Assembly: GCF_016862935.1 (NCBI RefSeq)
Contig: NZ_BONX01000012.1
Location: forward strand, 124,001-188,000
DNA length: 64,000 nucleotides
DNA from: Plantactinospora mayteni
Lineage (GTDB): Bacteria; Actinomycetota; Actinomycetes; Mycobacteriales; Micromonosporaceae
Direction: 5' to 3'
A model generated the notes under the pieces. The model had not been told where the DNA came from and did not search any database. It saw only the letters and a program-made list of their open reading frames with translations. Of this stretch, positions 1 to 64,000 are shown piece by piece (the first letter of the stretch is position 1; each line of letters opens with the position of its first letter). The position numbers and the translations under genes were made by a program.

Positions 1-309
1 GGCCAGGAGGTCATGGCGACGTTGACCGCCGAGCTTGATACGCGGGGCGTGGCGAACGGCGCGATCGTGTCTCTGATAGGGGCGGTCGAGGGCTGCGCGA
101 TCTCAACGATGGCAGCCGACGACCACACAAAGGACATCGTCACGGAGTACGGCGAGCCGATGGAGTTGACCGGGACCGGAGAGGCAAAGGACGGCGTGGT
201 CCACGTTCACGTCGTGCTCGGCCGCCAGGACGACGAAGCGAAGGCTGGACACCTGCACTGGGGCAAGGTCGAACACTTTTTCGTCAATGCCTACGTCGTC
301 CCACTGTGA
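1..309 (+). CDS. PPC-domain (DUF296-like) protein, 5' end cut by window
   Basis: At least 102 residues are visible, and the frame is open to the first base. An ATG at 13 exists, but an AGGAGG only two bases before it is too close to be its ribosome site, and the residues before it (GQEV) match the start of the PPC fold, where a GEDV-like segment precedes a helix. I therefore think the true start lies upstream. The segment VANGAIVSLIGAV followed by HVHVVLGRQDD and GHLHWGKVEHFFVNAYV fits the PPC/DUF296 beta-barrel, including the histidines near HVHV and GHL. Such domains are trimeric and of uncertain biochemical role in bacteria; some are fused to DNA-binding AT-hooks, which are not seen here. 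Confidence 0.7.
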   Translation, partial: GQEVMATLTAELDTRGVANGAIVSLIGAVEGCAISTMAADDHTKDIVTEYGEPMELTGTGEAKDGVVHVHVVLGRQDDEAKAGHLHWGKVEHFFVNAYVVPL

Positions 310-499
310 CTGGAGCTGACGCCGCCGATTGGGATGCGTGGTCAGCTCGGTGGCGAGGTCCGTGCCTCCGCCGCACGCGCCGTGATGCTGGGCCAGTAGG
401 AATGGGCAAGGATTGGCGAGCTTTGTTGTACTGGCCGCACACCCGGAGATGTTGTTATTGCGGCGATCGAATCCACGAAACGGAACGGGTGGTTCAACC

Positions 500-1258
500 A
501 TGCGCGTCGCCATCATCACCGGGGGGAGCTCGGGCATCGGGCAGAGCGCCGCCGTCCAGCTCGCGCAGCACGGGACGGGCGTAATCCTGACCTTCCAGGG
601 CAACGAGGCCGGAGCTTTGGACACGGTCGCGACGATCGAAAAGCGCGGCGGTACGGCCGTCGCACTCCCACTCGATGTCGGCCGCTCCGAGACGTTTCCG
701 GCCTTCCGCGACTCGGTGGTCGCCGCACTGCGCGACACCTGGCAGCGGGACAGCTTCGACTTCCTCGTCAACAACGCCGGAGCCGGCCACATGGCCCTGT
801 TCGAGGACACCACCGAGGAGGATTTCGACAGGCTTGCGCGGGTACTCCTCAAGGGACCGTACTTCCTGACACAGACGCTGCTGCCGCTCATGGTCGACGG
901 CGGTGCGATCGTCAACACCACGAGTAGTTCGGCCCGGATCGTGGGCCTGGAGCCGGGGTACTCCGCGTACGGGAGCATGAAGGGCGGGCTTGTGGTGCTG
1001 ACCCGCTACATGGCGAAGGAGTTCAGCAAGCGGGGCATCCGCGTCAACTCCGTCTCGCCCGGCGTCACCCGTACCCGCATCGGCGACAACGCGTTCGAAC
1101 GTTTCCCCGACCTGATCCCCGGCATCGCCGCCCGTACCGCCCTCGGCCGGATCGGCGAGCCGGACGACGTCGGCATGGCCATCGCGATGCTGCTCGGCGA
1201 GGAAAGCCGCTGGATCACCGCGCAGGACATCGAGGTCTCCGGGGGGTACGACCTCTGA
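500..1258 (+). CDS. Short-chain dehydrogenase/reductase (classical SDR)
   Basis: 252 aa. The frame opens further upstream, but the SDR fold starts exactly at the ATG at 500 (MRVAIITGG), so that start is chosen; the only Shine-Dalgarno hint is a weak GGGTGG. The NAD(P)-binding TGGSSGIG lies at residues 7-14, the structural NNAG motif (LVNNAGAG) near 90, the catalytic serine within NTTSSS, and the YxxxK pair in YGSMK. The C-terminal segment after the active site resembles 3-oxoacyl-ACP reductase-like oxidoreductases. The substrate cannot be told. It stands alone, 190 bases after the PPC gene and convergent with the sugar transferase at 1356. Confidence 0.88.
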   Translation: MRVAIITGGSSGIGQSAAVQLAQHGTGVILTFQGNEAGALDTVATIEKRGGTAVALPLDVGRSETFPAFRDSVVAALRDTWQRDSFDFLVNNAGAGHMALFEDTTEEDFDRLARVLLKGPYFLTQTLLPLMVDGGAIVNTTSSSARIVGLEPGYSAYGSMKGGLVVLTRYMAKEFSKRGIRVNSVSPGVTRTRIGDNAFERFPDLIPGIAARTALGRIGEPDDVGMAIAMLLGEESRWITAQDIEVSGGYDL

Positions 1259-1355
1259 CGACCGGGCCGTGTCGAAGGTGTACGCCCTCCGACACGGCCG
1301 CCGGTCGGCGGTGCACAGGTCCGGCGAGAACCAGAACTCCGGAGGAGGCCACGGG

Positions 1356-2840
1356 TCAGTACGCGCCCCGGGTCCGGACCACCGCGCCGAAGGTCTTCCA
1401 CAGGATGGTCAGGTCAGCGGCGAGTGACCAGTTCTCCACGTAGTAGAGGTCCAGCCGGATGCCGTCCTCCCAGCTCAGGTCGGATCGGCCGCTGACCTGC
1501 CAGAGGCCGGTGATGCCCGGCTTCACCAGCAGCCGGCGGGCGACGTCGCCGTCGTAGCGGGCCACCTCGGACGGCAGCGGCGGGCGCGGCCCGACCAGGC
1601 TCATGTGCCCGAACAGCACGTTGGCGAGCTGCGGCAACTCGTCGAGGGACCACTTACGCAGGATCCGGCCGACCCGGGTGACCCGGGGATCGGCCCGCAT
1701 CTTGAACATCAGGCCGTCGGTCTCGTTCTTGGCGGCCAGCTCGGCAAGCAGCGCGTCCGCGTTGACCACCATGGTCCGGAACTTGTAGACCCCGAACTCC
1801 CGGCCGCCCTGGCCGACCCGGATCTGCCGGAAGATCACCGGCCCTCGGCTGTCCAGCTTGATGGCGAGCGCGACGACGGCGAGCAGCGGCAGGGCGACCG
1901 CGAGCGCCGTCGCGGCCAGGGCCCGGTCCACGAACGCCTTGACGATCTTCCGGGCGCCCCGGAACTCGGGCGCCTCGACGTGGATGAGCGGCAGTCCGGC
2001 GACCGGCTGGGTGTGGATGCGCGGCCCGGCGACGTCGGTCAGCGCCGGGGCCAGTACCAGGTCGATCCCGGTCCCCTCCAACTGCCAGCCGAGCCGACGC
2101 AGCCGGGTGGCGGTCAGCTCGTTGGAGGCGGTCACCGCGACCGTGTCGGCGTTGATCGCCGCGGCGGCGTCGACGATCGCCCGGAACGAGCCGAGTACCG
2201 GCACGTCACCGAGGCGCTGCGGTACCGGCGCGAGCAGCGCGTCCGGGATGCACGCGCCGACCACCTGGTAACCGGCGTACGGCTCGCGGCGCAGCGTGTG
2301 CACCAGCTCCAGTACGTGCGCGGTGTCGCCGACCGCCAGGACCCGGCGGGACCAGCCGGCTCCCCGGGAGCGGGACCGGTGCAGTCGTTTCCGGGCGGCG
2401 AACCGGGCGGCGACCAGCCCGACCGTGCCGACCGCGAACGAGATGCCGAGGAATCCCCGGGAGACTCCCACGTTGGCGAGGTAGCCGGCGATCGCGATCC
2501 CGCCGGCGAGCCGCAGGCTGGCCGAGGTGACCCGCCGGTACTCGTCGGCGCCGTAGCCGAGCACCCGGTGGTCGTAGCAGCGCAGTGCCTTCAGCGAGAC
2601 CAGCCAGGCGACCACCAGGGCCGGGCCGACGATCACGTACGGGATGTCGGAGCCGACCGCCTCGTCGCCACCGAACCGGGCGAAGTAGCCGCCGATCACC
2701 GCCAGCACCAGGATGACGGTGTCGAGTACGAGCAGCGCGCGGAGGTAGCCGCGCTGACGCGATCGGGATGACGTTGCGGATGCCCCCGAGCTGGACTCCG
2801 GAGGCATCGTGGCGGGGCTCAGCAATGTCGCCGACGTCAC
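1356..2840 (-). CDS. Exopolysaccharide polyprenyl glycosylphosphotransferase (WbaP/WcaJ type)
   Basis: 494 aa integral membrane enzyme. It should transfer a sugar-1-phosphate from an NDP-sugar to undecaprenyl phosphate, the first step of a capsule or exopolysaccharide unit. The N-terminal third has several hydrophobic spans (about residues 33-55, 68-90 and 110-150), followed by a Rossmann-like CoA_binding_3 region containing VLAVGDT and VPVLG. After a further hydrophobic span (about 310-330) comes the catalytic bacterial sugar transferase domain with [24 protein letters not shown] and [13 protein letters not shown]. Length and domain order are normal for the family. No glycosyltransferases adjoin it; the likely partners are the glycan genes after 54521, but that link is inference. 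Confidence 0.93.
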
Positions 2841-3165
2841 CGGCCCTCCCTCGCTCCAGGGGGCACCCGATCAGCCGCTCGCTGCCCTGGCAGAGCGGCC
2901 CGGAGGCACTTCGACATCTTCACCTACCAGGGGCATCACCGAGAGCTTCCGACAGATTACTGTCATTTGTTTGCGTCGTCGGCGATCCGGCTGCTCACGT
3001 ACCGGGATGCGGACCGGAGGCCGATCGCGACCGAACATGTCTCGGCGTCGACGAACCGCGGCCCCCGGGGTACCACTGACGGCAGCCGGAACAGCACGAC
3101 GCCCGCCGTACCGGCACGGTGGCCGGTACGGCGGGCGCGGTCGAACGGGTCGCGGCCGGCCGGGG
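2841..3165. other. Gene-free stretch between sugar transferase and vWA gene
   Basis: 325 bases hold no convincing gene. The part near 2841-2980 is upstream of the glycosylphosphotransferase and includes a lower-GC patch around 2945-2975, where its promoter would be expected; I could not fix -35/-10 boxes. The part at 3101-3136 is the terminator hairpin of the vWA gene. A long minus-strand frame crossing this stretch is Arg/Gly-rich and is only a shadow of the vWA gene. Confidence 0.6.
3101..3136 (-). terminator. Perfect 15-bp hairpin terminator of the vWA gene
   Basis: GCCCGCCGTACCGGC at 3101-3115 is the exact reverse complement of 3122-3136, with a six-base loop. It lies 30 bases past the stop of the minus-strand vWA gene. 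No U-tract follows, as is common for actinomycete terminators. Confidence 0.8.
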
Positions 3166-4935
3166 TCAGCGCGGGGCGGTCGGCCGCCGGGCGATCGCCT
3201 GGAGGAAGATGTCGCCGATCTTCGCCGGGTCCTCGGTGACGAAGGCGGCCCCGCCGGTCACCTTGGGGATCGGGTCCAGTTCGGCCTTGCTGACCTCGGC
3301 GCCGATGCCGATGATGATCACCTGGACCGGACGGTCGGGGTCTTCGATCCGCTTCAGTTCGGCGAGCAGTTGCGACTGGCTGACCCCGTTGTCGTCCTCG
3401 TTCTTGCCGTCGGTGAGCATCACCACCGAGTTGACCCGGCCGGGCTGCCAGTCGTCCTGCACCGCCTTGTAGCCGGCGAGGATCGTGTCGTAGAGGCCGG
3501 TGTCGCCGCCCCGCTTCGGGGTGATGGTGGCGAGCTTGCCCTCCAACTCCTCGCGCTGGCTGGACATCGGGCCGATCGGTACCAGCGAACGGTAGTCGCG
3601 GGAACCGTTCAACTCGGTGGAGAAGACCCAGAGGCCGAGTGCCCAGGAGTCGTCGAAGAGCGCGAGGCCGCGCTTGGCCGCCTCCAGGGTCACCTGCATC
3701 CGGGTGGCGTTGTTGGCGGTCGGCACCTTCTCGAACATCGAGCCGGAGATGTCGATGATCGCCAGCATCCGCCCGGACTGGGTGGCGACCGCCCAACTGG
3801 AGAGCACCCGCTCGATGGTCGCACCGTCTCCGCCGCCGGCCGTGCCGCCGGGGTTGGGTGCGGCGGTGGTCGGTGTCGGCTGGGTGCCCGCCGGACTCGG
3901 CGCGCCCCGGGGCGGCGCGAAGCCGTCCGCCCAGGTGCCGTCCGGAGCCCGGAGCCCCTGCCCGGCCAACTGGCGGTGGAAGGCTCCGGAGTCGAGCGCG
4001 GCGAAGAGCTTCTCCGCAGCCGCCGCCTTGGCCGGCTCGATGCCGGGCATCACCGCGTACGGGTAGTCGAGCGAGATCGGCGCGGGTTCGAGGTAGAGGG
4101 CGGCGAGCGGTACCGGGGGCTTTGTCGCGTTGTACTCGATGACGTCCTCTTCGGAGAGTGCCGCGGCACCCAGTCCACGGGCGAGGGACGTCTGGTCGGT
4201 CGCCCGGGGGAACCGGGCGATCAACTCCTCGCGGACGGCCGAGACACCGGTGGCCAGGGCGCGCAGGGCGGCCGTGGTCGCCTGCTGGGCCTGGGCCCCG
4301 CCGCTGGACTGGGCGGCGGTGGCGAGCGAGACCAGTCCGGCCAGCCCGGCCGCGTCCCGGCTCGGCTCGACGAGGCCGGTCTTGAGCTGGGTACCGGAGG
4401 TGATCCTGCCCAGCAGGTCCTTCCAGCCGAGCTTCTTCTGCGGCCAGCCGACCGTGGTGGCGAGCGGCTCCGGCATGGCCACCACCACCGGGCTGCGGGC
4501 CACCGAGGTGTTGTTCTGCGGCGCGAACGCGGGAGCCTGCTGACGCAGCCGCAGCAGCCAGGTGGAGGAGTCGGGCAGCCAGACGTTGGGGAGTACGGCG
4601 CTGCCGCTGGCCTGTCCGACCCCGGACAGCGAGACGCCGTGCTGCCCGGCGACGGCCGCGGCCACGTCCACGGACGCGCTGGCGGTGACCCGGACGGCGA
4701 CGCAGAGACCGTCGACCTCGGTCTCGGCGGCGCTCAGGTCGGCAGCGGTCTTCTCGACAGCCGGAGCGATCTCCGGCGCCGCGGCGACGGCGAGTTCCAG
4801 CTCGCCCGAGCAGTTGGAGCCGGCCCACTGCTGATAGCCATACCACCCTCCAACCGCGACAAGGACGAGCGCCATCGCGCTGGCGATGGCGCCCGCCCCT
4901 CGGATACGTCTACGAACGCGATGGCGGCCAGGCAC
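3166..4935 (-). CDS. Membrane-anchored solute-binding plus von Willebrand factor A protein
   Basis: 589 aa. Residues 1-13 are Arg-rich and are followed by one hydrophobic span (14-31), so the body faces the cell surface. Residues about 45-340 look like an extracellular solute-binding (type II periplasmic) module. A Pro/Gly linker (341-372) leads to a vWA domain with a complete MIDAS: DISGS at 395-399, a threonine in GGDTGLYD near 465, and MLTDGKNEDD near 505. The fused layout is known from actinobacterial proteins of undefined role; metal-dependent protein adhesion is the usual inference. The gene is monocistronic: a strong hairpin follows, and 181 bases separate its start from the next gene upstream. 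Confidence 0.87.
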   Translation of the reverse strand: MPGRHRVRRRIRGAGAIASAMALVLVAVGGWYGYQQWAGSNCSGELELAVAAAPEIAPAVEKTAADLSAAETEVDGLCVAVRVTASASVDVAAAVAGQHGVSLSGVGQASGSAVLPNVWLPDSSTWLLRLRQQAPAFAPQNNTSVARSPVVVAMPEPLATTVGWPQKKLGWKDLLGRITSGTQLKTGLVEPSRDAAGLAGLVSLATAAQSSGGAQAQQATTAALRALATGVSAVREELIARFPRATDQTSLARGLGAAALSEEDVIEYNATKPPVPLAALYLEPAPISLDYPYAVMPGIEPAKAAAAEKLFAALDSGAFHRQLAGQGLRAPDGTWADGFAPPRGAPSPAGTQPTPTTAAPNPGGTAGGGDGATIERVLSSWAVATQSGRMLAIIDISGSMFEKVPTANNATRMQVTLEAAKRGLALFDDSWALGLWVFSTELNGSRDYRSLVPIGPMSSQREELEGKLATITPKRGGDTGLYDTILAGYKAVQDDWQPGRVNSVVMLTDGKNEDDNGVSQSQLLAELKRIEDPDRPVQVIIIGIGAEVSKAELDPIPKVTGGAAFVTEDPAKIGDIFLQAIARRPTAPR

Positions 4936-5116
4936 CTGACCATCTTGCGGGCTTCTGCGAAGTCGTGCCAGGGCCGAAGGGCGGAATGTTACCGACGAGG
5001 CAAAGACTTTTCCGAAACTCGTTCACTTCAGGTAGTCGAGCAGCCTCAGAACGTCGAGAATGCCGCCCAACAGGGCCCCATCGGTCCACCACCCGCCAAA
5101 AAGATCTTATGGATAT

Positions 5117-6169
5117 TTATACAAGAATTAAGGGCCGGTCCCCGAGTACGCACGTCGGACTCGGCACCGCGACCCGGCTGGGCGCCGCCGCCGGGAGCCC
5201 GGAGTCGGGGTCGACCGGAAAGACCGCCACCGCGTCGGCCCGCTCCTCCGCGACATAGAGGTGCCCACCGAGCAACGCCAGGTGCCGGGGCCAGTCCCCG
5301 ATGCCGGAGACCTCCGCCAGATAGCGGGGCGACTCCTCGTCGAGCGCGAAGACCGTGACCGTGCCGACGCCCCGGTTTGCCAGGTAGAGAAACCGGCCGT
5401 CGGGCCCGACCGCGATCTCGGAGGGCTGCGCGTGGCCCGGCCGCCGGCTGGCCTCGACCCGGCCCCGCTCGACCAGCCGGTCGGCGCCGTCGACGGCGTA
5501 GGCGGTGACGGAGGCGTCCAACTCACCGGCGAGGAAGCAGCGCCGACCGTCGGGGTGCCGGGCCAGGTGCCGGGGGCCGGTGCCGGGTCGGGTCGGGATC
5601 CGGGCGGTGGCGCGCAGTCGCCCGTCCGGGTCGCGGACGTACCGATAGAGCGAGTCGGTGCCGAGGTCGACCGCGAGCAGCCCGGTACCGGCCGGATCGG
5701 GCGAGACCATGTGCGCGTGCGGCCCGGCCTGGCGGTCCGGCACGGGCCCGCGTCCGTCGTGCCGGACCAGGTCGGTCCGGTCACCCTGCGCCCCGGTCGG
5801 GTCCAACGGGTGTACGGCGACACTGCCGCTGCCGTAGTTCGCCACGAAGAGGTACTCCCCGGCCGGGTCGACGGCCAGGTGGCACGGGTCGGCGCCACCG
5901 GTGGACCGGACCGCGAGCGGGGTCAGCACACCGTCGGGGTGGATCGTCCAGGCGCTGACCGTGCCGTCCGGCAGCTCGTTGACCGCGTACAGCACGGGTA
6001 GCCGGGGATGTCGGGCCAGGAACGACGGCGACGGCGTACTCGCCACCACGCCGAGTACGTCGAGCCCGCCGGTATCGGCGTCCCGGCGGGCGGCCACGAT
6101 GCCCGTACCGCGCCCTCCGCTCTGCCCGGTGTAGCAGCCGACGAACACGATTCCGGCATCGCCCGACAT
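5117..6169 (-). CDS. Beta-propeller lactonase family protein (6-phosphogluconolactonase-like)
   Basis: 350 aa from the ATG at 6169, which has GGAGCG seven bases upstream; an in-frame start 19 codons earlier adds only unrelated residues. The protein shows repeated blades such as DPCHLAVDPAGEYLFVANYGSGSVAVH, GPRHLARHPDGR and QPSEIAVGPDGRFLYLANRGVGTVTVF, typical of the seven-bladed Pgl/YkgB family, and it starts with the family's VFVGCYTG strand. Members hydrolyse 6-phosphogluconolactone or are uncharacterised lactonases, so the exact substrate is open. It is divergent from the GntR-lut operon across about 200 bases. Confidence 0.85.
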   Translation of the reverse strand: MSGDAGIVFVGCYTGQSGGRGTGIVAARRDADTGGLDVLGVVASTPSPSFLARHPRLPVLYAVNELPDGTVSAWTIHPDGVLTPLAVRSTGGADPCHLAVDPAGEYLFVANYGSGSVAVHPLDPTGAQGDRTDLVRHDGRGPVPDRQAGPHAHMVSPDPAGTGLLAVDLGTDSLYRYVRDPDGRLRATARIPTRPGTGPRHLARHPDGRRCFLAGELDASVTAYAVDGADRLVERGRVEASRRPGHAQPSEIAVGPDGRFLYLANRGVGTVTVFALDEESPRYLAEVSGIGDWPRHLALLGGHLYVAEERADAVAVFPVDPDSGLPAAAPSRVAVPSPTCVLGDRPLILV

Positions 6170-6357
6170 GCGTCGCTCCGTTCCCCGGCCGACCACTCCC
6201 GGCCGCGCCTCTCCGGGACGATCCAACCAGAGCCCGCCCCGCCGACCCGGCGATCACGCCCGGCCGGGCTCGGCGATCCTCCAGCCGGGCCGGGGCTTGC
6301 CGACGTGCGCCACGGCGACGGCCGGAACCGGGCCTTCCGGCGACGGCACCGTTCCTA

Positions 6358-6363
6358 TAGGAT
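6358..6363 (+). promoter_or_regulatory. Candidate -10 box of the GntR-lut operon (TAGGAT)
   Basis: TAGGAT fits the actinobacterial TANNNT -10 consensus and ends eight bases before the GTG at 6372, which has no Shine-Dalgarno sequence. This suggests a leaderless transcript. No clear -35 was found. Confidence 0.4.
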
Positions 6364-6371
6364 CTTCGATC

Positions 6372-7115
6372 GTGAAGGGTCTGCTCCGACCGGCTCGCCG
6401 AACCACCCTCGCCGACGACGTCTACGAGTCGGTACGAGCCCTCGTGATGGACCACGCCGTGGCCCCCGGCGAGCGGATCAACATCGACGCGCTGGCCCGC
6501 CGGTTGGAGGTGTCGCCGACCCCGGTCCGCGAGGCCCTGGCCCGGCTGGAGTCCGACGGGCTGGTCCGGAAACGGCCGCTGGTCGGTTACACCGCCGCAC
6601 CGCTGCTCACCCGGACCGAGTTCGACGAGCTGGTGGAGATGCGGCTGATCCTGGAGACCGCCTCGGCGCGGCGGGTGGCCGAACGGTTCGCCGGGCAGCG
6701 CACCGGCGGCGACACCAACAGCGGAGACGGTGGCGGTGAGGCGTCGGCCGGGCTCGCCGGCGAGCTGGCCGAACTCCGCCGCGAGGCCGAGCTGCCCGAC
6801 CAGATGCCCGGGACCGAGGGCTTCGCCGCGATAGCCGCGTTCACCGCCCAGGATGCCCGCTTCCACCACCTGCTCGCCGAACGCTCCGGCAACCGGATGC
6901 TGCACGCGGCCGTGGTCCGGCTCCGCGCCCACCTGCACCTGTTCCGGCTGCACTTCCCCACCGCGCACTATGGGACCAGCGCCCGGGAGCACCTGCGGAT
7001 CGTCGACGCGATCGGCACCGGCGACCCGGACGCCGCCGGCACCGCCATCCGGGACCACCTGCTCGCCGCCGCCGACCGGCACCTGCCGTTCTTCCAAGGA
7101 AACCGATGCGGATAG
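6372..7115 (+). CDS. GntR/FadR-family (FCD) regulator of the lactate operon
   Basis: 247 aa from a GTG at 6372. The open frame extends upstream, but the residues there are low-complexity. The N-terminal winged helix contains LADDVYESVRALVMDH and the recognition segment LARRLEVSPTPVREALARLESDGLV (about residues 15-75). The C-terminal FCD ligand domain shows FDELVEMRLILETASARRVAER, DARFHHLLAERSGNRML and HLRIVDAIGTGDPDAA, whose Asp/His residues usually bind a metal that holds a carboxylate effector. A Gly/Glu-rich insert sits near residues 115-145. The stop overlaps the lutA start by ten bases, so co-translation and control of lutABC by lactate or a related acid are inferred. Confidence 0.88.
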   Translation: MKGLLRPARRTTLADDVYESVRALVMDHAVAPGERINIDALARRLEVSPTPVREALARLESDGLVRKRPLVGYTAAPLLTRTEFDELVEMRLILETASARRVAERFAGQRTGGDTNSGDGGGEASAGLAGELAELRREAELPDQMPGTEGFAAIAAFTAQDARFHHLLAERSGNRMLHAAVVRLRAHLHLFRLHFPTAHYGTSAREHLRIVDAIGTGDPDAAGTAIRDHLLAAADRHLPFFQGNRCG

Positions 7116-7849
7116 CCCTCTTCGTGACCTGCGTCAACGACCTGGTCTACCCGGCCACCGGCCGGGCCGTGGTACGCGTACTGGAGCGGCTCGGCCACAC
7201 CGTCGAGTTTCCGGCCGAGCAGTCCTGCTGCGGGCAGATGCACGCCAACAGCGGCTACCGGGCCGAGGCGCTGCCCCTGGTACGCAACTTCGTCGACACC
7301 TTCGGCCGGTACGACGCCGTGGTGGCCCCGTCCGGCTCGTGCGTGGCGATGGTGCGGGAGTCGTACCCCCGGCTCGCCGGCCCGGATCCGGGGCTGGCGG
7401 CGGCGGTCGCCGACCTCGCGCCCCGGGTGCACGAACTCTCCGAGCTGCTGGTCGACGTGCTCGGGGTGACCGACGTCGGTGCCGCCTTCCCGCACCGGGT
7501 GACCTACCACCCGACCTGCCACGGACTGCGGATGCTGCGGCTCGGTGACCGCCCGCTGCGGCTGCTCCGGGCGGTACGCGGGCTGGACCTGGTGGCGCTG
7601 CCCGGTGCCGAGGAGTGCTGCGGCTTCGGCGGCACGTTCGCGGTGAAGAACGCCGACGTCTCGGCGGCGATGCTGGCCGACAAGTGCGCGGCGGTCTGCG
7701 ACACCGGGGCGGCGTACGTGGCGGCGGCCGACAACTCCTGCCTGGCGCACATCGGCGGCGGCCTGTCCCGGCGCGGCGGCGGGCGGCCGGCCGGACCCCG
7801 CGCCATCCACTACGCGGAGATCCTGGCGAACACCGGGGAGCGGGCGTGA
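7106..7849 (+). CDS. lutA: Lactate utilization protein A, cysteine-rich Fe-S subunit
   Basis: 247 aa. It carries two CCG domains: QSCCGQMHANSGY near residue 40 and EECCGFGGTFAVKN near 170, each ligating an Fe-S centre as in glycolate oxidase and heterodisulfide reductase subunits. In Bacillus the LutABC complex oxidises L-lactate to pyruvate in the cytoplasm. The opening MRIALFVTCVNDLVYP is typical of LutA/YkgE. The gene starts ten bases inside the regulator and is followed by a 139-base gap with two hairpin repeats before lutB. Confidence 0.93.
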   Translation: MRIALFVTCVNDLVYPATGRAVVRVLERLGHTVEFPAEQSCCGQMHANSGYRAEALPLVRNFVDTFGRYDAVVAPSGSCVAMVRESYPRLAGPDPGLAAAVADLAPRVHELSELLVDVLGVTDVGAAFPHRVTYHPTCHGLRMLRLGDRPLRLLRAVRGLDLVALPGAEECCGFGGTFAVKNADVSAAMLADKCAAVCDTGAAYVAAADNSCLAHIGGGLSRRGGGRPAGPRAIHYAEILANTGERA

Positions 7850-7911
7850 CCGGGCGGACCGGGGCCGGTCACGGGGGAACGGCCGTGATCGGGCGGACCG
7901 GGGCCGGTCAC
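7846..7911 (+). repeat. Tandem 27-bp hairpin-forming repeat after lutA
   Basis: 7846-7872 is repeated at 7885-7911 with one mismatch (period 39). Each copy folds: GTGACCGG at 7846-7853 pairs with CCGGTCAC at 7865-7872, and the second copy does the same with one G-U pair. The first hairpin straddles the lutA stop codon. It may modulate transcript stability or lutB expression; this is inference. Confidence 0.75.
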
Positions 7912-7988
7912 CGGCGCGGTCGGCGAGGTCCCGGGCTGCGGCGGTCGCCGTCGACCCCCGGCGGCGCCGGACGGAAGGAGCAGCGGGC

Positions 7989-9464
7989 ATGACCGCGGGT
8001 ACCGGGAACATCGTGGCGCCGCTGCCGTTTCCGACGGCGGCCCGGCGCGAACTCGCCGACGGGCAACTCCGGGCCAACCTGCGCCGGGCCACCCACACGA
8101 TCCGGGACAAGCGGCTCCGGGTGGTCGGCGAGGTGCCGGACTGGGAGGCGCTGCGCCGCTCCGGTGCGGCGATCAAGGACGACGTACTGGCCCGCCTGCC
8201 GGAGCTGCTGGAACAGTTCGAGGCCGCCGCCACCGCCGCCGGGGCCACCGTGCACTGGGCCCGGGACTCGGCCGAGGCGTGCGCGGTGGTCACCGAGCTG
8301 GTCCGGCGGACCGGCAGCACCGAGGTCGTCAAGGTCAAGTCGATGGCCACCCAGGAGATCGGCCTCAACGAGGCGCTCGCCGAGGCCGGCATCGCGGCGG
8401 TCGAGACCGACCTGGCCGAGCTGATCGTGCAGCTCGCCGACGACACCCCGTCACACATCCTGGTACCGGCGATCCACTACAACCGGCGGCAGATCCGGGA
8501 CATCTTCGCCAGCCGGATGCCCGGGGTCGACCTCGACGCGCTCACCGACGACCCACCGGCGCTCGCCGAGGCGGCCCGCCGGCACCTGCGGGCGAAGTTC
8601 CTCGGTGCGAAGGTGGCGATCTCCGGCGCCAACTTCGCGATCGCCGAGACCGGGACCCTGGCGGTGGTGGAGTCCGAGGGCAACGGCCGGATGTGCCTGA
8701 CCCTGCCGGAGACGCTGATCTCGGTGGTGGGCGTGGAGAAGCTGCTGCCGACCTTCCGCGACCTGGAGGTCTTCCTGCAACTGCTGCCCCGCTCCTCGAC
8801 CGGCGAGCGGATGAACCCGTACACCTCGCTCTGGACCGGGGTCACTGCCGGGGACGGGCCGCAGACGATGCACATCGTGCTGGTCGACAACGGGCGTACC
8901 GAGACGCTGGCCGATCCGGTGGGGCGGCAGGCGCTGCGCTGCATCCGCTGCTCCGCCTGCCTGAACGTCTGCCCGGTCTACGAGCGGGTCGGCGGGCACG
9001 CGTACGGGTCGGTCTATCCGGGCCCGATCGGCGCGATCCTGTCGCCGCAGCTCACCGGCCCGGACTCGGGCGCGAACCGCACCCTGCCGTACGCCTCGAC
9101 GCTCTGCGGCGCCTGCTTCGACGCCTGCCCGGTCCGGATCGACATCCCCGAAGTACTCGTGCACCTGCGCCAGCGTGGCGTGGACGCGCGCCGGGGCCGC
9201 CCGTCGGCCGAACGTACCGCGATGCGGGCGCTGTCCTGGACGATGCGGGACCGCCGCCGGTACGCCGCCGCGCTCCGGGCCGCCCGACGCGGCGCCGCCC
9301 CGCTGCGCCTGGTCACCGGCCGACGCGGTCAGGTACGCCGACTGCCGTGGCCGCTGTCGGCCTGGACCGCCAGCCGGGACGCCCCGTTGCCGGCCAGCCA
9401 GACGTTCCGGGACTGGTGGGCCGGGCGGGAGCGGACGAGCGAGAAGGAGGCGGGCGGGTGGTGA
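7989..9464 (+). CDS. lutB: Lactate utilization protein B, ferredoxin-type subunit
   Basis: 491 aa with a GGAAGGAG site ten bases before ATG 7989. The LUD/DUF162 domain fills residues about 60-300 (VKVKSMATQEIGLNEAL, NFAIAETGTLAVVESEGNGRM). Two 4Fe-4S motifs follow: CIRCSACLNVCPVY near 318 and CGACFDACPVRIDIP near 378. The C-terminal Arg-rich tail ends in a helix with W residues. It should pass electrons between LutA/LutC and the respiratory chain. Its stop overlaps the lutC start. Confidence 0.94.
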   Translation: MTAGTGNIVAPLPFPTAARRELADGQLRANLRRATHTIRDKRLRVVGEVPDWEALRRSGAAIKDDVLARLPELLEQFEAAATAAGATVHWARDSAEACAVVTELVRRTGSTEVVKVKSMATQEIGLNEALAEAGIAAVETDLAELIVQLADDTPSHILVPAIHYNRRQIRDIFASRMPGVDLDALTDDPPALAEAARRHLRAKFLGAKVAISGANFAIAETGTLAVVESEGNGRMCLTLPETLISVVGVEKLLPTFRDLEVFLQLLPRSSTGERMNPYTSLWTGVTAGDGPQTMHIVLVDNGRTETLADPVGRQALRCIRCSACLNVCPVYERVGGHAYGSVYPGPIGAILSPQLTGPDSGANRTLPYASTLCGACFDACPVRIDIPEVLVHLRQRGVDARRGRPSAERTAMRALSWTMRDRRRYAAALRAARRGAAPLRLVTGRRGQVRRLPWPLSAWTASRDAPLPASQTFRDWWAGRERTSEKEAGGW

Positions 9465-10210
9465 CGGTGCCCAGTTCGGCCCGGGAGGAGATCCTGGCCC
9501 GGATCCGGGCCGTTCGGCCCAGCGGACCGGTGCCGGTGCCCCGGGACTACCGCACCGCCCCGGCCTCCGACACTCCGATGAACCTTTTTCAACCTGAACC
9601 GCACGGCGCCCACACACCGCGTCCGACCCTGCGGTCCGTCGGACCGCAAGGGGAGGTTGAAAAAGGTTCAATGGGGACACCGGCCGACGGGGAGCTGGTG
9701 GAGTTGCTGGTCGATCGGCTGGTCGACTACCGGGCCACGGTGCGCCGCTGCGGGCCACGGCAGGTGCCCGAGGCGCTCGCCGAGTTGCTGGGCGAGGTGC
9801 CGACCGTGGTCGTACCCGGGCCGGCGCCGGCGGAGTGGCTGTCGGCGTACCTCGGCCGGATCCGCCGGGACGGCGACCCGGACCCGCTGACGGTGGCCGA
9901 CCTCGACGCGCCGGGCGTGGCCGTGGTCACCGGCTGCGCGGTGGCGATCGCGCAGACCGGCACGCTGCTGCTGGACGGCGGCCCGGACCAGGGACGCCGG
10001 CTGCTCAGCCTGGTACCCGACCGCCACCTCTGCGTGGTCCGCGCCACCCAGGTGGCCGGCGGGGTGCCGGAGGCGCTCGCCCGGCTCGCCGACCCGACCC
10101 GGCCGATCACCCTGGTCTCCGGGCCGTCGGCGACCAGCGACATCGAACTCGACCGGGTGGAGGGCGTGCACGGGCCACGCCGCCTGGACGTGCTGGTGGT
10201 CACCGACTGA
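9458..10210 (+). CDS. lutC: Lactate utilization protein C with an in-frame palindrome insertion
   Basis: 250 aa from GTG 9458, seven bases after AGGAGG; GTG 9461 is equally in frame. It overlaps lutB by seven bases. The LUD domain shows VTVADLDAPGVAVVTGCAVAIAQTGTLLL and VSGPSATSDIELDRVEGVHGP, close to LutC/YkgG. Residues about 41-71 are encoded by a 92-bp palindromic element (9579-9670) that keeps the frame open. Without it the protein would be near 220 aa, the usual size. The insert lies between the N-terminal helix and the LUD core, a site likely to tolerate a loop, so the enzyme is probably still functional. Confidence 0.9.
   Translation: MVTVPSSAREEILARIRAVRPSGPVPVPRDYRTAPASDTPMNLFQPEPHGAHTPRPTLRSVGPQGEVEKGSMGTPADGELVELLVDRLVDYRATVRRCGPRQVPEALAELLGEVPTVVVPGPAPAEWLSAYLGRIRRDGDPDPLTVADLDAPGVAVVTGCAVAIAQTGTLLLDGGPDQGRRLLSLVPDRHLCVVRATQVAGGVPEALARLADPTRPITLVSGPSATSDIELDRVEGVHGPRRLDVLVVTD
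9579..9670. repeat. 92-bp coding palindromic (MITE/RPE-like) element inside lutC
   Basis: TGAACCTTTTTCAACCT at 9579-9595 is the exact reverse complement of 9654-9670. A second perfect stem (TGCGGTCC at 9630-9637, GGACCGCA at 9641-9648, three-base loop) lies inside. The element's A/T-rich ends contrast with the surrounding gene. It is read through as about 30 extra residues of LutC with no stop or frameshift. No clear target-site duplication is visible. The architecture resembles Rickettsia palindromic elements or a small non-autonomous insertion; the family is not identified. Confidence 0.85.
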
Positions 10211-10261
10211 CCGCGTCTTCGATCGGCCACCCCTGGCCACCGCGACCGCGCGGGGCGGCGG

Positions 10262-10864
10262 TCAGTTCGCCGCGACCCGCTCGGCGCGGCGGGCGGCGAC
10301 GTGCTCCACCAGGGCGACCAGGACCTCCTTGCCGGACTGCCGGCTGCGCGCGTCGCAGAGCACCACCGGCACGTCCGGATCCAGGTCGAGCGCGCTGCGC
10401 ACCGCCTCGACACCGAACCGCTTGGCCCCGTCGAAACAGTTGACCCCGACCACGAACGGGATGCCCCGGCGTTCGAAGTAGTCGACCGACGGGAAGCAGT
10501 CGGCGAGCCGCCGGGTGTCGGCGAGCACCACCGCGCCGAGCGCGCCGAACGCCAGCTCGTCCCAGAGGAACCAGAACCGGTCCTGCCCCGGCGTACCGAA
10601 GAGGTAGACCTGGAGATCCTCGTTGATGGTGATCCGCCCGAAGTCCATCGCGACGGTGGTGGTCTGCTTGCCCTCCACGCCGTAGAGGTCGTCGGTGCCG
10701 GACCCGGCGTCGGTGAGCACCTCCTCGGTCTGCAACGGACGGATCTCGCTCACCGCGCCGACCAGGGTCGTCTTGCCGACCCCGAAGCCACCGGCGATCA
10801 GGATCTTCAGGGCGAGCGGGATCCGCCGCTTCGCCACCGGCTGGTCAGAGAGCCCGGAGTCCAT
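10262..10864 (-). CDS. cvnD: Conservon GTP-binding protein CvnD
   Basis: 200 aa Ras/MglA-like small GTPase. The P-loop GGFGVGKT is at residues 25-32, the switch segment contains TTTVAMDFGRI, the Walker B-like element is LFGTPGQDRFWF, and VNCFDGAKRF occupies the NKxD position, degenerate as in this family. In Streptomyces conservons the four proteins form a membrane-associated complex compared with eukaryotic GPCR signalling. The start overlaps cvnC by 20 bases, so translation is coupled. It is convergent with lutC across 51 bases. Confidence 0.92.
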   Translation of the reverse strand: MDSGLSDQPVAKRRIPLALKILIAGGFGVGKTTLVGAVSEIRPLQTEEVLTDAGSGTDDLYGVEGKQTTTVAMDFGRITINEDLQVYLFGTPGQDRFWFLWDELAFGALGAVVLADTRRLADCFPSVDYFERRGIPFVVGVNCFDGAKRFGVEAVRSALDLDPDVPVVLCDARSRQSGKEVLVALVEHVAARRAERVAAN

Positions 10865-11237
10865 TGACCACCGCCTTGAGGATGTCGTCGTCGGGGAACT
10901 GGCGCGAGGTGGGTGGGTCGTACATCGAGATCCGGCCGCTGGTGAGCAGGTCGCCGAGGAGAACCCGGACCACCCCCACCGGCAGGTTGAGATCGGCGGC
11001 GAGATCGGCGACGGTGATCGGCTGCTGCGCCCGCGCGATGATCGCCCGCTGTTCCGGCTGCGGCTGCGGACCGTCGTCGCCGTCCTCCTCCGGCGGCCCG
11101 GCCACCACGAACGCCATCAGGTCGAACCGGCCCGCCGACGGCTGGACCCGACCACCGGTCACCGTGTACGGCCGGACCACCGGCCCGGCGTCGTCGTCCA
11201 GCCAGTCGTGGTGCGGTCCGGGTGCGTCACTCCGCAT
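10845..11237 (-). CDS. cvnC: Conservon DUF742 protein CvnC
   Basis: 130 aa. It shows the DUF742 pattern VVRPYTVTGGRV at residues about 20-31, followed by a winged-helix-like region (ITVADLAADLNLPVGVVRVLLGDLLTSGRI) and the terminal PDDDILKAVVNGLRAL. The family has no known catalysis; in conservons it partners the roadblock protein and the GTPase. Its start lies 11 bases inside cvnB and its end 20 bases inside cvnD. No separate ribosome site is evident, in keeping with coupled translation. Confidence 0.92.
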   Translation of the reverse strand: MRSDAPGPHHDWLDDDAGPVVRPYTVTGGRVQPSAGRFDLMAFVVAGPPEEDGDDGPQPQPEQRAIIARAQQPITVADLAADLNLPVGVVRVLLGDLLTSGRISMYDPPTSRQFPDDDILKAVVNGLRAL

Positions 11238-11649
11238 CTGCCGGCGCCCGCGATGTTCGACTCGGCGCGGACAGGTTCTGCCCCACCCGGGTCACCAGCA
11301 TCGCCATCTCGTACGCGATCACGCCGATGTCCGACGCGGCACTGGCCAGTACGGCGAGACAGGCGCCCTGACCTGCGGCGGTGACGAAGAGGAAGGCGGA
11401 CTCCATCTCGATCACGGTCTGCCGGACCGGTCCCGCCTGGAAGTGTCGGCTGGCGCCCTTCGCCAGGCTCTGGAAGCCGGCCGCCATCGCCGCCATGTGT
11501 TCGGCGGCCTCCTGGGCCAGGTCCCGCGACGCGGCCATCAACAGACCGTCCGCCGAGAGCAGTACGGCCTGCTGCGCGGACGGTACGCGCTCCACGAGGT
11601 CGTCGAGCAGCCAACTGAGATCCGCACCCGGCTTCGTCGTGTGCACCAC
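11227..11649 (-). CDS. cvnB: Conservon roadblock/LC7 protein CvnB
   Basis: 140 aa from a GTG immediately after the cvnA stop codon. The roadblock/LC7 fold is recognised from LSWLLDDLVERVPSAQQAVLLSADGLLMAASRDL and the second half with QTVIEMESAFLFVTAAGQGACLAVLA. Roadblock proteins act as regulators of Ras-like GTPases, here presumably CvnD. The C-terminal 15 residues are polar and probably flexible. Zero spacing to cvnA and overlap with cvnC place it inside the operon. Confidence 0.93.
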   Translation of the reverse strand: MVHTTKPGADLSWLLDDLVERVPSAQQAVLLSADGLLMAASRDLAQEAAEHMAAMAAGFQSLAKGASRHFQAGPVRQTVIEMESAFLFVTAAGQGACLAVLASAASDIGVIAYEMAMLVTRVGQNLSAPSRTSRAPADAE

Positions 11650-14535
11650 TCACCCGTCCCCTTCAGAAGTCGTGACACCCGGATCGGCGACCCGGGCGGT
11701 GTCCTCGGCGGTGTCGCCGGGCGGCGTCTGGTCCTCGGCGTCCCGCCGTCCCCGCGCCGTGCCGGACTGCAACGCGGCCATCACCGCCCGGATCTGCTCC
11801 GGGGTACGCGGCTGCGGCTCGTCCGGCTCCCCGGCGCCGGTTCCGCCGGCAGCGGCGGACCGGTCGGAGCCGGCCACCGGTCCGTTGCGCAGTTGCGGGG
11901 CGAGACTCTTCTGCCGGATCCGCCGGGGCAGGCCGTCCGCGCCGACCGGGCCGGCGGCCGGGCGTACCGGGCCGGCACTGGCCCGGACCGCCGGGAGGAC
12001 GACGGTGTCGTCGTCCATCGCCGGCCGGGGCGCCGGCCCGGCGGGCGCCGACGGGCCGGCCGCTTCCACCGGAGCGGCGGTCGCCGGGGTGGCGGTCGCC
12101 GGGGTCATGGTGGCCGGAGTGGCAGTCGCCGGAGTGGCGGTCGCCGGGGTCGGGGTCGCGGTGGTCGGGGCGGCTGTGGTCGGGGCGGCTGCCGGATCGA
12201 TGCCGCGCCGCCGCAGCCCACCGGTCTTCGGCATCCGCACGCCGCCGGCCCGGCCGGTCTCCGGCCCGTCGTCGGGAGCGGCGCCACCCGGGCCGGCGGC
12301 GGAGTCGGCCGGCTCGGAGGTCGGCGCGTCCCGCGTGGTCCCGGCCCCGGTGAGCCGCTCTCCGCCGTCGGCCGACGGGGTCGGTTCCGGGGTCTCCGGG
12401 CGGCTCGCGGCGACCAGCGCCGCCAGGGCGGCACCCGCCTTGCGCCGGGGCCCGAGCCCGGTGGTCGAGTCGGGTTCGGTGTGCGGCTCGTCGCCGTCCG
12501 GGGAGACCCGGGCGGTCCGCCCGGGCCGCATCGGCAGTTCGATCGTCTCCGAGCCGTCCGCGCCACCGGCGATCCGGCCGGGACCGGTGCGCCGGGTCGT
12601 ACCGTCCGGCTCCGCGCCCGACGCGTCGCCCCGGTCGCCCGCCGAGCTGGAGGTGTCGGGTACCACGAGGTCACCGGGGATGAGCGCGACCGCCGTCACC
12701 CCGCCGTACGGGGAGGAACGCAACTGGACCCGTACCCCGTGCCGGGCGCCGAGCAGGGCGACCACGAACAGCCCGAGCCGGGCGCTGTTCGCCGGGTCGA
12801 AGTCCGGTGGGTCGGCCAGCCGGCGGTTCGCCTGGTCGAGCGCCTCGGCGGCCATGCCGAGGCCCCGGTCCTCGATCTCGATCGCGTACCCGTTGGAGAC
12901 CACCTGCCCGACGACCTGCACCCGGGTGTGCGGCGGCGAGAACGACGTCGCGTTCTCGATCAGCTCGGCGAGCAGGTGGATGACGTCGCCGACCGCCCGC
13001 CCGGCGGTGGCCGCAGGTGCCACCGTGACCAGGTCGACCCGGGCGTAGTCCTCGACCTCGGAGATCGCGCCCCGGATCACGTCCATCATGGAGACCGGGT
13101 TGCGCCAGCCCCGACCGGGCGCCGCCCCGGCGAGCACGACCAGGTCCTCGGCGTGCCGCCGCATCCGGGTGGCCATGTGGTCGAGCCGGAAGAGGTCCTC
13201 CAACTCGTCCGGCTGGGCCACCCGCCGCTCCATCCGGTCGAGCAGCGCGAGCTGGCGGTGCAGCAGGGTCTGGCTACGCCGGGCGATGTTGAGGAAGACG
13301 TCCCGGAGACCACGGCGCAGCGCGGCCTCGTCGATCGCCGACGCGATGGCGGTACGCTGCACCTCGCTGAACGCCTGGCCGACCTGGCCGATCTCGTCCT
13401 GCCCGTAGTCGAGCGGTGGCGCCTCGGTCTCGACGTCCACCTCCTCGCCCCTGCGCAGCCGCCCGACGACGTCGGGCAGCCGTTCGTCGGCCATGTTCAG
13501 CGCGGCGGCGCGCAGGCTGGTCAGCCGCCGGACCAGGGAGCGGCCGATCCGCAGCGCGATGACCGCCGAGAGCAGTACGGCGAGGAAGCCGACCAGGCCG
13601 GCGAGACCCAGCCGGAGCAGGATGCCGGCGGCCACCGGGCGGCTGCGCTCGGTGAGCGCCTCGGCACCGCTCAGCTCGAAGTCGCGCAGTTGCCGCTGGA
13701 CCGAGTCGTAGCTGCTCTGCCACTCCCGGGCGTCGACCGGCAGCGTGCCGCCGCCGCCCCGACCGATCAGGTTGTCCTCCATCTGGCGCAGCCGGACGTA
13801 CGCGTCCCCCTCGGTGAGCTGCTGGTATGCGACCCGCTCGGCGTCCGGCAACTCCGCGGTCGCCGCCGAGTAGAGGAACCGCTGGGTGCCGACGATCTGG
13901 ACGTACTGGGCGTGCTCGCCCGGCGCGAAGCGTCCCGTGCTGAACGCCCCGGCGAGCAGCGCGTCGGCCTGGGCCATGACCTCGCGGGCCCGGCCGAGTT
14001 CGGTCAGGCTCCGCGCCTCCCGGGCGAGCGTGTCGTCCGGCAGCGTGTTCAGCGCGGAGAAGGTCCGGAACGCGGCGTCGATCACCCCGCTGTAGAGGCC
14101 GAGCGCCCCACTGGCGTCGACGGTACGCCGGTCGATGAAGGTGCGTCCGGACCGCAGCGCGTCGATCGAGGTGAGCAGTTGGTCGATCCGGGCGTCGAGC
14201 AGCGCGCCGGTGGTGTCCCGCAGATCGGCGTCGGAGGTCCGGCGACGGAACTCGGCTATCGCCCGGTCGGTACGGGTCCGCTGGTCGGCGAGGGCCGTGG
14301 TGGCGGCCGGGTCGACCAGGTGCCGTACCGAGAGCCGCCGCTCCTGCTGCAACTCCACCACCAGCGTCTCGCCCGGCCGGCCGACCTCGTCCAGCAGGGT
14401 CTGGGCGGCCAGCAGACTCGACGCGGGCCCGACGGTGAGCGTGGTCGCGAAGATCCAGAGCGCCGACAACGCGAGGATCGGCACGGCGACCAGCGCGACG
14501 ATCTTCGAGCGGATCGGCCAGTTCTGGGTTTCCAT
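11650..14535 (-). CDS. cvnA: Conservon sensor histidine kinase-like protein CvnA
   Basis: 961 aa. A GAGG lies eight bases before the ATG. Membrane span one is at about residues 13-33, then an extracellular helical (nitrate/sulfonate-sensing-like) domain to about 310, span two at about 315-335 and a HAMP linker. The cytoplasmic part has LDHMATRMRRHAEDLVVL in place of a classical H-box and a HATPase with LIENATSFSPPHT, EDRGLGM and NSARLGLFVVALLGARHG. The last 330 residues are Pro/Ala/Thr-rich and disordered, with TATPA-type tandem repeats coded at about 12070-12190. It heads the operon; the lower-GC stretch at 14690-14735 is the best place for the promoter. Confidence 0.92.
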   Translation of the reverse strand: METQNWPIRSKIVALVAVPILALSALWIFATTLTVGPASSLLAAQTLLDEVGRPGETLVVELQQERRLSVRHLVDPAATTALADQRTRTDRAIAEFRRRTSDADLRDTTGALLDARIDQLLTSIDALRSGRTFIDRRTVDASGALGLYSGVIDAAFRTFSALNTLPDDTLAREARSLTELGRAREVMAQADALLAGAFSTGRFAPGEHAQYVQIVGTQRFLYSAATAELPDAERVAYQQLTEGDAYVRLRQMEDNLIGRGGGGTLPVDAREWQSSYDSVQRQLRDFELSGAEALTERSRPVAAGILLRLGLAGLVGFLAVLLSAVIALRIGRSLVRRLTSLRAAALNMADERLPDVVGRLRRGEEVDVETEAPPLDYGQDEIGQVGQAFSEVQRTAIASAIDEAALRRGLRDVFLNIARRSQTLLHRQLALLDRMERRVAQPDELEDLFRLDHMATRMRRHAEDLVVLAGAAPGRGWRNPVSMMDVIRGAISEVEDYARVDLVTVAPAATAGRAVGDVIHLLAELIENATSFSPPHTRVQVVGQVVSNGYAIEIEDRGLGMAAEALDQANRRLADPPDFDPANSARLGLFVVALLGARHGVRVQLRSSPYGGVTAVALIPGDLVVPDTSSSAGDRGDASGAEPDGTTRRTGPGRIAGGADGSETIELPMRPGRTARVSPDGDEPHTEPDSTTGLGPRRKAGAALAALVAASRPETPEPTPSADGGERLTGAGTTRDAPTSEPADSAAGPGGAAPDDGPETGRAGGVRMPKTGGLRRRGIDPAAAPTTAAPTTATPTPATATPATATPATMTPATATPATAAPVEAAGPSAPAGPAPRPAMDDDTVVLPAVRASAGPVRPAAGPVGADGLPRRIRQKSLAPQLRNGPVAGSDRSAAAGGTGAGEPDEPQPRTPEQIRAVMAALQSGTARGRRDAEDQTPPGDTAEDTARVADPGVTTSEGDG

Positions 14536-14997
14536 CAGACCTCGCCGGGAGGGGATATGTCAGGGTCGACACCCGCACCGGCGGCCCGCGGCTCCGGCCA
14601 GAGTCCGAGGGTCACGGGCGCGCGTGCCTTCGGCAGGATACGTAATCAACGGCGCGCGCACTACCGGACGAGGGGCTTCCAGTTGATCCAATCCGACAAA
14701 TAAATTGATAACTGTCTTCCTCAATTGATCTCGACACCCGTCGATGGGGTCGCCCGGCAACGGCGCCGACCCCATCCACCCACGCCGATCGGCTCCAGCG
14801 GCTGACCGCCGGAAACGCGACCGTACGCGTCGCCGTCGCGCCGGCCGCCGGGCCGAGCCGGGGAGCGCGTCGGCCGACCCGACAACCGGCACCGCCATCG
14901 CGGTGACCCGGGGTGGGCCGATCGGACCGACCCACCCCCACCAGCAATTCCTGCCGGATATGTCACTACGGGACGACGGTCCCGTACGTCGCCGACG
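14536..14997. other. Gene-free stretch between cvnA and the MFS gene
   Basis: 462 bases without a credible gene. 14690-14735 is strikingly A/T-rich for this genome and lies upstream of cvnA, so it likely carries the conservon promoter. 14910-14938 forms a hairpin past the MFS stop. The remainder is GC-rich with no visible signal. Confidence 0.55.
14910..14938 (-). terminator. Hairpin downstream of the MFS gene
   Basis: GGGGTGGG at 14910-14917 pairs with CCCACCCC at 14931-14938, and further imperfect pairing extends inward. It lies 60 bases past the minus-strand MFS stop. No U-tract follows. Confidence 0.5.
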
Positions 14998-16458
14998 TCA
15001 GCGCGACCCGCCGGCCACCGTCCGCCGCCGATCCCCACCCGCACCGGCCCGGCCCAGCCCGACCGCCAACACCAGGTACGGCAGGGCGAGCAGCCCGAAG
15101 ACCACACCGTGCCCGGCGACCGTCGAGGCGAGGGCGTACCCGCCGTACACCGCGATGGTGACCAGTTCGGTGCCGAGCCCGGCCAGCGAGGTCACCGTGG
15201 CCCTGGCCGGTCCGGTGATGCTCTCCTGGAGGCGTACGTCCGCCACCAGGCTGGCCATCTGCAACGCGCAGAACGCCACCGCCACCAGTACGAAGCCCGC
15301 CGGTCGGCCAGCCAGCGCCCCGACGGCCAGGGCGATCGCGGCGGCACCGACCGTCACGGCGAACTGCCGTGCCGTCAGCCGCTGCCCGAGCGGGGTGAGC
15401 AGGCCGCCCAGCATCACGCCGACCCAGACCAGCAACACCAGCAACGGCACGTTGGACGCCGGGACGACCTCGCCGGCCAGCAGCGGCACGTACTCGTCCA
15501 GTCCGCCCCAGATGCCGAGCATCGCCGGCAGGAGCAGCAGGGCCCGGCGTACCGCCCGGCTGTTCCGGGCCTCGGCCAGCGCCACCCGCAGGATCGCGAG
15601 AGGGCCGGACGGCTCGACCTCGGCGACCGGCGCCGGGGCGACGACCTGGACCAGCTCGCCGGGCGCCACGGCGATGCCGCCACGCCCTCCGCCGGGCCCG
15701 GGGTCGGCGGTCTCCTTCTCCCGCAGCGTGACCGAGCTGGCGTCGACGGTCTCCGGGCCGACCCGGCCGTGGGCGTCGGCACCGCCGGCGGTCACGGCGA
15801 CCGTGGTCTCCGGAACGGCGGGCACGGCGACGGCAGCCTCCGGGAGGGCGGGCACGGCGGCCGATGCCGGTGTCCGGTGCTCCGGCAACGCCAGTGCCAC
15901 CAGCGCACAGAGCAGGCTGGCCAGCACGCTGGCGACGCCGACCGCCGGGTAGCCGCCGACCGCGAAGACCGGGGTGGCGACCGCGATGGCCAGCAGCACG
16001 CCGAGCAGGCTGACGGTGCTGGCCCGCCCGATCACCCGCCCGTACCGGTCGGCGAGGCCGAGCCGGTCGAGTTCGTCGTAGAGCAGGGCCTCGGAGGCGC
16101 CGGACTGGAGCGCACCCCGGGCGCCCCAGAGCACGAAACCGAGCGCGAAGACCCAGTAGGAGGGTGCCGCGACCCAGAGCCCGAAGCCGACCGCGCCGAG
16201 CAGCGGGGCACCGGCGAGCAGCAGTCGCCGGGACACCGCGTCGGCCCAGACCCCGGACGGGACCTCGAGGACGATCCCGGTCAGCGACCAGATGACGAAG
16301 AGCGAGGAGATCTGCGCGACGGAGAGCCCGGTGTCGGTGAAGAGCAGCGCGTACAGCGGGTAGAGCAGGACGAAGTCGTCCAGGAACGCGTAGAGGTAGA
16401 AGGTGGTGGTCAATCGCCGCGCGCGAGCTGTCGGCGCGGATGACGAGGTGACGGGCAT
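14998..16458 (-). CDS. Major facilitator superfamily transporter
   Basis: 486 aa. About twelve hydrophobic spans are split six and six by a cytoplasmic loop of roughly 100 residues (about 205-300) that is Ala/Val/Pro/Glu-rich and longer than usual. The first half carries the MFS loop signature as EVPSGVWADAVSRRLLL after span two, and ALQSGASEALLYDEL after span four. This pattern is shared with drug-efflux-like actinobacterial MFS proteins. The substrate is unknown. It is divergent from the membrane protein at 16856 across 397 bases. Confidence 0.87.
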   Translation of the reverse strand: MPVTSSSAPTARARRLTTTFYLYAFLDDFVLLYPLYALLFTDTGLSVAQISSLFVIWSLTGIVLEVPSGVWADAVSRRLLLAGAPLLGAVGFGLWVAAPSYWVFALGFVLWGARGALQSGASEALLYDELDRLGLADRYGRVIGRASTVSLLGVLLAIAVATPVFAVGGYPAVGVASVLASLLCALVALALPEHRTPASAAVPALPEAAVAVPAVPETTVAVTAGGADAHGRVGPETVDASSVTLREKETADPGPGGGRGGIAVAPGELVQVVAPAPVAEVEPSGPLAILRVALAEARNSRAVRRALLLLPAMLGIWGGLDEYVPLLAGEVVPASNVPLLVLLVWVGVMLGGLLTPLGQRLTARQFAVTVGAAAIALAVGALAGRPAGFVLVAVAFCALQMASLVADVRLQESITGPARATVTSLAGLGTELVTIAVYGGYALASTVAGHGVVFGLLALPYLVLAVGLGRAGAGGDRRRTVAGGSR

Positions 16459-16855
16459 GAGGCCTTCCCACGGGGACGATTCGGACTCGGAAATCGGGTC
16501 ACGAACGTCCCGGGCGGGCCCCGGCAGCGCGGGCCGGGCCGGCCTCCGGCGGGGAATTAATGTCGGTGCGTCATGCGGGACAGTCTAGGCGGTGACCGGG
16601 CCGGCCGGGGGTCCGAGAAACGTACGACCCGGTCCGGGTGTTGTGCGGCGACCCGCCCACCCGTCCCCGCCCGGCCGGCCGTCCTAGCTAGCCCGGCTGT
16701 CCATGCCCGGCTGTTCCGGCCGTTTATCCCGCTCGGGCACCTAACGGCCAGTTCCTACCGCTCCGCGCCGGTTCCCGTCGGCGGGCACGAAAGTGTGGCG
16801 GATCTGGATTGGTGATCAGGGCCGAGCGGGAATACCAGGAGACGAAGGAGGAGCC
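16459..16855. other. Divergent intergenic region, MFS / membrane protein
   Basis: 397 bases hold the upstream regions of two divergent genes. An ATTAAT patch at about 16555-16560 may belong to the MFS promoter. A small plus-strand frame at 16573-16815 has no family features and poor composition; I do not call it a gene. AAGGAGGAG at 16845-16853 is the ribosome site of the next gene. Confidence 0.5.
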
Positions 16856-17446
16856 ATGTCGCCCATAGAAGTCGTCCTCATCGTCCTTGTCGTCCTCGTC
16901 GTCGCCGCGGCCGTACCGGCCATCTGGGTGGCCAGCCGCCGTCGCGCCCTGCGCAGCCGGTTCGGCCCCGAGTACGACCGGGTGGTGGCCGAGCAGCAGA
17001 GCCGGTCCGCCGCCGAGCACGAACTCCGGGAGCGCGAACGCCGACACGCGGAGTTGACGCTCATTCCGCTCTCCGCCGAGTCCCGCCGGCAGTACGCGGC
17101 CGACTGGGAGGAGATCCAGGCCCGGTTCGTCGACTCTCCGGCCGAGGCGGTGGGCGCGGCGGACGAACTGGTCACCCGGCTGATCGCCGAGCGTGGCTAT
17201 CCGATCGGCGAGTACGACGACCAACTCGCCCACCTCTCCGTCGAGCACTCCCGCACCCTGACCCACTACCGGGACGCGCACGAGATCCAGCTCCGCAACG
17301 AGCGCGGCGAGGCCAGCACCGAGCAGCTCCGCCAGGCCGTCGTGCACTACCGGGAACTCTTCGCCGACCTGCTCGGCGAGGACCCCGTACGCCAGCCCTC
17401 GGACGGGACCCGTCCGGACACCCCGCAGGACGTACCGAGCCGGTGA
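16856..17446 (+). CDS. Membrane-anchored helical protein, shares a C-terminal domain with its neighbour
   Basis: 196 aa from ATG 16856, preceded by AAGGAGGAG. The start is a hydrophobic Val/Leu/Ile/Ala-rich span (residues 4-26), then RRRALRSRFGPEYDRVV, a motif seen in small actinobacterial membrane proteins of unknown role. The body is charged and helical. The segment YAADWEEIQARFVDSPAEAVGAADELV to YRELFADLLGE (about 85-175) is clearly related to the end of the next gene product. The two genes are 14 bases apart and presumably co-transcribed. Function unknown. Confidence 0.8.
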   Translation: MSPIEVVLIVLVVLVVAAAVPAIWVASRRRALRSRFGPEYDRVVAEQQSRSAAEHELRERERRHAELTLIPLSAESRRQYAADWEEIQARFVDSPAEAVGAADELVTRLIAERGYPIGEYDDQLAHLSVEHSRTLTHYRDAHEIQLRNERGEASTEQLRQAVVHYRELFADLLGEDPVRQPSDGTRPDTPQDVPSR

Positions 17447-17460
17447 GGAGGCACTCCGCC

Positions 17461-18861
17461 ATGCGTCACCAGGAACAGCAGACCGACAACGGCGACACCG
17501 AGGTGGTCCGGTCGGCGCCGGTACCCGTGACCGGCTCCGGCCACGCCGATCCCGAGATCCGGCACCGGAACCGGTACCCGGAGGGCACCGGCGACCAGGG
17601 CCCGGACGCGCTCGACGAGCGGGGCTCGTACGACAACGACCTGGCCACCAGCGGATCGGGACCGGCCTTCTCGTCCGACCCGGCCGCCGACGCACGGGCC
17701 CGGGACGACCGGCTCGGCGGGAGCCGGTCGGCGGACGACCAGGCCGAGGACGCGGCGCTGGACGACGACGCGCTCGCCGACCGCTCGCCGACCGGCCTCG
17801 GCGGAGGTCCCGACGGCGCCACCCTGAGCACCGGCGACCGGGGTGACCTGGCCGACGCCAGCCAGGCCGACGCGGCCGGCGGCACCGACGAGCCGGCCGA
17901 CGACGAGACCAGGAAGGTACCCGCCACCGCCGGGGCGGACGCCGCTGGCAAGGACGCCGCCGGAGATCCGGTCGGCACTCTGAGGGCCGACGACCCGGAG
18001 CGGACCGACGACACCGACGGGGCCGGTAGCGGCGCCCGGGACCGCTCCGGCACGCCGGAGTTCCACGAGCCGGCACCGCTGCCCACCACCTTCGGCGCCA
18101 CCACCGTCAGCGGTGCGGCCGCAGCCGCCGCGCTGGCCGGCAGTCACCGCGACCCCCGCAACGACGACACCGTCCGCTCCGGGGACGGGCCGGCCAACGA
18201 CCGGATCGACGGGGTCGGCGACGAGCCGGCCGAGTCGGGGGTACCGGACCGGAGTCTCGGCGCGGCCGACGCGGCCACCGCCACCCGGCCCGGCGTACCG
18301 GCGGCCGACGGTGTCGAGCCCGACCCGCCGGTGGATCCGTTCGGCCGGGCCGTGCCGGGCTCGGCGGTCGGGGTGGCACATCCGGTGAACCCGGACGTAC
18401 TCAGCGCGGGCGACCCCGACGCGCTGACCGGCGGAAGCCGTACCCCGGCACAGGTCGGCAGGCGGGACGAGACCGCCACGGGCAACGAGCCGGCCACGAC
18501 GGACGAGACCGCCACGGGTGGAGAGACGGCCACGACGGATACGACCGGGACGGCGGACGGCGGGCTGCCACCCGGTGCCGCACCGGCCGAACCGATCGTC
18601 GCGATCCTCGACCAGGAGGCCGTGCGGGGCTTCCGGGACCGGTGGCGGGAGGTGCAGCTCCGGTTCGTCGACGACCCGCCGGGCGCCACCGAGGAGGCCC
18701 ACCGGCTGGTACGGGAGTCCGTGGAGGCGGTCACCGCCGCCCTGACCCGGCAGCGTGACGAACTCGGCGGCTGGCAGAGCGACGGCGCGACCGACACCGA
18801 GCGGTTGCGGATGGTGGTCCGCCGGCACCGGGACTTCCTGGACCGCCTGCTCGGCTGGTAG
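17461..18861 (+). CDS. Acidic low-complexity protein with the same C-terminal helical domain
   Basis: 466 aa from ATG 17461, nine bases after GAGGAGG. Residues 1-380 are Asp/Ala/Gly/Thr-rich and surely disordered, with a short ETATG/ETATT-type repeat near 340-365. No signal peptide or membrane span is seen. The last 85 residues (RDRWREVQLRFVDDPPGATEEAHRLV to RRHRDFLDRLLGW) match the C-terminal domain of the preceding membrane protein. This suggests a pair acting together, one anchored and one soluble. Function unknown. Confidence 0.78.
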   Translation: MRHQEQQTDNGDTEVVRSAPVPVTGSGHADPEIRHRNRYPEGTGDQGPDALDERGSYDNDLATSGSGPAFSSDPAADARARDDRLGGSRSADDQAEDAALDDDALADRSPTGLGGGPDGATLSTGDRGDLADASQADAAGGTDEPADDETRKVPATAGADAAGKDAAGDPVGTLRADDPERTDDTDGAGSGARDRSGTPEFHEPAPLPTTFGATTVSGAAAAAALAGSHRDPRNDDTVRSGDGPANDRIDGVGDEPAESGVPDRSLGAADAATATRPGVPAADGVEPDPPVDPFGRAVPGSAVGVAHPVNPDVLSAGDPDALTGGSRTPAQVGRRDETATGNEPATTDETATGGETATTDTTGTADGGLPPGAAPAEPIVAILDQEAVRGFRDRWREVQLRFVDDPPGATEEAHRLVRESVEAVTAALTRQRDELGGWQSDGATDTERLRMVVRRHRDFLDRLLGW

Positions 18862-18869
18862 TCGGCTCC

Positions 18870-18959
18870 GACGCTGGGGCTCATGCAGCTCGGGGGGCCG
18901 GCCGCGGCGACTGACGACGCTGGGCTCATACCGCTCTGGGGGCCGGCCGCGGCGGCTGA
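18870..18959. repeat. Two tandem 45-bp direct repeats
   Basis: 18870-18914 and 18916-18959 are imperfect copies, both starting GACGCTGGG and ending GGGGGCCGGCCGCGGCG followed by ACTGA or GCTGA. They lie in the gap before the 122-aa gene and have no coding features. Confidence 0.75.
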
Positions 18960-19091
18960 GGGCGGGTCGGCGGACCCGGCTCGGAGCGGGCGGGAGGTGG
19001 CGGGTGCACAGGCATGGCGCGGGTCGTCCCGGGTAGTCGATCCGGAGGACCGGTCAGCCGCACGCCGCATCCGGACAGGAGGCAGCAAAGC

Positions 19092-19460
19092 ATGACGGAG
19101 CGCGATCCGACCCCGAACCGGCCGCTGGAGGAGAGCCCCGAGGTGGCCGCCGCGATCGAGGACGACACCGCCGTACCGCAGCTCGCCGCCGACGGCGGGC
19201 CGGGCGCCGACAACCCGGACTTCGTCGACCCGGAGGACGTTCCCGGCGACTTTCCGCCCACCGAGGACCTGCTCGGCGACCCGCACGGGCAGGGCGCGGG
19301 CAGTGCGGGCGACACGCGTACCGGGGCCGAACAGCCGTGGGATCCGGAGGACCTGGCGGTGGCACAGGGCCGCGATCCGACGCCGGAGAACGTACGGCGG
19401 GCCGGCGAGGAGTTGGACCGGCAGGGTACGGCGGCGACGGTGGAGAAGACGGTGCCCTGA
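19092..19460 (+). CDS. Small acidic hypothetical protein
   Basis: 122 aa from ATG 19092 with AGGAGG about nine bases upstream. It is hydrophilic and Asp/Glu/Pro-rich without a signal peptide, membrane span or cysteine. Short motifs such as NPDFVDPEDVPGDFPPTEDLLGDP suggest an intrinsically disordered protein. The frame has good actinomycete codon bias and a strong start, so it is called real. It is followed by a bidirectional terminator. Function unknown. Confidence 0.7.
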   Translation: MTERDPTPNRPLEESPEVAAAIEDDTAVPQLAADGGPGADNPDFVDPEDVPGDFPPTEDLLGDPHGQGAGSAGDTRTGAEQPWDPEDLAVAQGRDPTPENVRRAGEELDRQGTAATVEKTVP

Positions 19461-19484
19461 CCGACGTACCCTCGCCGGAACAGC

Positions 19485-19528
19485 GGCGGTCCCCGTCCGG
19501 CGCGTTGCCGTGCCGGACGGGGACCGCC
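19485..19528. terminator. Perfect 17-bp bidirectional terminator hairpin
   Basis: GGCGGTCCCCGTCCGGC at 19485-19501 pairs exactly with 19512-19528 around a ten-base loop. It sits between the convergent 122-aa gene and the cellulase gene and can serve both. Confidence 0.85.
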
Positions 19529-19560
19529 TTGGTGTTCGTTACCCCAGTCGGATCAGCGGA

Positions 19561-21312
19561 TCAGAGCGCCGGGTAGGCGTTCTGCATCAGCTGGCTGAGC
19601 TGCGCCGGGAACCAGGCACCCGAGATCGGGGCACCGGAGAGCGCGCCGCTCATGTTGTTCTGGTTACGCGGGTTACCGGTGTAGGTCGGGTCGCACATCC
19701 GGTCGAAGCCCTTGCCCTCGTCGTTGTCGATCTGGGTGCTGGAGCCGTCCGACTCGCCCGGGGGCTTGATCCAGACGTACGCGTCGATCCCGCTGGCCGG
19801 GTTGGCCCGCGGGCGCTCGCCCAGGCCGGCACCGCTCTGGTTGCACCAGTTGCCGAGGTGGATCCGGCGGTCGATGCGGGAGCCGTTGACCTGCTGGTTG
19901 ATGTCGCCCGAGGTGACCGGGCCGGTGGGCCGGGCCGAGCCGCCCCAACCGTTACGCGAGGTGTCGATCAGCATGCCGATGCTGGAGCTGAAGCCCTGGC
20001 TGACGAGTTGCGTCCGGAGTGCCTGGGCGAACCGCTGCTCGTCCACGTACCGGTTGTAGTCGATCCAGGTCGAGAGCCGGTTCTGCTCGGTCACGTTCAG
20101 GTAGGGCTCGATCGTGGCCGAGTAGTTGGCGGTGTTGGCGATGAAGCCGTGCACGTTGGCCTGGGTGCTGCCCTCGGCGCGGGCGGCCTCGGCGAAGATC
20201 TGCGCGGAGGCGTTGAAGTTGTCGTCCCACCCGATCCAGCCGTGGTGGCCGGCGTCGATGTAGTTGTAGACGTTCGGGACCGCACCGAGCTTGGCCAGGG
20301 CGTAGCCGACACCCTTGACGTAGTTGCCGTTCGCCTTCATGGTGTCGCACTGCGCCGTCGCGGTCTCCCGCGGCGCCACGTTGGTGACCAGGTTCGGCAG
20401 CGAGTCGATCTCGATGATCGTGATGATCCGCAGGCTCCGGTACGCCGGGTCCGCCATGATCGCCGCGATCGGGTCGATGTACGCCGTCTTGTACCTGGGC
20501 AGGTCGGTCGCGCTGAGCTCACCGTTCGAGGCCAGCGCCGCGCAGTCCCGGCCGGGCAGGTTGTAGATGACGATCTGGATGTAGCCGGCACCCTGCGCCA
20601 GCGCCTCGTCCAGGTGGTCCCGCAGGCCCATCGGGCCGTTCGAGCTGCTGTCCGGGGTGCCGGTGATCGCGGCGATCCGGTCGAGCCAGACACCGGTCGG
20701 GTTGTTGGAGATCCGGTTGCCGCCGGAGACGCTCTCCGCCTTGGCCTTCCACTCCGGGTTCACGTAACCCCGGGCGCCCGCGTACGGGTTGTCCACCCGG
20801 GTACCGGGGTTGCCCGTCGGCGGGGTGGTGGGGTTGCCGGTCGGCGGGGTGGTCGGGTTGCCGGTGGGCGGGGTGGTCGGCGCGGTGCCGTTGCAGGTCG
20901 TCCCGTTGATGCTGAAGGACGTCGGCGCCGGGTTGCTGCTGCTCCAGGAACCGTTGAATCCGATGCCGGTGGAGGCGCCGGTGGCGAGGCTGCCGTTGTA
21001 CGACATGTTCGTCGCGGTCACCTGGGTGCCGGACTGGGTCCAGTTGGCCGACCAGCCCTGCGACACCCGCTGGCCGCTGTCCGCGAAGTTGAAGCGGAGG
21101 GTCCAGCCGTTGATCGCGTCACCGACGTTCCGGATGGTGATGTTCGCGGTGAACCCACCCTGCCACTGGTTGGCACTGTAGGTGACGCTGCACCCGGGGG
21201 CCGCCTGCGCCACCGACGCCGGGATGGTGACCAGACCGGCGGCGACCAAAGCGCTCGCACCGGCCACCGCGACGGCTTTCTGCCGGACGGACAATCTACT
21301 CCGTAAATTCAT
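19561..21312 (-). CDS. Secreted GH6 cellulase/cellobiohydrolase with CBM2
   Basis: 583 aa from ATG 21312, with AAGGAG nine bases upstream. Residues 1-37 are a Sec signal peptide ending AQA. A CBM2 cellulose-binding module (about 39-140, with conserved tryptophans in NQWQGGF, GWTLRF, GWSANW) is followed by a linker of three TTPPTGNP units, then a GH6 catalytic domain (about 180-583). GH6 signs are IIEIDSLPNLV, YIDAGHHGWIGWDDN, the WIKPPGESDG loop and DEGKGFDRMCDP. It should hydrolyse cellulose from the non-reducing end outside the cell. A CebR-type operator lies upstream (21562-21575), predicting cellobiose induction. Confidence 0.95.
   Translation of the reverse strand: MNLRSRLSVRQKAVAVAGASALVAAGLVTIPASVAQAAPGCSVTYSANQWQGGFTANITIRNVGDAINGWTLRFNFADSGQRVSQGWSANWTQSGTQVTATNMSYNGSLATGASTGIGFNGSWSSSNPAPTSFSINGTTCNGTAPTTPPTGNPTTPPTGNPTTPPTGNPGTRVDNPYAGARGYVNPEWKAKAESVSGGNRISNNPTGVWLDRIAAITGTPDSSSNGPMGLRDHLDEALAQGAGYIQIVIYNLPGRDCAALASNGELSATDLPRYKTAYIDPIAAIMADPAYRSLRIITIIEIDSLPNLVTNVAPRETATAQCDTMKANGNYVKGVGYALAKLGAVPNVYNYIDAGHHGWIGWDDNFNASAQIFAEAARAEGSTQANVHGFIANTANYSATIEPYLNVTEQNRLSTWIDYNRYVDEQRFAQALRTQLVSQGFSSSIGMLIDTSRNGWGGSARPTGPVTSGDINQQVNGSRIDRRIHLGNWCNQSGAGLGERPRANPASGIDAYVWIKPPGESDGSSTQIDNDEGKGFDRMCDPTYTGNPRNQNNMSGALSGAPISGAWFPAQLSQLMQNAYPAL
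20817..20882 (-). repeat. Three 24-bp repeats coding the cellulase linker
   Basis: Three consecutive copies of a 24-base unit encode TTPPTGNP in the linker between CBM2 and GH6. Such repeats vary in copy number by slippage; here they keep frame. Confidence 0.75.
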
Positions 21313-21923
21313 GCCACTGATCTCCTTGGGCCAGCCGGTCACGCCAGGCGGAAACCGGCGCGGCGGTCACACGGACGTCGCGTCAAGGTGGGTGAGTCCG
21401 TGGACGCCATGGGGGACTGCGGTATGCCCGACCCGGACGGGCGCAACTGGTGGTGGTGCCGGCCGCGGTCGGCGGCCGTGGTGACGCCGTCCGGTGAACC
21501 GGCTGCCCTCGGCGTCTGCTGCGCGGTGTGGCTCCCCCAGCACAGTGGATGAATTCTTGCATGGGAGCGCTTCCACCACAACACCTCGACAGTGACGGAT
21601 GACGATTCCCTGCTCACGGTACGAACGGGACGAGCCCGCCCGATCGCCCGGTTGGGCCCGATCACGGCCCAACCGGCCGCTCGGCACCCGTTCGGCGTCG
21701 AGCGGGGAGCAGGAAGCGGAATCCGCCCTGTGCCGCCGAGCCGACGCAGCCGGGTCCGAGCCGTCAGGTACCCGCCAGAGGTCCCCAGGCAGCGCCTCCA
21801 TACGCCTTCTCCACCCGTTCGGGGAAATGGCGAGAAAATCCGATGAAAGCTCACAAATTCGCTAATCTCGGTCATGGCTCGTCTCCCGACGGGCTGAGGC
21901 AAGAGGGAAGGATGACGAAAGTC
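21313..21923. other. Long divergent intergenic region, cellulase / surface protein
   Basis: 611 bases without a credible gene. It holds the CebR-like operator and a putative cellulase promoter (21552-21581) and, near 21845-21923, a block similar to the region before the second surface-protein gene at 24509. The middle part (about 21600-21830) shows nothing recognisable. Confidence 0.6.
21552..21581 (-). promoter_or_regulatory. CebR-type operator within a candidate cellulase promoter
   Basis: TGGGAGCGCTTCCA at 21562-21575 matches the Streptomyces CebR box TGGGAGCGCTCCCA at 13 of 14 positions. It lies in the 18-base spacer between a possible -35 (TTGTGG on the minus strand, 21581-21576) and -10 (AGAATT, 21557-21552). 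The operator is well supported; the promoter boxes are tentative and would leave a leader of about 240 bases. Confidence 0.7.
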
Positions 21924-23552
21924 ATGTCCAAGAAGTTCCTCGGCAAGGTGATCGCAGGAGCCGCCCTCGGCGGCGCTTCTCTACTCGTTTTCTCCCCCTC
22001 GGCCGCCCTCGCGGACGGCGGCTACCACCCAGAGGGGTACAAAAAGAACAGCTCGGGCCGGGCCTTCGCGAAGCCGCACGCGGCGAAGCCCGGAGACAAG
22101 ATCGGACTCATCGAGGTCTGCCCCGAGGCGCAGGAGCACGCGTGGTTGTGGTCGAAGGTCACCGGAAAGGTGGACCTGGCCCCCAAGGAGCACAAGGACG
22201 ACAAGAAGGCCGAAGAGCACAAGGGCGGCTGGGAAGACGGCAAGAAGGCCGAAGAGCACAAGGACGGCCGGGAAGACGGCAAGAAGCACGAGGACGACAA
22301 GAAGGCCGAAGAAGGCAAGAAGCCCGAGGAGAGCAAGGGCGGCTGGGAGAACGGCGACAAGAAGGCCGAAGAAGGCAAGAAGCCTGAAGAGCACAAGGGC
22401 GACTGGGAAGACGGCAAGAAGCACGAAGACGACAAGAAGGCCGAAGAAGGCAAGAAGCCCGAGGAGAGCAAGGGCGGCTGGGAAGACGGCAAGAAGCACG
22501 AGGAGGGCGGCGGGTACGCCGAGAAGTCCGAGGACTCCGCCGGCCACGAGAGCGGCGGCGAGGAGTACCAGGGCGGGGAGGAGTACAAGAAGGAGGGCGA
22601 GTACCAGGACTTCCTGAAGTACAAGGAGTACCAGGAGTACCAGGAGTACCGCCGCTACAAGGAGAAGAAGGACGAGTCGGCCCCGGCGGAGAACGGGGCG
22701 CCCCGTACCGAATCCGCTCCGTCGATCGGCGAGGAAGCACCGCTGGCACCCGGGCCGTCGGCCGACTCGGTACCGGCACCCTCCCCCTCGATGGGTGGCC
22801 AGCCCCAACTGCCCGCCGAGGGCTACCAGCCGCCGAGTGGCCAAACGGCACCGGGCGGCACCGGCGGGACGATGCTGGACGACGGCGGGCACGGCTGGGA
22901 GGAGAGCAAGAAGGCCGAGGAGCCGAAGCACGGCTGGGAGAAGGCCGAGCAGAGCAAGGGCGGCTGGGAAGAGAACAAGGACGGCTGGGAAGACGGCAAG
23001 AAGCACGAGGACGACAAGAAGGCCGAAGAGCACAAGGGCGGCTGGGAGAACGGCGACAAGAAGGCCGAAGAAGGCGAGAAGGCCGAAGAAGGCAAGCGGC
23101 CCGAGGAAGGCAAGAAGGCCGAAGAGCACGAGCGCGGCTGGGAGAACGGCGACAAGAAGGCCGACGAAGGCGAGCACGGCTGGGTCGAGGAGAAGGCCGA
23201 GGACGCCGAGCGCGGCTGGGAGAAGGCCGAAGAGAGCAAGGGCGGCTGGGACGCGGAGAAGAAGGCCGAGGAAGGCAAGGACGGCTGGACGGACAAGAAG
23301 GCCGGCTTCGAGTACTGGAGCAGCGTCACCATCCCGTGGGACGCCAAGCCGGGATCGTACGAGCTCAAGGGCTCCTGCGGCGAGGGTGAGCTGATCATCA
23401 TGCCGAAGGGCTGGGTCGACGGCGGTGACGGCGGGGCGACCGGTGGCAGCAGCGACAACCTCGGGGTCGCCGGGGTCGGGATGCTCGGGATGGCCGGGCT
23501 CGGCGGACTGGTGCTGATGCGGCAGCGGCGTACCGATGAGTCAGCCGCCTGA
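21924..23552 (+). CDS. Secreted Lys/Glu-repeat surface protein, presumed sortase substrate 1
   Basis: 542 aa. ATG 21924 is chosen over 21912 because it aligns with the paralogue at 24509 (MSKKFLGKV versus MSRKLLGKV). The signal peptide ends ALA at residue 30. A conserved half-domain (KPGDKIGLIEVCPEA...WSKVTGKVDLAP) is followed by about 370 residues of Lys/Glu/Asp/Gly repeats built on KKAEEGKKPEESKGGWE, broken by a Pro-rich segment. The second half-domain is SSVTIPWDAKPGSYELKGSC. The tail has GGDGG, a hydrophobic span and RQRRTDESAA. This is a sorting-signal layout without LPXTG. The gene overlaps the sortase gene by 17 bases. Confidence 0.85.
   Translation: MSKKFLGKVIAGAALGGASLLVFSPSAALADGGYHPEGYKKNSSGRAFAKPHAAKPGDKIGLIEVCPEAQEHAWLWSKVTGKVDLAPKEHKDDKKAEEHKGGWEDGKKAEEHKDGREDGKKHEDDKKAEEGKKPEESKGGWENGDKKAEEGKKPEEHKGDWEDGKKHEDDKKAEEGKKPEESKGGWEDGKKHEEGGGYAEKSEDSAGHESGGEEYQGGEEYKKEGEYQDFLKYKEYQEYQEYRRYKEKKDESAPAENGAPRTESAPSIGEEAPLAPGPSADSVPAPSPSMGGQPQLPAEGYQPPSGQTAPGGTGGTMLDDGGHGWEESKKAEEPKHGWEKAEQSKGGWEENKDGWEDGKKHEDDKKAEEHKGGWENGDKKAEEGEKAEEGKRPEEGKKAEEHERGWENGDKKADEGEHGWVEEKAEDAERGWEKAEESKGGWDAEKKAEEGKDGWTDKKAGFEYWSSVTIPWDAKPGSYELKGSCGEGELIIMPKGWVDGGDGGATGGSSDNLGVAGVGMLGMAGLGGLVLMRQRRTDESAA
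22190..23300 (+). repeat. Lys/Glu-coding repeat array in surface protein 1
   Basis: Two blocks (about 22190-22510 and 22905-23300) are built of degenerate units encoding AEE(H/G/S)K, GGWE and DGKKHEDDKK. AAG and GAA/GAG codons dominate, so GC is lower than around it. The units are in frame and differ in order, suggesting expansion by recombination. Confidence 0.8.
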
Positions 23553-24267
23553 CACGACGGCGAGCAGTGCCGGCGGCCGCCACAGGCAACCGTGGCGAGT
23601 CGCCGGCCCTGTCCTCGTCGCCCTGCTCGCCCTGGTCGGCGCCGGCCTGATCGGGGCCGCACTCAACGCGCCGGAACCGACCCGGGCACCACAGCCGAGC
23701 GCCGGTGCCGCGCCGAACTACCCGGACCCGGCGACCGGAACGGACCTGGAAGGTACCGCGCCGTCGTCCACGGCGGCGCCGGAGAGCGGGACCGGCGCCT
23801 CTCCGGTACTGGCCAGATCGGAACCAGTCAAGATCATGATTCCGAGGATCGGTGTGGACGCGACCATCATGCCGCTGGGGCTCACCCCGGACGGCATGGT
23901 GGAGGTACCGCCACTGGTCAAGGCGGACCTGGCCGGCTGGTATCAACCGGGTCCGACTCCGGGCGAGGCGGGCAACTCGGTGATCGTCGGCCACGTCGAC
24001 TCGAAGGAGATCGGACCGGCGGTCTTCTTCCGGCTCGGGGCCCTGCTTCCCGGGGACGGCATCGAGGTGGTCCGCAAGGACGGCAGCCTGGCCACCTTCG
24101 TGGTGGACGGCGTGAAGTCGTACCCGAAGACGGCCTTTCCCACCGAACTCGTCTACGGCCCGACCGAGGAGCCGGGGTTGCGCCTGGTGACCTGCGGTGG
24201 GGACTTCGACGAGCAGACCGGCTCCTATCCCGACAACGTCATCGCGTTCGCCCGGCTCGCCGGGTAG
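23536..24267 (+). CDS. Class F sortase 1 (proline at the expected catalytic Arg)
   Basis: 243 aa. It has a membrane anchor (about residues 20-44), a Pro/Ala linker and a sortase barrel from about 97. The catalytic histidine is H153 in VGHVDS and the cysteine is C220 in LVTCGG. The segment where class F enzymes carry arginine reads SYPDN, so P232 replaces it; the paralogue has R253 at the same distance from its cysteine. R240 eight residues later might substitute. The start overlaps the substrate gene by 17 bases. Sortases join secreted proteins to cell wall or pilus acceptors on the outer face of the membrane. A 15-bp hairpin follows. Confidence 0.9.
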   Translation: MSQPPDTTASSAGGRHRQPWRVAGPVLVALLALVGAGLIGAALNAPEPTRAPQPSAGAAPNYPDPATGTDLEGTAPSSTAAPESGTGASPVLARSEPVKIMIPRIGVDATIMPLGLTPDGMVEVPPLVKADLAGWYQPGPTPGEAGNSVIVGHVDSKEIGPAVFFRLGALLPGDGIEVVRKDGSLATFVVDGVKSYPKTAFPTELVYGPTEEPGLRLVTCGGDFDEQTGSYPDNVIAFARLAG

Positions 24268-24299
24268 CCGCGACGGCACTCGCCCGCCAGGACCGGGCC

Positions 24300-24333
24300 T
24301 ACGGGGGACAGCGGTGCGCCGCTGTCCCCCGTA
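24300..24333 (+). terminator. 15-bp hairpin terminator after sortase 1
   Basis: TACGGGGGACAGCGG at 24300-24314 pairs with 24319-24333 around a four-base loop. It separates the first substrate/sortase couple from the second; no U-tract follows. Confidence 0.82.
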
Positions 24334-24429
24334 CCTGTCTCGGTCATGACGATCCGGACATCTCTGACGTGAGGGCCTCTCTACCACTCAGGAGTGGGCT
24401 TTCGGAAGGAACAACCATAATCACGACAT

Positions 24430-24508
24430 CCACTCACAAACTAGCTAGCGTCGGTTCTGGCTCGGCTGGCCGCCGGGCAAACCAACGGGGAAGGAGTGAC
24501 TACGAGTC
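24430..24508 (+). promoter_or_regulatory. Upstream block shared by the two surface-protein genes
   Basis: This stretch resembles 21845-21923: both contain CTCACAAA, a GCTA element, CGGTnnTGGCTCG, then GGGAAGGA and GTCATG at the start codon. A TAGCGT (here) or TAATCT (first copy) could be the -10. The similarity shows that regulatory DNA was copied with the genes; the exact promoter is not fixed. Confidence 0.55.
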
Positions 24509-25243
24509 ATGAGTAGGAAGTTGCTGGGGAAGGTGATGGCCGGCGCCGGCCTCGGTGCCGTGTCCCTGCTGATCTGCGCGCCCGGGGCTGCCCTGGCGGA
24601 CGACGCCCTGCAAAAGCCGGAGAACAAGGGCCACATCTCCACCGTGCCGAAGGGGGTGAAGCCGGGACACAAGTTCAAGCTCATTCTGGAGTGCGAGCAC
24701 CCGGTGGAGAAGGCATGGGTCGAGTCGAAGATCACCGGCAAGATCTCGCTCGCGCTCCTGGCCGAGGACGGCGTACTGGTGCCCAACGCCCCGCTCGGGA
24801 ACGGCGGGCGGCCCGACGACGGCGCCCCGGCGCCGGCCCCGTCGAACGGCGAAGTGCCCCCGCTGCCGCCGGAGGGTGAGCTGCCGCTCTTTCCCCGGAA
24901 CGGCGAGCAGCCGCCGTCGTCCGAGGGGACGCAGCCGGACGAGGACGACGCGCAGGCCGACGACGGCCAGGGCGAACCGGCCGCGTCCGGCGAGGCGGCC
25001 AAGTACTGGGCCTGGGCCACCGTGCCCGAAAAGACCAAGCCCGGGAACTACCGGGCCACGGGCGCCTGCAACGGAACGGGCACGATCGTGGTGCCGCCCC
25101 AGGGCTCCGTACCCGGTGGTGACGGCGGTGTCGTCGGCACCGACGCCGGTCGGACCGCGGCCGGCGCGGGCCTGCTCGGAGCGGCTGTGATCGGTGGCTT
25201 CCTGATGATCCGCCGGCGTCGTACCGATGGCTCACCCGCCTGA
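24509..25243 (+). CDS. Secreted surface protein, presumed sortase substrate 2
   Basis: 244 aa with AAGGAG before ATG 24509. The signal peptide ends ALA at residue 30. It has the same two half-domains as substrate 1: KPGHKFKLILECEHPVEKAWVESKITGKISL (about 50-82) and YWAWATVPEKTKPGNYRATGAC (about 165-188), each with one cysteine. They are separated by only about 85 Pro/Gly/Glu-rich residues instead of the Lys/Glu array. The tail repeats the layout GGDGG, hydrophobic span, RRRRTDGSPA, again without LPXTG. It overlaps the second sortase gene by 17 bases. Ig-like strands split by a variable loop is my inference. Confidence 0.85.
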   Translation: MSRKLLGKVMAGAGLGAVSLLICAPGAALADDALQKPENKGHISTVPKGVKPGHKFKLILECEHPVEKAWVESKITGKISLALLAEDGVLVPNAPLGNGGRPDDGAPAPAPSNGEVPPLPPEGELPLFPRNGEQPPSSEGTQPDEDDAQADDGQGEPAASGEAAKYWAWATVPEKTKPGNYRATGACNGTGTIVVPPQGSVPGGDGGVVGTDAGRTAAGAGLLGAAVIGGFLMIRRRRTDGSPA

Positions 25244-26021
25244 CGTGCCGACCGGGCGCGCCGGCGGCCGGCACGGGCAACCGTGGCGTGCCGCCGGCGT
25301 CGCCCTGGTCGCCCTGCTCGCGATCAGCGGAACCGCCCTGCTCACCGCCGGCCTGAATCCGGCACCGGCGCAGCCGCCGCAGCCCGCCCTGACCGAGGCC
25401 GGCGAAGCGAGCCCGCGGCCCGGGCGGACCCCGGAACCGCTGCCGTCGTCGCCATCGACCCCGGGCACCGCGTCCGGCGTCCCGGTCACCCCGTCCGGCG
25501 CCGCCGTCACCCCGTCCCGCCAACCGGACAGCCGGGCCGGTGAGCCGTCCGGGCCGGTGGCACTGCCGCGCTCGGAACCGGTCAGGATCACCATCCCGAA
25601 GATCAAGGTGAACGCCGAGATCATGTCGCTCGGGGTGAACGACGACGGGACCGTGCAGGTACCACCGCTCGACCGGGCCCACCTCGCCGGCTGGTACGAC
25701 GTGGGGGCCAGCCCCGGCGAGTTCGGCAACGCGGTCGTGGTCGGGCACGTCGACTCGGCCGTGACGGGGCCGGCGGTCTTCTTCCGGCTCGGCACGCTCA
25801 ACCGGGGCGACCGGATCGAGGTCACCCGGAAGGACGGCACGGTCGTCCGATTCGCGGTGGACGCGGTGAAGTCGTACCCGAAGACGTCTTTCCCGTCCGA
25901 ACTGGTCTACGGGGCGGAAGACACCGCCCGGCTCCAGGTGGTGACCTGCGGCGGCACCTTCGACCGCAAGAAACGCAGCTACCGCAACAACGTGATCGTC
26001 TCCGCGACCCGGGTCCCGTGA
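25227..26021 (+). CDS. Class F sortase 2
   Basis: 264 aa. The membrane anchor (about residues 20-43), a long Pro/Ser/Thr linker (45-112) and the sortase barrel are all present. The triad is intact: H174 in VVGHVDS, C241 in VVTCGG and R253 in SYRNN. It is a clear paralogue of sortase 1, with strong identity in PAVFFRLG, VKSYPKT and ELVYG. The ATG lies 17 bases inside the substrate gene, exactly as in the first couple. A hairpin with a 25-base loop follows before the convergent NAD-GDH gene. Confidence 0.93.
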   Translation: MAHPPDVPTGRAGGRHGQPWRAAGVALVALLAISGTALLTAGLNPAPAQPPQPALTEAGEASPRPGRTPEPLPSSPSTPGTASGVPVTPSGAAVTPSRQPDSRAGEPSGPVALPRSEPVRITIPKIKVNAEIMSLGVNDDGTVQVPPLDRAHLAGWYDVGASPGEFGNAVVVGHVDSAVTGPAVFFRLGTLNRGDRIEVTRKDGTVVRFAVDAVKSYPKTSFPSELVYGAEDTARLQVVTCGGTFDRKKRSYRNNVIVSATRVP

Positions 26022-26032
26022 CCGGCAACTCC

Positions 26033-26077
26033 GGCCGGTCCGCCGACCCGCCGGTTGGGCGGCGTACCGGACCGGCC
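26033..26077. terminator. Hairpin between sortase 2 and NAD-GDH
   Basis: GGCCGGTCCG at 26033-26042 pairs with CGGACCGGCC at 26068-26077. It lies between convergent genes and could end both transcripts; the loop is long. Confidence 0.5.
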
Positions 26078-26139
26078 TGCGCCGACCCGTCGTCGGGGTG
26101 CCGCCGCCGGGTCGGGTGCCGGTTGGCCGGCTCGGCTAC

Positions 26140-29100
26140 TCAGCCGGCTGCCGAGGTCCGGACCAGGGTACGGATCTGCCGCAGCAGTACGGAGAGTGCG
26201 GCCAGGTCGGCCCGGGACTCGTCGAACTCCCCCATCGCCTTGCGGGTACGCCCGATCGAGATCGAGTTCGACCGCTCCCACTCCTGTACCCGCTCGTCCG
26301 GCGACAGGTCGGCCGAGGTCCCGTCGAGCACCTCGGCGGTGAGCGCGGCCAGCGCGGCGTAGAGGTCGTAGCGCAGGGCCATCCGGGCCAGCGTCTGCCA
26401 GCGGTCCTCCCGGGGCAGCAGCGAGATCTTCGACAGCAGCGAGTCGACCCGGAACCGGTCGGAGAGCACGAAGTAGACCGCCGCCACCTCGCCGACGTCC
26501 CGCCCGGCCGCCTTCGCCGTCTCCACCACGTCGAGCAGGCCGAAGCTGTACATCAGCCGGGTGGCGCGCTCGGCCAGGTCCCGGGGCAGTCCGCGCCGGA
26601 CGCACATCTCGACGTGCGCCTCCAGCGCCTCCCGCTCGCTGCCGTAGAACAGGTTGCCCAGTTCGGGCAGGAGCCGGGAGATCCCGTCGCGCAGCCGGGC
26701 GGTCTCGGCCGGTACGTCGATCGGGGATCGGCGGTTCGTCACCAGCCACCGGACGGCCCGGTCGAGCAGCCGCCGGGTGTCCAGGTAGACGCCGGTCTGC
26801 ACCTCGGTCGGCACCCTGTTGTCCAGCGCCTCGACGTCGGCCCAGATCTCGCGCAGCCCGAACACCTCGCGGACCACCAGGTACGCCCGGATCACGTCGG
26901 CCGGGGTCGCGCCGGTCTCCTCCACCACGCGGTAGATGAACGAGATGCCGCCCCGGTTCACCGCCTCGTTGACCAGTACGGTGGTGACGATGTCCCGGTG
27001 CAGCCGGTGTTCCGGCATCCGGTCGGCGTACCGCTCGCGCAGCGGGGTCGGGAAGTAGTTGGAGAGCACCTCGAAGGTCCACTCCTCGTCCGGCAGCCGG
27101 TCGGCCAGGATCTCCCGCTCCAGCACGATCTTGACGTACGCCAGCAGCACCGCGAACTCCGGCGCGGTCAGCCCGGTGTCGGTGCGGTTCGCCAGCTCCT
27201 CGTCCGGCGGCAGCGCCTCCAGCTCTCGGTTGAGGTGACCGGCCCGCTCGAAGTCGGAGATCATCCGGCGGTGCACCGGCAGCAACGAGGCCGCCTGGGC
27301 CAGCGCGTTGCCGATCGCCCGGGCCTGGTCGTAGTTGTCCCGGAGCACGAGCTGGGCGACCTCGTCGGTCATCTCGGCCAGCAGCGCGTCCCGGTCCGGC
27401 ACGCTCAGCTCGCCGTCCGCCACCGCCGCACCGAGCAGGATCTTGATGTTGACCTCGTGGTCCGAGGTGTCCACCCCGGCCGCGTTGTCGATGAAGTCGG
27501 TGAAGATCCGGCCGCCGGCCAGGGCGTACTCGATCCGGCCGACCTGGGTGAAGCCCAGGTTGCCGCCCTCGCCGACCACCCGGGCGCGCAGGTCCTTGCC
27601 GTCCACCCGGATGGCGTCGTTGGACTTGTCCCCGACCTCGGCGTTCGACTCCGACGACGCCTTGACGTAGGTGCCGATCCCGCCGTTCCAGAACAGGTCG
27701 ACCGGGGCGGAGAGGATCGCCTTCATCAGCTCCGGCGGGGACATCGACTCGACGCGGTCGCCGAGGTCGAGCACCGCGCGGACCTGCGGGCTGATCGGGA
27801 TCGACTTCGCGGTACGCGGATAGATCCCGCCGCCCTCCGAGATCAGCTCGGCGTTGTAGTCGGACCAGGAGGAGCGCGGCTGGTCGAAGAGGCGACGACG
27901 CTCCACATAGGAGGCGGCCGGGTCGGGGTCCGGGTCCAGCACGATGTGCCGGTGGTCGAAGGCCGCCACCAGCCTGATGTGCTCGGAGAGCAGCATCCCG
28001 TTGCCGAAGACGTCCCCGGACATGTCGCCGACACCGGCCACCGTGAAGTCCTGGGTCTGGGTGTCGATCCCCATGTCCCGGAAGTGCCGCTTCACCGACT
28101 CCCAGGCGCCCCGGGCGGTGATCCCCATCTTCTTGTGGTCGTAGCCGGCGGAGCCGCCGGAGGCGAACGCGTCGGCCAGCCAGAAGCTGTTCCGGACCGA
28201 GATCTCGTTGGCGATGTCGGAGAAGCTGGCCGTACCCTTGTCGGCCGCGACCACCAGGTAGGGGTCGTCGGCGTCGTGCCGGACCACGTCCTCCGGCGGC
28301 ACGATCTGCCCGCCGACCAGGTTGTCGGTCACGTCCAGCATGGCCGAGATGAAGCCCTGGTAGCAGGCGACCGCCTCGTCCCGGTCGCCCGGCTTCTGCT
28401 TGAGCACGAAGCCGCCCTTGGCGCCCACCGGCACGATCACGGCGTTCTTCACCATCTGCGCCTTGACCAGGCCGAGCACCTCGGTCCGGAAGTCCTCCCG
28501 CCGGTCCGACCAGCGGATACCGCCCCGGGCCACCGGCCCGAACCGCAGGTGTACGCCCTCGAAGCGCGGCGAGTAGACGAAGATCTCGTACTTCGGCCGG
28601 GGCGCCGGCAGGTCCGGCACCATCTGCGGGTCGAGCTTGAACGCCACGTACGCCTTCGGCCGCCCGTCGGTACGCCGCTGGTAGAAGCTGGTCCGCAGGG
28701 TCGCCTGGATCAGCGTGAGGTAGGACCGCAGGATCCGGTCCTGGTCCAGACTGCTCACGTCGTCGAGCTGCTGGTTGATCGAGGTGACCAGTTCCTTGCC
28801 GCGCAGGTTGCGTTCCTCGGCCGAGTAGCCGAGCGTCGGGGAGAACCGGGTCTCGAAGAGTTCCACCAGCGAGGCGGCGAGCTGCGGGTACGCGATGAAG
28901 GTGGACTCCATGTAGTCCTGCGAGAAGACCGTGCCGGCCTGCCGCAGGTATTTCGCGTACGCCCGCAGCACGACCACCTGCCGCCAGGTGAGCCCGCCGC
29001 GCAGCACCAGCTCGTTGAAGCCGTCGACCTCGGCCTCGCCGCGCCAGGTGGCGGAGAAGGCGTTCTCCACGTGCGGGCGTACCTCGGCCAGCTCCCGGGC

Positions 29101-31191
29101 GCCGTCCGGCAGTTCGAGGCCGAAGTCGTAGAGGTAGATCCGGCCGTCGATCCGGTCCACCTCGTACGGGTGCTCGTCGACCACCCGTACGCCGAGGGAG
29201 TGCAGCACCGGCAGCACCGCGGAGAGCACCATCGGCTCGCCGTACCGGTAGACCTTGAACCGGACGTCCTCGACGGTGGTGGCCGGGGCCGGGCCGCCCG
29301 GCCGGACCGGCTGCTGCTTGCGGAACATGTGCATTTCGAGCTGGCCGGGCTCTTCCAGCAGTTCCAGCTTGGCCAGGTCCTTCATCGCCTCGTACGGGGT
29401 GTGCCCGTCCTTGTAGCCCTCCGGGAAGGCGTCGGCGTACCGGGTGAAGAGCCGTTTGGCCTGTTCGTCGCCGAGCTTGCGCTCCAGCACCAGCCGGTAG
29501 TCGTCGTCCCAGAGCCGGGTGGCGTCGGCGAGTTCCTCGGCGAGCAGGTCCGCGTCCACCTCGCCGGGCGGGCTGGCCGGATCGGTCCGGACGATGAAGT
29601 GCACCCGGGCCAGCATCGACTCGGTGACCCGGGTGGTGTAGTCGACGCCGATCCCGTTCAGCTCGCGGAGCAGGATCTCCTGCATGCGCAGCCGGTTCTG
29701 GGTGGTGAACCGGTCCCGGGGCAGGTAGATCAGGCAGGAGATGAACCGGCCGTACCCGTCGCGGCGCAGGAAGACCCGGAGCTGGCGGCGGCCCGCCATC
29801 CGGAGCACCCCGACGACCGCGTGGTAGAGATCGTCGGTCTTGATCTGGAACAGCTCGTCCCGGGGATAGGTCTCCAGGATCTGCAACAGGTCCTTGCCGG
29901 AGTGGCTACGTGGGCTGAGCCCGGACCGGTCCAGCACCTCGGCGACCTTGCGCCGGACCACCGGCAACTCCCGGACGCTGGTCCGGTACGCCGCCGTGGC
30001 GAGCAGCCCGAGGAAGCGCCGCTCCCCCACCACCTCGCCGCGCTCGTCGAAGATTTTGAAACCGATGTAGTCCAGATAGGCCGACCGGTGCACCGTGGCC
30101 CGGGAGTTGGCCTTGGTGATGATGAGCAGGCGCTTCTCGGTCACCTTCTGGTGCGCCTCGGGGGTCATCGAGGAGAGCGCCCGGGGCGTGGTGGAGTCCT
30201 GCCGCAGGATGCCCAGCCCGGTGCCGAGCACCGCCTCCAGCGCCGACCCCTGCGCGGTCTGGGTCAGCCGGTATTCCCGGTAGCCGAGGAAGGTGAAGTG
30301 CTCGTGCGCCAGCCAGCGGAGCAGCTCCACCGAGTCGGTGATGTCCTTCTCGGGTACGGGTGGGCGGTTCTCCGAGGTCCGCGCGGCGGCCAGTTCGTCG
30401 GCGAGGGCGAGGGCGCGCTGCCGCATCTTGGGCCAGTCCTCCACCGCCTCGCGTACGTCGGTCAGCACCCGCTGCAACTCGGCGCGCAGTCGGTCCCGGT
30501 CGGCGGCGCCCCGGACGGGGTCGATCTCGATCCGCATCCAACTCTCGACGATGTCACCGTCGATCGCGTCGTCCGGTTCGACGTCGGCGGCGACCTCGGT
30601 CAACCGGCCGAGCGGCTCGCGGCGGACGACCACCAGCGGGTGGACCAGCATGTGCACGTCGAGGTGGTGTCCGGTCAGCAGCGCCGTGATGGAGTCCACC
30701 AGAAAGGGCATGTCGTCCGTGACTATCTCGATCACGGTGTGCTGCTGGTCCTCGTCCGGCTCGTGGATCCGCAGCTTCAGCTCGCCCGGCACACGCTGCT
30801 GGGCGAGGTCTCGGTGCGCCTGGGCGGCGGCGAGCATCTCCGCCGCGGTGAAACCGATCAGCTCCTCGTCCGGGGCGAACCGCCAGAACCGGTCGACCAG
30901 GGTGGCGGCGTCGTGGTCGTCACCGGCCAGCACGACCGCCTGGGCGACCAGCCGCTCGGCGTTCGGTACCGGCTCGTCCAGATCCGCGTCCTCGACGTCG
31001 TCGGCGAGGGCCTCCGGGGGCAGTCCGAGGTCGTAGAGGGTGTCGATGCTGGCCCCCGGCACACCGGTCGCGCCGGAGGCGAGGCGAGAGCCCGCCCCGT
31101 CGTCGTCGACCGCCGCGTCGTAGCTGTCGTCTCGGCTGGCATTCGCCGGCCGGAGAACGGGTTCCGGTGTGATCGCCGGACGCCGGTCCAT
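26140..31191 (-). CDS. gdh: Large NAD-dependent glutamate dehydrogenase
   Basis: 1683 aa, normal for the 180-kDa class. It converts glutamate to 2-oxoglutarate and ammonium with NAD, in the cytoplasm. A GGGGAG precedes the ATG. The long N-terminal region contains ACT-like segments (TVIEIVTDDMPFLVDSITALL). The catalytic core has PRFEGVHLRFGPVARGGIRWSDRREDFRTEV, QMVKNAVIVPVGAKGGFVLK with the active lysine, and GVGDMSGDVFGNGMLLS for NAD binding. The C-terminal helical domain is complete. It is monocistronic, convergent with sortase 2 and divergent from the PBP. Confidence 0.96.
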   Translation of the reverse strand: MDRRPAITPEPVLRPANASRDDSYDAAVDDDGAGSRLASGATGVPGASIDTLYDLGLPPEALADDVEDADLDEPVPNAERLVAQAVVLAGDDHDAATLVDRFWRFAPDEELIGFTAAEMLAAAQAHRDLAQQRVPGELKLRIHEPDEDQQHTVIEIVTDDMPFLVDSITALLTGHHLDVHMLVHPLVVVRREPLGRLTEVAADVEPDDAIDGDIVESWMRIEIDPVRGAADRDRLRAELQRVLTDVREAVEDWPKMRQRALALADELAAARTSENRPPVPEKDITDSVELLRWLAHEHFTFLGYREYRLTQTAQGSALEAVLGTGLGILRQDSTTPRALSSMTPEAHQKVTEKRLLIITKANSRATVHRSAYLDYIGFKIFDERGEVVGERRFLGLLATAAYRTSVRELPVVRRKVAEVLDRSGLSPRSHSGKDLLQILETYPRDELFQIKTDDLYHAVVGVLRMAGRRQLRVFLRRDGYGRFISCLIYLPRDRFTTQNRLRMQEILLRELNGIGVDYTTRVTESMLARVHFIVRTDPASPPGEVDADLLAEELADATRLWDDDYRLVLERKLGDEQAKRLFTRYADAFPEGYKDGHTPYEAMKDLAKLELLEEPGQLEMHMFRKQQPVRPGGPAPATTVEDVRFKVYRYGEPMVLSAVLPVLHSLGVRVVDEHPYEVDRIDGRIYLYDFGLELPDGARELAEVRPHVENAFSATWRGEAEVDGFNELVLRGGLTWRQVVVLRAYAKYLRQAGTVFSQDYMESTFIAYPQLAASLVELFETRFSPTLGYSAEERNLRGKELVTSINQQLDDVSSLDQDRILRSYLTLIQATLRTSFYQRRTDGRPKAYVAFKLDPQMVPDLPAPRPKYEIFVYSPRFEGVHLRFGPVARGGIRWSDRREDFRTEVLGLVKAQMVKNAVIVPVGAKGGFVLKQKPGDRDEAVACYQGFISAMLDVTDNLVGGQIVPPEDVVRHDADDPYLVVAADKGTASFSDIANEISVRNSFWLADAFASGGSAGYDHKKMGITARGAWESVKRHFRDMGIDTQTQDFTVAGVGDMSGDVFGNGMLLSEHIRLVAAFDHRHIVLDPDPDPAASYVERRRLFDQPRSSWSDYNAELISEGGGIYPRTAKSIPISPQVRAVLDLGDRVESMSPPELMKAILSAPVDLFWNGGIGTYVKASSESNAEVGDKSNDAIRVDGKDLRARVVGEGGNLGFTQVGRIEYALAGGRIFTDFIDNAAGVDTSDHEVNIKILLGAAVADGELSVPDRDALLAEMTDEVAQLVLRDNYDQARAIGNALAQAASLLPVHRRMISDFERAGHLNRELEALPPDEELANRTDTGLTAPEFAVLLAYVKIVLEREILADRLPDEEWTFEVLSNYFPTPLRERYADRMPEHRLHRDIVTTVLVNEAVNRGGISFIYRVVEETGATPADVIRAYLVVREVFGLREIWADVEALDNRVPTEVQTGVYLDTRRLLDRAVRWLVTNRRSPIDVPAETARLRDGISRLLPELGNLFYGSEREALEAHVEMCVRRGLPRDLAERATRLMYSFGLLDVVETAKAAGRDVGEVAAVYFVLSDRFRVDSLLSKISLLPREDRWQTLARMALRYDLYAALAALTAEVLDGTSADLSPDERVQEWERSNSISIGRTRKAMGEFDESRADLAALSVLLRQIRTLVRTSAAG

Positions 31192-31585
31192 CGTGCCACT
31201 CCCCTCGACCCACCACGCCGTGGGTCACTCTCCCGCCCAGACTAGGCCCTACCGATAAGCCCCTCTGCCGGTGGACCGGCGGCCGGATGTCGGATCTGGA
31301 GTCTGTCCTTTCATCCGTTGCGGACGCCCGACACGCCCGCCTCGGAGTACCCACGCACGCTCGGCCATCACCCGATCCGTCCCGCCGGAGCTGCGACGGG
31401 ACCGCGCACCGGGCGACCACACATGCTCTGACCAGCGGCGGAGCGCGTCAAATCGGGCCGGAAGCGGGCGTGATGCAGCGCTCGCGGAGAGCACCGGGGC
31501 AGCCGTGATTCGGCACCGCGTACTACCGTCAGGCTGCCGTCGGAGCGACCTCCGGCGGTGCGCCGACCTGGAAGGTAACCGCGGC
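31192..31585. other. Divergent intergenic region, NAD-GDH / PBP
   Basis: 394 bases without a convincing gene. GGAAGG at about 31570-31575 is the ribosome site of the PBP. Promoters for both genes must lie here, but no consensus pair stood out. An in-frame extension of the PBP frame back to 31271 is not needed, since the lipoprotein signal starts at 31586. Confidence 0.55.
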
Positions 31586-33550
31586 ATGCGCTTCCCGAAT
31601 CCCTCCCAACGCCCCCTATTCCGGCAAACGACGCGTCGGGGGACGGCCGCCGCACTGACCGGCCTACTGCTCGCCGTCGGGGCCCTGGCCGGCTGCTCGG
31701 ACTCGGACGGCCCCGACCGGGCGGTGGACGCGTTCCTGGCCGGTTGGCTCGGCGGCGACATCAACAAGGTCGGCTTCCGCAACCCGGCGGGAGAGCGGGT
31801 ACCGGCCGAGGAGGTGGCCGAGCAGCTCAAACAGCTCTCCGGCGAGCTGGCCAAGACGCCACCCAAGCTCCGCCGGGAGGGCGAGGCGAAGATCACAGAA
31901 GACACCGCGACCGCGACGGTACGGGTGGACTGGACACTCCCCGGTGACACGCACTGGACGTACCCGTCGGAGATCCACCTCAAGCGTGGCGAGGACGACG
32001 AGTGGCAGGTGATCTGGGAACCGAAGGTCGTCGAGCCGCGCCTGACCAGCGGTGACGAGCTGGTGCTACGCCGGCTCCCCGCCAAGCGGGCGGCGCTGAC
32101 CGACGGGGCCGGCCAGCCCGTCGTGGCGCCCCGACCCGTGGTACTCGTCGGCGTGCAGCCCAACGAGGTGACCGACGTACCCGGCCTGGTGAAGCAGCTC
32201 GACACGGCGTTCAAGGCGATCCGGCCGCCGATCACCCCGCCGGTCGACCTGACCGACCTGCCGGGCCGGATGCGGGAGGCGAAACCGGACGCCTTCGTCG
32301 ACGTGGTGACACTGCGCCGCGAGGCGTACCTCCAGATCAAGCCGCGCATCTACGACCTGCCCGGCACGAAGTTCCGCGACGAGCAGCGGGAACTCGCGCC
32401 GACCCGGGACTTCGCCCGGGCACTCGTCGGCTCGGTCGACCCCGTGCAGGCCGACGACATGACGGCCAACCCGGGACTCTTCGAGGAGGGTGACCTGGTC
32501 GGCCACGGCGGCCTCCAGGGCCGGTACGACAAGCAGTTGCGCGGCGGGGTCGGACTGAGTGTGATCATCGCCAGCAAGCGCCCGGACGGTACGGTCACGC
32601 CGACCGGTACCGAGGTGTTCCGGCGCGAGCCGCAGGCCGGAGTACCCCTGAAGACCACCCTCGACGTGCCGACGCAGAACGCCGCCGACGACGCCGTACG
32701 CGGGTCCCGGCAGCGTGCCGCCCTGGTCGCGGTACGGATCAGCGACGGCGCCGTGCTCGCCGCCGCGAACGCCGGCAGCGCCGAGAACCTCGCCTTCACC
32801 GCACAGGTCCCGCCGGGCTCGACCTTCAAGATGGTCAGCGCGCTCGGCCTGCTCGACGCCGGGGCGGTCACCCTGGACGGGCCGGTCGGCTGCCCGAAGA
32901 CGTTCACCGTCGAGGGGCGTCCGTTCAAGAACTCCGACAACTTCGCGCTGGGTACGGTGCCGTTCCGGACCGACTTCGCGAAGTCCTGCAACACCGCGTT
33001 CGCCGCGCTGGCCCCGAAGCTGGGGCCGGACGGGCTGGCCAACGCCGGCCGGAGCCTGGGTCTGGAGGCCGACTGGAAGTTCGGGGTCGACGCGTTCACC
33101 GGGAAGGTGTCGGCGGGCGGCTCGGCGGCCGAGCGGGCCGCCGCCGCCTTCGGCCAGGGCACCACCGTGGTCAGTCCGCTGGCGATGGCGGCGGCGACCG
33201 CCGGGGTCGCCCGTGGCCAGTGGCAACAGCCGAAGCTGGTGCTGGAGCCGGCACCGGGTGAGCCCGCCCCGCCCGGCCCGCAGCTCAAGGCCGGCTCGGT
33301 CGAGCCGCTCCGGACGATGATGCGCGAGGTGGTCACCAAGGGGACCGGCAGCGCGCTGGCCGACGTGCCGGGCGATCCCGTGTACGGCAAGACCGGCACC
33401 GCCGAGTACGACGACAACCCGGCACACACCCACGCCTGGTTCGTGGGCTGGCAGGGGGACGTCGCGTTCGCGGTCTTCGTCGAGAAGGGCGGATCGAGTA
33501 CGGCCACCGCCGTGCCGATCGCCGAGAAGTTCCTCCGCGGCCTCGACTGA
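31586..33550 (+). CDS. Penicillin-binding transpeptidase, lipoprotein-type with NTF2-like domain
   Basis: 654 aa from ATG 31586. Residues 1-37 form a lipoprotein signal with LAGC (C37), so the protein should be lipid-anchored outside the membrane. An NTF2/MecA-N-like domain (about 45-160) and a dimerisation domain precede the transpeptidase. The three active-site motifs are intact: S412-TFK, S467-C-N and K602-TGT. It should cross-link peptidoglycan. Lipid anchoring instead of a transmembrane helix is seen in some class B PBPs, including PBP2a-like forms; reduced beta-lactam affinity is possible but not shown. Confidence 0.93.
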   Translation: MRFPNPSQRPLFRQTTRRGTAAALTGLLLAVGALAGCSDSDGPDRAVDAFLAGWLGGDINKVGFRNPAGERVPAEEVAEQLKQLSGELAKTPPKLRREGEAKITEDTATATVRVDWTLPGDTHWTYPSEIHLKRGEDDEWQVIWEPKVVEPRLTSGDELVLRRLPAKRAALTDGAGQPVVAPRPVVLVGVQPNEVTDVPGLVKQLDTAFKAIRPPITPPVDLTDLPGRMREAKPDAFVDVVTLRREAYLQIKPRIYDLPGTKFRDEQRELAPTRDFARALVGSVDPVQADDMTANPGLFEEGDLVGHGGLQGRYDKQLRGGVGLSVIIASKRPDGTVTPTGTEVFRREPQAGVPLKTTLDVPTQNAADDAVRGSRQRAALVAVRISDGAVLAAANAGSAENLAFTAQVPPGSTFKMVSALGLLDAGAVTLDGPVGCPKTFTVEGRPFKNSDNFALGTVPFRTDFAKSCNTAFAALAPKLGPDGLANAGRSLGLEADWKFGVDAFTGKVSAGGSAAERAAAAFGQGTTVVSPLAMAAATAGVARGQWQQPKLVLEPAPGEPAPPGPQLKAGSVEPLRTMMREVVTKGTGSALADVPGDPVYGKTGTAEYDDNPAHTHAWFVGWQGDVAFAVFVEKGGSSTATAVPIAEKFLRGLD

Positions 33551-33561
33551 GCCTCGACTGA
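33540..33561 (+). repeat. Tandem 11-bp repeat over the PBP stop codon
   Basis: GCCTCGACTGA occurs twice in a row, so the stop codon and the preceding codons are duplicated just after the gene. Confidence 0.8.
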
Positions 33562-33589
33562 GCCCGGGCGCGGGCCGGTGAAACGCGCC

Positions 33590-33631
33590 GGCCGGGGCGG
33601 TCGACGGGGTTTCCCCCGGACCGCCCCGGCC
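33590..33631. terminator. Bidirectional hairpin between PBP and TM2 gene
   Basis: GGCCGGGGCGGTC at 33590-33602 pairs with 33619-33631, and an inner CGGGG/CCCCG stem sits in the loop. The flanking genes converge here. Confidence 0.8.
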
Positions 33632-33647
33632 GTCGGTGCGAGTCGCC

Positions 33648-33881
33648 TCAGCGGGCGAGCGCCTGGCCCTGCTTGTCGTCGAACTTGCCGACCAGGATCA
33701 TGATGAGGTCGATCAGCGTCCAGATGCCGAATCCGCCGAACGTCAGGATCATCAGGATGCCGGTGCCGATCTTGCCGACGTAGAACCGGTGCACGCCGAT
33801 GGTGCCGAGGAAGAGGCAGAGCAGCACCGCGACGAGCCAGGACTTCTGGCCGACTGCCGGACCGGCAGCGGTTGTGGACAT
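33648..33881 (-). CDS. TM2 domain membrane protein
   Basis: 77 aa. Two hydrophobic spans (about residues 15-33 and 40-62) are joined by the TM2 signature GTIGVHRFYVGKIGTGI. The end is hydrophilic. TM2 proteins are common in bacteria and their role is not established. The ATG at 33881 has an AAAGGAAT-type site upstream. Length is typical. Confidence 0.9.
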   Translation of the reverse strand: MSTTAAGPAVGQKSWLVAVLLCLFLGTIGVHRFYVGKIGTGILMILTFGGFGIWTLIDLIMILVGKFDDKQGQALAR

Positions 33882-33987
33882 GGTCTATTCCTTTCAGGAC
33901 TTTCTCAGGAAAGGCGAACGTCCGCGCACATTACCGGAACCCGATCGGCTCCGCTGCCCCGGTCACCCGGGCGCGATCAGCCAAAAG

Positions 33988-34545
33988 TCATCGGCGCGGC
34001 AGACTGGCGACGTACATCGCGATCAGTCGCTCGTACGTCTCGTCCAGATCCTCCGACAGCCCGAAGCCGCCGGCGGCCTCCAGCGAGGCGAATCCGTGCG
34101 CGATGGCCCGGCCGCACCGGGTGGCGTGGATCGCCGCCGAGTCGGTGAGCCCGTACTCGCGCAGCGTGGCGAGGAAGACCTGCAGCATCCGGGTGCCGGC
34201 CTCGATCATGGCGGGCTCGTGCAACGGATCGGGTGGCATCGCGGCATATCGGGCCGGATGCTCGCGGACGTAGTCGCGGTAGGTGCGCAGCAGCACCGCC
34301 ACCGCCTCGTCGCCACCGCGGCCGAGCACGGCCGCCACGGACCGGTCGGTCATCTCGGTGATCACCCGAATCCCCACCAGCGTGCGCAGTTCGGCAAGGC
34401 CGGCGACATGCTTGTAGAGCGAGGGCGGGGCGACTCCGGTGCGCGCGGCGACGGCCGCCAGGGTCAGGGCGTCGACGCCCTGCTCGTCGATCACCTCGAT
34501 CGCCGCGCTGACCACGGCCGCCGCGGAGAGTCCGACCCTAGGCAC
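33988..34545 (-). CDS. TetR-family transcriptional regulator
   Basis: 185 aa. The N-terminal helix-turn-helix is AAVVSAAIEVIDEQGVDALTLAAVAARTGVAPPSLYKHVAGLAELRTL (residues about 8-55); the remainder is an all-helical ligand domain of the TetR_C_13/WHG type. It lies 85 bases downstream of the SDR gene on the same strand and has its own strong promoter there, overlapped by a palindrome, so autorepression is likely. Its target probably includes the SDR locus, but this is inference. Confidence 0.9.
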   Translation of the reverse strand: MPRVGLSAAAVVSAAIEVIDEQGVDALTLAAVAARTGVAPPSLYKHVAGLAELRTLVGIRVITEMTDRSVAAVLGRGGDEAVAVLLRTYRDYVREHPARYAAMPPDPLHEPAMIEAGTRMLQVFLATLREYGLTDSAAIHATRCGRAIAHGFASLEAAGGFGLSEDLDETYERLIAMYVASLPRR

Positions 34546-34596
34546 CGCGCGACCCGTGCCAAGCTTCCCCTGGGCAGGCCAGCTTGCTATCTTCCA

Positions 34597-34634
34597 TAGC
34601 TTAGAAGCTAGTCAGCATAGCCAGCCCCTGTCAA
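34597..34634 (-). promoter_or_regulatory. Promoter and palindromic operator of the TetR gene
   Basis: TTGACA (34634-34629, minus strand) overlaps the stop codon of the SDR gene. After an 18-base spacer comes TAGCTT (34610-34605). The -10 lies inside the palindrome TAGCTTAGAAGCTA at 34597-34610. A TetR protein bound there would block its own promoter. Confidence 0.72.
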
Positions 34635-35479
34635 CTGGCGGAGCTTTCGAGATCCGTCGACCGGCTCAGCTTCTCCCAGCCGTCCAGATCGGCCCGACGC
34701 CGGTCCTGGCTGGCCCGGATGCTCTCCACCGCGTCGTGCCCCAGCGCCAGCCGCAGCGGCGGCTCGGCCGCATCGAGTACCTCGACGACCGCCCGGGCGG
34801 CCTTCGCCGGGTCGCCGGGCTGCGTGCCGTCCATCCCGTCCACGGCGGCCCTGGTCATCCCGGTCGACACCCGGTACGCCTCGATCACGCCCGAGCGGTG
34901 CATCCGCCGCCCGCCGAACTCGGTACGGAACGCGCCCGGCTCGACGATCAGCACCCGTACCCCGAACGGTGCCACCTCGGCGGCCAGCGCCTCCGAGAGG
35001 CCCTCCAGGGCGAACTTCGCCGCGCAGTACGCGCCGAACCCGGGCATCGTGACCTGGCCACCCATCGAACTCATCTGCACGATCGCCCCGGCGCCCTGCC
35101 CGCGCAGGTGCGGCAGTACCGCCTTGGTCACCGCCACCGCGCCGAAGAACATCACGTCCAGCAGGGCGCGCAACTCCGGCATGGTCAGTTCCTCGACGGC
35201 GCCGACGGAGCCGTGCCCGGCGTTGTTCACCAGTACGTCGATCCGACCGAACGCGGCGAGGGTCGCCGCCACCGCACTGTCGACCGACGCCTGGTCGGTG
35301 ACGTCGAGCCGGGCCGTCCGGACCCGGTCCGGTGCGCTCTCGACGAGGTCGGCGAGCTGTCCGACGTCCCGGGCCGTCGCCATCACCCGGTCTCCGGCGG
35401 CCAGCGCCGCCAGCGCGAGATGCCGGCCGAACCCGGCCGAGCAACCGGTGATCAACCACACCCGTTCCTGTCGTGCCAC
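34631..35479 (-). CDS. Short-chain dehydrogenase/reductase
   Basis: 282 aa from GTG 35479, which has an AGGGAGGG site five bases upstream; the longer frame adds 30 unrelated residues. Motifs: nucleotide-binding ITGCSAGFGRHLA near residue 8, VLVNNAGHG near 85, a catalytic serine in QMSSMGG and YCAAK. The body resembles the SDR5 subfamily often annotated as oxidoreductase or retinol dehydrogenase-like. It is divergent from a LysR gene across 119 bases and precedes the TetR gene. Confidence 0.9.
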   Translation of the reverse strand: MARQERVWLITGCSAGFGRHLALAALAAGDRVMATARDVGQLADLVESAPDRVRTARLDVTDQASVDSAVAATLAAFGRIDVLVNNAGHGSVGAVEELTMPELRALLDVMFFGAVAVTKAVLPHLRGQGAGAIVQMSSMGGQVTMPGFGAYCAAKFALEGLSEALAAEVAPFGVRVLIVEPGAFRTEFGGRRMHRSGVIEAYRVSTGMTRAAVDGMDGTQPGDPAKAARAVVEVLDAAEPPLRLALGHDAVESIRASQDRRRADLDGWEKLSRSTDLESSAS

Positions 35480-35585
35480 CGCTGACCCTCCCTGGTCCGT
35501 CCGACCGGCGGTGCCGACCACCGCCCGGGTCCCACTCTGGCCAGCGCGGCGACCGTGCCGCCAACACACATTCCCGGCGGCCGTT

Positions 35586-35600
35586 ACAGTCGTGGACTGT
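35586..35600. promoter_or_regulatory. Palindrome at the LysR start, candidate operator
   Basis: ACAGTC-GTG-GACTGT is a perfect inverted repeat directly over the LysR start codon, between the divergent SDR and LysR genes. It fits the T-N11-A rule of LysR sites (TTACAGTCGTGGACTGTGA). Confidence 0.5.
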
Positions 35601-36501
35601 GACCCCCGAGCTGCGACACCTGCGGTACTTCGTCGCGGTCGCCGAACACCTGAGCTTCACCCGGGCGGCGGTCGCGCTGCGGGTCGCCCAACAGTCGCTG
35701 TCGCAGCAGGTCGCCGTCCTGGAACGCGCGCTCGGGGCGCGGCTGCTCGACCGCGACACCCGGGGCACCCGGCTCACCGAGCTCGGCCAACTGTTCCTGC
35801 CGGAGGCGCGTGCCGTGCTGGCCCGGGCCGACGAGGCCGTCGCCACCGTCGGGCGGGCGGCACGCGGCGAGATCGGCCGGCTCAACCTCGCCTTCCTGGT
35901 CTCCACCGCCAACTACATGCTGCCGCCGGTCGTCCGGGCCTTCCGGGAATGCTTTCCCGAGGTCGAACTGAGCACCGAGGACGTCAGCATCGGCCAGTTG
36001 GTGACCGGACTCCGCCAGCGGCGGTACGACGCCGCGTTCACCCGCCCACCGCTGGTGGACGACCTGGCCACCCGTACCCTGGTCACCGAACCCGTCTGCG
36101 CGGTCCTGCCCAGCGGGCACCCGCTCGCCGAACGGGCCGAACTGCACCTGCGCGACCTCGCGGACCAGCCGTGGGTGCTCACCTCACCCGCCTCCTGGCC
36201 ACCCTGGCACCGCAAGTACGACCGGGACTTCCACCGGGCCGGGTTCGAACCGGACGTCGTGGCCCGGGCCACCGGGGTACCCCACCTGCTCGGCCTGGTC
36301 GCCGCCGGGGTCGGTGTCTCCCGGCTGGCCAGCTCGGCGCGGAGTCTGCGGCGTACCGGGGTGGTGTTCGTGCCCCTCGTCGGCGAGCGGGCGGAGACCG
36401 TCGTGGTGTGGGACCCGGACGTGCAGAAGCCGGTGCTGCGAAACCTGCTCGACGTGGTCACCGAGTTGGCCTCGACGGTCGACCTGACGCACTCCGGGTA
36501 G
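35599..36501 (+). CDS. LysR-family transcriptional regulator
   Basis: 300 aa from GTG 35599. The HTH (LRYFVAVAEHLSFTRAAVALRVAQQSLSQQVAVLERALGARLLDR) fills residues 5-50, and the LysR substrate domain covers about 90-295 (NLAFLVSTANYMLPPVVRAFRECFPEVEL). There is no Shine-Dalgarno sequence, so the message may be leaderless. Divergent placement from the SDR gene is the classical LysR layout and suggests control of that gene. Confidence 0.92.
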   Translation: MTPELRHLRYFVAVAEHLSFTRAAVALRVAQQSLSQQVAVLERALGARLLDRDTRGTRLTELGQLFLPEARAVLARADEAVATVGRAARGEIGRLNLAFLVSTANYMLPPVVRAFRECFPEVELSTEDVSIGQLVTGLRQRRYDAAFTRPPLVDDLATRTLVTEPVCAVLPSGHPLAERAELHLRDLADQPWVLTSPASWPPWHRKYDRDFHRAGFEPDVVARATGVPHLLGLVAAGVGVSRLASSARSLRRTGVVFVPLVGERAETVVVWDPDVQKPVLRNLLDVVTELASTVDLTHSG

Positions 36502-36531
36502 CCCCGGCTCACCCGTGTCCCCGGCGAGCCT

Positions 36532-38181
36532 TCAGGCGATCTCCGCCGCCGATCCCGGGGCGGGGTCACGGGTCGGCGTGTCACCCGGCGCCGCGGGCTC
36601 GTCGCCGGCCGGGCCAGGGCTCGACGGAGCCTCGGCGGCCGGTTCCTCGGCCGGCGGTGGCGGGTTGCGGCGGAGCCGTCCCGGACCGGCCGAGGCGGGT
36701 GGGCCGACCGGCTCCGACCAGCGGGTGGACAGATCGGGTACCTCGGACCGGGCTCCATTGGCACCGTTCGACCCGGCGCCCGGGAGGGGATTCGCGGCCG
36801 ATCCGTCCGCCGTACGATCCTCCGGGTCGAGGTCGGCGCCGAACTCGTCCCGCTCCGCCCTCGCGTCCGGCGAACCGGCTGACTCGACGGGACGCGGACC
36901 GACCGACTCGGCACCCCACGACTCCGCAACCTGCTCGGCACCCCGCGACTCGGCAACCTGCGGGCCGGCAACCGAAGACTCGGCAACCTGCGACTCGGCA
37001 GGCTCGGCCGACTCCGGCTCGGCCGACTCCGGTACCGCCGGTACGGCGCCGAGCGCCGTCGCGGCCGGGGAGGGTCGGGAGAAGGCGGGAAACTCGATCG
37101 CCGGTACTCCACGCCGGGCGGTTGCCGGCGCCGCCCCGATCGACGGCACCGTCGACTGCCGGGCCGGCGCCGTCTGCATGACGGGGGAGACCGTACGCGG
37201 CCCCGGCACGGCCGGGCTCCGCCCGGGAGCGGTGGGCCGGCTCGGGGCCAGCCGGGGCGGGACCGCCTCTGGCGCGGCCACCGGGGCGAGGCCGGCGACC
37301 AGCGTGTCGACGATCTCGGCGGCGTAGAGCCCCTCCGGGTCGTAGTCCGGGTCGAAGACGGTGATCTCCACTCCCAGGCAGTGCGGGGTGTCGACCAGCC
37401 CGGCCAGCAGCAGTTCCAGCTCGGCGAAGGCGATCCCACCCGGGTCCGGCGCGTCCACCGCCGGCATCACCGCCGGGTCGAGCACGTCGACGTCGACGTG
37501 CACCCAGTAGCCGGCGCAGTCGGTCAACTGGTCGTGCGCCCACTGGGCGGTCCGGGCCGCCCCCTCGACCCGCAGTGCCGGCACCGGCCGGGTGACGATG
37601 CCGGCCGCCTGGAGGTCGAGCCGGTACTCGTCGTGGGCGCGGATGCCGAGCACCACCACGTCGATGTCCCGGAAGTACGGCCGGCGCCCCTCGATCGCCG
37701 CCAGGTCGGCCTGGCCCCGCCCGGTGACCAGGGCCAGATCCTCGCCCGCCGCCGCGCCGACGTACGAGGCGTTGCCCGGGTGCCGGAAGTCGGAGTGGCC
37801 GTCCACGAAGACCAGCCCGACCCGGCCGCCGACCGCCTCGCCGAGCCGGTGCATGGCGAGCGCCGAGCCGAGCAGGATCGAGCAGTCCCCGCCGAGCACC
37901 AGCGGGAACTCACCCTGGTCGATGATGCCGCCGATCCGCTCCGCCAGCTCCATCGAGTAGTGCGCGATCGCGCCGGCGTGACACACCCCGTCCCCGGGAC
38001 GCCAGTCGCCCGGGTCGTACCGGGGCGGGGTGAGACAGCCGGCGTCCCGGGCGGCGAGCCGGGCGATCAGGTCGTGGTCACGCAGCGCGCCCGGCGCCTT
38101 GGCACAGCCCGGCACCGACGTGGCGGTCGGCGGACGCAGGCCCAGGTTGGACGGGGCGTCCAGGACGGCGATCCGGCGCAT
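36532..38181 (-). CDS. Arginase/agmatinase-family protein with a long disordered tail
   Basis: 549 aa. Residues 1-300 are a ureohydrolase fold with the manganese ligands in GGDCSI (cysteine where histidine is common), VDGHSDFR, HVDVDVLDP and the glutamate of GVEITVFDPDYDP. The usual family length is about 300. Residues 315-549 are Pro/Ala/Glu/Ser-rich and repetitive (AESQVAES, AEQVAESWGAES), clearly disordered. Because the first metal histidine is not obvious, the substrate could be arginine, agmatine, formiminoglutamate or another guanidine. The gene has a GGGAGC site and stands alone. Confidence 0.85.
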   Translation of the reverse strand: MRRIAVLDAPSNLGLRPPTATSVPGCAKAPGALRDHDLIARLAARDAGCLTPPRYDPGDWRPGDGVCHAGAIAHYSMELAERIGGIIDQGEFPLVLGGDCSILLGSALAMHRLGEAVGGRVGLVFVDGHSDFRHPGNASYVGAAAGEDLALVTGRGQADLAAIEGRRPYFRDIDVVVLGIRAHDEYRLDLQAAGIVTRPVPALRVEGAARTAQWAHDQLTDCAGYWVHVDVDVLDPAVMPAVDAPDPGGIAFAELELLLAGLVDTPHCLGVEITVFDPDYDPEGLYAAEIVDTLVAGLAPVAAPEAVPPRLAPSRPTAPGRSPAVPGPRTVSPVMQTAPARQSTVPSIGAAPATARRGVPAIEFPAFSRPSPAATALGAVPAVPESAEPESAEPAESQVAESSVAGPQVAESRGAEQVAESWGAESVGPRPVESAGSPDARAERDEFGADLDPEDRTADGSAANPLPGAGSNGANGARSEVPDLSTRWSEPVGPPASAGPGRLRRNPPPPAEEPAAEAPSSPGPAGDEPAAPGDTPTRDPAPGSAAEIA

Positions 38182-38246
38182 AGTGTGCTCCCGTCCGGTA
38201 TCGCGGCTGCCAGGCCGGCACGCGCGCTGCTCGTACTGCCTATTGT

Positions 38247-39185
38247 CTAGAAGAGCGCACGTGAAAGGGCCCTCCGGGCGCTGGCCACCGCAGGATCGTC
38301 CGGACCGGCGATGGCGAACAGGGACACCAGGTGCTGCCGGGCGGCCTCCCGGTCATCGCCGGCCGTCCGACGGACCAGCTCGACCAGCCGGGCGTACGCC
38401 TGCTCGGCCTGACCGCTGAGCACCTCGATGTCGGCGGCGAGCAACTGCGCCGGTACGTCCGCCGGAGCCGCCTCGGCCGCGGCCAGCGCCGCCGCCGGGT
38501 CCGCACCGCTCACCCGGCGGGCCAGCGCGACGTGTGCCAGGCCGGCCTCGGCCGCCGTGTCCGCCGGAGCATCCGAGAGGATCTTCTTGTACGCCCGCTC
38601 GGCCGCGTCCAGGTCGCCGCTGATCAGCGCCTCGTCGGCCTCGGTGAGCCGAGGATCCTCCGGCGCCTCCACCGAGACCCCGCCGGCCTTGAGCACGGCG
38701 CCGATCCACTGCCGCAACTGCGCCTCGGGCACCACCCCGGCGAAGGCGTCGACCGGCTGGCCGCCCACCACCGCGTAGACCATCGGGATGCTCTGCACCC
38801 GGAACATCTGCGCGAGCCGGGGGTTGGCGTCGACGTCGACCTTGGCGAGTATCCACGCACCGGCGCCCTCGACGGCCAGCCGCTCCAGCACCGGGGAGAG
38901 CTGCTTGCAGGGCTCGCACCACTCGGCCCAGAAGTCGATCACCACTGGGGTGGTCAGGGAGCGTTCCAGCACCTCGGACTGGAACGTGGCTTCGGTGACG
39001 TCGATCACCGCGACTCCACCCCCGCTCCCGGGAGGTGTGCCCGGCGGCGTCCCGCCGGGGACGCCGGGGCCGGCCGACGGGGTGGCTGCCGCCGCCGGCT
39101 TCGCGGGTGTCTGTGCGGCGCGCAGCGCGCCGAGGTCGACCGCGCCGCGGGTGAAGATCGACGAGGTGATCCGTGGGTCGCTCAT
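38247..39185 (-). CDS. Thioredoxin-TPR protein (YbbN/CnoX-like)
   Basis: 312 aa. A Pro/Gly-rich leader (residues 25-57) is followed by a thioredoxin fold with WCEPC (C90, C93) and the cis-proline in QSIPMVY. The C-terminal 130 residues are TPR-like helices ([21 protein letters not shown]). This layout matches the YbbN/CnoX family, cytoplasmic co-chaperones that protect substrates against oxidative damage. Here the CxxC is intact. No signal peptide is present. Confidence 0.9.
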
Positions 39186-39260
39186 GGTTCCCTAGTCTCG
39201 CACGCGGCGTCGCGAACCCCGACCAACCGCCGCTGCCCGACAAATGCCAACCCGGCCCGG

Positions 39261-39364
39261 ATGCGCGACCGCCGTCCAGGCCGGGTGTGCGACTGCCGTC
39301 CAGGCCGACTGCCCGAGTGCCGTCGCGGCCGGCTTCCGTCGCGGCCGGCTTCCGTCCGGGCCGG
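39261..39364. repeat. GC-rich 24-bp minisatellite
   Basis: Three 24-base units (39261-39284, 39285-39308, 39309-39332) related to TGCGCGACCGCCGTCCAGGC are followed by two 16-base partial units (39333-39348, 39349-39364). They fill the gap between the mutase stop and the thioredoxin gene. Copies diverge by several bases. Confidence 0.75.
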
Positions 39365-39375
39365 GTGCGCGACGG

Positions 39376-41064
39376 TCAGAACCGGGCTGGCTCGCGGTAG
39401 ACGCCCCACTCGGCGCGGAGCGCGTCGCAGATCTCCCCGAGGGTGGCCTCGGCGCGTACGGCGGCCAGCATCGGCGGGATCAGGTTCCCGCCGGTACGGG
39501 CAACCTCGACCATCCGGGTCAACGCCTCGGTGACCACGGCTGCGTCCCGGCCGGCCTTGCGGTCGGCGAGCACCCGCCGCTGTTCCAACTCCACCTCGTG
39601 CGATACGCGCAGGATCTCCAGCTCCTTGGCGACCGTGCCGGTGTGGCAGTTGACGCCGACGATCTTCTTGTCGCCCTTCTCCAGCGCCTGCTGGTAGACG
39701 AAGGCCGACTCGGCGATCTGGCCGGTGAACCAGCCGTCCTCGATGCCGCGCAGGATGCCGGAGGTCATCGGGCCGATCGGGTGCGGGCCGTCGCCGCCGA
39801 GTTGCCGGATCCGGTCGAAGATCGCCTCCGCCTCGGCCTCGATCTTGTCGGTCAGCGCCTCGACATACCAGGAGCCGCCGAGCGGGTCGGCCACGTTGGT
39901 GACCCCGGTCTCCTCCATCAGCACCTGCTGGGTACGCAGCGCGATCTCCGCCGACGAGTCGGTGGGCAGCGCGAGGGTCTCGTCCAGCGCGTTGGTGTGC
40001 AGCGAGTTGGTGCCGCCGAACACCGCGGCCAGCGCCTCGACGGCGGTACGCACCACGTTGTTGACCGGCTGCTGCGCGGTCAGCGACACCCCGGCGGTCT
40101 GGGTGTGGAAGCGCAGCCAGAGGGCCCGCTCGTCAGTGGCGCCGTACACCTCGCGCAGCCAGCGGGCCCAGATCCGCCGGGCGGCCCGGAACTTGGCGAT
40201 CTCCTCGAAGAAGTCGACGTGCGAGTCGAAGAAGAAGCTCAGCCCGGGCGCGAAGACGTTGACGTCGAGTCCCCGGGAAAGCCCCAGCTCGACATAGCCG
40301 AACCCGTCCGCCAGGGTGTACGCCAACTCCTGTGCGGCGGTCGAGCCGGCCTCCCGGATGTGGTAGCCGGAGACCGAGAGCGGCTTGTAGCGCGGGATCT
40401 CCCGGGCGCAGTACTCCATCAGGTCGCCGATCAGCCGCAGGTGCGGCTCGGGGTCGAAGAGCCACTCCTTCTGCGCGATGTACTCCTTGAAGATGTCCGT
40501 CTGGAGCGTGCCGTCCAGTGTGGAGATGTCCGCGCCCTGCCGCTCGGCGGCGACTAGATACATGCAGAAGACCGGCACCGCCGGCCCGGAGATGGTCATC
40601 GAGGTGGTGACGGCGGCCAGGTCGATGCCGTCGAAGAGCACCTCCATGTCGGCGGCGGAGTCGACGGCGACCCCGCAGTGCCCGACCTCGCCGAGCGCCT
40701 GCGGGTCGTCGGAGTCCCGGCCCATCAGGGTCGGCATGTCGAAGGCGACGGAGAGCCCGCCGCCGCCCGCGCCGAGGATCATCCGGTAGCGCTCGTTGGT
40801 CTGCCGGGCGTTGCCGAAGCCGGCGAACTGCCGGATCGTCCAGGTCCGGCCCCGGTAGCCGGTCGGATACAACCCCCGGGTGTACGGATATTCGCCCGGC
40901 CAGCCGATCCGGGCGAACCGGGGATCGGTGCTCCCCTCGGGCGGGCCGTAGACCGGATCGACGGGCATCCCGGAGAGGGTGGTGAAGTCCGCCTCCCGCT
41001 TGCGTGCCGCGTCGTACCGAGCCTGCCAGCGGGCTCTACCGGCGGCGATCTCGTCGGCGTTCAT
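39376..41064 (-). CDS. icmA: Acyl-CoA mutase large subunit, isobutyryl-CoA mutase type
   Basis: 562 aa TIM-barrel half of a B12-dependent mutase without a cobalamin-binding domain, so a separate small subunit (IcmB) is required; none is nearby. The residues that set specificity read F80 (TIRQF) and Q198 (YIAQK). These are the isobutyryl-CoA mutase residues, against Tyr and Arg in methylmalonyl-CoA mutase. [14 protein letters not shown] and PLGGSWYVE are standard. It should interconvert isobutyryl- and n-butyryl-CoA in valine catabolism or precursor supply. The MeaB chaperone lies about 1.5 kb away on the same strand. Confidence 0.88.
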
Positions 41065-41162
41065 CGCAGGGGGCCTCCTCGCGCTCCTCGACTGAGCCCG
41101 AGTGTAGAGGGGACCCTGAACGATCGCTAAGGTAGCCCGCGATCAAGGCCGGGGTGGCCCGC

Positions 41163-41219
41163 GATCAGGGGATCTTCCGGCACCGAGCCGGTGCGATTCC
41201 GGGCGGAAGATCCCTGATC
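41163..41219. repeat. Two-tier intergenic palindrome (REP-like)
   Basis: GATCAGGGGATCTTCCG at 41163-41179 pairs with CGGAAGATCCCTGATC at 41204-41219, with one bulged G. The loop carries a second stem, GCACCG at 41180-41185 with CGGTGC at 41189-41194. Two GCCCGCGATCA copies stand just before. It lies between the Asp23 and mutase genes and looks like a dispersed palindromic repeat. Confidence 0.75.
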
Positions 41220-41336
41220 ACGGCGATTGCGGCGGGGACCGGCCGAAGCTCCGCCATCCGGCGGTCGGACCCGCGCCATCCGGTGCTCGGGTACCGGCCC
41301 GGGCCGGCCGGCGGTCGGGCGCCGCCCACCGCGCGG

Positions 41337-41771
41337 TCAGGCTCCGGTGGCCGCCGGTGGGTTCAGCTCGATGTCGTCCACCTTGACGTTCACCTCGGCG
41401 ACCGTCAGGCCGTACTTCTCCACCGCCTCGATCACCTTCGCCCGGACCGCCTCGGTCACCTCCTGCACGACGTGACCGGCCTCGATCACCAGTACGACCT
41501 TGATGGTCGCGCTGGTCCCCTTCACCTCGGCCGAGACGCCCCGCCCGGCGTCGCCCACCTCGTCCAGGCCGACCTTGTCCAGCACGCTGTTGAAGAACCG
41601 GGCGACGTCGCCACCGAGATCGGCGACGCCGGGCACCGAGCGGGCCGCCGTACCGGCGATCTTCTCGATGACCTCTTCGGACACTTCGGTGCCGCCCCTC
41701 GGTGCCGCTGCGGGCGCCGCCGCCGGTGCGGTCTCCGGGGCCTGGCCGGAATCGTTCTGAACCTCGGTCAT
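41337..41771 (-). CDS. Asp23/Gls24 family envelope stress protein
   Basis: 144 aa from ATG 41771 with GGGGAG upstream; a longer frame exists but is low-complexity. After a polar Ala/Pro leader (1-27) the Asp23 domain shows VSEEVIEKIAGTAARSVPGVADL, GVSAEVKGTSATIKVVLVIEAGHVVQEVTEAVRAKVIEAVEKYGLTVAEVNVKVDDI. Asp23 in Staphylococcus is a membrane-associated envelope protein; actinobacterial members are linked to stress but poorly defined. No membrane span is present. Confidence 0.9.
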   Translation of the reverse strand: MTEVQNDSGQAPETAPAAAPAAAPRGGTEVSEEVIEKIAGTAARSVPGVADLGGDVARFFNSVLDKVGLDEVGDAGRGVSAEVKGTSATIKVVLVIEAGHVVQEVTEAVRAKVIEAVEKYGLTVAEVNVKVDDIELNPPAATGA

Positions 41772-41932
41772 TCTCGTCTCTCTCCCCTGGTCTCGACGGC
41801 CTGCACGGCGCCGTCGGCGTTGACGGAGCCTATCCGCCGTGGGCAAACCAGCGGCGGAACTGACACATTCTCGGCTCTGTCGAGTCTGGCCCGCGAGCCG
41901 GTGACGGGTGGCGTGCCGCACGGCGGCTGGCC

Positions 41933-41967
41933 GGTGGCGGGTGGCAGGTGGCGGGTGGCGGGTGGCG
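41933..41967. repeat. Heptanucleotide tandem repeat (GGTGGCG)5
   Basis: Five consecutive seven-base units, GGTGGCG with one GGTGGCA, lie in the gap between the divergent Asp23 and DUF2000 genes, about 95 bases before the DUF2000 start. The length may vary by slippage. Confidence 0.8.
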
Positions 41968-42062
41968 ACCGGCGCACGGCGGGTGGGGTGCGAGGAACGT
42001 ACAAGACCTGCGGGCGGGGGCGGGACAGGATCCATCCGACCACCGACCAAGGAGGATCAACC

Positions 42063-42515
42063 ATGACCGCAGCCGTCCCGACGGCCGGACCGGAGCCGGC
42101 CCGGGTCCGCTTCGACACCAAGATCGCCATCCTGCTCCGGGACGACCTCGCGACCTGGCAGCGGCTCAACGTCACGGCGTTCCTGACCAGCGGCGTCGCC
42201 GGGGCGGAGCCGGAACTGCTCGGCGCCGACTACCTCGACGCCGACGGCACCCGCTATCTGCCGATGTTCCGCCAGCCGGTGCTGGTCTTCACCGGCGGCC
42301 GGGACGTACTCGTCGGCGCGCACGGGCGGGCCGTCGACCGGGGAATGCGGGTCGCCATCTTCACCGGACAGCTCTTCGGCACCGGCAACGACCGGGACAA
42401 CCGCGCCGCCGTCCGGGCGGTCGGGCGGGACCAGCTCGATCTGGTGGGGCTGGCCGTGCACGGGCCGAGGAACGCCGTCGACAAGGTACTGAAGGGTGCC
42501 GTCCTGCACCCCTGA
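42063..42515 (+). CDS. DUF2000 family protein
   Basis: 150 aa from ATG 42063 with AAGGAGG at about 42049. The sequence FDTKIAILLRDDLATWQRLNVTAFLTSGVAG, the central YLPMFRQPVLVFTGG and the final DLVGLAVHGPRNAVDKVLKGA match DUF2000, a small fold related to peptidyl-tRNA hydrolase 2-like proteins. No enzymatic function is established. It stands alone and converges with the meaB gene twelve bases on. Confidence 0.82.
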   Translation: MTAAVPTAGPEPARVRFDTKIAILLRDDLATWQRLNVTAFLTSGVAGAEPELLGADYLDADGTRYLPMFRQPVLVFTGGRDVLVGAHGRAVDRGMRVAIFTGQLFGTGNDRDNRAAVRAVGRDQLDLVGLAVHGPRNAVDKVLKGAVLHP

Positions 42516-42527
42516 CCGCAGCGCCGG

Positions 42528-43676
42528 TCAGCCGGTGGCCCGACCGAGCTGGTCCAGCAGCTCACCGGCCGCCGCGTACGGGTCGAGCGAGCCGTCGGCC
42601 ACCCGGGCGGCGAGCGCCCCGAGCGACGTACCCGCGCGAAGCGAGCCGATCCGGTCCCGGAGGGTGCCCAGCGCGATCGCCTCGACCTCGGCGGCGGCCC
42701 GGGCCTCCCGGCGGCGGCGCAACTCGCCGTGCTCGACCAGCCAGCCGTGGTGCTTCTCCACCGCCGTGACCAGGTCGTCGATCCCCTCGCCCCGGACCGC
42801 CACCGCGCGCACCACGCGCGGTCGCCACTGTCCGGGGCCGCGCTCGCCCAGCGCGATCATGCCGTTGATGTCCCGTACGGTGGCGTCGGCGCCGTCCCGG
42901 TCGGCCTTGTTGACCACGAAGACGTCGGCGATCTCCAGGATGCCGGCCTTGACCGCCTGGATCGCGTCGCCCATTCCCGGCGCCAGCAGCACCAGGGTGG
43001 TGTCGGCCAGCGAGGCGACCTCCACCTCGGCCTGGCCGACCCCGACGGTCTCCACGAGTACGACGTCGCAGCCGGCCCCCTCCAGCACCCGGACCGCCTG
43101 CGGGGTGGCCGCCGCCAGCCCGCCCAGGTGTCCCCGGCTCGACATGGAGCGGATGTAGACCCCGGGGTCGGTGGCGTGGTCCTGCATCCGGACCCGGTCG
43201 CCGAGGATCGCCCCGCCGGTGAACGGGCTGGACGGGTCGACCGCGAGCACCCCGACCCGGTGGTCCCGGGCCCGCAGCGCCCGGACGAGTTCGTTGGTGG
43301 TGGTCGACTTCCCCACCCCGGGCGAGCCGGTCAGCCCGATCACCTGAGCCCGCCCGGTGTACGGCGCCAGCGCCGCCGCGACCTGCGGCAGCAGCTCGTC
43401 ACCGGACTCGACCAGGGTGATCAGCCGGGCCACCGCCCGAGGATCGCCCTGGCGGGCCAGGTCGACCAGCATCGGCACGTCCCGGCTGCGCCGCACCGAC
43501 CCGCTCGGCCCGGCCGACTGCTGAGCCGCCGACTGCGACTCCGCTTGCCGCGAGTCAGCCTGCCGCGACTCCGCTTGCTGCGAGTCCGGCTGCTGCGAGT
43601 CCGGCTGCCGCGAGTCTGCCTGCTGTGGCCCGGCCGGCTTCGGCTCGGGCCGGTCCGCAGCCGACGCTGCCGTCAC
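42528..43676 (-). CDS. meaB: MeaB/ArgK-type GTPase, mutase chaperone
   Basis: 382 aa from GTG 43676, four bases inside the thiolase gene (GTGA overlap). The P-loop GSPGVGKS is at residues 117-124, with [13 protein letters not shown] (Walker B), VVNKAD and the helical C-terminal dimerisation arm. MeaB guards B12-dependent mutases by gating cofactor loading. Members are usually about 330 aa; the extra 60 N-terminal residues are a Gln/Ser/Asp/Glu repeat ([11 protein letters not shown]) coded by 15-bp units. The likely client is the mutase at 39376 or a methylmalonyl-CoA mutase elsewhere. Confidence 0.93.
43530..43625 (-). repeat. 15-bp tandem repeats coding the MeaB N-terminus
   Basis: About six degenerate 15-base units (CGAGTCCGGCTGCTG-like on the plus strand) encode alternating (Q/R)Q(A/P)(D/E)S. 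All are in frame. Confidence 0.75.
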
Positions 43677-44872
43677 TCCCGCCCGCCGGCCTGTCCCGGC
43701 ACGTGCACGATCAGCGCGTCGCCCTGGCCACCTCCGCCGCAGAGCGCCGCCGCGCCGGTACCGCCGCCCCGGCGGCGCAGCTCCATCGCCAGGGTGAGCA
43801 CGAGGCGGGCCCCGGACATCCCGATCGGGTGGCCGAGCGCGATCGCACCGCCGTTGACGTTGACGATCTCGTCGGAGACACCGAGATCCCGGATCGACTT
43901 GACGCCGACCTGCGCGAACGCCTCGTTGATCTCGATCAGGTCGAGGTCGCCGACGGCCAGCCCGGCCTTGCGCAGCGCGTGCGCGATGGCGTTCGCCGGC
44001 TGGGCGTGCAGGGAGTTGTCCGGACCCGCCACGTTGCCGTGCGCGCCGATCTCCGCCAGCCAGGTCAGCCCCAGCTCCTTGGCCTTCGCCTTGCTCATCA
44101 CCACCACCGCGCAGGCGCCGTCGGAGATCGGCGAGGAGCTGCCGGCCGTGATCGTCCCGTCCGGGGTGAACGCCGGGCGGAGTCGGGCCAGCGACTCGGC
44201 GGTGGTGTCCGGGCGTACGCCCTCGTCCTCGCCGATCACCAGCGGGTCGCCCTTCCGCTGCGGCACCGTCACCGGGACGATCTCCTCGGCGAAGGCGCCG
44301 TTCTTCTGTGCGGCGGCGGCCCGCTGGTGGCTCGCGGCAGCGAAGGCGTCCTGCTCGGCCCGGCTGATCCCGTGCCGGGCGTTGTGCCGCTCGGTGGACT
44401 CGCCCATCGCGCAGCAGTCCCACGGGTCGGTGAGCCCGTCCAGCGCCATGTGGTCCCGGACGGTCACGTCGCCGTACTTGTAGCCGGCCCGCTGGCCGAG
44501 CAGCAGGTGCGGGGCGTTGGTCATCGACTCCATCCCGCCGGCCACCACGATGTCGAACTCGCCGGCCCGGATGAGCTGGTCGGCCAACGCGATCGCGTCC
44601 AGCCCGGAGAGGCAGACCTTGTTGATCGTCAGCGCCGGTACGGACATCGGGATGCCCGCCTCCACCGCCGCCTGCCGGGCCGGGATCTGTCCGGCACCGG
44701 CCTGGAGCACCTGCCCCATGATCACGTACTGCACCTGGTCGGCGGGGACCCCGGAGCGCTCCAGGGCAGCCCGGATGGCGATGCCACCGAGCTTGGTCGC
44801 CGGGAAGTCCTTGAGGTTGCCGAGCAGCCGACCCATCGGGGTACGGGCGCCGTTGACGATCACGGATGCCAT
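43673..44872 (-). CDS. Acetyl-CoA acetyltransferase (thiolase)
   Basis: 399 aa. The nucleophile is C87 in NKVCLSG; the C-terminal [16 protein letters not shown] supplies the histidine and [12 protein letters not shown] the second cysteine. The length is normal for biosynthetic or degradative thiolases. It condenses two acetyl-CoA or cleaves acetoacetyl-CoA in the cytoplasm. A GGAGG is 11 bases before the ATG. It is the first gene of a two-gene unit with meaB and is divergent from the epimerase across 65 bases. Confidence 0.94.
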
Positions 44873-44907
44873 GGGAACTGTCGCCTCCGGGGGGACCTGG
44901 CGGAGCG

Positions 44908-44924
44908 CCTTAACGTCGGTTAGG
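44908..44924. promoter_or_regulatory. Imperfect palindrome between thiolase and epimerase
   Basis: CCTTAACGTCGGTTAGG is a near-palindrome (12 of 16 paired positions) in the 65-base divergent gap. It could be the site of a regulator shared by the thiolase-meaB and epimerase transcripts. No partner regulator is adjacent. Confidence 0.4.
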
Positions 44925-44937
44925 TCAGACTAGCCTG

Positions 44938-45408
44938 GTGGACGACGACGACCCGGACGGCCCTGCTGCCGACTATCTCACAGGCATCGGCCTGCTCGGC
45001 ATCGATCACGTCGGAGTGGCCGTACCCGACCTCGACGTGGCGATCGAGTTCTACCAGCGGGTCTTCGGGATGCGCTGCGTGCACACCGAGACCAACCCCG
45101 AGCAGGGGGTCCGGGAGGCGATGCTCCAGGTCGGCGCGGAGCCGTCCGGCGGCTGCGTGCAACTGCTGGCGCCGCTGACCCCGGACTCCACGATCGCGAA
45201 GTTCCTGGACCGCAGCGGGCCGGGGGTGCAGCAGGTCGCCTACACGGTGGCGGACATCGACGTCGCCTGCACGGCGCTGCGCGACCGGGGCGTACGGGTG
45301 CTCTACGAGACGCCGAGACGCGGTACCGCCGGCTCCCGGGTCAACTTCGTGCACCCCCGGGACGCCGGCGGCGTACTGGTGGAACTGGTCGAACCCGCCG
45401 CCTCCTGA
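44938..45408 (+). CDS. mce: Methylmalonyl-CoA epimerase
   Basis: 156 aa from GTG 44938, perhaps leaderless. It is a glyoxalase/VOC fold: IGLLGIDHVGVAVPDLDVAIEFYQRVFGM opens with the first metal histidine, then VQLLAPLTPDSTIAKFLDRSGPGVQQVAYTVADID, and the end GTAGSRVNFVHPRDAGGVLVELVE carries the metal glutamate. It should epimerise (2S)- to (2R)-methylmalonyl-CoA and so feed the mutase step. Length is typical. It converges with the oxygenase gene. Confidence 0.93.
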   Translation: MDDDDPDGPAADYLTGIGLLGIDHVGVAVPDLDVAIEFYQRVFGMRCVHTETNPEQGVREAMLQVGAEPSGGCVQLLAPLTPDSTIAKFLDRSGPGVQQVAYTVADIDVACTALRDRGVRVLYETPRRGTAGSRVNFVHPRDAGGVLVELVEPAAS

Positions 45409-45435
45409 GCACGGCGGGCGGAACGGCACCGATCG

Positions 45436-46317
45436 TCAGGCCGGCACGGTGTCGTACGCCTCGACCAGCTCGGCCGGCAGCGGCGCCAGGTCGGTGGCCC
45501 GATGGAAGTCGCCGAGGGTGGTGCCGGTGCACTCCGAGTCGACGTTGCGGGCGCCGGCCCGATCCCGCACGTCGCGCAGGTTGACCGCCCGGAAGTCGAC
45601 GGAGAACCTGGTCCGGCCGGAGGTGTTCGGCACGGTGGTGTGCAGTTGGGCGCCGGAGAAGACCAGCACCCCGCCGGGCGGCGTGATCACCCTCAGGTCC
45701 GGCTCCCGCTCCAACTCCTGCTCCAGCCCGGGCTGCCGGCGGGTCTCGGCGTGCACCTGCGCGGCGGCGGCGGTCCGGCCGTGCGCCACCCACTGCGCGT
45801 AGTTGTAGTCCCGGGAACTGTTCCGTACCCCGGTGTCGAAGTATCTCGGGTGGAAGGCCATCACGTTGGCCTCGGTCACGTCGTAGACCGGGACCCAGAA
45901 GTTGAGCTGGGACATCGGCGCGGAGAACCAGGTGTCCCGGTGCGACTCGAACTGGAGCGTCAGCCCCGCGTTGAGGTATTCGCTGGTCATCGAGCGCAGC
46001 CGGGGTACGTCGAAGTAGGTCTGCACCGGGTCGGCGCCCAGGTCGGAGAGGAGCCCCCGGACGAGTTCGGCACTGCGCGGGTGGTTGATGAAGCTGGGCT
46101 TCAGCTCGGCCAGTACGCCGACGTAGTCGGGGCCGGCCAGGTGGTGCTGGGCCTCCGGCGGGAAGTGCGGCGCGAACGCGGTCTCGGTCATCTGCCGGGC
46201 GAAGGCGACCAGCGCCATCGAGTGCGGCGTCGGCGAGTAGACGAACAGGTCCCCGGCGAAGAGCCGTGCCCGACGCTCGTCGTCGGACATCGGCGAGTCG
46301 AAGTGCAGCACCGTCAC
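45436..46317 (-). CDS. Fe(II)/2-oxoglutarate oxygenase-like protein
   Basis: 293 aa from GTG 46317, which has GGAGG five bases upstream; a GTG at 46365 would add 16 residues but has no ribosome site. The likely facial triad is H126-x-D128 (ESHRDTW) with H226 (AQLHTTVPN). An arginine in the following GRTRFSVDFR segment would bind 2-oxoglutarate. The strand before it, PPGGVLVFSGAQLH, is typical of the double-stranded beta-helix. The closest broad group is the phytanoyl-CoA dioxygenase-like family. Substrate and pathway are unknown. Confidence 0.72.
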   Translation of the reverse strand: MTVLHFDSPMSDDERRARLFAGDLFVYSPTPHSMALVAFARQMTETAFAPHFPPEAQHHLAGPDYVGVLAELKPSFINHPRSAELVRGLLSDLGADPVQTYFDVPRLRSMTSEYLNAGLTLQFESHRDTWFSAPMSQLNFWVPVYDVTEANVMAFHPRYFDTGVRNSSRDYNYAQWVAHGRTAAAAQVHAETRRQPGLEQELEREPDLRVITPPGGVLVFSGAQLHTTVPNTSGRTRFSVDFRAVNLRDVRDRAGARNVDSECTGTTLGDFHRATDLAPLPAELVEAYDTVPA

Positions 46318-46519
46318 TGCGGCCTCCTGCGGTAGCTCCCGGTAGGTCTGTGCCCAGCGGGTCACGCTGGGTCTGCGCAGCGGTCACGCTAGGCCGCCGG
46401 CCGGCGGCCCGGAATGCGCCGACCGGTCGGGCCGGGGCCCGTGTCGACAATCCGACTTCGCGTTCGGTGTCCGGCCGGAAACGCCCGGTGCGGGGCGCCG
46501 GGCCACATAGAGTCGGGCG

Positions 46520-47563
46520 ATGCCGCCCGCGCAGCCCTTCGCGCCCGCCGCCACCCCGGCGACACCGACCCCGCGTACCGGGTCGCCGGCCGCACCGGCC
46601 GGGTCCGGTCCCGCCGGGTTACGCCCGTTCCGGTTCACCGCCGCGATGCCCGGGTTGGACCGGCCGGTGGCCCGGTGGCGTGACGAGATCCGCCGGATCG
46701 AGGACCTCGGCTTCGACTCGGTCTCGGTCTCCGACCACTTCACGGGCGGCTGGGCGATGGACCCGCTGGTGGCGATGACGGTGGCCGCCGAGGCCAGCAC
46801 CCGGCTCAGAGTGCTGGGCATGGTCTTCTGCAACGACTTCCGGCATCCGGTACTCCTGCACAAGGCGCTGGCCAACCTCGACGTCTTCTCCGGCGGCCGG
46901 GTGGAGATCGGCCTCGGCGCCGGATGGCTGCGCGACGACCACGACGCGGCCGGGCTGCCCTTCGACCCCCCGGCGGTACGCGTCGCCCGGCTGGCCGAGT
47001 CGATCGAGATCCTGCTCCGGCTCTTCGGCGACAAGCCGGTCGACTTCACCGGTCGGCACTACCGGGTCAGCGGGCTGCTCGGGTTGCCGGAGCCGGTGCA
47101 GCGCCCCCACCCCCCGCTGCTGGTCGGTGGCGGCAGCCGGCGGATCCTCGAACTCGCCGGTCGGCGCGCCGACATCATCGGGATCAACCCCCGGCTCGCC
47201 CCGGACGTCGACCCGCTGGCCGCCCTCGCCGAGATGAGTCCGGAGCGCTTCGCCCGGAAGCTGGCCTGGGCCCGGGACGCGGCGACGGCCGCCGGGCGGG
47301 ATCCGGCCGACCTGGAGTTCCAGTCCCGGATGTTCGACGTACGGGTGGTGCACCGGGGCGTCGCGCATCGCGCCTCGTCCAGTCACGCCCGACTCGTCGA
47401 CCCGGCCGCGCTGGCCGCCTCGCCGTCGGTACTGCACGGCAGCGTGTCCGAGTGCGTCGACAGGCTCCTCGCGCTCCGCGACCGGTACGGCGTCAGCTAT
47501 CTGCACCTCGGCGGCAACCTGGACGCCGCCGCCCCGATCGTGGCCCGGCTGGCCGGACGATGA
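46520..47563 (+). CDS. LLM-class (F420/FMN-dependent) oxidoreductase
   Basis: 347 aa. After an Ala/Pro-rich leader (1-35) the luciferase-like TIM barrel shows RRIEDLGFDSVSVSDHF, RVLGMVFCNDFRHPVLLHKALANLDVFSGGRVEIGLGAGW and PPLLVGGGSRRILELAGRRADIIGI. The DVFSGGR and GAGW segments are diagnostic and often accompany F420 use. The TAGAGT at 46508-46513 could be a -10 of a leaderless message. It may start later, near FRFTAAMPG (about residue 37). The substrate is unknown. Confidence 0.88.
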   Translation: MPPAQPFAPAATPATPTPRTGSPAAPAGSGPAGLRPFRFTAAMPGLDRPVARWRDEIRRIEDLGFDSVSVSDHFTGGWAMDPLVAMTVAAEASTRLRVLGMVFCNDFRHPVLLHKALANLDVFSGGRVEIGLGAGWLRDDHDAAGLPFDPPAVRVARLAESIEILLRLFGDKPVDFTGRHYRVSGLLGLPEPVQRPHPPLLVGGGSRRILELAGRRADIIGINPRLAPDVDPLAALAEMSPERFARKLAWARDAATAAGRDPADLEFQSRMFDVRVVHRGVAHRASSSHARLVDPAALAASPSVLHGSVSECVDRLLALRDRYGVSYLHLGGNLDAAAPIVARLAGR

Positions 47564-47677
47564 CCGCAGCGGATCCCTGCGGCGGGAGGGGTTTCGGAAC
47601 CGGCCGCGACAGGAGTCGTCCGGAGGTCCTCCGAGTACAGTAGATCCGGTAAACAGGAACGCGTCCGGCGGGTTGAG

Positions 47678-47706
47678 TTGACCTTGTGAACTGGGCGCGA
47701 TAGTAC
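47678..47706 (+). promoter_or_regulatory. Promoter of the first coiled-coil gene
   Basis: TTGACC at 47678-47683 and TAGTAC at 47701-47706 have a 17-base spacer and lie about 50 bases before the ATG at 47754. Confidence 0.6.
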
Positions 47707-47753
47707 GGCTCGGGCCTTGCGAAGCACCCCGGTAAGTCTGCAAGTATGTCCCA

Positions 47754-49022
47754 ATGCCCCAGCAGCCGTCCTCCCCTCTCGCGTTCTTCGACAACGCGAA
47801 CTCGCAACCAGACTTCACGGTGGCCCTGCGCGGCTACGACCGTGAGCAGGTCAACAGCCACCTGGGCCGATTGACCGCCGCACTGAACCAGTCCGAGCAG
47901 GCCCGCGCCGAGGCCGAGCAGCGGATGAACGACGCACAGCGCCGGCTCCGCCAGGCCGAGCAGCGACTCGCGTCGGTCGAGCAGAAGCTCACCGACACCA
48001 ACAAGCAGCTCGAGGAGAACAACCGCCCCACCCTCTCCGGCCTGGGCACCCGGGTCGAGCAGATCCTGCGCCTCGCCGAGGAGCAGGCGAACGACCACCG
48101 CGGCGAGGCCAAGCGCGAGTCGGAGGGCATCCTCTCGGCCGCCCGGCTGGAGGCGCGGGAGATCACCGACAAGGCCCGCGCCGAAGCCGCCGCGATGAAG
48201 GCCAGCGCCGAACGGGAGGCGGGCAGCGTACGCACCGCCGCCGAGCGGGAGGCCGCCGAGGCCCGGGTACAGGCCCGCCGGGAGGCGGACACCCTGCGCG
48301 CCGACGCCGAGCGGGAGACCAAGCAGCTCCGTACGGTGACCGCGCACGAGGTCGCCGAACTCAAGTCCACCGTCGAGCGGGAGGTGGCCACCCTCCGGGC
48401 CACCGCCGAGCGGGAGATCACCCAGCAGCGTGCCAAGGCGGCCCGGGAGGCCGAGGAGAAGCGCGCCGAGGCGACCAAGCTGCTCACCGACGCCCGGGAC
48501 AAGCGCGACAAGGACCTCCAGGCGCTGGAGCTCCAACTCGCCGAGCGCCGGGAGAAGGCCGAGCGCGAGGAGTCGGAGCGGCACGCCGCGCAGGTGGCCC
48601 AGACCCAGAAGCTGGTCGCCGAGGCCGAGCAGCGGGCCCGGGCGGCACAGGACCGCGCCAAGGAGATCGAGCAGCGGGCCGAGGCGCGTCGGGTGGAGTC
48701 GGAGCGGAGCGCCAACGAGACCATCGACAAGGCGAAGGCGCTCGCCGACAAGACCCTCAACGAGGCCCGCGCCGAGGCGCACCGCCTGCTCACCGAGGCG
48801 CGTACCGAGGCCGACCTGACCACCCAGGCAGCTCGCCGCGAGGTCGAGGACCTCACCCGGCAGAAGGACGCCGTCACCTCGCAGCTCGGCCAGATGCTCT
48901 CCGGCCTGGCCGGCATCGTGCCGGGTGTGGGTGGGGCAGCCGCCAAGCCCGAGGCGCCGAAGGCGCCCGCCGCCGAGAAGGCCGAGGCGGAGGAGCGGGT
49001 TCCCGCCGACGCGACGAGCTGA
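47754..49022 (+). CDS. DivIVA-motif coiled-coil protein 1 (FilP/Scy-like)
   Basis: 422 aa. Near the N-terminus FTVALRGYDREQVNSHLGRL (about residues 22-41) is the DivIVA-type membrane-association motif. Residues 44-370 are an almost unbroken Ala/Glu/Arg coiled coil, with a small break at NNRPTLSGLGTRVEQIL. The tail is Pro/Ala/Glu-rich. In Streptomyces such proteins (FilP, Scy) form cytoskeletal filaments at hyphal tips and position the polarisome. There is no signal peptide. A large hairpin follows the stop. Confidence 0.85.
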   Translation: MPQQPSSPLAFFDNANSQPDFTVALRGYDREQVNSHLGRLTAALNQSEQARAEAEQRMNDAQRRLRQAEQRLASVEQKLTDTNKQLEENNRPTLSGLGTRVEQILRLAEEQANDHRGEAKRESEGILSAARLEAREITDKARAEAAAMKASAEREAGSVRTAAEREAAEARVQARREADTLRADAERETKQLRTVTAHEVAELKSTVEREVATLRATAEREITQQRAKAAREAEEKRAEATKLLTDARDKRDKDLQALELQLAERREKAEREESERHAAQVAQTQKLVAEAEQRARAAQDRAKEIEQRAEARRVESERSANETIDKAKALADKTLNEARAEAHRLLTEARTEADLTTQAARREVEDLTRQKDAVTSQLGQMLSGLAGIVPGVGGAAAKPEAPKAPAAEKAEAEERVPADATS

Positions 49023-49053
49023 CCCGACGCCGGTCGCGGGTCGGACTGCGGGG

Positions 49054-49106
49054 CAGCAGCACGGCCGGGGCCGTACCGGAACTTCCGGTACGGCCCCAAG
49101 TGCTGC
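49054..49106 (+). terminator. Long hairpin after coiled-coil gene 1
   Basis: GGGGCCGTACCGGAA at 49067-49081 pairs exactly with 49083-49097, and an outer GCAGCAC at 49054-49060 pairs with GTGCTGC at 49100-49106. The single-base loop suggests that the DNA may also act as a cruciform. Confidence 0.82.
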
Positions 49107-49215
49107 GCGGCGTACGGTCCGATAGGTCTGACAATGTCACCACCAGCGAGCTTCGTCCCATCAAGCCCCGCCGGGTATCGCCGCAGAACTGGGCGACCCG
49201 TGTGAGGATGGGAGT

Positions 49216-51444
49216 ATGTCGCACGGCGAGGAACTGTTTGCCCTGAACGGGGACGTGGCTACGGAGCCGAGCTTCGAGCCGGCCTTTCGGGGCTACGACA
49301 AGGGGCAGGTGGATCGGTACGTCGCTCGCGCCGAGAACGACATCGCCACCCTGGCGGCCCAGCGTGAGCACGCGTACACCCAGATCCACAATCTGGCCGG
49401 CCAGGTCGAGGTGCTGCAACGCGACCTCACGGCGGTACGCCGGCAGATCGGCGTGGTCGACCGGGCGTCGTTCCGGCACCTCGGTCCGGTGGTCGAACAG
49501 ATCCTGACGCTCGCCGAGGAGCAGGCCGAGATCATCCACCGGGACACCCTCCAGGAGATCGAGGCCCGCCGGGCTGAGGCGGAGCAGGTGCTCGAGGATG
49601 CCCGCCAGCAGGCCGCCGACGCCCTGCGTGACTTCGAACTCGCCCTCGCCGCCCGCCGCGCGGAGGAGGAGAAGGTCAACACGGCCCGCCGGGCGGAGGC
49701 GGACGCCGCCGTCGCCGCCGCCGCCGAGGAGGCGAGCCGGCTCCGCGAGGCCGCCCAGGCCGCCTTCGAAAAGACCAAGCAGGAGGGCTCCGAGCTGCGC
49801 AACCGGGCCGCCGAGGAGGCGAACCGGCTGCGTGAGGCCAGCCAGGCGGCGCACGCCAAGGCCGTACAGGAGGCGAAGCAGCTCCGGGACACGGCCGAGC
49901 AGGAGGCGAACCGGCTCACCGAGCTGACCAACCAGCAGGCCCGGGAGCTGACCGAGCGGACCGAGCGGGAGAGCCAGCAGGTCGTCGAGCGGGCCCGCCA
50001 GGAGTCGGCCCGGCTGCGGCACGCGGCCCAGCACGAGGCCAACCGGCTACGCGATGCCGCGCAGCAGGAGGCGACCCGGTTGCGCGAGGCCGGACAGGCG
50101 GCGCACGTCAAGGCCCAGCAGGAGGCGCAGCGGCTCACCGACGCGGCGAGCCAGGAGGCCGACCGCATGATCGAGATCGCCAAGCAGGAGGCCACCCGGC
50201 TGCGCGAGGCCGGCCAGGGGCTGCACGCCAAGGCCAAGCACGAGGCCACCCAGCTCCGCGAGGCCGGCCAGGCGGCGCACGCCAAGGCCCAGCAGGAGGC
50301 GACCCGGATCAACGAGGAGACCGCCGAGTACGTCCGCAAGTCCCGGGCCGACGTCGAGGACTACGCCCAGAAGGTACGGGCGGAGACGCAGCAGGAACTG
50401 GGCGCCTGGCGGGCCGGCGTCGAGCAGGAGGTGAACCGGCGCCGTACCGCTGCCGAGGCGGAACTCACCGCCCAGCGGAGCGCGGCCGAGCAGGAACTCG
50501 CCGCCGGCCGGGCCGCGCTGGAGGAGGAACTCGCCGCCTACCGGGCCGGGGCCGACCGCGAGTTCAACCAGCGCACGTCCGAGCTGGAGCAGGGGTTCCA
50601 GCAGCGGCAGGCCGAACTGGAGCAGCAGTTCGACGCGCGGCGGACCGAGCTGGAGGAGTCGTACGAGACCCGCCGGGCGGAGATCGAGGGCGGCGCCGAC
50701 CGGGTCCGCCAGGAGGCCGACGAGTACGCCGCCCAGGTGCGCGGGGCGGCCGACGAGCAGGCCGTGGAGATCCGCCGGGAGGCCGAGGAGCGCCTCGCCG
50801 AGTTGCAGCGGCAGGCCGACGAGCAGGCCGCGACGTCCCGCCGGCAGTTCGAGGAGTACATGGCCACCGCGCAGCAGCACCTGGCCACCACCCAGCAGCA
50901 CCTGGCGAGTACCCAGCAGGAGTCGGCCGCCGGCCGGCAGCAGTTGGCCGAGGTGATGCAGGAGATCGCCGAGGCGCAGCAGGCGCTCGCCGACATCCGG
51001 CAGGAGACGGTCGCCTCCCGCCAGGAGTCCGACCGGATCCAGCGGCAGCTTGCCACCGCGCGGGACCAGCTCGCCGGTGAGCAGGACCGGTTGACCGGTA
51101 CGGAGCAGTCGGCCCAGCAGGCCGAGCAGCAGTTGGCGCAGGCCGAGGCGGACATGCAGCAGATCGTCGAGGCCGCCGCCGAGCAGGTCGCCGCCGACCA
51201 GCACGCCGGATCGGCGGACGGCGAGAAGTCCGGGGCGGGCCGGGTTACCGAGCCGGTGACCGGCGGGGCCGACGGTGGCAGCATCGACGGCGAGCCGACC
51301 GTGGCCGCGGTGCCCGGCACCGGTGGCCGGGAGCCGATGCCGACCCGGATCACCAGCACCGGCGACGCCGGAAAGCGGAGCGGCAAGCCGACGGTCGAGG
51401 ACCAGGGCACCAAGTCGAACAAGGTCACCGTCGACTCCGAGTAG
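49216..51444 (+). CDS. DivIVA-motif coiled-coil protein 2 (Scy-like)
   Basis: 742 aa. FEPAFRGYDKGQVDRYVARAENDIATLAAQ (residues about 20-49) is the DivIVA-like start, shared with coiled-coil protein 1. About 600 residues of coiled coil follow, with repeated units such as QEA(N/T)RLREAGQAAHAKAQ spaced by 15-30 residues, a Gln-rich part (TAQQHLATTQQHLASTQQ) and a Ser/Gly/Thr tail ending KVTVDSE. It is probably a cytoskeletal scaffold for polar growth. The gene has its own upstream gap of 193 bases. Its last 42 bases recur at 52096-52137. Confidence 0.86.
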   Translation: MSHGEELFALNGDVATEPSFEPAFRGYDKGQVDRYVARAENDIATLAAQREHAYTQIHNLAGQVEVLQRDLTAVRRQIGVVDRASFRHLGPVVEQILTLAEEQAEIIHRDTLQEIEARRAEAEQVLEDARQQAADALRDFELALAARRAEEEKVNTARRAEADAAVAAAAEEASRLREAAQAAFEKTKQEGSELRNRAAEEANRLREASQAAHAKAVQEAKQLRDTAEQEANRLTELTNQQARELTERTERESQQVVERARQESARLRHAAQHEANRLRDAAQQEATRLREAGQAAHVKAQQEAQRLTDAASQEADRMIEIAKQEATRLREAGQGLHAKAKHEATQLREAGQAAHAKAQQEATRINEETAEYVRKSRADVEDYAQKVRAETQQELGAWRAGVEQEVNRRRTAAEAELTAQRSAAEQELAAGRAALEEELAAYRAGADREFNQRTSELEQGFQQRQAELEQQFDARRTELEESYETRRAEIEGGADRVRQEADEYAAQVRGAADEQAVEIRREAEERLAELQRQADEQAATSRRQFEEYMATAQQHLATTQQHLASTQQESAAGRQQLAEVMQEIAEAQQALADIRQETVASRQESDRIQRQLATARDQLAGEQDRLTGTEQSAQQAEQQLAQAEADMQQIVEAAAEQVAADQHAGSADGEKSGAGRVTEPVTGGADGGSIDGEPTVAAVPGTGGREPMPTRITSTGDAGKRSGKPTVEDQGTKSNKVTVDSE

Positions 51445-51450
51445 GTCCCC

Positions 51451-51496
51451 GCACGCGTAACGGGCCGATGCCAACGCACCGGCCCGTTACGCGTGC
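51451..51496 (+). terminator. Terminator hairpin after coiled-coil gene 2
   Basis: GCACGCGTAACGGGCC at 51451-51466 pairs perfectly with 51481-51496 (a further G-C extends it) around a 12- to 14-base loop, six bases past the stop. Confidence 0.85.
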
Positions 51497-51619
51497 TGGG
51501 CGTGTGAGCGGACTGGTCAGCGTTCAAACGCCGTTCAGTCTGCCTCCAGTCACTCGCCCTAGGTTCGGTACCTGTCGATCGGCATCGTCAGTCCCCTACC
51601 CGCAAGGGAGAGAAGACCT

Positions 51620-52048
51620 ATGCGTCGACTCGTCACTGGACCACGGTCCCTCGTCTCAAGCGCGTTGATGACCGCGCTGGCCACCCTGGTCGTCATGGCC
51701 GGTCTCGCCGTCGCGCCGACTGCCGCGTCAGCCGCACCCGACGCGGCCACGACGAAGGCGGGCTTCACCGAACTGTCGGAGGTGCCAGCGAGCCTGGCCA
51801 AGGGTAACGGCGCAGCGCTGGCCGACCAGGGCATCGCTTCAGTCTACGGCTGCCGGTATGCCCTTATTACCCCGTCCGTCGTTGACTTCATCTGCGTGGT
51901 CACGTCGGGCCGGATCCAGCTGTGGATGAACTGCTCGAACTTCTCCAGGTACCTCGGCCCCATCTGGGGCCCCGGCACCTACTCCATCCGCGGAACCTGC
52001 CCCTTCCTCTCCACGGTTGTCAGCGTGGGCGCGAACGAGTTCGCCTGA
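51620..52048 (+). CDS. Small secreted four-cysteine protein, unknown function
   Basis: 142 aa with a GGGAGAGAA ribosome site. Residues 1-38 are a signal peptide ending ASA. The mature part (about 104 aa) has four cysteines (C78, C92, C105, C127), fit for two disulfides, and aromatic residues in WMNCSNF and YLGPIWGPGTYSIRGTC. I do not recognise the family. The gene lies between two copies of the coiled-coil gene's 3' end, which suggests it arrived as a unit. Secretion is expected; a role in signalling or antagonism is only speculation. Confidence 0.75.
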   Translation: MRRLVTGPRSLVSSALMTALATLVVMAGLAVAPTAASAAPDAATTKAGFTELSEVPASLAKGNGAALADQGIASVYGCRYALITPSVVDFICVVTSGRIQLWMNCSNFSRYLGPIWGPGTYSIRGTCPFLSTVVSVGANEFA

Positions 52049-52293
52049 TCCGCCTGCCTTGACGGGATCCGGGGTGGCCAGCCGCCACCCCGGATCAGGG
52101 CACCAAGTCGAACAGGGTCACCGTCGACTCGGAGTAGACCGTCGGGCCGACTGCTGCTGTGACCTCTTCTTCTTGCTGGGGCCGGCCTTCACGGTCCTTT
52201 GTGTACCAAGACGCCGGGCAGATTGTCGGCAACCTGTACGCACGATCCGCCGTTACCACCGGACTGGCGGTCAGGCCGGCCCGCCAGGCCCAG

Positions 52294-52770
52294 TTAGCCG
52301 GCCAGGGTTTTGGTCGCCCTCTCGACCGCGCAGCCGTACCAGAAGCGCTTGGAATTTTGGTAGCCCTTGCTGACGGTGAGTGTGCGGTCCTTGTCCGGCG
52401 CCACGGTGACCTCCTTGAACTGGCTGCCGAGGCTGTCGGTGGCGAACTCGCTCTCACCAGCTGTGAAGTCGACCGTGAAGGAGTATTTGAACGCGTGGTC
52501 GGCCGAGGAGTTCTGGATCGACAGGTCGAACTTGATCAGCTGGGCCTTGTCGTCATAGCGGCAGTTCGTGCCGACGACCTCGCCCGTCGCGTTCGAGTCG
52601 TAGGTCGGCTCAGAGGTGGGCTTCTCCGCGCCGGGGGCGGAATCCGAACCGGACGAGTCGCGACCTATGTCCCGCACGAAGCCGCAGCCGAGACTGGTCA
52701 GGGCCAGTACGCTCATCATGGCCGTCACGGCGATGCGGACGCGGCGCTGCTCTCGCACGAAGACCCCCAC
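52294..52770 (-). CDS. Lipoprotein of unknown function
   Basis: 158 aa from GTG 52770. A GATAAT -10 box (52783-52778) ends seven bases before the GTG, so the message is probably leaderless. The signal sequence ends with the lipobox LTSLGC (C29). After a Ser/Glu/Pro-rich spacer (30-58) a beta-rich domain follows (FDLSIQNSSADHAFKYSFTVDFTAGESEF), resembling the immunoglobulin-like DUF4352/FxLYD lipoproteins. Two further cysteines (NCRYDD, YGCAV) may form a disulfide. Function unknown. Confidence 0.75.
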   Translation of the reverse strand: MGVFVREQRRVRIAVTAMMSVLALTSLGCGFVRDIGRDSSGSDSAPGAEKPTSEPTYDSNATGEVVGTNCRYDDKAQLIKFDLSIQNSSADHAFKYSFTVDFTAGESEFATDSLGSQFKEVTVAPDKDRTLTVSKGYQNSKRFWYGCAVERATKTLAG

Positions 52771-52777
52771 GATTCAA

Positions 52778-52783
52778 ATTATC
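52778..52783 (-). promoter_or_regulatory. -10 box of a leaderless lipoprotein message
   Basis: GATAAT on the minus strand stands seven bases before the GTG at 52770; no Shine-Dalgarno sequence fits between. Confidence 0.5.
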
Positions 52784-52956
52784 GGACAACACCTTACCGC
52801 GACTGCATAATCCCCGCAGACCGTGCGCCCGTAACGCCGGCAGGGCCACCTTGTCGAGCACCCTCGACTCCGACCGGTCGGCCGGGCCGACGTACCCTCG
52901 CACCCGTCGGACCGGCCCGATAACCTCTGCCGAGACGATCGGTCGGGAGGTTCGAG

Positions 52957-54267
52957 GTGGGAAACGAGCGGCCAGCGGCGCACGGCGAGCGGCGAGATGG
53001 CACGGACGACGGACCGGATGTCGCACCCGGACCGGCCGCGCCGGCCGGCACGGCGCCCGACCCGAGCCCCAGCCCGGCCGCCCCTGTCGCCCCGGGCCCG
53101 GCGACCGGCGCGGGCCCGGCGACGGAGCCGAGAAGCACCGCGACGGAGCCGGGGGGCGGGGCGTACCCGGCTGATGGCGTCGACGGTGGTCCGGGCGAGC
53201 GGCCGGGCGGCGGCGGGGCAGGGCGGTACGGTCAGCCGGGCCAGCCGCTGCGGCTCAGTCCGTTCCTGGTCGGGCTCACCGGTGGGCTGGGCGTGCTGCT
53301 GGCGTACACGATCTTCCTCGCGGTCCGGAACGCGGGCTCGGTGCTGGTGCTGGTCTTCATCGCGCTCTTCCTGGCGATCGGCCTGCACCCGGCGGTGGTC
53401 CGGCTGCGCTCCTGGGGGCTGCCCCGTGGCGTCGCCGTGACGGCGGTGACGCTGACCCTGCTCGCCGTCATCACCGGCGCGGTGTACGCGCTGGTCCCGC
53501 CGGTCGTCAGCCAGACCGGTGAGCTGATCGGGCAGGTGCCCGACTACGTCACCGAGCTGCGCCGCAACGACGCCGTCAACGACCTGATCGTCCAGTACGA
53601 CCTGGCGGGCCGGATCGAGTCGGCGGCCACCACGGAGAACATCACCCGGGCCCTGGGTGGGGTCTTCGGGGCGGCCGGGTTCATCTTCGGCGCGGTCTTC
53701 AACGTCGTCACCGTGATCGTGCTGACCATCTACTTCATGGCCACCTTCGACCGGCTCCGCGACCTCGGCTACGGCCTGGTCCCGGCCACCCGGCGGGACC
53801 GGGTACGGCTGATCGGCGACGAGATCCTCGCCAAGGTCGGCGCGTACATGGTGGGTGCGCTCGCGATCGCCCTGCTGGCCGGGGTGAGTACCTTCGTCTT
53901 CGCCATCGTCGTCGGCCTGGCGTACCCGTTCGCGCTCGCCGTGGTGGTGGCGATCTGCGACCTCATCCCGCAGATCGGCGCGACCATCGGGGCGGTGGTG
54001 ATCAGCCTGGTCGGCTTCGCCACGGACGTGCCGACCGGGATCGCCTGTGTGGTCTTCTTCCTGATCTACCAGCAGCTGGAGAACTACCTCGTCTACCCCC
54101 GGGTGATGCGCCGGTCCGTGCAGGTCAACGACGTCGCGGCGATCGTCGCGGCACTGCTCGGGGTGGCCCTGTTCGGGGTGATCGGCGCGCTGGTGGCGAT
54201 CCCGGCGGTGGCCGCGATCCAACTGGTACTCCGCGAGGTGGTGCTGCCCCGGCAGCAGCACCGCTGA
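52957..54267 (+). CDS. AI-2E family permease
   Basis: 436 aa from GTG 52957, six bases after GGGAGG. The first 95 residues are Pro/Ala/Gly-rich and cytoplasmic. The membrane part has about eight spans and includes VLVFIALFLAIGLHPAVVRLRSWGLPRGVAV, AYMVGALAIALLAGVSTFVFAIVVGL and YQQLENYLVYPRVM with the following VQVNDVAAIVAALLG. These are the signature segments of the AI-2E/PerM/TqsA family. Members include exporters of autoinducer-2 and ion transporters; the substrate here is not known. Confidence 0.92.
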   Translation: MGNERPAAHGERRDGTDDGPDVAPGPAAPAGTAPDPSPSPAAPVAPGPATGAGPATEPRSTATEPGGGAYPADGVDGGPGERPGGGGAGRYGQPGQPLRLSPFLVGLTGGLGVLLAYTIFLAVRNAGSVLVLVFIALFLAIGLHPAVVRLRSWGLPRGVAVTAVTLTLLAVITGAVYALVPPVVSQTGELIGQVPDYVTELRRNDAVNDLIVQYDLAGRIESAATTENITRALGGVFGAAGFIFGAVFNVVTVIVLTIYFMATFDRLRDLGYGLVPATRRDRVRLIGDEILAKVGAYMVGALAIALLAGVSTFVFAIVVGLAYPFALAVVVAICDLIPQIGATIGAVVISLVGFATDVPTGIACVVFFLIYQQLENYLVYPRVMRRSVQVNDVAAIVAALLGVALFGVIGALVAIPAVAAIQLVLREVVLPRQQHR

Positions 54268-54520
54268 CCAGCAACTTCTGTCCGCAATCCGTCTGAAACG
54301 AGAATAGTAACCCCTTCAACACGGCTTGTAGTATTCATTCATGGCCAGTAGATCGAGACGATCGGGAACGCACCCCTCCTGAGCTGGGAAGGTGTCTCGA
54401 CCGCGCGATCGGGTCGACTCGGGGGGAGTCGGCGCGGACCGGCCGAATCGGCGGTGGGCGCCTCGTGGCGCACGAGCGGTGGCCCCTGCCTGTGTGCGAA
54501 CGCGCCCGTGGGGGGTAGCC
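54268..54520. other. Intergenic region before the glycan locus
   Basis: 253 bases with a lower-GC patch at about 54295-54345 (TAGTAA, TAGTAT) where the promoter of the beta-helix gene probably lies. No definite -35/-10 pair was found. The plus frame open from 54392 is a 5' extension of the beta-helix gene. Confidence 0.5.
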
Positions 54521-55870
54521 GTGACCGACACCAACGCCGGACCTCCGATCGAGCCAGCGGGTCTCGTCCGCCAGCCACACCGCAACCGGCGCCGGGCGAC
54601 CATCGTCGGGACCTTCGGCGTCACGGCCGCCCTCCTCGCCGCCAGCGGCTATCTCGTACTCAACGTCGCGGGTCAGCCCGTCCAGGCCGCGCCGATGGTG
54701 CTCGACCAGCCCGCGACCGTCCTCTGGGGGCAGACGGTCGACCGCCCGATCGAGGTCGCGGCCGACAACGTCACCATCCGGCGGGTGACGGTACGCACCG
54801 GCGGCGCCGCCGCCATCGTGATCCGGTCCGGGGTGGTCGGCACCCTGATCGAGGACACCGAGATCCAGTGCACCTCCGCCGGGACTGATGGTGTGGTGCC
54901 GGGCGGATACTCGGCGTTACGGGTCCGGGTCAACGGCTGCCGTCAGGCGTTCGGGCAGGCCGACGGCAACCCGGCCACCATCGTCGAGTCCTCGCAGGAC
55001 GGAAAGCCGTACGGGGGTGCGGTGCCGAGCAGCCCGACCGGGTCGGTCCCGCCACCCGCAACCGACCCCGACTCCCGGGCGATGGCGGAACGGCCGCCGT
55101 ACGCGCCGGCCGCCGCGCCGCCCACCCCGATCACGTACTGGCCCGGGCCGGGCAACACCGGTGTGCCGGCCGGTACGGCGCTGCGCAACTCCGGATCGCT
55201 CAGCCTGCGTACCGCCGGGCAGGTGGTGAGCGGGCTGAACATCGTCGGCTGTGTCACCGTCGCCGCCGCCAACGTGCAGATCCTGCGTTCCCGGATCACC
55301 TGCAACAGCACCACGTACTCGATCCGGACCCTGGCCGGGACGACCAACCTGCTGATCCAGGACGTCGAGATCAACGGCATGGCGAAGAACTCGGCCTCGA
55401 TCTGCTGCGGCGACTACACGCTGCGCCGGGGCAACGTCTACAACATGATCGACGGCCCACGGCTGAGCAACAACACCAGGATCTTCGACTCGTACCTGCA
55501 CAGCCTGGCCCGGGTCGCCGGCTCGCACAACGACGTGTTGCAGAGCACCGGCGGCAACAACATCATCGTCCGGCACAACACGCTGCTGTCGTACAACCCG
55601 GCGACCCAGGACCCGTTCAACTCCTGCCTCACCATCGGCTCGGAGACCAGCCCGTCGCTGACCAACCTGACCTTCGAGGACAACTACTGCAACGGCGGCA
55701 ACTACTCGATCGGGATCAGTCCCCGGCTGGTCGGCTCCAACATCCTGTTCCGGAACAACAAGTACGGCCGCGACTACCGCTACGGCGTGGTCTCCGGCTG
55801 GAACCGGCCCGGAGTCACCTGGGAACGCCCCACCAACGTCTACTTCGACAACGGTCAGCCGGTGGTCTGA
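54521..55870 (+). CDS. Right-handed beta-helix surface protein
   Basis: 449 aa from GTG 54521, after GGGGGG; the upstream extension is Arg-rich and unlikely. One membrane span at about residues 27-49 anchors it outside. The body has the spaced hydrophobic rungs of a pectate-lyase-like helix: VLWGQTVDRPIEVAADNVTIRRVTV, NVQILRSRITCNSTTYSIRTLAGTTNLLIQDVEINGM, NIIVRHNTLLSYN and LTNLTFEDNYCNGGNYSIGI. A Pro-rich insert splits the helix near 165-215. The fold binds or cleaves polysaccharides, and it borders the glycan locus, convergent with nine bases to spare. Confidence 0.85.
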   Translation: MTDTNAGPPIEPAGLVRQPHRNRRRATIVGTFGVTAALLAASGYLVLNVAGQPVQAAPMVLDQPATVLWGQTVDRPIEVAADNVTIRRVTVRTGGAAAIVIRSGVVGTLIEDTEIQCTSAGTDGVVPGGYSALRVRVNGCRQAFGQADGNPATIVESSQDGKPYGGAVPSSPTGSVPPPATDPDSRAMAERPPYAPAAAPPTPITYWPGPGNTGVPAGTALRNSGSLSLRTAGQVVSGLNIVGCVTVAAANVQILRSRITCNSTTYSIRTLAGTTNLLIQDVEINGMAKNSASICCGDYTLRRGNVYNMIDGPRLSNNTRIFDSYLHSLARVAGSHNDVLQSTGGNNIIVRHNTLLSYNPATQDPFNSCLTIGSETSPSLTNLTFEDNYCNGGNYSIGISPRLVGSNILFRNNKYGRDYRYGVVSGWNRPGVTWERPTNVYFDNGQPVV

Positions 55871-55894
55871 GGGCCGGGGTCAGCCGGTGGTCTG
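55853..55894. repeat. 17-bp direct repeat over two convergent stop codons
   Basis: GGTCAGCCGGTGGTCTG occurs at 55853-55869 and 55878-55894. The first copy ends the beta-helix gene, the second ends the FrhB-like gene on the other strand. Confidence 0.85.
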
Positions 55895-57238
55895 CGCCGG
55901 GTCCGCCGGGACCCGCGCACCGGGCGCGGGCGCCGGAACCGTCGGCGCCGCCCCGGCCCGGCTCGGCGGCCGGTGCGGCTCCAGCACCGCCGGCTCGCGC
56001 AGCCGCTTGCGACCGATCCGGCGCAGCGTACCGAGGGTGGAGCGGAGCTTCTCGACCGTCGACAGGTGCCGCCACCAGAGCCCGGCCATCGGCAGGTTCC
56101 GCAGCCGGGGCGTCATCAGGCCGGCGACCCGGAGCGTGCCGAGCCGCCCCCACACCGCACCCCGGGCCCGGAGCAGGTTCGGCTGCGAGGCGGGCAGGAT
56201 GTCGGCGGTCACCGGGGTCAGCACCAGCGCGCCGGCCGCGATGGCGGCCTCGACCAGCCGTACCCCGCGCTCGGTGCGGGCCAGCACCAGGGACTGGCCC
56301 GGGTCGTCGCCGGTCGGCCTGTACCACGGGTCGCCGACCGCCACGTCGGCGAACTCGCCGGTGTGGTCGGCGCAGAGGTAACAGCGCCACTGCCGGTGCT
56401 GCTGGAGGATGTCGCCCCAGGACTCGGCGTAGCTCAGCTCGCGCCGCTCCTCCGGCGGGTCGTCGACCAGCCGGGCCCGGGCCGATCCGGGCCAGCCGGC
56501 ACCCCGGTAGTGCACCGACTCCAGCCGGGTCGGGTCGGCGACACCGAGCCGGTCCAGCATCTCCAGGGTACCCCGGGTGGTGGGGGTGCCGGCGCAGAAG
56601 ATCGCGATGGTCAGCCCGAGCTTCCGGTCCAGCTCCGGCCGGACCTGCCGGGCCATCCGGACCGCCGCCACGTCGCAGGGCTTGCCGACGAAGACGCACG
56701 GCGCCTCGGCCGACTCGACCAGGTCCAGCCGGTCGCAGGGGCTCGCCGGGGCGTACCGGGAGCCGGCGTTCGCCAGCAGTTCGGCCGGGGTACGGGAGAG
56801 TCGGGTCTCGTTCAGGTACGGCACGTCGGCCCGGGCGCCGATGTGCAGTACTCCGGCCATCCCTTCGCCGGTCAGGCAGTGTCCGGCCAGTGCGGTCGCC
56901 ACCCCACCGCTGGAGCCGGCGTACCGGATCGCGGGGTCGGCCGCGTACCCCTCCCAGATCGCCCGGACCGGTCCCCAGGCCGCGCGCAGTTCGGGGATCT
57001 CGCCCGGCGCCGGCCGGCTGCTGCCGTGCGCCAGCCGCACCCCCGGGCAGCAGTCCAGCGCCGTCGCCGCACCGGGACCGGCGGCACCGGACCCGACCGG
57101 GGTGATCGGCAACGGCCGCCGGCCGTGGTCGAGTACGTCGACCATCCGCACCTCGTCCGGCGCCAGATACGCGCAGACCCCGCAGCCGGTGCAGAGCTTG
57201 CCGGACGCGACGTCGTGCACGGTGCGGGGCCGCACCAT
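55880..57238 (-). CDS. FrhB-like (coenzyme F420 hydrogenase beta subunit) family protein in glycan locus
   Basis: 452 aa. The N-terminal ferredoxin-like motif is C16-TGC19-GVC22, but the expected fourth cysteine-proline reads LAP, so only three ligands are present there. The FrhB C-terminal domain has CYLCADHTGEFADVAVGDPWYR and a nucleotide-binding segment. The last 60 residues are Pro/Arg/Ala-rich. Such proteins recur beside pyruvyl transferases in exopolysaccharide clusters, where their role (perhaps sugar reduction) is unsettled. The ATG overlaps the pyruvyl transferase stop by four bases. Confidence 0.88.
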   Translation of the reverse strand: MVRPRTVHDVASGKLCTGCGVCAYLAPDEVRMVDVLDHGRRPLPITPVGSGAAGPGAATALDCCPGVRLAHGSSRPAPGEIPELRAAWGPVRAIWEGYAADPAIRYAGSSGGVATALAGHCLTGEGMAGVLHIGARADVPYLNETRLSRTPAELLANAGSRYAPASPCDRLDLVESAEAPCVFVGKPCDVAAVRMARQVRPELDRKLGLTIAIFCAGTPTTRGTLEMLDRLGVADPTRLESVHYRGAGWPGSARARLVDDPPEERRELSYAESWGDILQQHRQWRCYLCADHTGEFADVAVGDPWYRPTGDDPGQSLVLARTERGVRLVEAAIAAGALVLTPVTADILPASQPNLLRARGAVWGRLGTLRVAGLMTPRLRNLPMAGLWWRHLSTVEKLRSTLGTLRRIGRKRLREPAVLEPHRPPSRAGAAPTVPAPAPGARVPADPAQTTG

Positions 57239-58572
57239 CAGCGCACCCCGGCCGGCGCTCGGCGGTCCCGCTCGGCCCGGGCCAGCGCCACGAACTCGTC
57301 CATCTGGGCGGCGGCCCGGCCGACCGCGTCCGGAGTCCGGACGGCCAGTTCGGCGGCGGTCTCGGCCCGGGCGGTCCAGGAGGTCCAGAGCGCGTCCAGC
57401 AGTGCGTCGTCGGCGAGCCGGCGGGCGTCGGCGACGTGCCGGCGCTGCCCCACGCTGGCGAAGACGCCCCGCGCCTTGTCGCTGTACGCCACCACCGCCG
57501 CCGGTACGCCGGAGGAGAGCGCCGCGATCGTCGAGTGCATCCGCATCCCGCAGAACCAGCTCGTGTGCCCGATCACCCACTTGCTCTGGTGCGGGTCCAG
57601 CCCGGCCGGGGCGAGCCCGACCCGGTCACCGTACCGGGGGGCGAGTGCCGCGTAGAGCCGCTCGCTGGCCACCCGGTCGTCGTCGGCCCCGTTCGGGGTG
57701 AGTACGTGCGGGACGATGATCACCCGGGTGTCCGGCTGGTCCAGCAGGCGTGCGCAGAGCCGGTTGGCGACCCGGGAGGTGTCCCCGGCCAGTCCGAACT
57801 GGACCCGCCCCTCCGGCCGGGACATCAGCCCGCTCACGTTGATCCCGGCCACCGGCCCCGGATCCGCCTCGAACCACCCCGCCAACCGCTGGTACGCCGG
57901 CTCGTCCGGCACCCTCGGCTCCAGCGCGAACGCCACGTCCACGCCCTCCCGGTGCCGCCCCGGGTCGAGGTCGGGGCCGAGCAGGTCGGCCAGGGCCGCG
58001 TAGCTCTCCGGATCCCGGGCCCAGGCGGTCCGGGCGCCCCGGACCAGCGCCGCCGCCTCGGCCCGCAGCCGCGCCGACCGGAACGGCCCGTACGTCTGCG
58101 GCAGCAACACCAGCGGGCGGCGCCGGAGCAGCGCCAACCGCTTCGGCCAGGCCACGGAACGGAACCGGTGCTCGCCGTAGATGTCGCTGAAGCTGTCCCC
58201 GCCGCTGACGTCGAGTACCACGTCGGCGGCGTCGATCCGGGCCAGCCCGGCGTTGCCGAGCCCGCCCAGCGCCGCACTGATCCGCATGTTGAGGTAGGAC
58301 TCCGGCCGGTGGTAGCGGCGCGAGTGCCGGGCACCGGCCAGCGAGATCGGCACCGGCCGGCCGGCCACGAAGGTGTGCCCGGCGCGCTGCCCCCAACCGT
58401 CGTCGAAGACGGTGACGGCCGCGCCCGGTTCCCGGGCCAGCAGCCCGCCCAGGGTCGCCGCCCGCAGCGCGCCGACACCCAGGTTCAGGTGTGCGCCGGG
58501 CACCCCGAACAGGCACGCCGACACCGCTCTGGTCCGGGTGCCCGACTCGATCTTCTCGCTCGCTTCGGTCAC
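57238..58572 (-). CDS. Polysaccharide pyruvyl transferase family protein
   Basis: 444 aa from GTG 58572, in a GTGA overlap with the PIG-L gene. The CsaB/WcaK-like fold is recognised from GVPGAHLNLGVGALRAATLGGLL, VVLDVSGGDSFSDIYGEHRF, PLVLLPQTYGPFRSARLR, ARDPESYAALADLLG and the C-terminal WVIGHTSWFCGMRMHSTIAALSSGVPAAVVAYSDK. It should transfer pyruvate from phosphoenolpyruvate to a sugar as a ketal, adding negative charge to the glycan. The target sugar is unknown. Confidence 0.92.
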   Translation of the reverse strand: MTEASEKIESGTRTRAVSACLFGVPGAHLNLGVGALRAATLGGLLAREPGAAVTVFDDGWGQRAGHTFVAGRPVPISLAGARHSRRYHRPESYLNMRISAALGGLGNAGLARIDAADVVLDVSGGDSFSDIYGEHRFRSVAWPKRLALLRRRPLVLLPQTYGPFRSARLRAEAAALVRGARTAWARDPESYAALADLLGPDLDPGRHREGVDVAFALEPRVPDEPAYQRLAGWFEADPGPVAGINVSGLMSRPEGRVQFGLAGDTSRVANRLCARLLDQPDTRVIIVPHVLTPNGADDDRVASERLYAALAPRYGDRVGLAPAGLDPHQSKWVIGHTSWFCGMRMHSTIAALSSGVPAAVVAYSDKARGVFASVGQRRHVADARRLADDALLDALWTSWTARAETAAELAVRTPDAVGRAAAQMDEFVALARAERDRRAPAGVR

Positions 58573-59204
58573 TGCTCGATCACCGCCTTCTCGCACCGGA
58601 ACGCCTCGGCGTACCGGGACCGGCACTCCATCCCCCGCAGCCGGGCCAGCCCGAGGAACACCTCGTCGTCCCACCAGTCCCGGGCCTTCTGGGACGGATA
58701 GCTCGCGTGCAGCAGCTCGACCTTGCGGCGTACCCGCTGCTCGGTCAGGGGCAGGTAGACGTTGCGCCGGCCCAGGTCGCCGTCCCACTTGGGGATCTCG
58801 TAGTACAACACCGTGGCGTCCCGAAACGACGTGGGCACCAGGGCGGCGAGTGTGTGGTGGTCCTGGTGCGCGTCGTCCGGGCTGGGCGCCAGTACCAGGT
58901 CGGCGTTCAGGGCCGCGGCGGCGGCGTCCACGATCTCCTTCGCCTCGCCCCATCGGGCCGGCACCCGGCCGTCCGGCAGGTCGTGCAGGGCGAAACTGAG
59001 CCGGGCACCGGGCAGGAAGGCCCCGGCCGCCGACCGGGCCTCGGCCTGCCGGGCGGGGGTGCCGGTGAGCAGCACGTAGTGCACCCGGAGCCCGGGTACG
59101 TCGCCGAGGGCGAGCAGCAGGCCGCCGGCCCCGATCTCGATGTCGTCCGGATGTGCCCCGAGCAGCACCACCGAGCGGGCGGCGGAGAGGCGCAGCGGCA
59201 CCAT
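58569..59204 (-). CDS. PIG-L/LmbE-family deacetylase
   Basis: 211 aa. The zinc motif AHPDD is at residues 17-21, with the catalytic aspartate in it, and the third ligand lies in DDAHQDHHTLAALV. The family removes acetyl groups from N-acetyl sugars (as in mycothiol or GPI precursors). In this locus it would de-acetylate an amino sugar. The ATG overlaps the cytidylyltransferase-like gene (ATGA). No signal peptide, so it acts in the cytoplasm. Confidence 0.92.
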   Translation of the reverse strand: MVPLRLSAARSVVLLGAHPDDIEIGAGGLLLALGDVPGLRVHYVLLTGTPARQAEARSAAGAFLPGARLSFALHDLPDGRVPARWGEAKEIVDAAAAALNADLVLAPSPDDAHQDHHTLAALVPTSFRDATVLYYEIPKWDGDLGRRNVYLPLTEQRVRRKVELLHASYPSQKARDWWDDEVFLGLARLRGMECRSRYAEAFRCEKAVIEQ

Positions 59205-60073
59205 CAGCCGGTCAGCCCCAGGTCGCGGGGCGCACCGGCGCTGCCTGTGGCGGCGAGTACCGGCTCAAGGGTCGCCGGCCGACGGCCCCGGTTGCGGTTG
59301 GCGTCCCAGAGCATCCACGGGCAGCGGGCCGAGTGGTAGAGCTGCTCCAGCTCGGCCCGGTCCTTGAAGGTGTCGGCGGCCCGCCAGAACCCGGTGTAGC
59401 GCTGGGCGATCAGCCGTTGCTCCGGCAGCAGCCGGTCGAACGCCTGCGGCACCAGGTCCTCCCCCTCGCGGAGCACGTCGAAGATCTCCGGACGCAGGAT
59501 GAAGTAGCCGCCGTTCTCCCACTGCATCAGCTCGCGGATCGGGCGTACCCGGGTGACCTGGTCGCCGGGGGCGATGTCGATGACGTGGTGCGTCGACTGC
59601 ACCGGTACGGCGAGCAGGCTGGCCACCGCGTCGGTGAAGCGGAACCGGTCGATCATCTCCGGCAGCGGCGCGTCGGTCAGGGTGTCCGCGTAGTTGGCCA
59701 GGAACATCGGCTCGTCCTCGACGTACGGGCGGACCCGGATCAGCCGCTCACCGATGCTGGCCCCAAGGCCGGTGTCGATGAAGGTGATGTTCCAGTCGGT
59801 GATGTCGGCGGAGAAGAGCCGCACGTCCCTGCCGTCCATGGCGAGGCTGAAGTCGTTGGAGAGCGTCTCGTCGTACCGCAGGAAGTAGTCCTTGACCGCG
59901 ACGGCGCCGTAGCCGAGGCAGAGGATGAAGTCGGTGTGCCCGAAGTGGGCGTAGTAGCGCATCACGTGCCAGAGCAGCGGGCGGTCCCCGATCATCGCCA
60001 TCGGCTTCGGCGCCGAGGCCGCGTCCTCGCGCATCCGCATCCCCAGGCCGCCGCAGAAGAGGACGACCTTCAT
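59204..60073 (-). CDS. Sugar-phosphate nucleotidyltransferase (glucose-1-phosphate cytidylyltransferase-like)
   Basis: 289 aa. It starts MKVVLFCGGLGMRMREDAASAPKPMAMIGDRPLLWHVMRYY, the nucleotide-binding signature with the PKPM lysine, followed by DFILCLGYGAVAVKDYF, typical of RfbF-like enzymes. The later IDTGLGASIGERL and FLANYADTLTDAPL also fit. It should make CDP-glucose or another NDP-sugar. The Met overlaps the methyltransferase stop (ATGA), and its own stop overlaps the next gene. Confidence 0.9.
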   Translation of the reverse strand: MKVVLFCGGLGMRMREDAASAPKPMAMIGDRPLLWHVMRYYAHFGHTDFILCLGYGAVAVKDYFLRYDETLSNDFSLAMDGRDVRLFSADITDWNITFIDTGLGASIGERLIRVRPYVEDEPMFLANYADTLTDAPLPEMIDRFRFTDAVASLLAVPVQSTHHVIDIAPGDQVTRVRPIRELMQWENGGYFILRPEIFDVLREGEDLVPQAFDRLLPEQRLIAQRYTGFWRAADTFKDRAELEQLYHSARCPWMLWDANRNRGRRPATLEPVLAATGSAGAPRDLGLTG

Positions 60074-61302
60074 CACACCACCTCCAGGGCGGGGATCGGG
60101 AAGACCAGTCGCCCGCCCCAGTGCCGTACGTAGGCGAGCTGGGCGGAGATCTCGGTGCGCAGGTTCCAGGGCAGCACGAGTACGTAGTCGGGGCGGTCCT
60201 CGGCGATCCGCTCCGGCGGGTGGATCGGGATGTGCGTACCGGGCAGGAACTTCCCCTGCTTGTGCGGGCTGCGGTCCACCGTGTATCCCACCAGGTCGGA
60301 CCGGATGCCGCAGTGGTTGAGCAGCGTGTTGCCCTTGCCCGGTGCCCCGTAGCCGACCACCCGCAGGCCCTGGGCCCGTGCGGTGAGCAGGAAGTCGAGC
60401 AGCTCCCGCTTGATGTCGAAGACGGCGTCGGCGAAGCCGAGGTGCCCGGCGACGGTGTGCAGCCCGGCCTCGGTCTCGGCGTCCAGCACCGACTTGACGT
60501 TGCCGGACGGCTCCCCCGCCGCCGCGGCCGGCCGGGCGTGCAGCCGCAGCGAACCGCCGTGCGACGACAGCTCGTCCACGTCGACCACGATCAGCCCGGC
60601 GGTGGCCAGCGCCCGCATCGCGGTACGCAGGGTCAGGTATTGATAGTGCTCGTGGTAGATGGTGTCGTACTGCCGGCGCTCGATCAGCCGCAGCAGGTGC
60701 GGCACCTCGCAGGTGACCAGCCCGGTCGGCTTGACCAGCGCGGCCAGCCCGGCGGTGAACCCGATCAGGTCGGGCACGTGCGCGTAGACGTTGTTGGCGG
60801 CCACCAGGTCGGCCCGGCCGTAGCGCTGCGCCAGCTCGGCACCGGTCTCGGCGCCCAGGAACCGTACCTCGGTCCGGATGCCCCGGCGCCGGGCCACCTC
60901 GGCGACGTTGCCGGCCGGCTCCACCCCGAGCACCGGCACCCCCTTGGCGACGAAGTGCTGGAGCAGGTATCCGTCGTTGCTCGCCACCTCGGTCACCAGG
61001 CTGTCCGGCCCGAGCCCGAGCGCCTCGGTCATCGTGTCGGCGTACCGCCTGGCGTGCGCCACCCACGAGTCGGAATACGACGAGAAATAGGCATAGTCGG
61101 AAAAGATTTCCTCTCCGGACACGTACGCCGGAAGTTGCACGAGCAGACAGTTCGAACAGATTCGGACGTGCAGTGGATAGAAGGTCTCGGCCGAATCGAG
61201 TCGATCGGCGCCCAGATAGCTCTCGCAGAGCGGCGACATGCCCAGGTCGACAAACGTTTCGGTCAATACCGCCGCACACAGCCGGCATTTGGCATCGGTC
61301 AT
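60073..61302 (-). CDS. C-methyltransferase family protein (NDP-sugar type) 1
   Basis: 409 aa from ATG 61302; a 37-residue upstream extension is not supported. Zinc-binding cysteines (CRLC at 5-8, CSNC near 50) open the protein, then a SAM domain with EVASNDGYLLQHF, YHEHYQYLTL (catalytic HEH) and NNVYAHVPDL, and a C-terminal Rossmann domain (VVGYGAPGKGNTLLN). It fits TDP-sugar 3-C-methyltransferases such as TylC3/CloU. The expected product is a branched-chain deoxysugar. This is the first gene of the minus-strand operon; its promoter region is 61303-61481. Confidence 0.92.
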   Translation of the reverse strand: MTDAKCRLCAAVLTETFVDLGMSPLCESYLGADRLDSAETFYPLHVRICSNCLLVQLPAYVSGEEIFSDYAYFSSYSDSWVAHARRYADTMTEALGLGPDSLVTEVASNDGYLLQHFVAKGVPVLGVEPAGNVAEVARRRGIRTEVRFLGAETGAELAQRYGRADLVAANNVYAHVPDLIGFTAGLAALVKPTGLVTCEVPHLLRLIERRQYDTIYHEHYQYLTLRTAMRALATAGLIVVDVDELSSHGGSLRLHARPAAAAGEPSGNVKSVLDAETEAGLHTVAGHLGFADAVFDIKRELLDFLLTARAQGLRVVGYGAPGKGNTLLNHCGIRSDLVGYTVDRSPHKQGKFLPGTHIPIHPPERIAEDRPDYVLVLPWNLRTEISAQLAYVRHWGGRLVFPIPALEVV

Positions 61303-61481
61303 GCCCCACCCACCCCGATATGATCGGAATACCGGCGCGGCGCCCGCCCGCCTGCGCGCCACGCTAACCAGCACTCCGGCGCGGCGGGAGTGGTTGAGTA
61401 AAAAGTCCGACAATAGCCCGGCCGGTCAGTGGGCCACCCATAAACTCGCCTTCTCACCCGCGCGACGACGGGAGCTTTGCC
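61303..61481. promoter_or_regulatory. Divergent promoter region of the glycan locus
   Basis: 179 bases separate the two divergent operons. It contains lower-GC patches at 61395-61415 (TTGAGTAAAAAG, GACAATAG) and TAAACT at 61441-61446, which could serve the plus-strand operon. Boxes for the minus operon were not fixed. Confidence 0.5.
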
Positions 61482-62513
61482 GTGCGTGTTCTCGTGACCG
61501 GCCACCATGGTTACCTCGGCGGCGTACTCACCCCGATGCTGCGCGCCGCCGGGCACGACGTGACCGGGCTGGACACCGACTACTACGCCGACTGCCTGCT
61601 CGGTCCGGCACCGGCTGCCGTGCCCTCGCTCGCGATGGACCTGCGGGACGTCCGGCCGGAGCAGCTCGCCGGATTCGACGCGGTCTGCCACCTCGCCGCG
61701 CTCTGCAACGACCCGATCGGCAACCTCAACCCGGAGCTGACCTACGAGATCAACCACCGGGCGACGGCACGGCTGGCCGAGGCCGCCAGGTCCGCCGGGG
61801 TGAGCCGGTTCCTCTTCTCCTCCTCGTGCAGCCTCTACGGTGCCGGCACCGACGACCGGCCGCTGGACGAGACCGCCGGCTTCGCACCGGTCACCCCGTA
61901 CGGCGAGTCGAAGATCCGGGCCGAGCAGGACGTCGCCGCGCTCGCCGACGACGACTTCTCCCCGGTGTTCCTGCGCAACGCCACCGCGTACGGCTTCTCG
62001 CCCCGGCTCCGTGGCGATCTGGTGGTCAACGACCTCGCCGCGCACGCCCTGCTCACCGGCGAGGTACGGCTGCTCTCCGACGGCTCGGCCTGGCGTCCGC
62101 TGGTGCACGTCGAGGACATCTGCGCGGCCTTCCTGGCCCTGCTGGAGGCGGACCGGGGCACGGTGCACGGCCGGGCGTACAACATCGGGGTCACCGCCGA
62201 GAACTACCTGATCCGGGATGTCGCCGAACTCGTCGCCGAGGTGGTGCCCTCCTCCCGGGTGACCTTCGCCGGTGGTGCCTCGGCGGACGCCCGCAACTAC
62301 CGGGTGAGCTGTGACCTGGTCGCGGCGGAGGTGCCGGGCTTCCATCCCCGCTGGACGGTACGCAAGGGGATCGAGGAGCTGGTCGAGGCGTACCAGCGGT
62401 ACGGGCTGACGATCGAGGCGTTCGGGAGCGAGCGGCACCAGCGGCTGCGCCGGATCCGGGCGCTCACCGAGGCTGGCCGGCTCGACGCCGAGCTGCGCTG
62501 GAGCACGCGGTGA
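61482..62513 (+). CDS. NAD-dependent sugar epimerase/dehydratase
   Basis: 343 aa from GTG 61482, with GGGAG before it. Extended SDR: VLVTGHHGYLGGVLTPML (GxxGxxG variant), VCHLAALCNDPIGN, catalytic SSSCSLYGAG and YGESK (YxxxK). Then LRNATAYGFSPRLRGDLVVNDLAAHAL and WRPLVHVEDICAAFLAL, typical of NDP-sugar epimerases/dehydratases acting on the 4-keto position. With the neighbouring C-methyltransferases it probably tailors a nucleotide sugar. Its stop overlaps the next gene (GTGA). Confidence 0.92.
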   Translation: MRVLVTGHHGYLGGVLTPMLRAAGHDVTGLDTDYYADCLLGPAPAAVPSLAMDLRDVRPEQLAGFDAVCHLAALCNDPIGNLNPELTYEINHRATARLAEAARSAGVSRFLFSSSCSLYGAGTDDRPLDETAGFAPVTPYGESKIRAEQDVAALADDDFSPVFLRNATAYGFSPRLRGDLVVNDLAAHALLTGEVRLLSDGSAWRPLVHVEDICAAFLALLEADRGTVHGRAYNIGVTAENYLIRDVAELVAEVVPSSRVTFAGGASADARNYRVSCDLVAAEVPGFHPRWTVRKGIEELVEAYQRYGLTIEAFGSERHQRLRRIRALTEAGRLDAELRWSTR

Positions 62514-63772
62514 CCGGTGCCGGTGGCTCCGGCGGCCGGCAGCCGGTACACCGGTGCACGGCCTGCGGGCGGCACGACCTGGTGCCCTTCGCCGACCTGG
62601 GCGAGATCCCGGTCTACTGCGGCGTGCACTGGGCCAGCCGGGCCGAGGCGCTGGCCAGCCCGCTCGGCCGGATGTGGCTGGCGTACTGCCCGGAATGTGG
62701 GTACGTCCGCAACCTCGCCTTCGATCCGGCCGTTCTGGTCTACGACACCACCATGGACACCAACCTGCACCACTCTCCCGCGTTCGGCGTCTTCTCGGCG
62801 GAACTGGTCAAGCACCTCGCCGGGCGGTTCCCGCTGCGCGGCGGCACGGTGCTGGACGTCGGCTGTGGCCAGGGCGAGTTCCTCCGCGAGCTGTGCCACG
62901 TGGCCGGCTGCCGGGGCATCGGCTACGACGCGATGTACGCCGGCCCGCCCGGCCCGGACCCGTCCGGCGCGACCTTCCACCGGGGGCACGCACCGCTGGA
63001 CGACGACACCGGAGAGTTCGACCTGGTCACCTCCCGGCACTGGTTCGAGCACCTGGACGACCCCTACTCCTTCCTGGTCCGGCTCCGCGAGCTGGCCGGC
63101 GACCGCCCGGTGTACGGCTACCTGGAGGTACCGGACGCCGGCTACGACCTGAGCACCGCCGGCTGGGAGGTGATCTATCCGCACGTCTCCTACTTCGACG
63201 GATACTCGCTCTGCCGGATCGTCGAGCGGGCCGGCTGGCGGGTACTCGCCACCGGCCGGCTCTTCTCCGGCATGTTCCGGTACGTCGAGATCTCGGTGAA
63301 CGCGGCACCGCCGGTGGCCGGCACCGAACTGCCCGGGGCCGAACTGCCCGGGGCCGAGCTACCCGGCACCGAGCTACCCGGGGCCGAGTTGCCGGACCTG
63401 GCCGACCGGGACCGCCAGCTCGGCTCGATCGCCGGCTTCGCCGCCCGGCACGCCGCCGAACGGGAGCGCTGGCGCGGCACCATCGACCGGCTGCTGGCCG
63501 CCGGCGACCGGCCGGTGCTCTGGGGCGCCGGTTCGCGCGGGGTGCAGTTCCTGCACCTGGCCGACCCGGACCGCCGGCTCGCCGCGGTGGTGGACGTCAA
63601 CCCGCGCAAGTGGGGCCGCTACCTACCGGTGACCGGGCACGAGGTACGGGATCCGGCCACCCTCGCCGGCTCCGGCACCCGATCGGTGATCATCACCAAC
63701 CCGGCCTACCGGGACGAGATCGACGCCGCGCTGCGCCAGCTCGGCGTGCACGCCGAGCTGCTGGTCGCCTGA
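62510..63772 (+). CDS. C-methyltransferase family protein 2 with ELPGA repeats
   Basis: 420 aa from GTG 62510. N-terminal cysteines CTAC near 16 and CPEC near 60 resemble the zinc domain. The SAM site is VLDVGCGQGEFLREL, with SRHWFEHLDDPYSFL later; the HEH motif of the first methyltransferase is missing, so catalysis may differ. After the SAM domain come five ELPG(A/T)-type repeats (about residues 267-293). A C-terminal Rossmann domain (VLWGAGSRGVQFLHLAD) follows. It probably methylates, or otherwise modifies, the same NDP-sugar. Confidence 0.87.
   Translation: MTGAGGSGGRQPVHRCTACGRHDLVPFADLGEIPVYCGVHWASRAEALASPLGRMWLAYCPECGYVRNLAFDPAVLVYDTTMDTNLHHSPAFGVFSAELVKHLAGRFPLRGGTVLDVGCGQGEFLRELCHVAGCRGIGYDAMYAGPPGPDPSGATFHRGHAPLDDDTGEFDLVTSRHWFEHLDDPYSFLVRLRELAGDRPVYGYLEVPDAGYDLSTAGWEVIYPHVSYFDGYSLCRIVERAGWRVLATGRLFSGMFRYVEISVNAAPPVAGTELPGAELPGAELPGTELPGAELPDLADRDRQLGSIAGFAARHAAERERWRGTIDRLLAAGDRPVLWGAGSRGVQFLHLADPDRRLAAVVDVNPRKWGRYLPVTGHEVRDPATLAGSGTRSVIITNPAYRDEIDAALRQLGVHAELLVA
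63300..63392 (+). repeat. 15-bp tandem repeats coding ELPGA units
   Basis: Five in-frame units of 15 bases (GCCGAACTGCCCGGG-like) link the SAM and C-terminal domains of the second methyltransferase. Copy number could vary without breaking the frame. Confidence 0.75.
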
Positions 63773-63784
63773 GCGGAGGACACG

Positions 63785-64000
63785 ATGGAGCCAGCGCCAC
63801 GGGTGAGTCTGGGCGTGCCCCTCTACAACGCCGAGCGCTATCTCGAAGGCTGCCTCGACGCCCTGCTCGCCCAGGACTACCCCGACTTCGAGATCATCGT
63901 CAGCGACAACGCCTCCACCGACCGGACCTGGGAGATCTGCCAGCGGTACGCGGCGAAGGACACCCGGATCCGGCTCTACCGCAATCCGCGCAACTTCGGC
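63785..64000 (+). CDS. Family 2 glycosyltransferase, 3' end beyond the window
   Basis: The first 72 residues are visible, from ATG 63785 with a CGGAGGA site. VSLGVPLYNAERYLEGCLDAL, YPDFEIIVSDNASTDRT and RLYRNPRNFG are the typical N-terminus of GT-A family 2 enzymes, with the nucleotide-binding DNASTD. It extends the plus-strand operon of the glycan locus and probably adds a sugar to the lipid-linked unit. Confidence 0.92.
   Translation, partial: MEPAPRVSLGVPLYNAERYLEGCLDALLAQDYPDFEIIVSDNASTDRTWEICQRYAAKDTRIRLYRNPRNFG

Follow-up and report, generated by a model that had tools for sequence, protein, structure and literature searches.

The lutC gene of Plantactinospora mayteni carries, in frame, a 92-bp palindromic segment that is very probably one copy of a MITE, moved in trans by an IS5-family helper, inserted at an ANT target without shifting the frame, passed by a sieve of selection and left to extend a linker of LutC. 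This reading is built on the copy number and flanks of the element, the empty sites at three genes, the open frames and the linker position, which were observed directly. The window (the whole stretch of 64,000 nucleotides that was analysed) contains a lutABC operon, identified from ORFs and Pfam matches, with the following features:

7106..7849, plus strand: lutA, cysteine-rich CCG domain protein (ORF; PF02754, E 2e-33)
7989..9464, plus strand: lutB, LUD domain, 4Fe-4S, LutB_C (ORF; PF02589 and PF11870)
9461..10210, plus strand: lutC, 249 aa, GTG start overlapping the lutB stop, element inside (ORF; PF02589 LUD_dom, E 7e-18)
9579..9670, plus strand: 92-bp copy of the putative MITE, which with base 9578 makes up LutC residues 40-70 (repeat search, palindrome search)
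9579..9595, plus strand: left terminal inverted repeat, TGAACCTTTTTCAACCT (palindrome search)
9654..9670, plus strand: right terminal inverted repeat, AGGTTGAAAAAGGTTCA (palindrome search)
9627..9651, plus strand: inner hairpin, 12 nt at 92%, with a perfect 9-bp core (palindrome search, folds)
9577..9579, plus strand: left target triplet GAT, with N = A at 9578 (flank comparison)
9670..9672, plus strand: right target triplet AAT, with N = A at 9671 as the duplicated base (flank comparison)

The start of lutC was my own choice, namely the GTG overlapping the lutB stop, while the full ORF of this frame spans 8279-10210. A sequence-only reading of the window had described an element of 92 bp inside lutC, bounded by perfect terminal repeats of 17 nt, and this description was borne out: the two arms (9579-9595 and 9654-9670) are each 17 nt long, 100% complementary, and separated by 58 nt. 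The inner stem matches at 92% over its 12 nt and has a perfect core of 9 bp (TGCGGTCCG/CGGACCGCA, read off the sequence). Folding of the element gave a stability above that of 200/200 dinucleotide shuffles, with z -6.6 as DNA and z -6.5 as RNA. The frame of lutC runs through the element free of stops, as had also been claimed, and codons 40-70 are element-derived (MNLFQPEPHGAHTPRPTLRSVGPQGEVEKGS), so that LutC would be translated through the element as the stretch NLFQPEPHGAHTPR. The supposed lengthening of LutC by about 30 residues comes to 31, with 249 aa vs 212-234 aa in six same-genus orthologues, whose lengths were counted from a start that I set near a common N-terminal motif.

Searching the home genome, a 9.84 Mb draft in 123 contigs, confirmed the multi-copy matches that the sequence-only reading had expected of a nucleotide search: at least 104 copies or pieces were found, some of them broken, with differing flanks (96 copies, made up of 75 examined first and those of a second round, and 8 found later). 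The element of the window alone had at least 42 matches, itself included, with 40/185 candidates scored, and further copies came from a query with a different subfamily of the element. With up to one mismatch allowed, the home genome has 76 occurrences of the 15-nt arm on one strand and 78 on the other, compared with 0 and 0 for the reversed control, and the element is therefore not a product of chance. Exactly 92 bp was the length of 57/75 copies, and the lutC copy shares 97% identity with one of the others in the home genome. A search of relatives gave a match in 7/101 genomes, the home genome included, Plantactinospora endophytica NBRC 110450 has an exact 27-nt piece at three loci, and the arm is present in 58/350 genomes of the bacterial family (reversed control in 14 genomes). 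Rfam gave no match up to E 1 for positions 9400-9900 of the window. The segment is very probably one copy of a high-copy, non-autonomous MITE of Plantactinospora.

Several loci of this survey are worth recording. On contig C50 of the home genome, two MITE copies (locus L049, 984-1073 and 2178-2269) lie ~1.1 kb apart around one small gene and possibly form a composite unit with it; their reading as a 1.27-kb IS, with arms 1269 bp apart, was rejected, these being two separate MITEs beside an ordinary gene. Two further copies, on contig C4 (L026, 1503-1594 and 1614-1697), are in opposite orientation with 19 bp between them. Broken copies with one good end each were found in the home loci L063 (1492-1580) and L080 (1497-1574), and the left part of the former continues into an arm-like end. 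Long ORFs of genomes G147 (L148, 2638) and G237 (L149, 2602) share an identical arm-like 15-mer together with its immediate surroundings, which looks like a conserved gene rather than the MITE.

Target sites were compared for those 68/75 copies that have two readable ends. The flanks followed the pattern A-N-T before GAACC and after GGTTC, and the middle base N was the same on the two sides in 62/68 copies. Of the 68 left outer bases, 55 were A, 12 were G and one was T, the inner right base was A in 65/68 and the right T was present in 62/68, while 13/68 copies lacked A as left outer base despite having A as inner right base; the full triplet was equal in 42/68. From these counts it follows that only N is strictly duplicated and that the inner T and A are part of the element. 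Duplication of an ANT target is the rule of the ISL2 group, but the classical 3-bp form is not cleanly reproduced here. C was favoured before the target (45 of 68 copies) and G after it (50), and insertion would accordingly take place at ANT with these neighbours preferred. The site in the alcohol dehydrogenase gene described below agrees with this, as the two nearest relatives read ACGCT vs ACGT-element-TT in the home gene. Since one base is duplicated, insertion of a 92-bp copy lengthens a gene by 93 bp and the frame is kept, so that the phase of the target would decide the outcome for a protein.

Three outcomes would be expected. In the phase NTG-AAC-CTT-TTT the element would be open on two strands and add a 31-residue segment; in the phase with T first it would bring an immediate TGA, which would be harmless if the target T already starts a stop codon; and in the third phase it would bring an internal stop. 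All 7/7 home copies within genes were in phase 1, which is nearly forced because the gene finder cannot cross stops, and stops interrupt the other phases in most copies. Five of these seven have Pfam support, all in phase 1, while L253 and L057 have no Pfam match, and L057 (78 aa) is doubtful as a gene. The five proteins are:

LutC: segment at residues 40-70
HerA-like (DUF87) ATPase: segment at 495-525, ahead of the ATPase domain
NRPS: segment at 85-115, between carrier (2-61) and condensation (117-310) domains
Zinc alcohol dehydrogenase: segment at about 222-252, within the nucleotide-binding domain
MFS transporter: segment forms the C-terminal tail, with the element read on the other strand

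The consensus of phase 1, the usual open phase, codes for NLFQP...VEKGS, and because the arms are inverted repeats it has these ends in both orientations; diverged forms were NLLPP in the alcohol dehydrogenase copy and NPSPP in the L253 copy. Among the 75 copies, phase 1 was free of stops in 71 when read in sense and in 66 when read in antisense, and the other four phases were open in 6 to 14. When the interior of the window copy was shuffled with its arms fixed, phase 1 remained open in 76% of cases in sense, 66% in antisense and 49% in both, and the other phases never. An open frame is thus to be expected from the arms and a GC-rich interior and cannot be counted as a sign that coding was selected for; selection for the open frame is unproven, and adaptation need not be invoked.

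The position of copies relative to genes was assessed with a crude, home-made gene finder that was trained on the window and the fetched loci and cannot cross a stop; long open frames around some copies were not counted as genes. By these crude calls, 58 of 96 home copies were intergenic, 24 lay at a gene stop, 8 partly overlapped a gene and 6 were within genes, and one of the 8 later copies was within a gene, giving 7/104 in total. As 767/978 ANT sites in the window fall in called genes, copies inside genes are strongly depleted, and coding insertion is here a rare tolerated outcome and not the rule. Selection would purge most genic insertions, and those in the open phase that fall in flexible linkers and loops would remain. 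In relatives, 0/20 copies were within called genes; among 12 more (five of them weak matches, in other genera) there was one diverged in-frame copy, an old one close to where a GDSL lipase begins (N-terminal side) in a different Plantactinospora (genome G005, locus L265, 1511-1599).

For 16/24 stop-edge copies, again by crude calls, the target T was already the first base of the stop codon, and because the T-GA of the element rebuilds the stop, the protein is unchanged in those 16. In the other 8/24 the empty frame would extend 1-215 codons further, so that truncation is possible for some of these genes. Stop-codon sites account for 16/90 non-internal copies vs 8/211 sites in the window (p about 3e-7, crude calls), and with the strictest target pattern for 16/90 vs 1/11 (p 0.007). 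With 93 bp added, a phase open on two strands and the stop rebuilt on landing in a stop codon, the ends could make this a protein-safe element that spreads by sparing genes and in doing so seeds 31-residue segments, of which the copies in alcohol dehydrogenase and L265 would be old and retained; I consider this rather unlikely. Another idea is that the element acts chiefly as RNA, as a hairpin stabiliser or terminator, with coding insertions being accidental. The hairpin is indeed very stable, and 24/96 copies abut or overlap the 3' end of a called gene with one edge, but the listed flanks show no consistent T tract after the hairpin, which speaks against a classic terminator, and target choice together with neutrality can account for the stop-codon sites. 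An action mainly at the RNA level is unlikely.

Orthologues were then used to look for empty sites. The segment was absent in 20/20 aligned LutC orthologues, including those of six other Plantactinospora genomes, which is a result that the sequence-only reading had named as support for mobility; the 20 were drawn from 29 LutC loci, 8 being left out as the motif was not found and L095 because of a short contig, and none was seen with the segment in an alignment of all 29. The segment is thus not general in LutC orthologues, just as the lutC copy is not the only one. The site falls in a linker that precedes the LUD domain and differs between orthologues in both length and sequence, and two LutC proteins (L082 and L088) have long linkers with a sequence unrelated to the element. 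For alcohol dehydrogenase the segment was absent in 13/13 orthologues, one of which (L233) has a longer, unrelated loop, and the relatives in genomes G001 and G006 are 90-93% identical on either side of the segment. For the HerA-like protein it was absent in 2/2 full-length matches (G004 and G007).

Structure models were built from shallow alignments of 21 sequences for LutC and 14 for alcohol dehydrogenase. LutC residues 31-70 had a block confidence of 48-49, compared with 87-97 for residues 81-170, and weak stretches also occurred elsewhere, for example at 224-236. In the alcohol dehydrogenase model, residues 227-250 were below 50 and form the loop that joins a strand to a helix in the dehydrogenase fold, and residues 43-55 and 302-324 were likewise below 50; a PDB fold search with this model confirmed the dehydrogenase fold and gave nothing beyond it. 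Low confidence of the segment is partly expected, since the mere lack of homologues for an insert brings confidence down, but on these models the segment is likely disordered. In LutC it would extend the variable linker between an N-terminal helix and the LUD domain, and the insertion is probably neutral. Had the segment instead settled in this lineage as a working part of LutC that alters partner binding or regulation, the intact frame and the lack of a second full-length LutC among the home-genome matches listed would fit; the variability of the linker, the low model confidence and the 97% identity to another copy, which makes the insertion probably young, all point the other way, and I regard such a role as very unlikely.

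A candidate transposase came from one-ended GAGCC matches in a family-wide search, in the form of an IS in L147 (916 bp, AGT on either side). A second IS, in L140, has 917 bp, the flanks ACT/TTT and 87% identity to the first. Both belong to other genomes of the family and share the ends GAGCCTTTTTCAACCTGA with the MITE, the L147 IS matching it at 17/18 nt on the left and 15/18 nt on the right; unlike the MITE, each encodes a 260-aa DDE transposase (PF13359, E 6e-31, and PF13613), and the end motif differs, being GAGCC in the ISs and GAACC in the MITE. With the NCBIfam IS5 model the transposases scored 129 bits (L147) and 116 bits (L140), both under the cut-off of 140. MITE-like elements of 90 bp with AGCC ends were also found in L142 and L146. 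Matches to the L147-type transposase occurred in 7/7 Plantactinospora genomes at the search threshold, several of them broken, and the best match in each of the six other Plantactinospora genomes was 76-86% identical.

In the home genome no intact IS bearing these ends was found, the best full-length relative being 36% identical, and among the matches listed the close type was represented only by a 35-aa remnant (66%), next to distant relatives. Because the assembly is a draft of 123 contigs, a multi-copy IS could be missing from it. None of 24 home IS5-type transposase loci (19 PF01609, 5 PF13359) was flanked by GAACCTTTTTCAACC-like ends with up to 4 mismatches in 15. The transposase of L121 is near a MITE but not between such ends. 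Judging from the similarity of the ends, an IS5-family (DDE_Tnp_4) transposase of the L147 type may mobilise the MITE in trans by recognising GARCCTTTTTCA-type ends.

Prokaryotic IS5-family MITEs are short and non-autonomous, have IS-like terminal repeats and high copy numbers, and are mostly intergenic. The element resembles them in being 92 bp long and transposase-free, with perfect 17-nt arms, many independent sites and empty sites in relatives, and departs from them in that its 93 added bp keep the frame, TGA is rebuilt at stops and only the middle base of ANT is strictly duplicated. Frames of MITEs fused to genes are known for ERIC, the 107-bp form of Correia, YPAL and RPE (Rickettsia palindromic elements), the last of which fuse to genes unusually often, according to PMC10969869, PMC2229807 and PMC3733652. 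The contiguous frames that ERIC, the Correia 107-bp form and YPAL have fused to other ORFs (PMC2229807 and PMC10969869) are like those seen here, but according to those papers most of these repeats are A+T-rich with TA termini (YPAL being without TA), unlike the present element with its ANT target and GC-rich interior (76%).

The sequence-only reading had likened the segment to RPEs in its behaviour, and the likeness held as far as the element is multi-copy, missing from orthologues and read as protein, while its IS5-type ends and mostly intergenic copies qualify it. Going further and taking it for a member or true counterpart of the RPEs, persisting mainly as protein segments, would agree with a palindrome of about 100 bp that has one usual frame and peptide and sits in frame in unrelated proteins, much as RPEs of about 100-150 bp do (PMC2229807 and PMC10969869), in 19 genes by the account of a review (PMC2229807). 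Yet only 7/104 copies lie in called genes vs nearly half for RPEs (PMC10969869), the ends are IS5-like with ANT flanks, nothing matched in Rfam up to E 1, the host is a high-GC actinomycete, and an IS5-family helper is likely. Nothing points to kinship with the Rickettsia elements, the likeness being one of behaviour, and this origin is highly improbable. That LutC is just an ordinary longer variant with an inverted repeat due to chance or assembly is almost certainly wrong, for although linker length does vary among orthologues, it is refuted by at least 104 copies with differing flanks and by copies in Plantactinospora endophytica.

The element is best described as an IS5-type MITE with RPE-like coding insertions, and such elements are, as a kind, already known. 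A literature search by title found no such element in Micromonosporaceae, most subscription journals being outside the search. Titles of the papers listed on MITEs in Streptomyces and in actinobacteria at large pointed to none either, and no paper was listed on insertion sequences of Plantactinospora. Small mobile repeats that insert into coding sequence are known best from the reduced intracellular genomes of Rickettsia; here the same outcome is seen in an actinomycete whose genome is large and GC-rich, and both a likely transposase and cleanly empty sites in close relatives are at hand. Ordinary enzymes (LutC, alcohol dehydrogenase, an NRPS linker) thus allow a test of whether these segments do harm, are put to use or have no effect, and some caution is due with several predicted proteins of this strain, which contain transposon-derived residues. 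Downstream of lutC, on the minus strand of the window (10262-14535), a large ORF of 961 aa lies in a run with three small ORFs of 140, 130 and 200 aa, and this run presumably resembles an actinomycete conservon.
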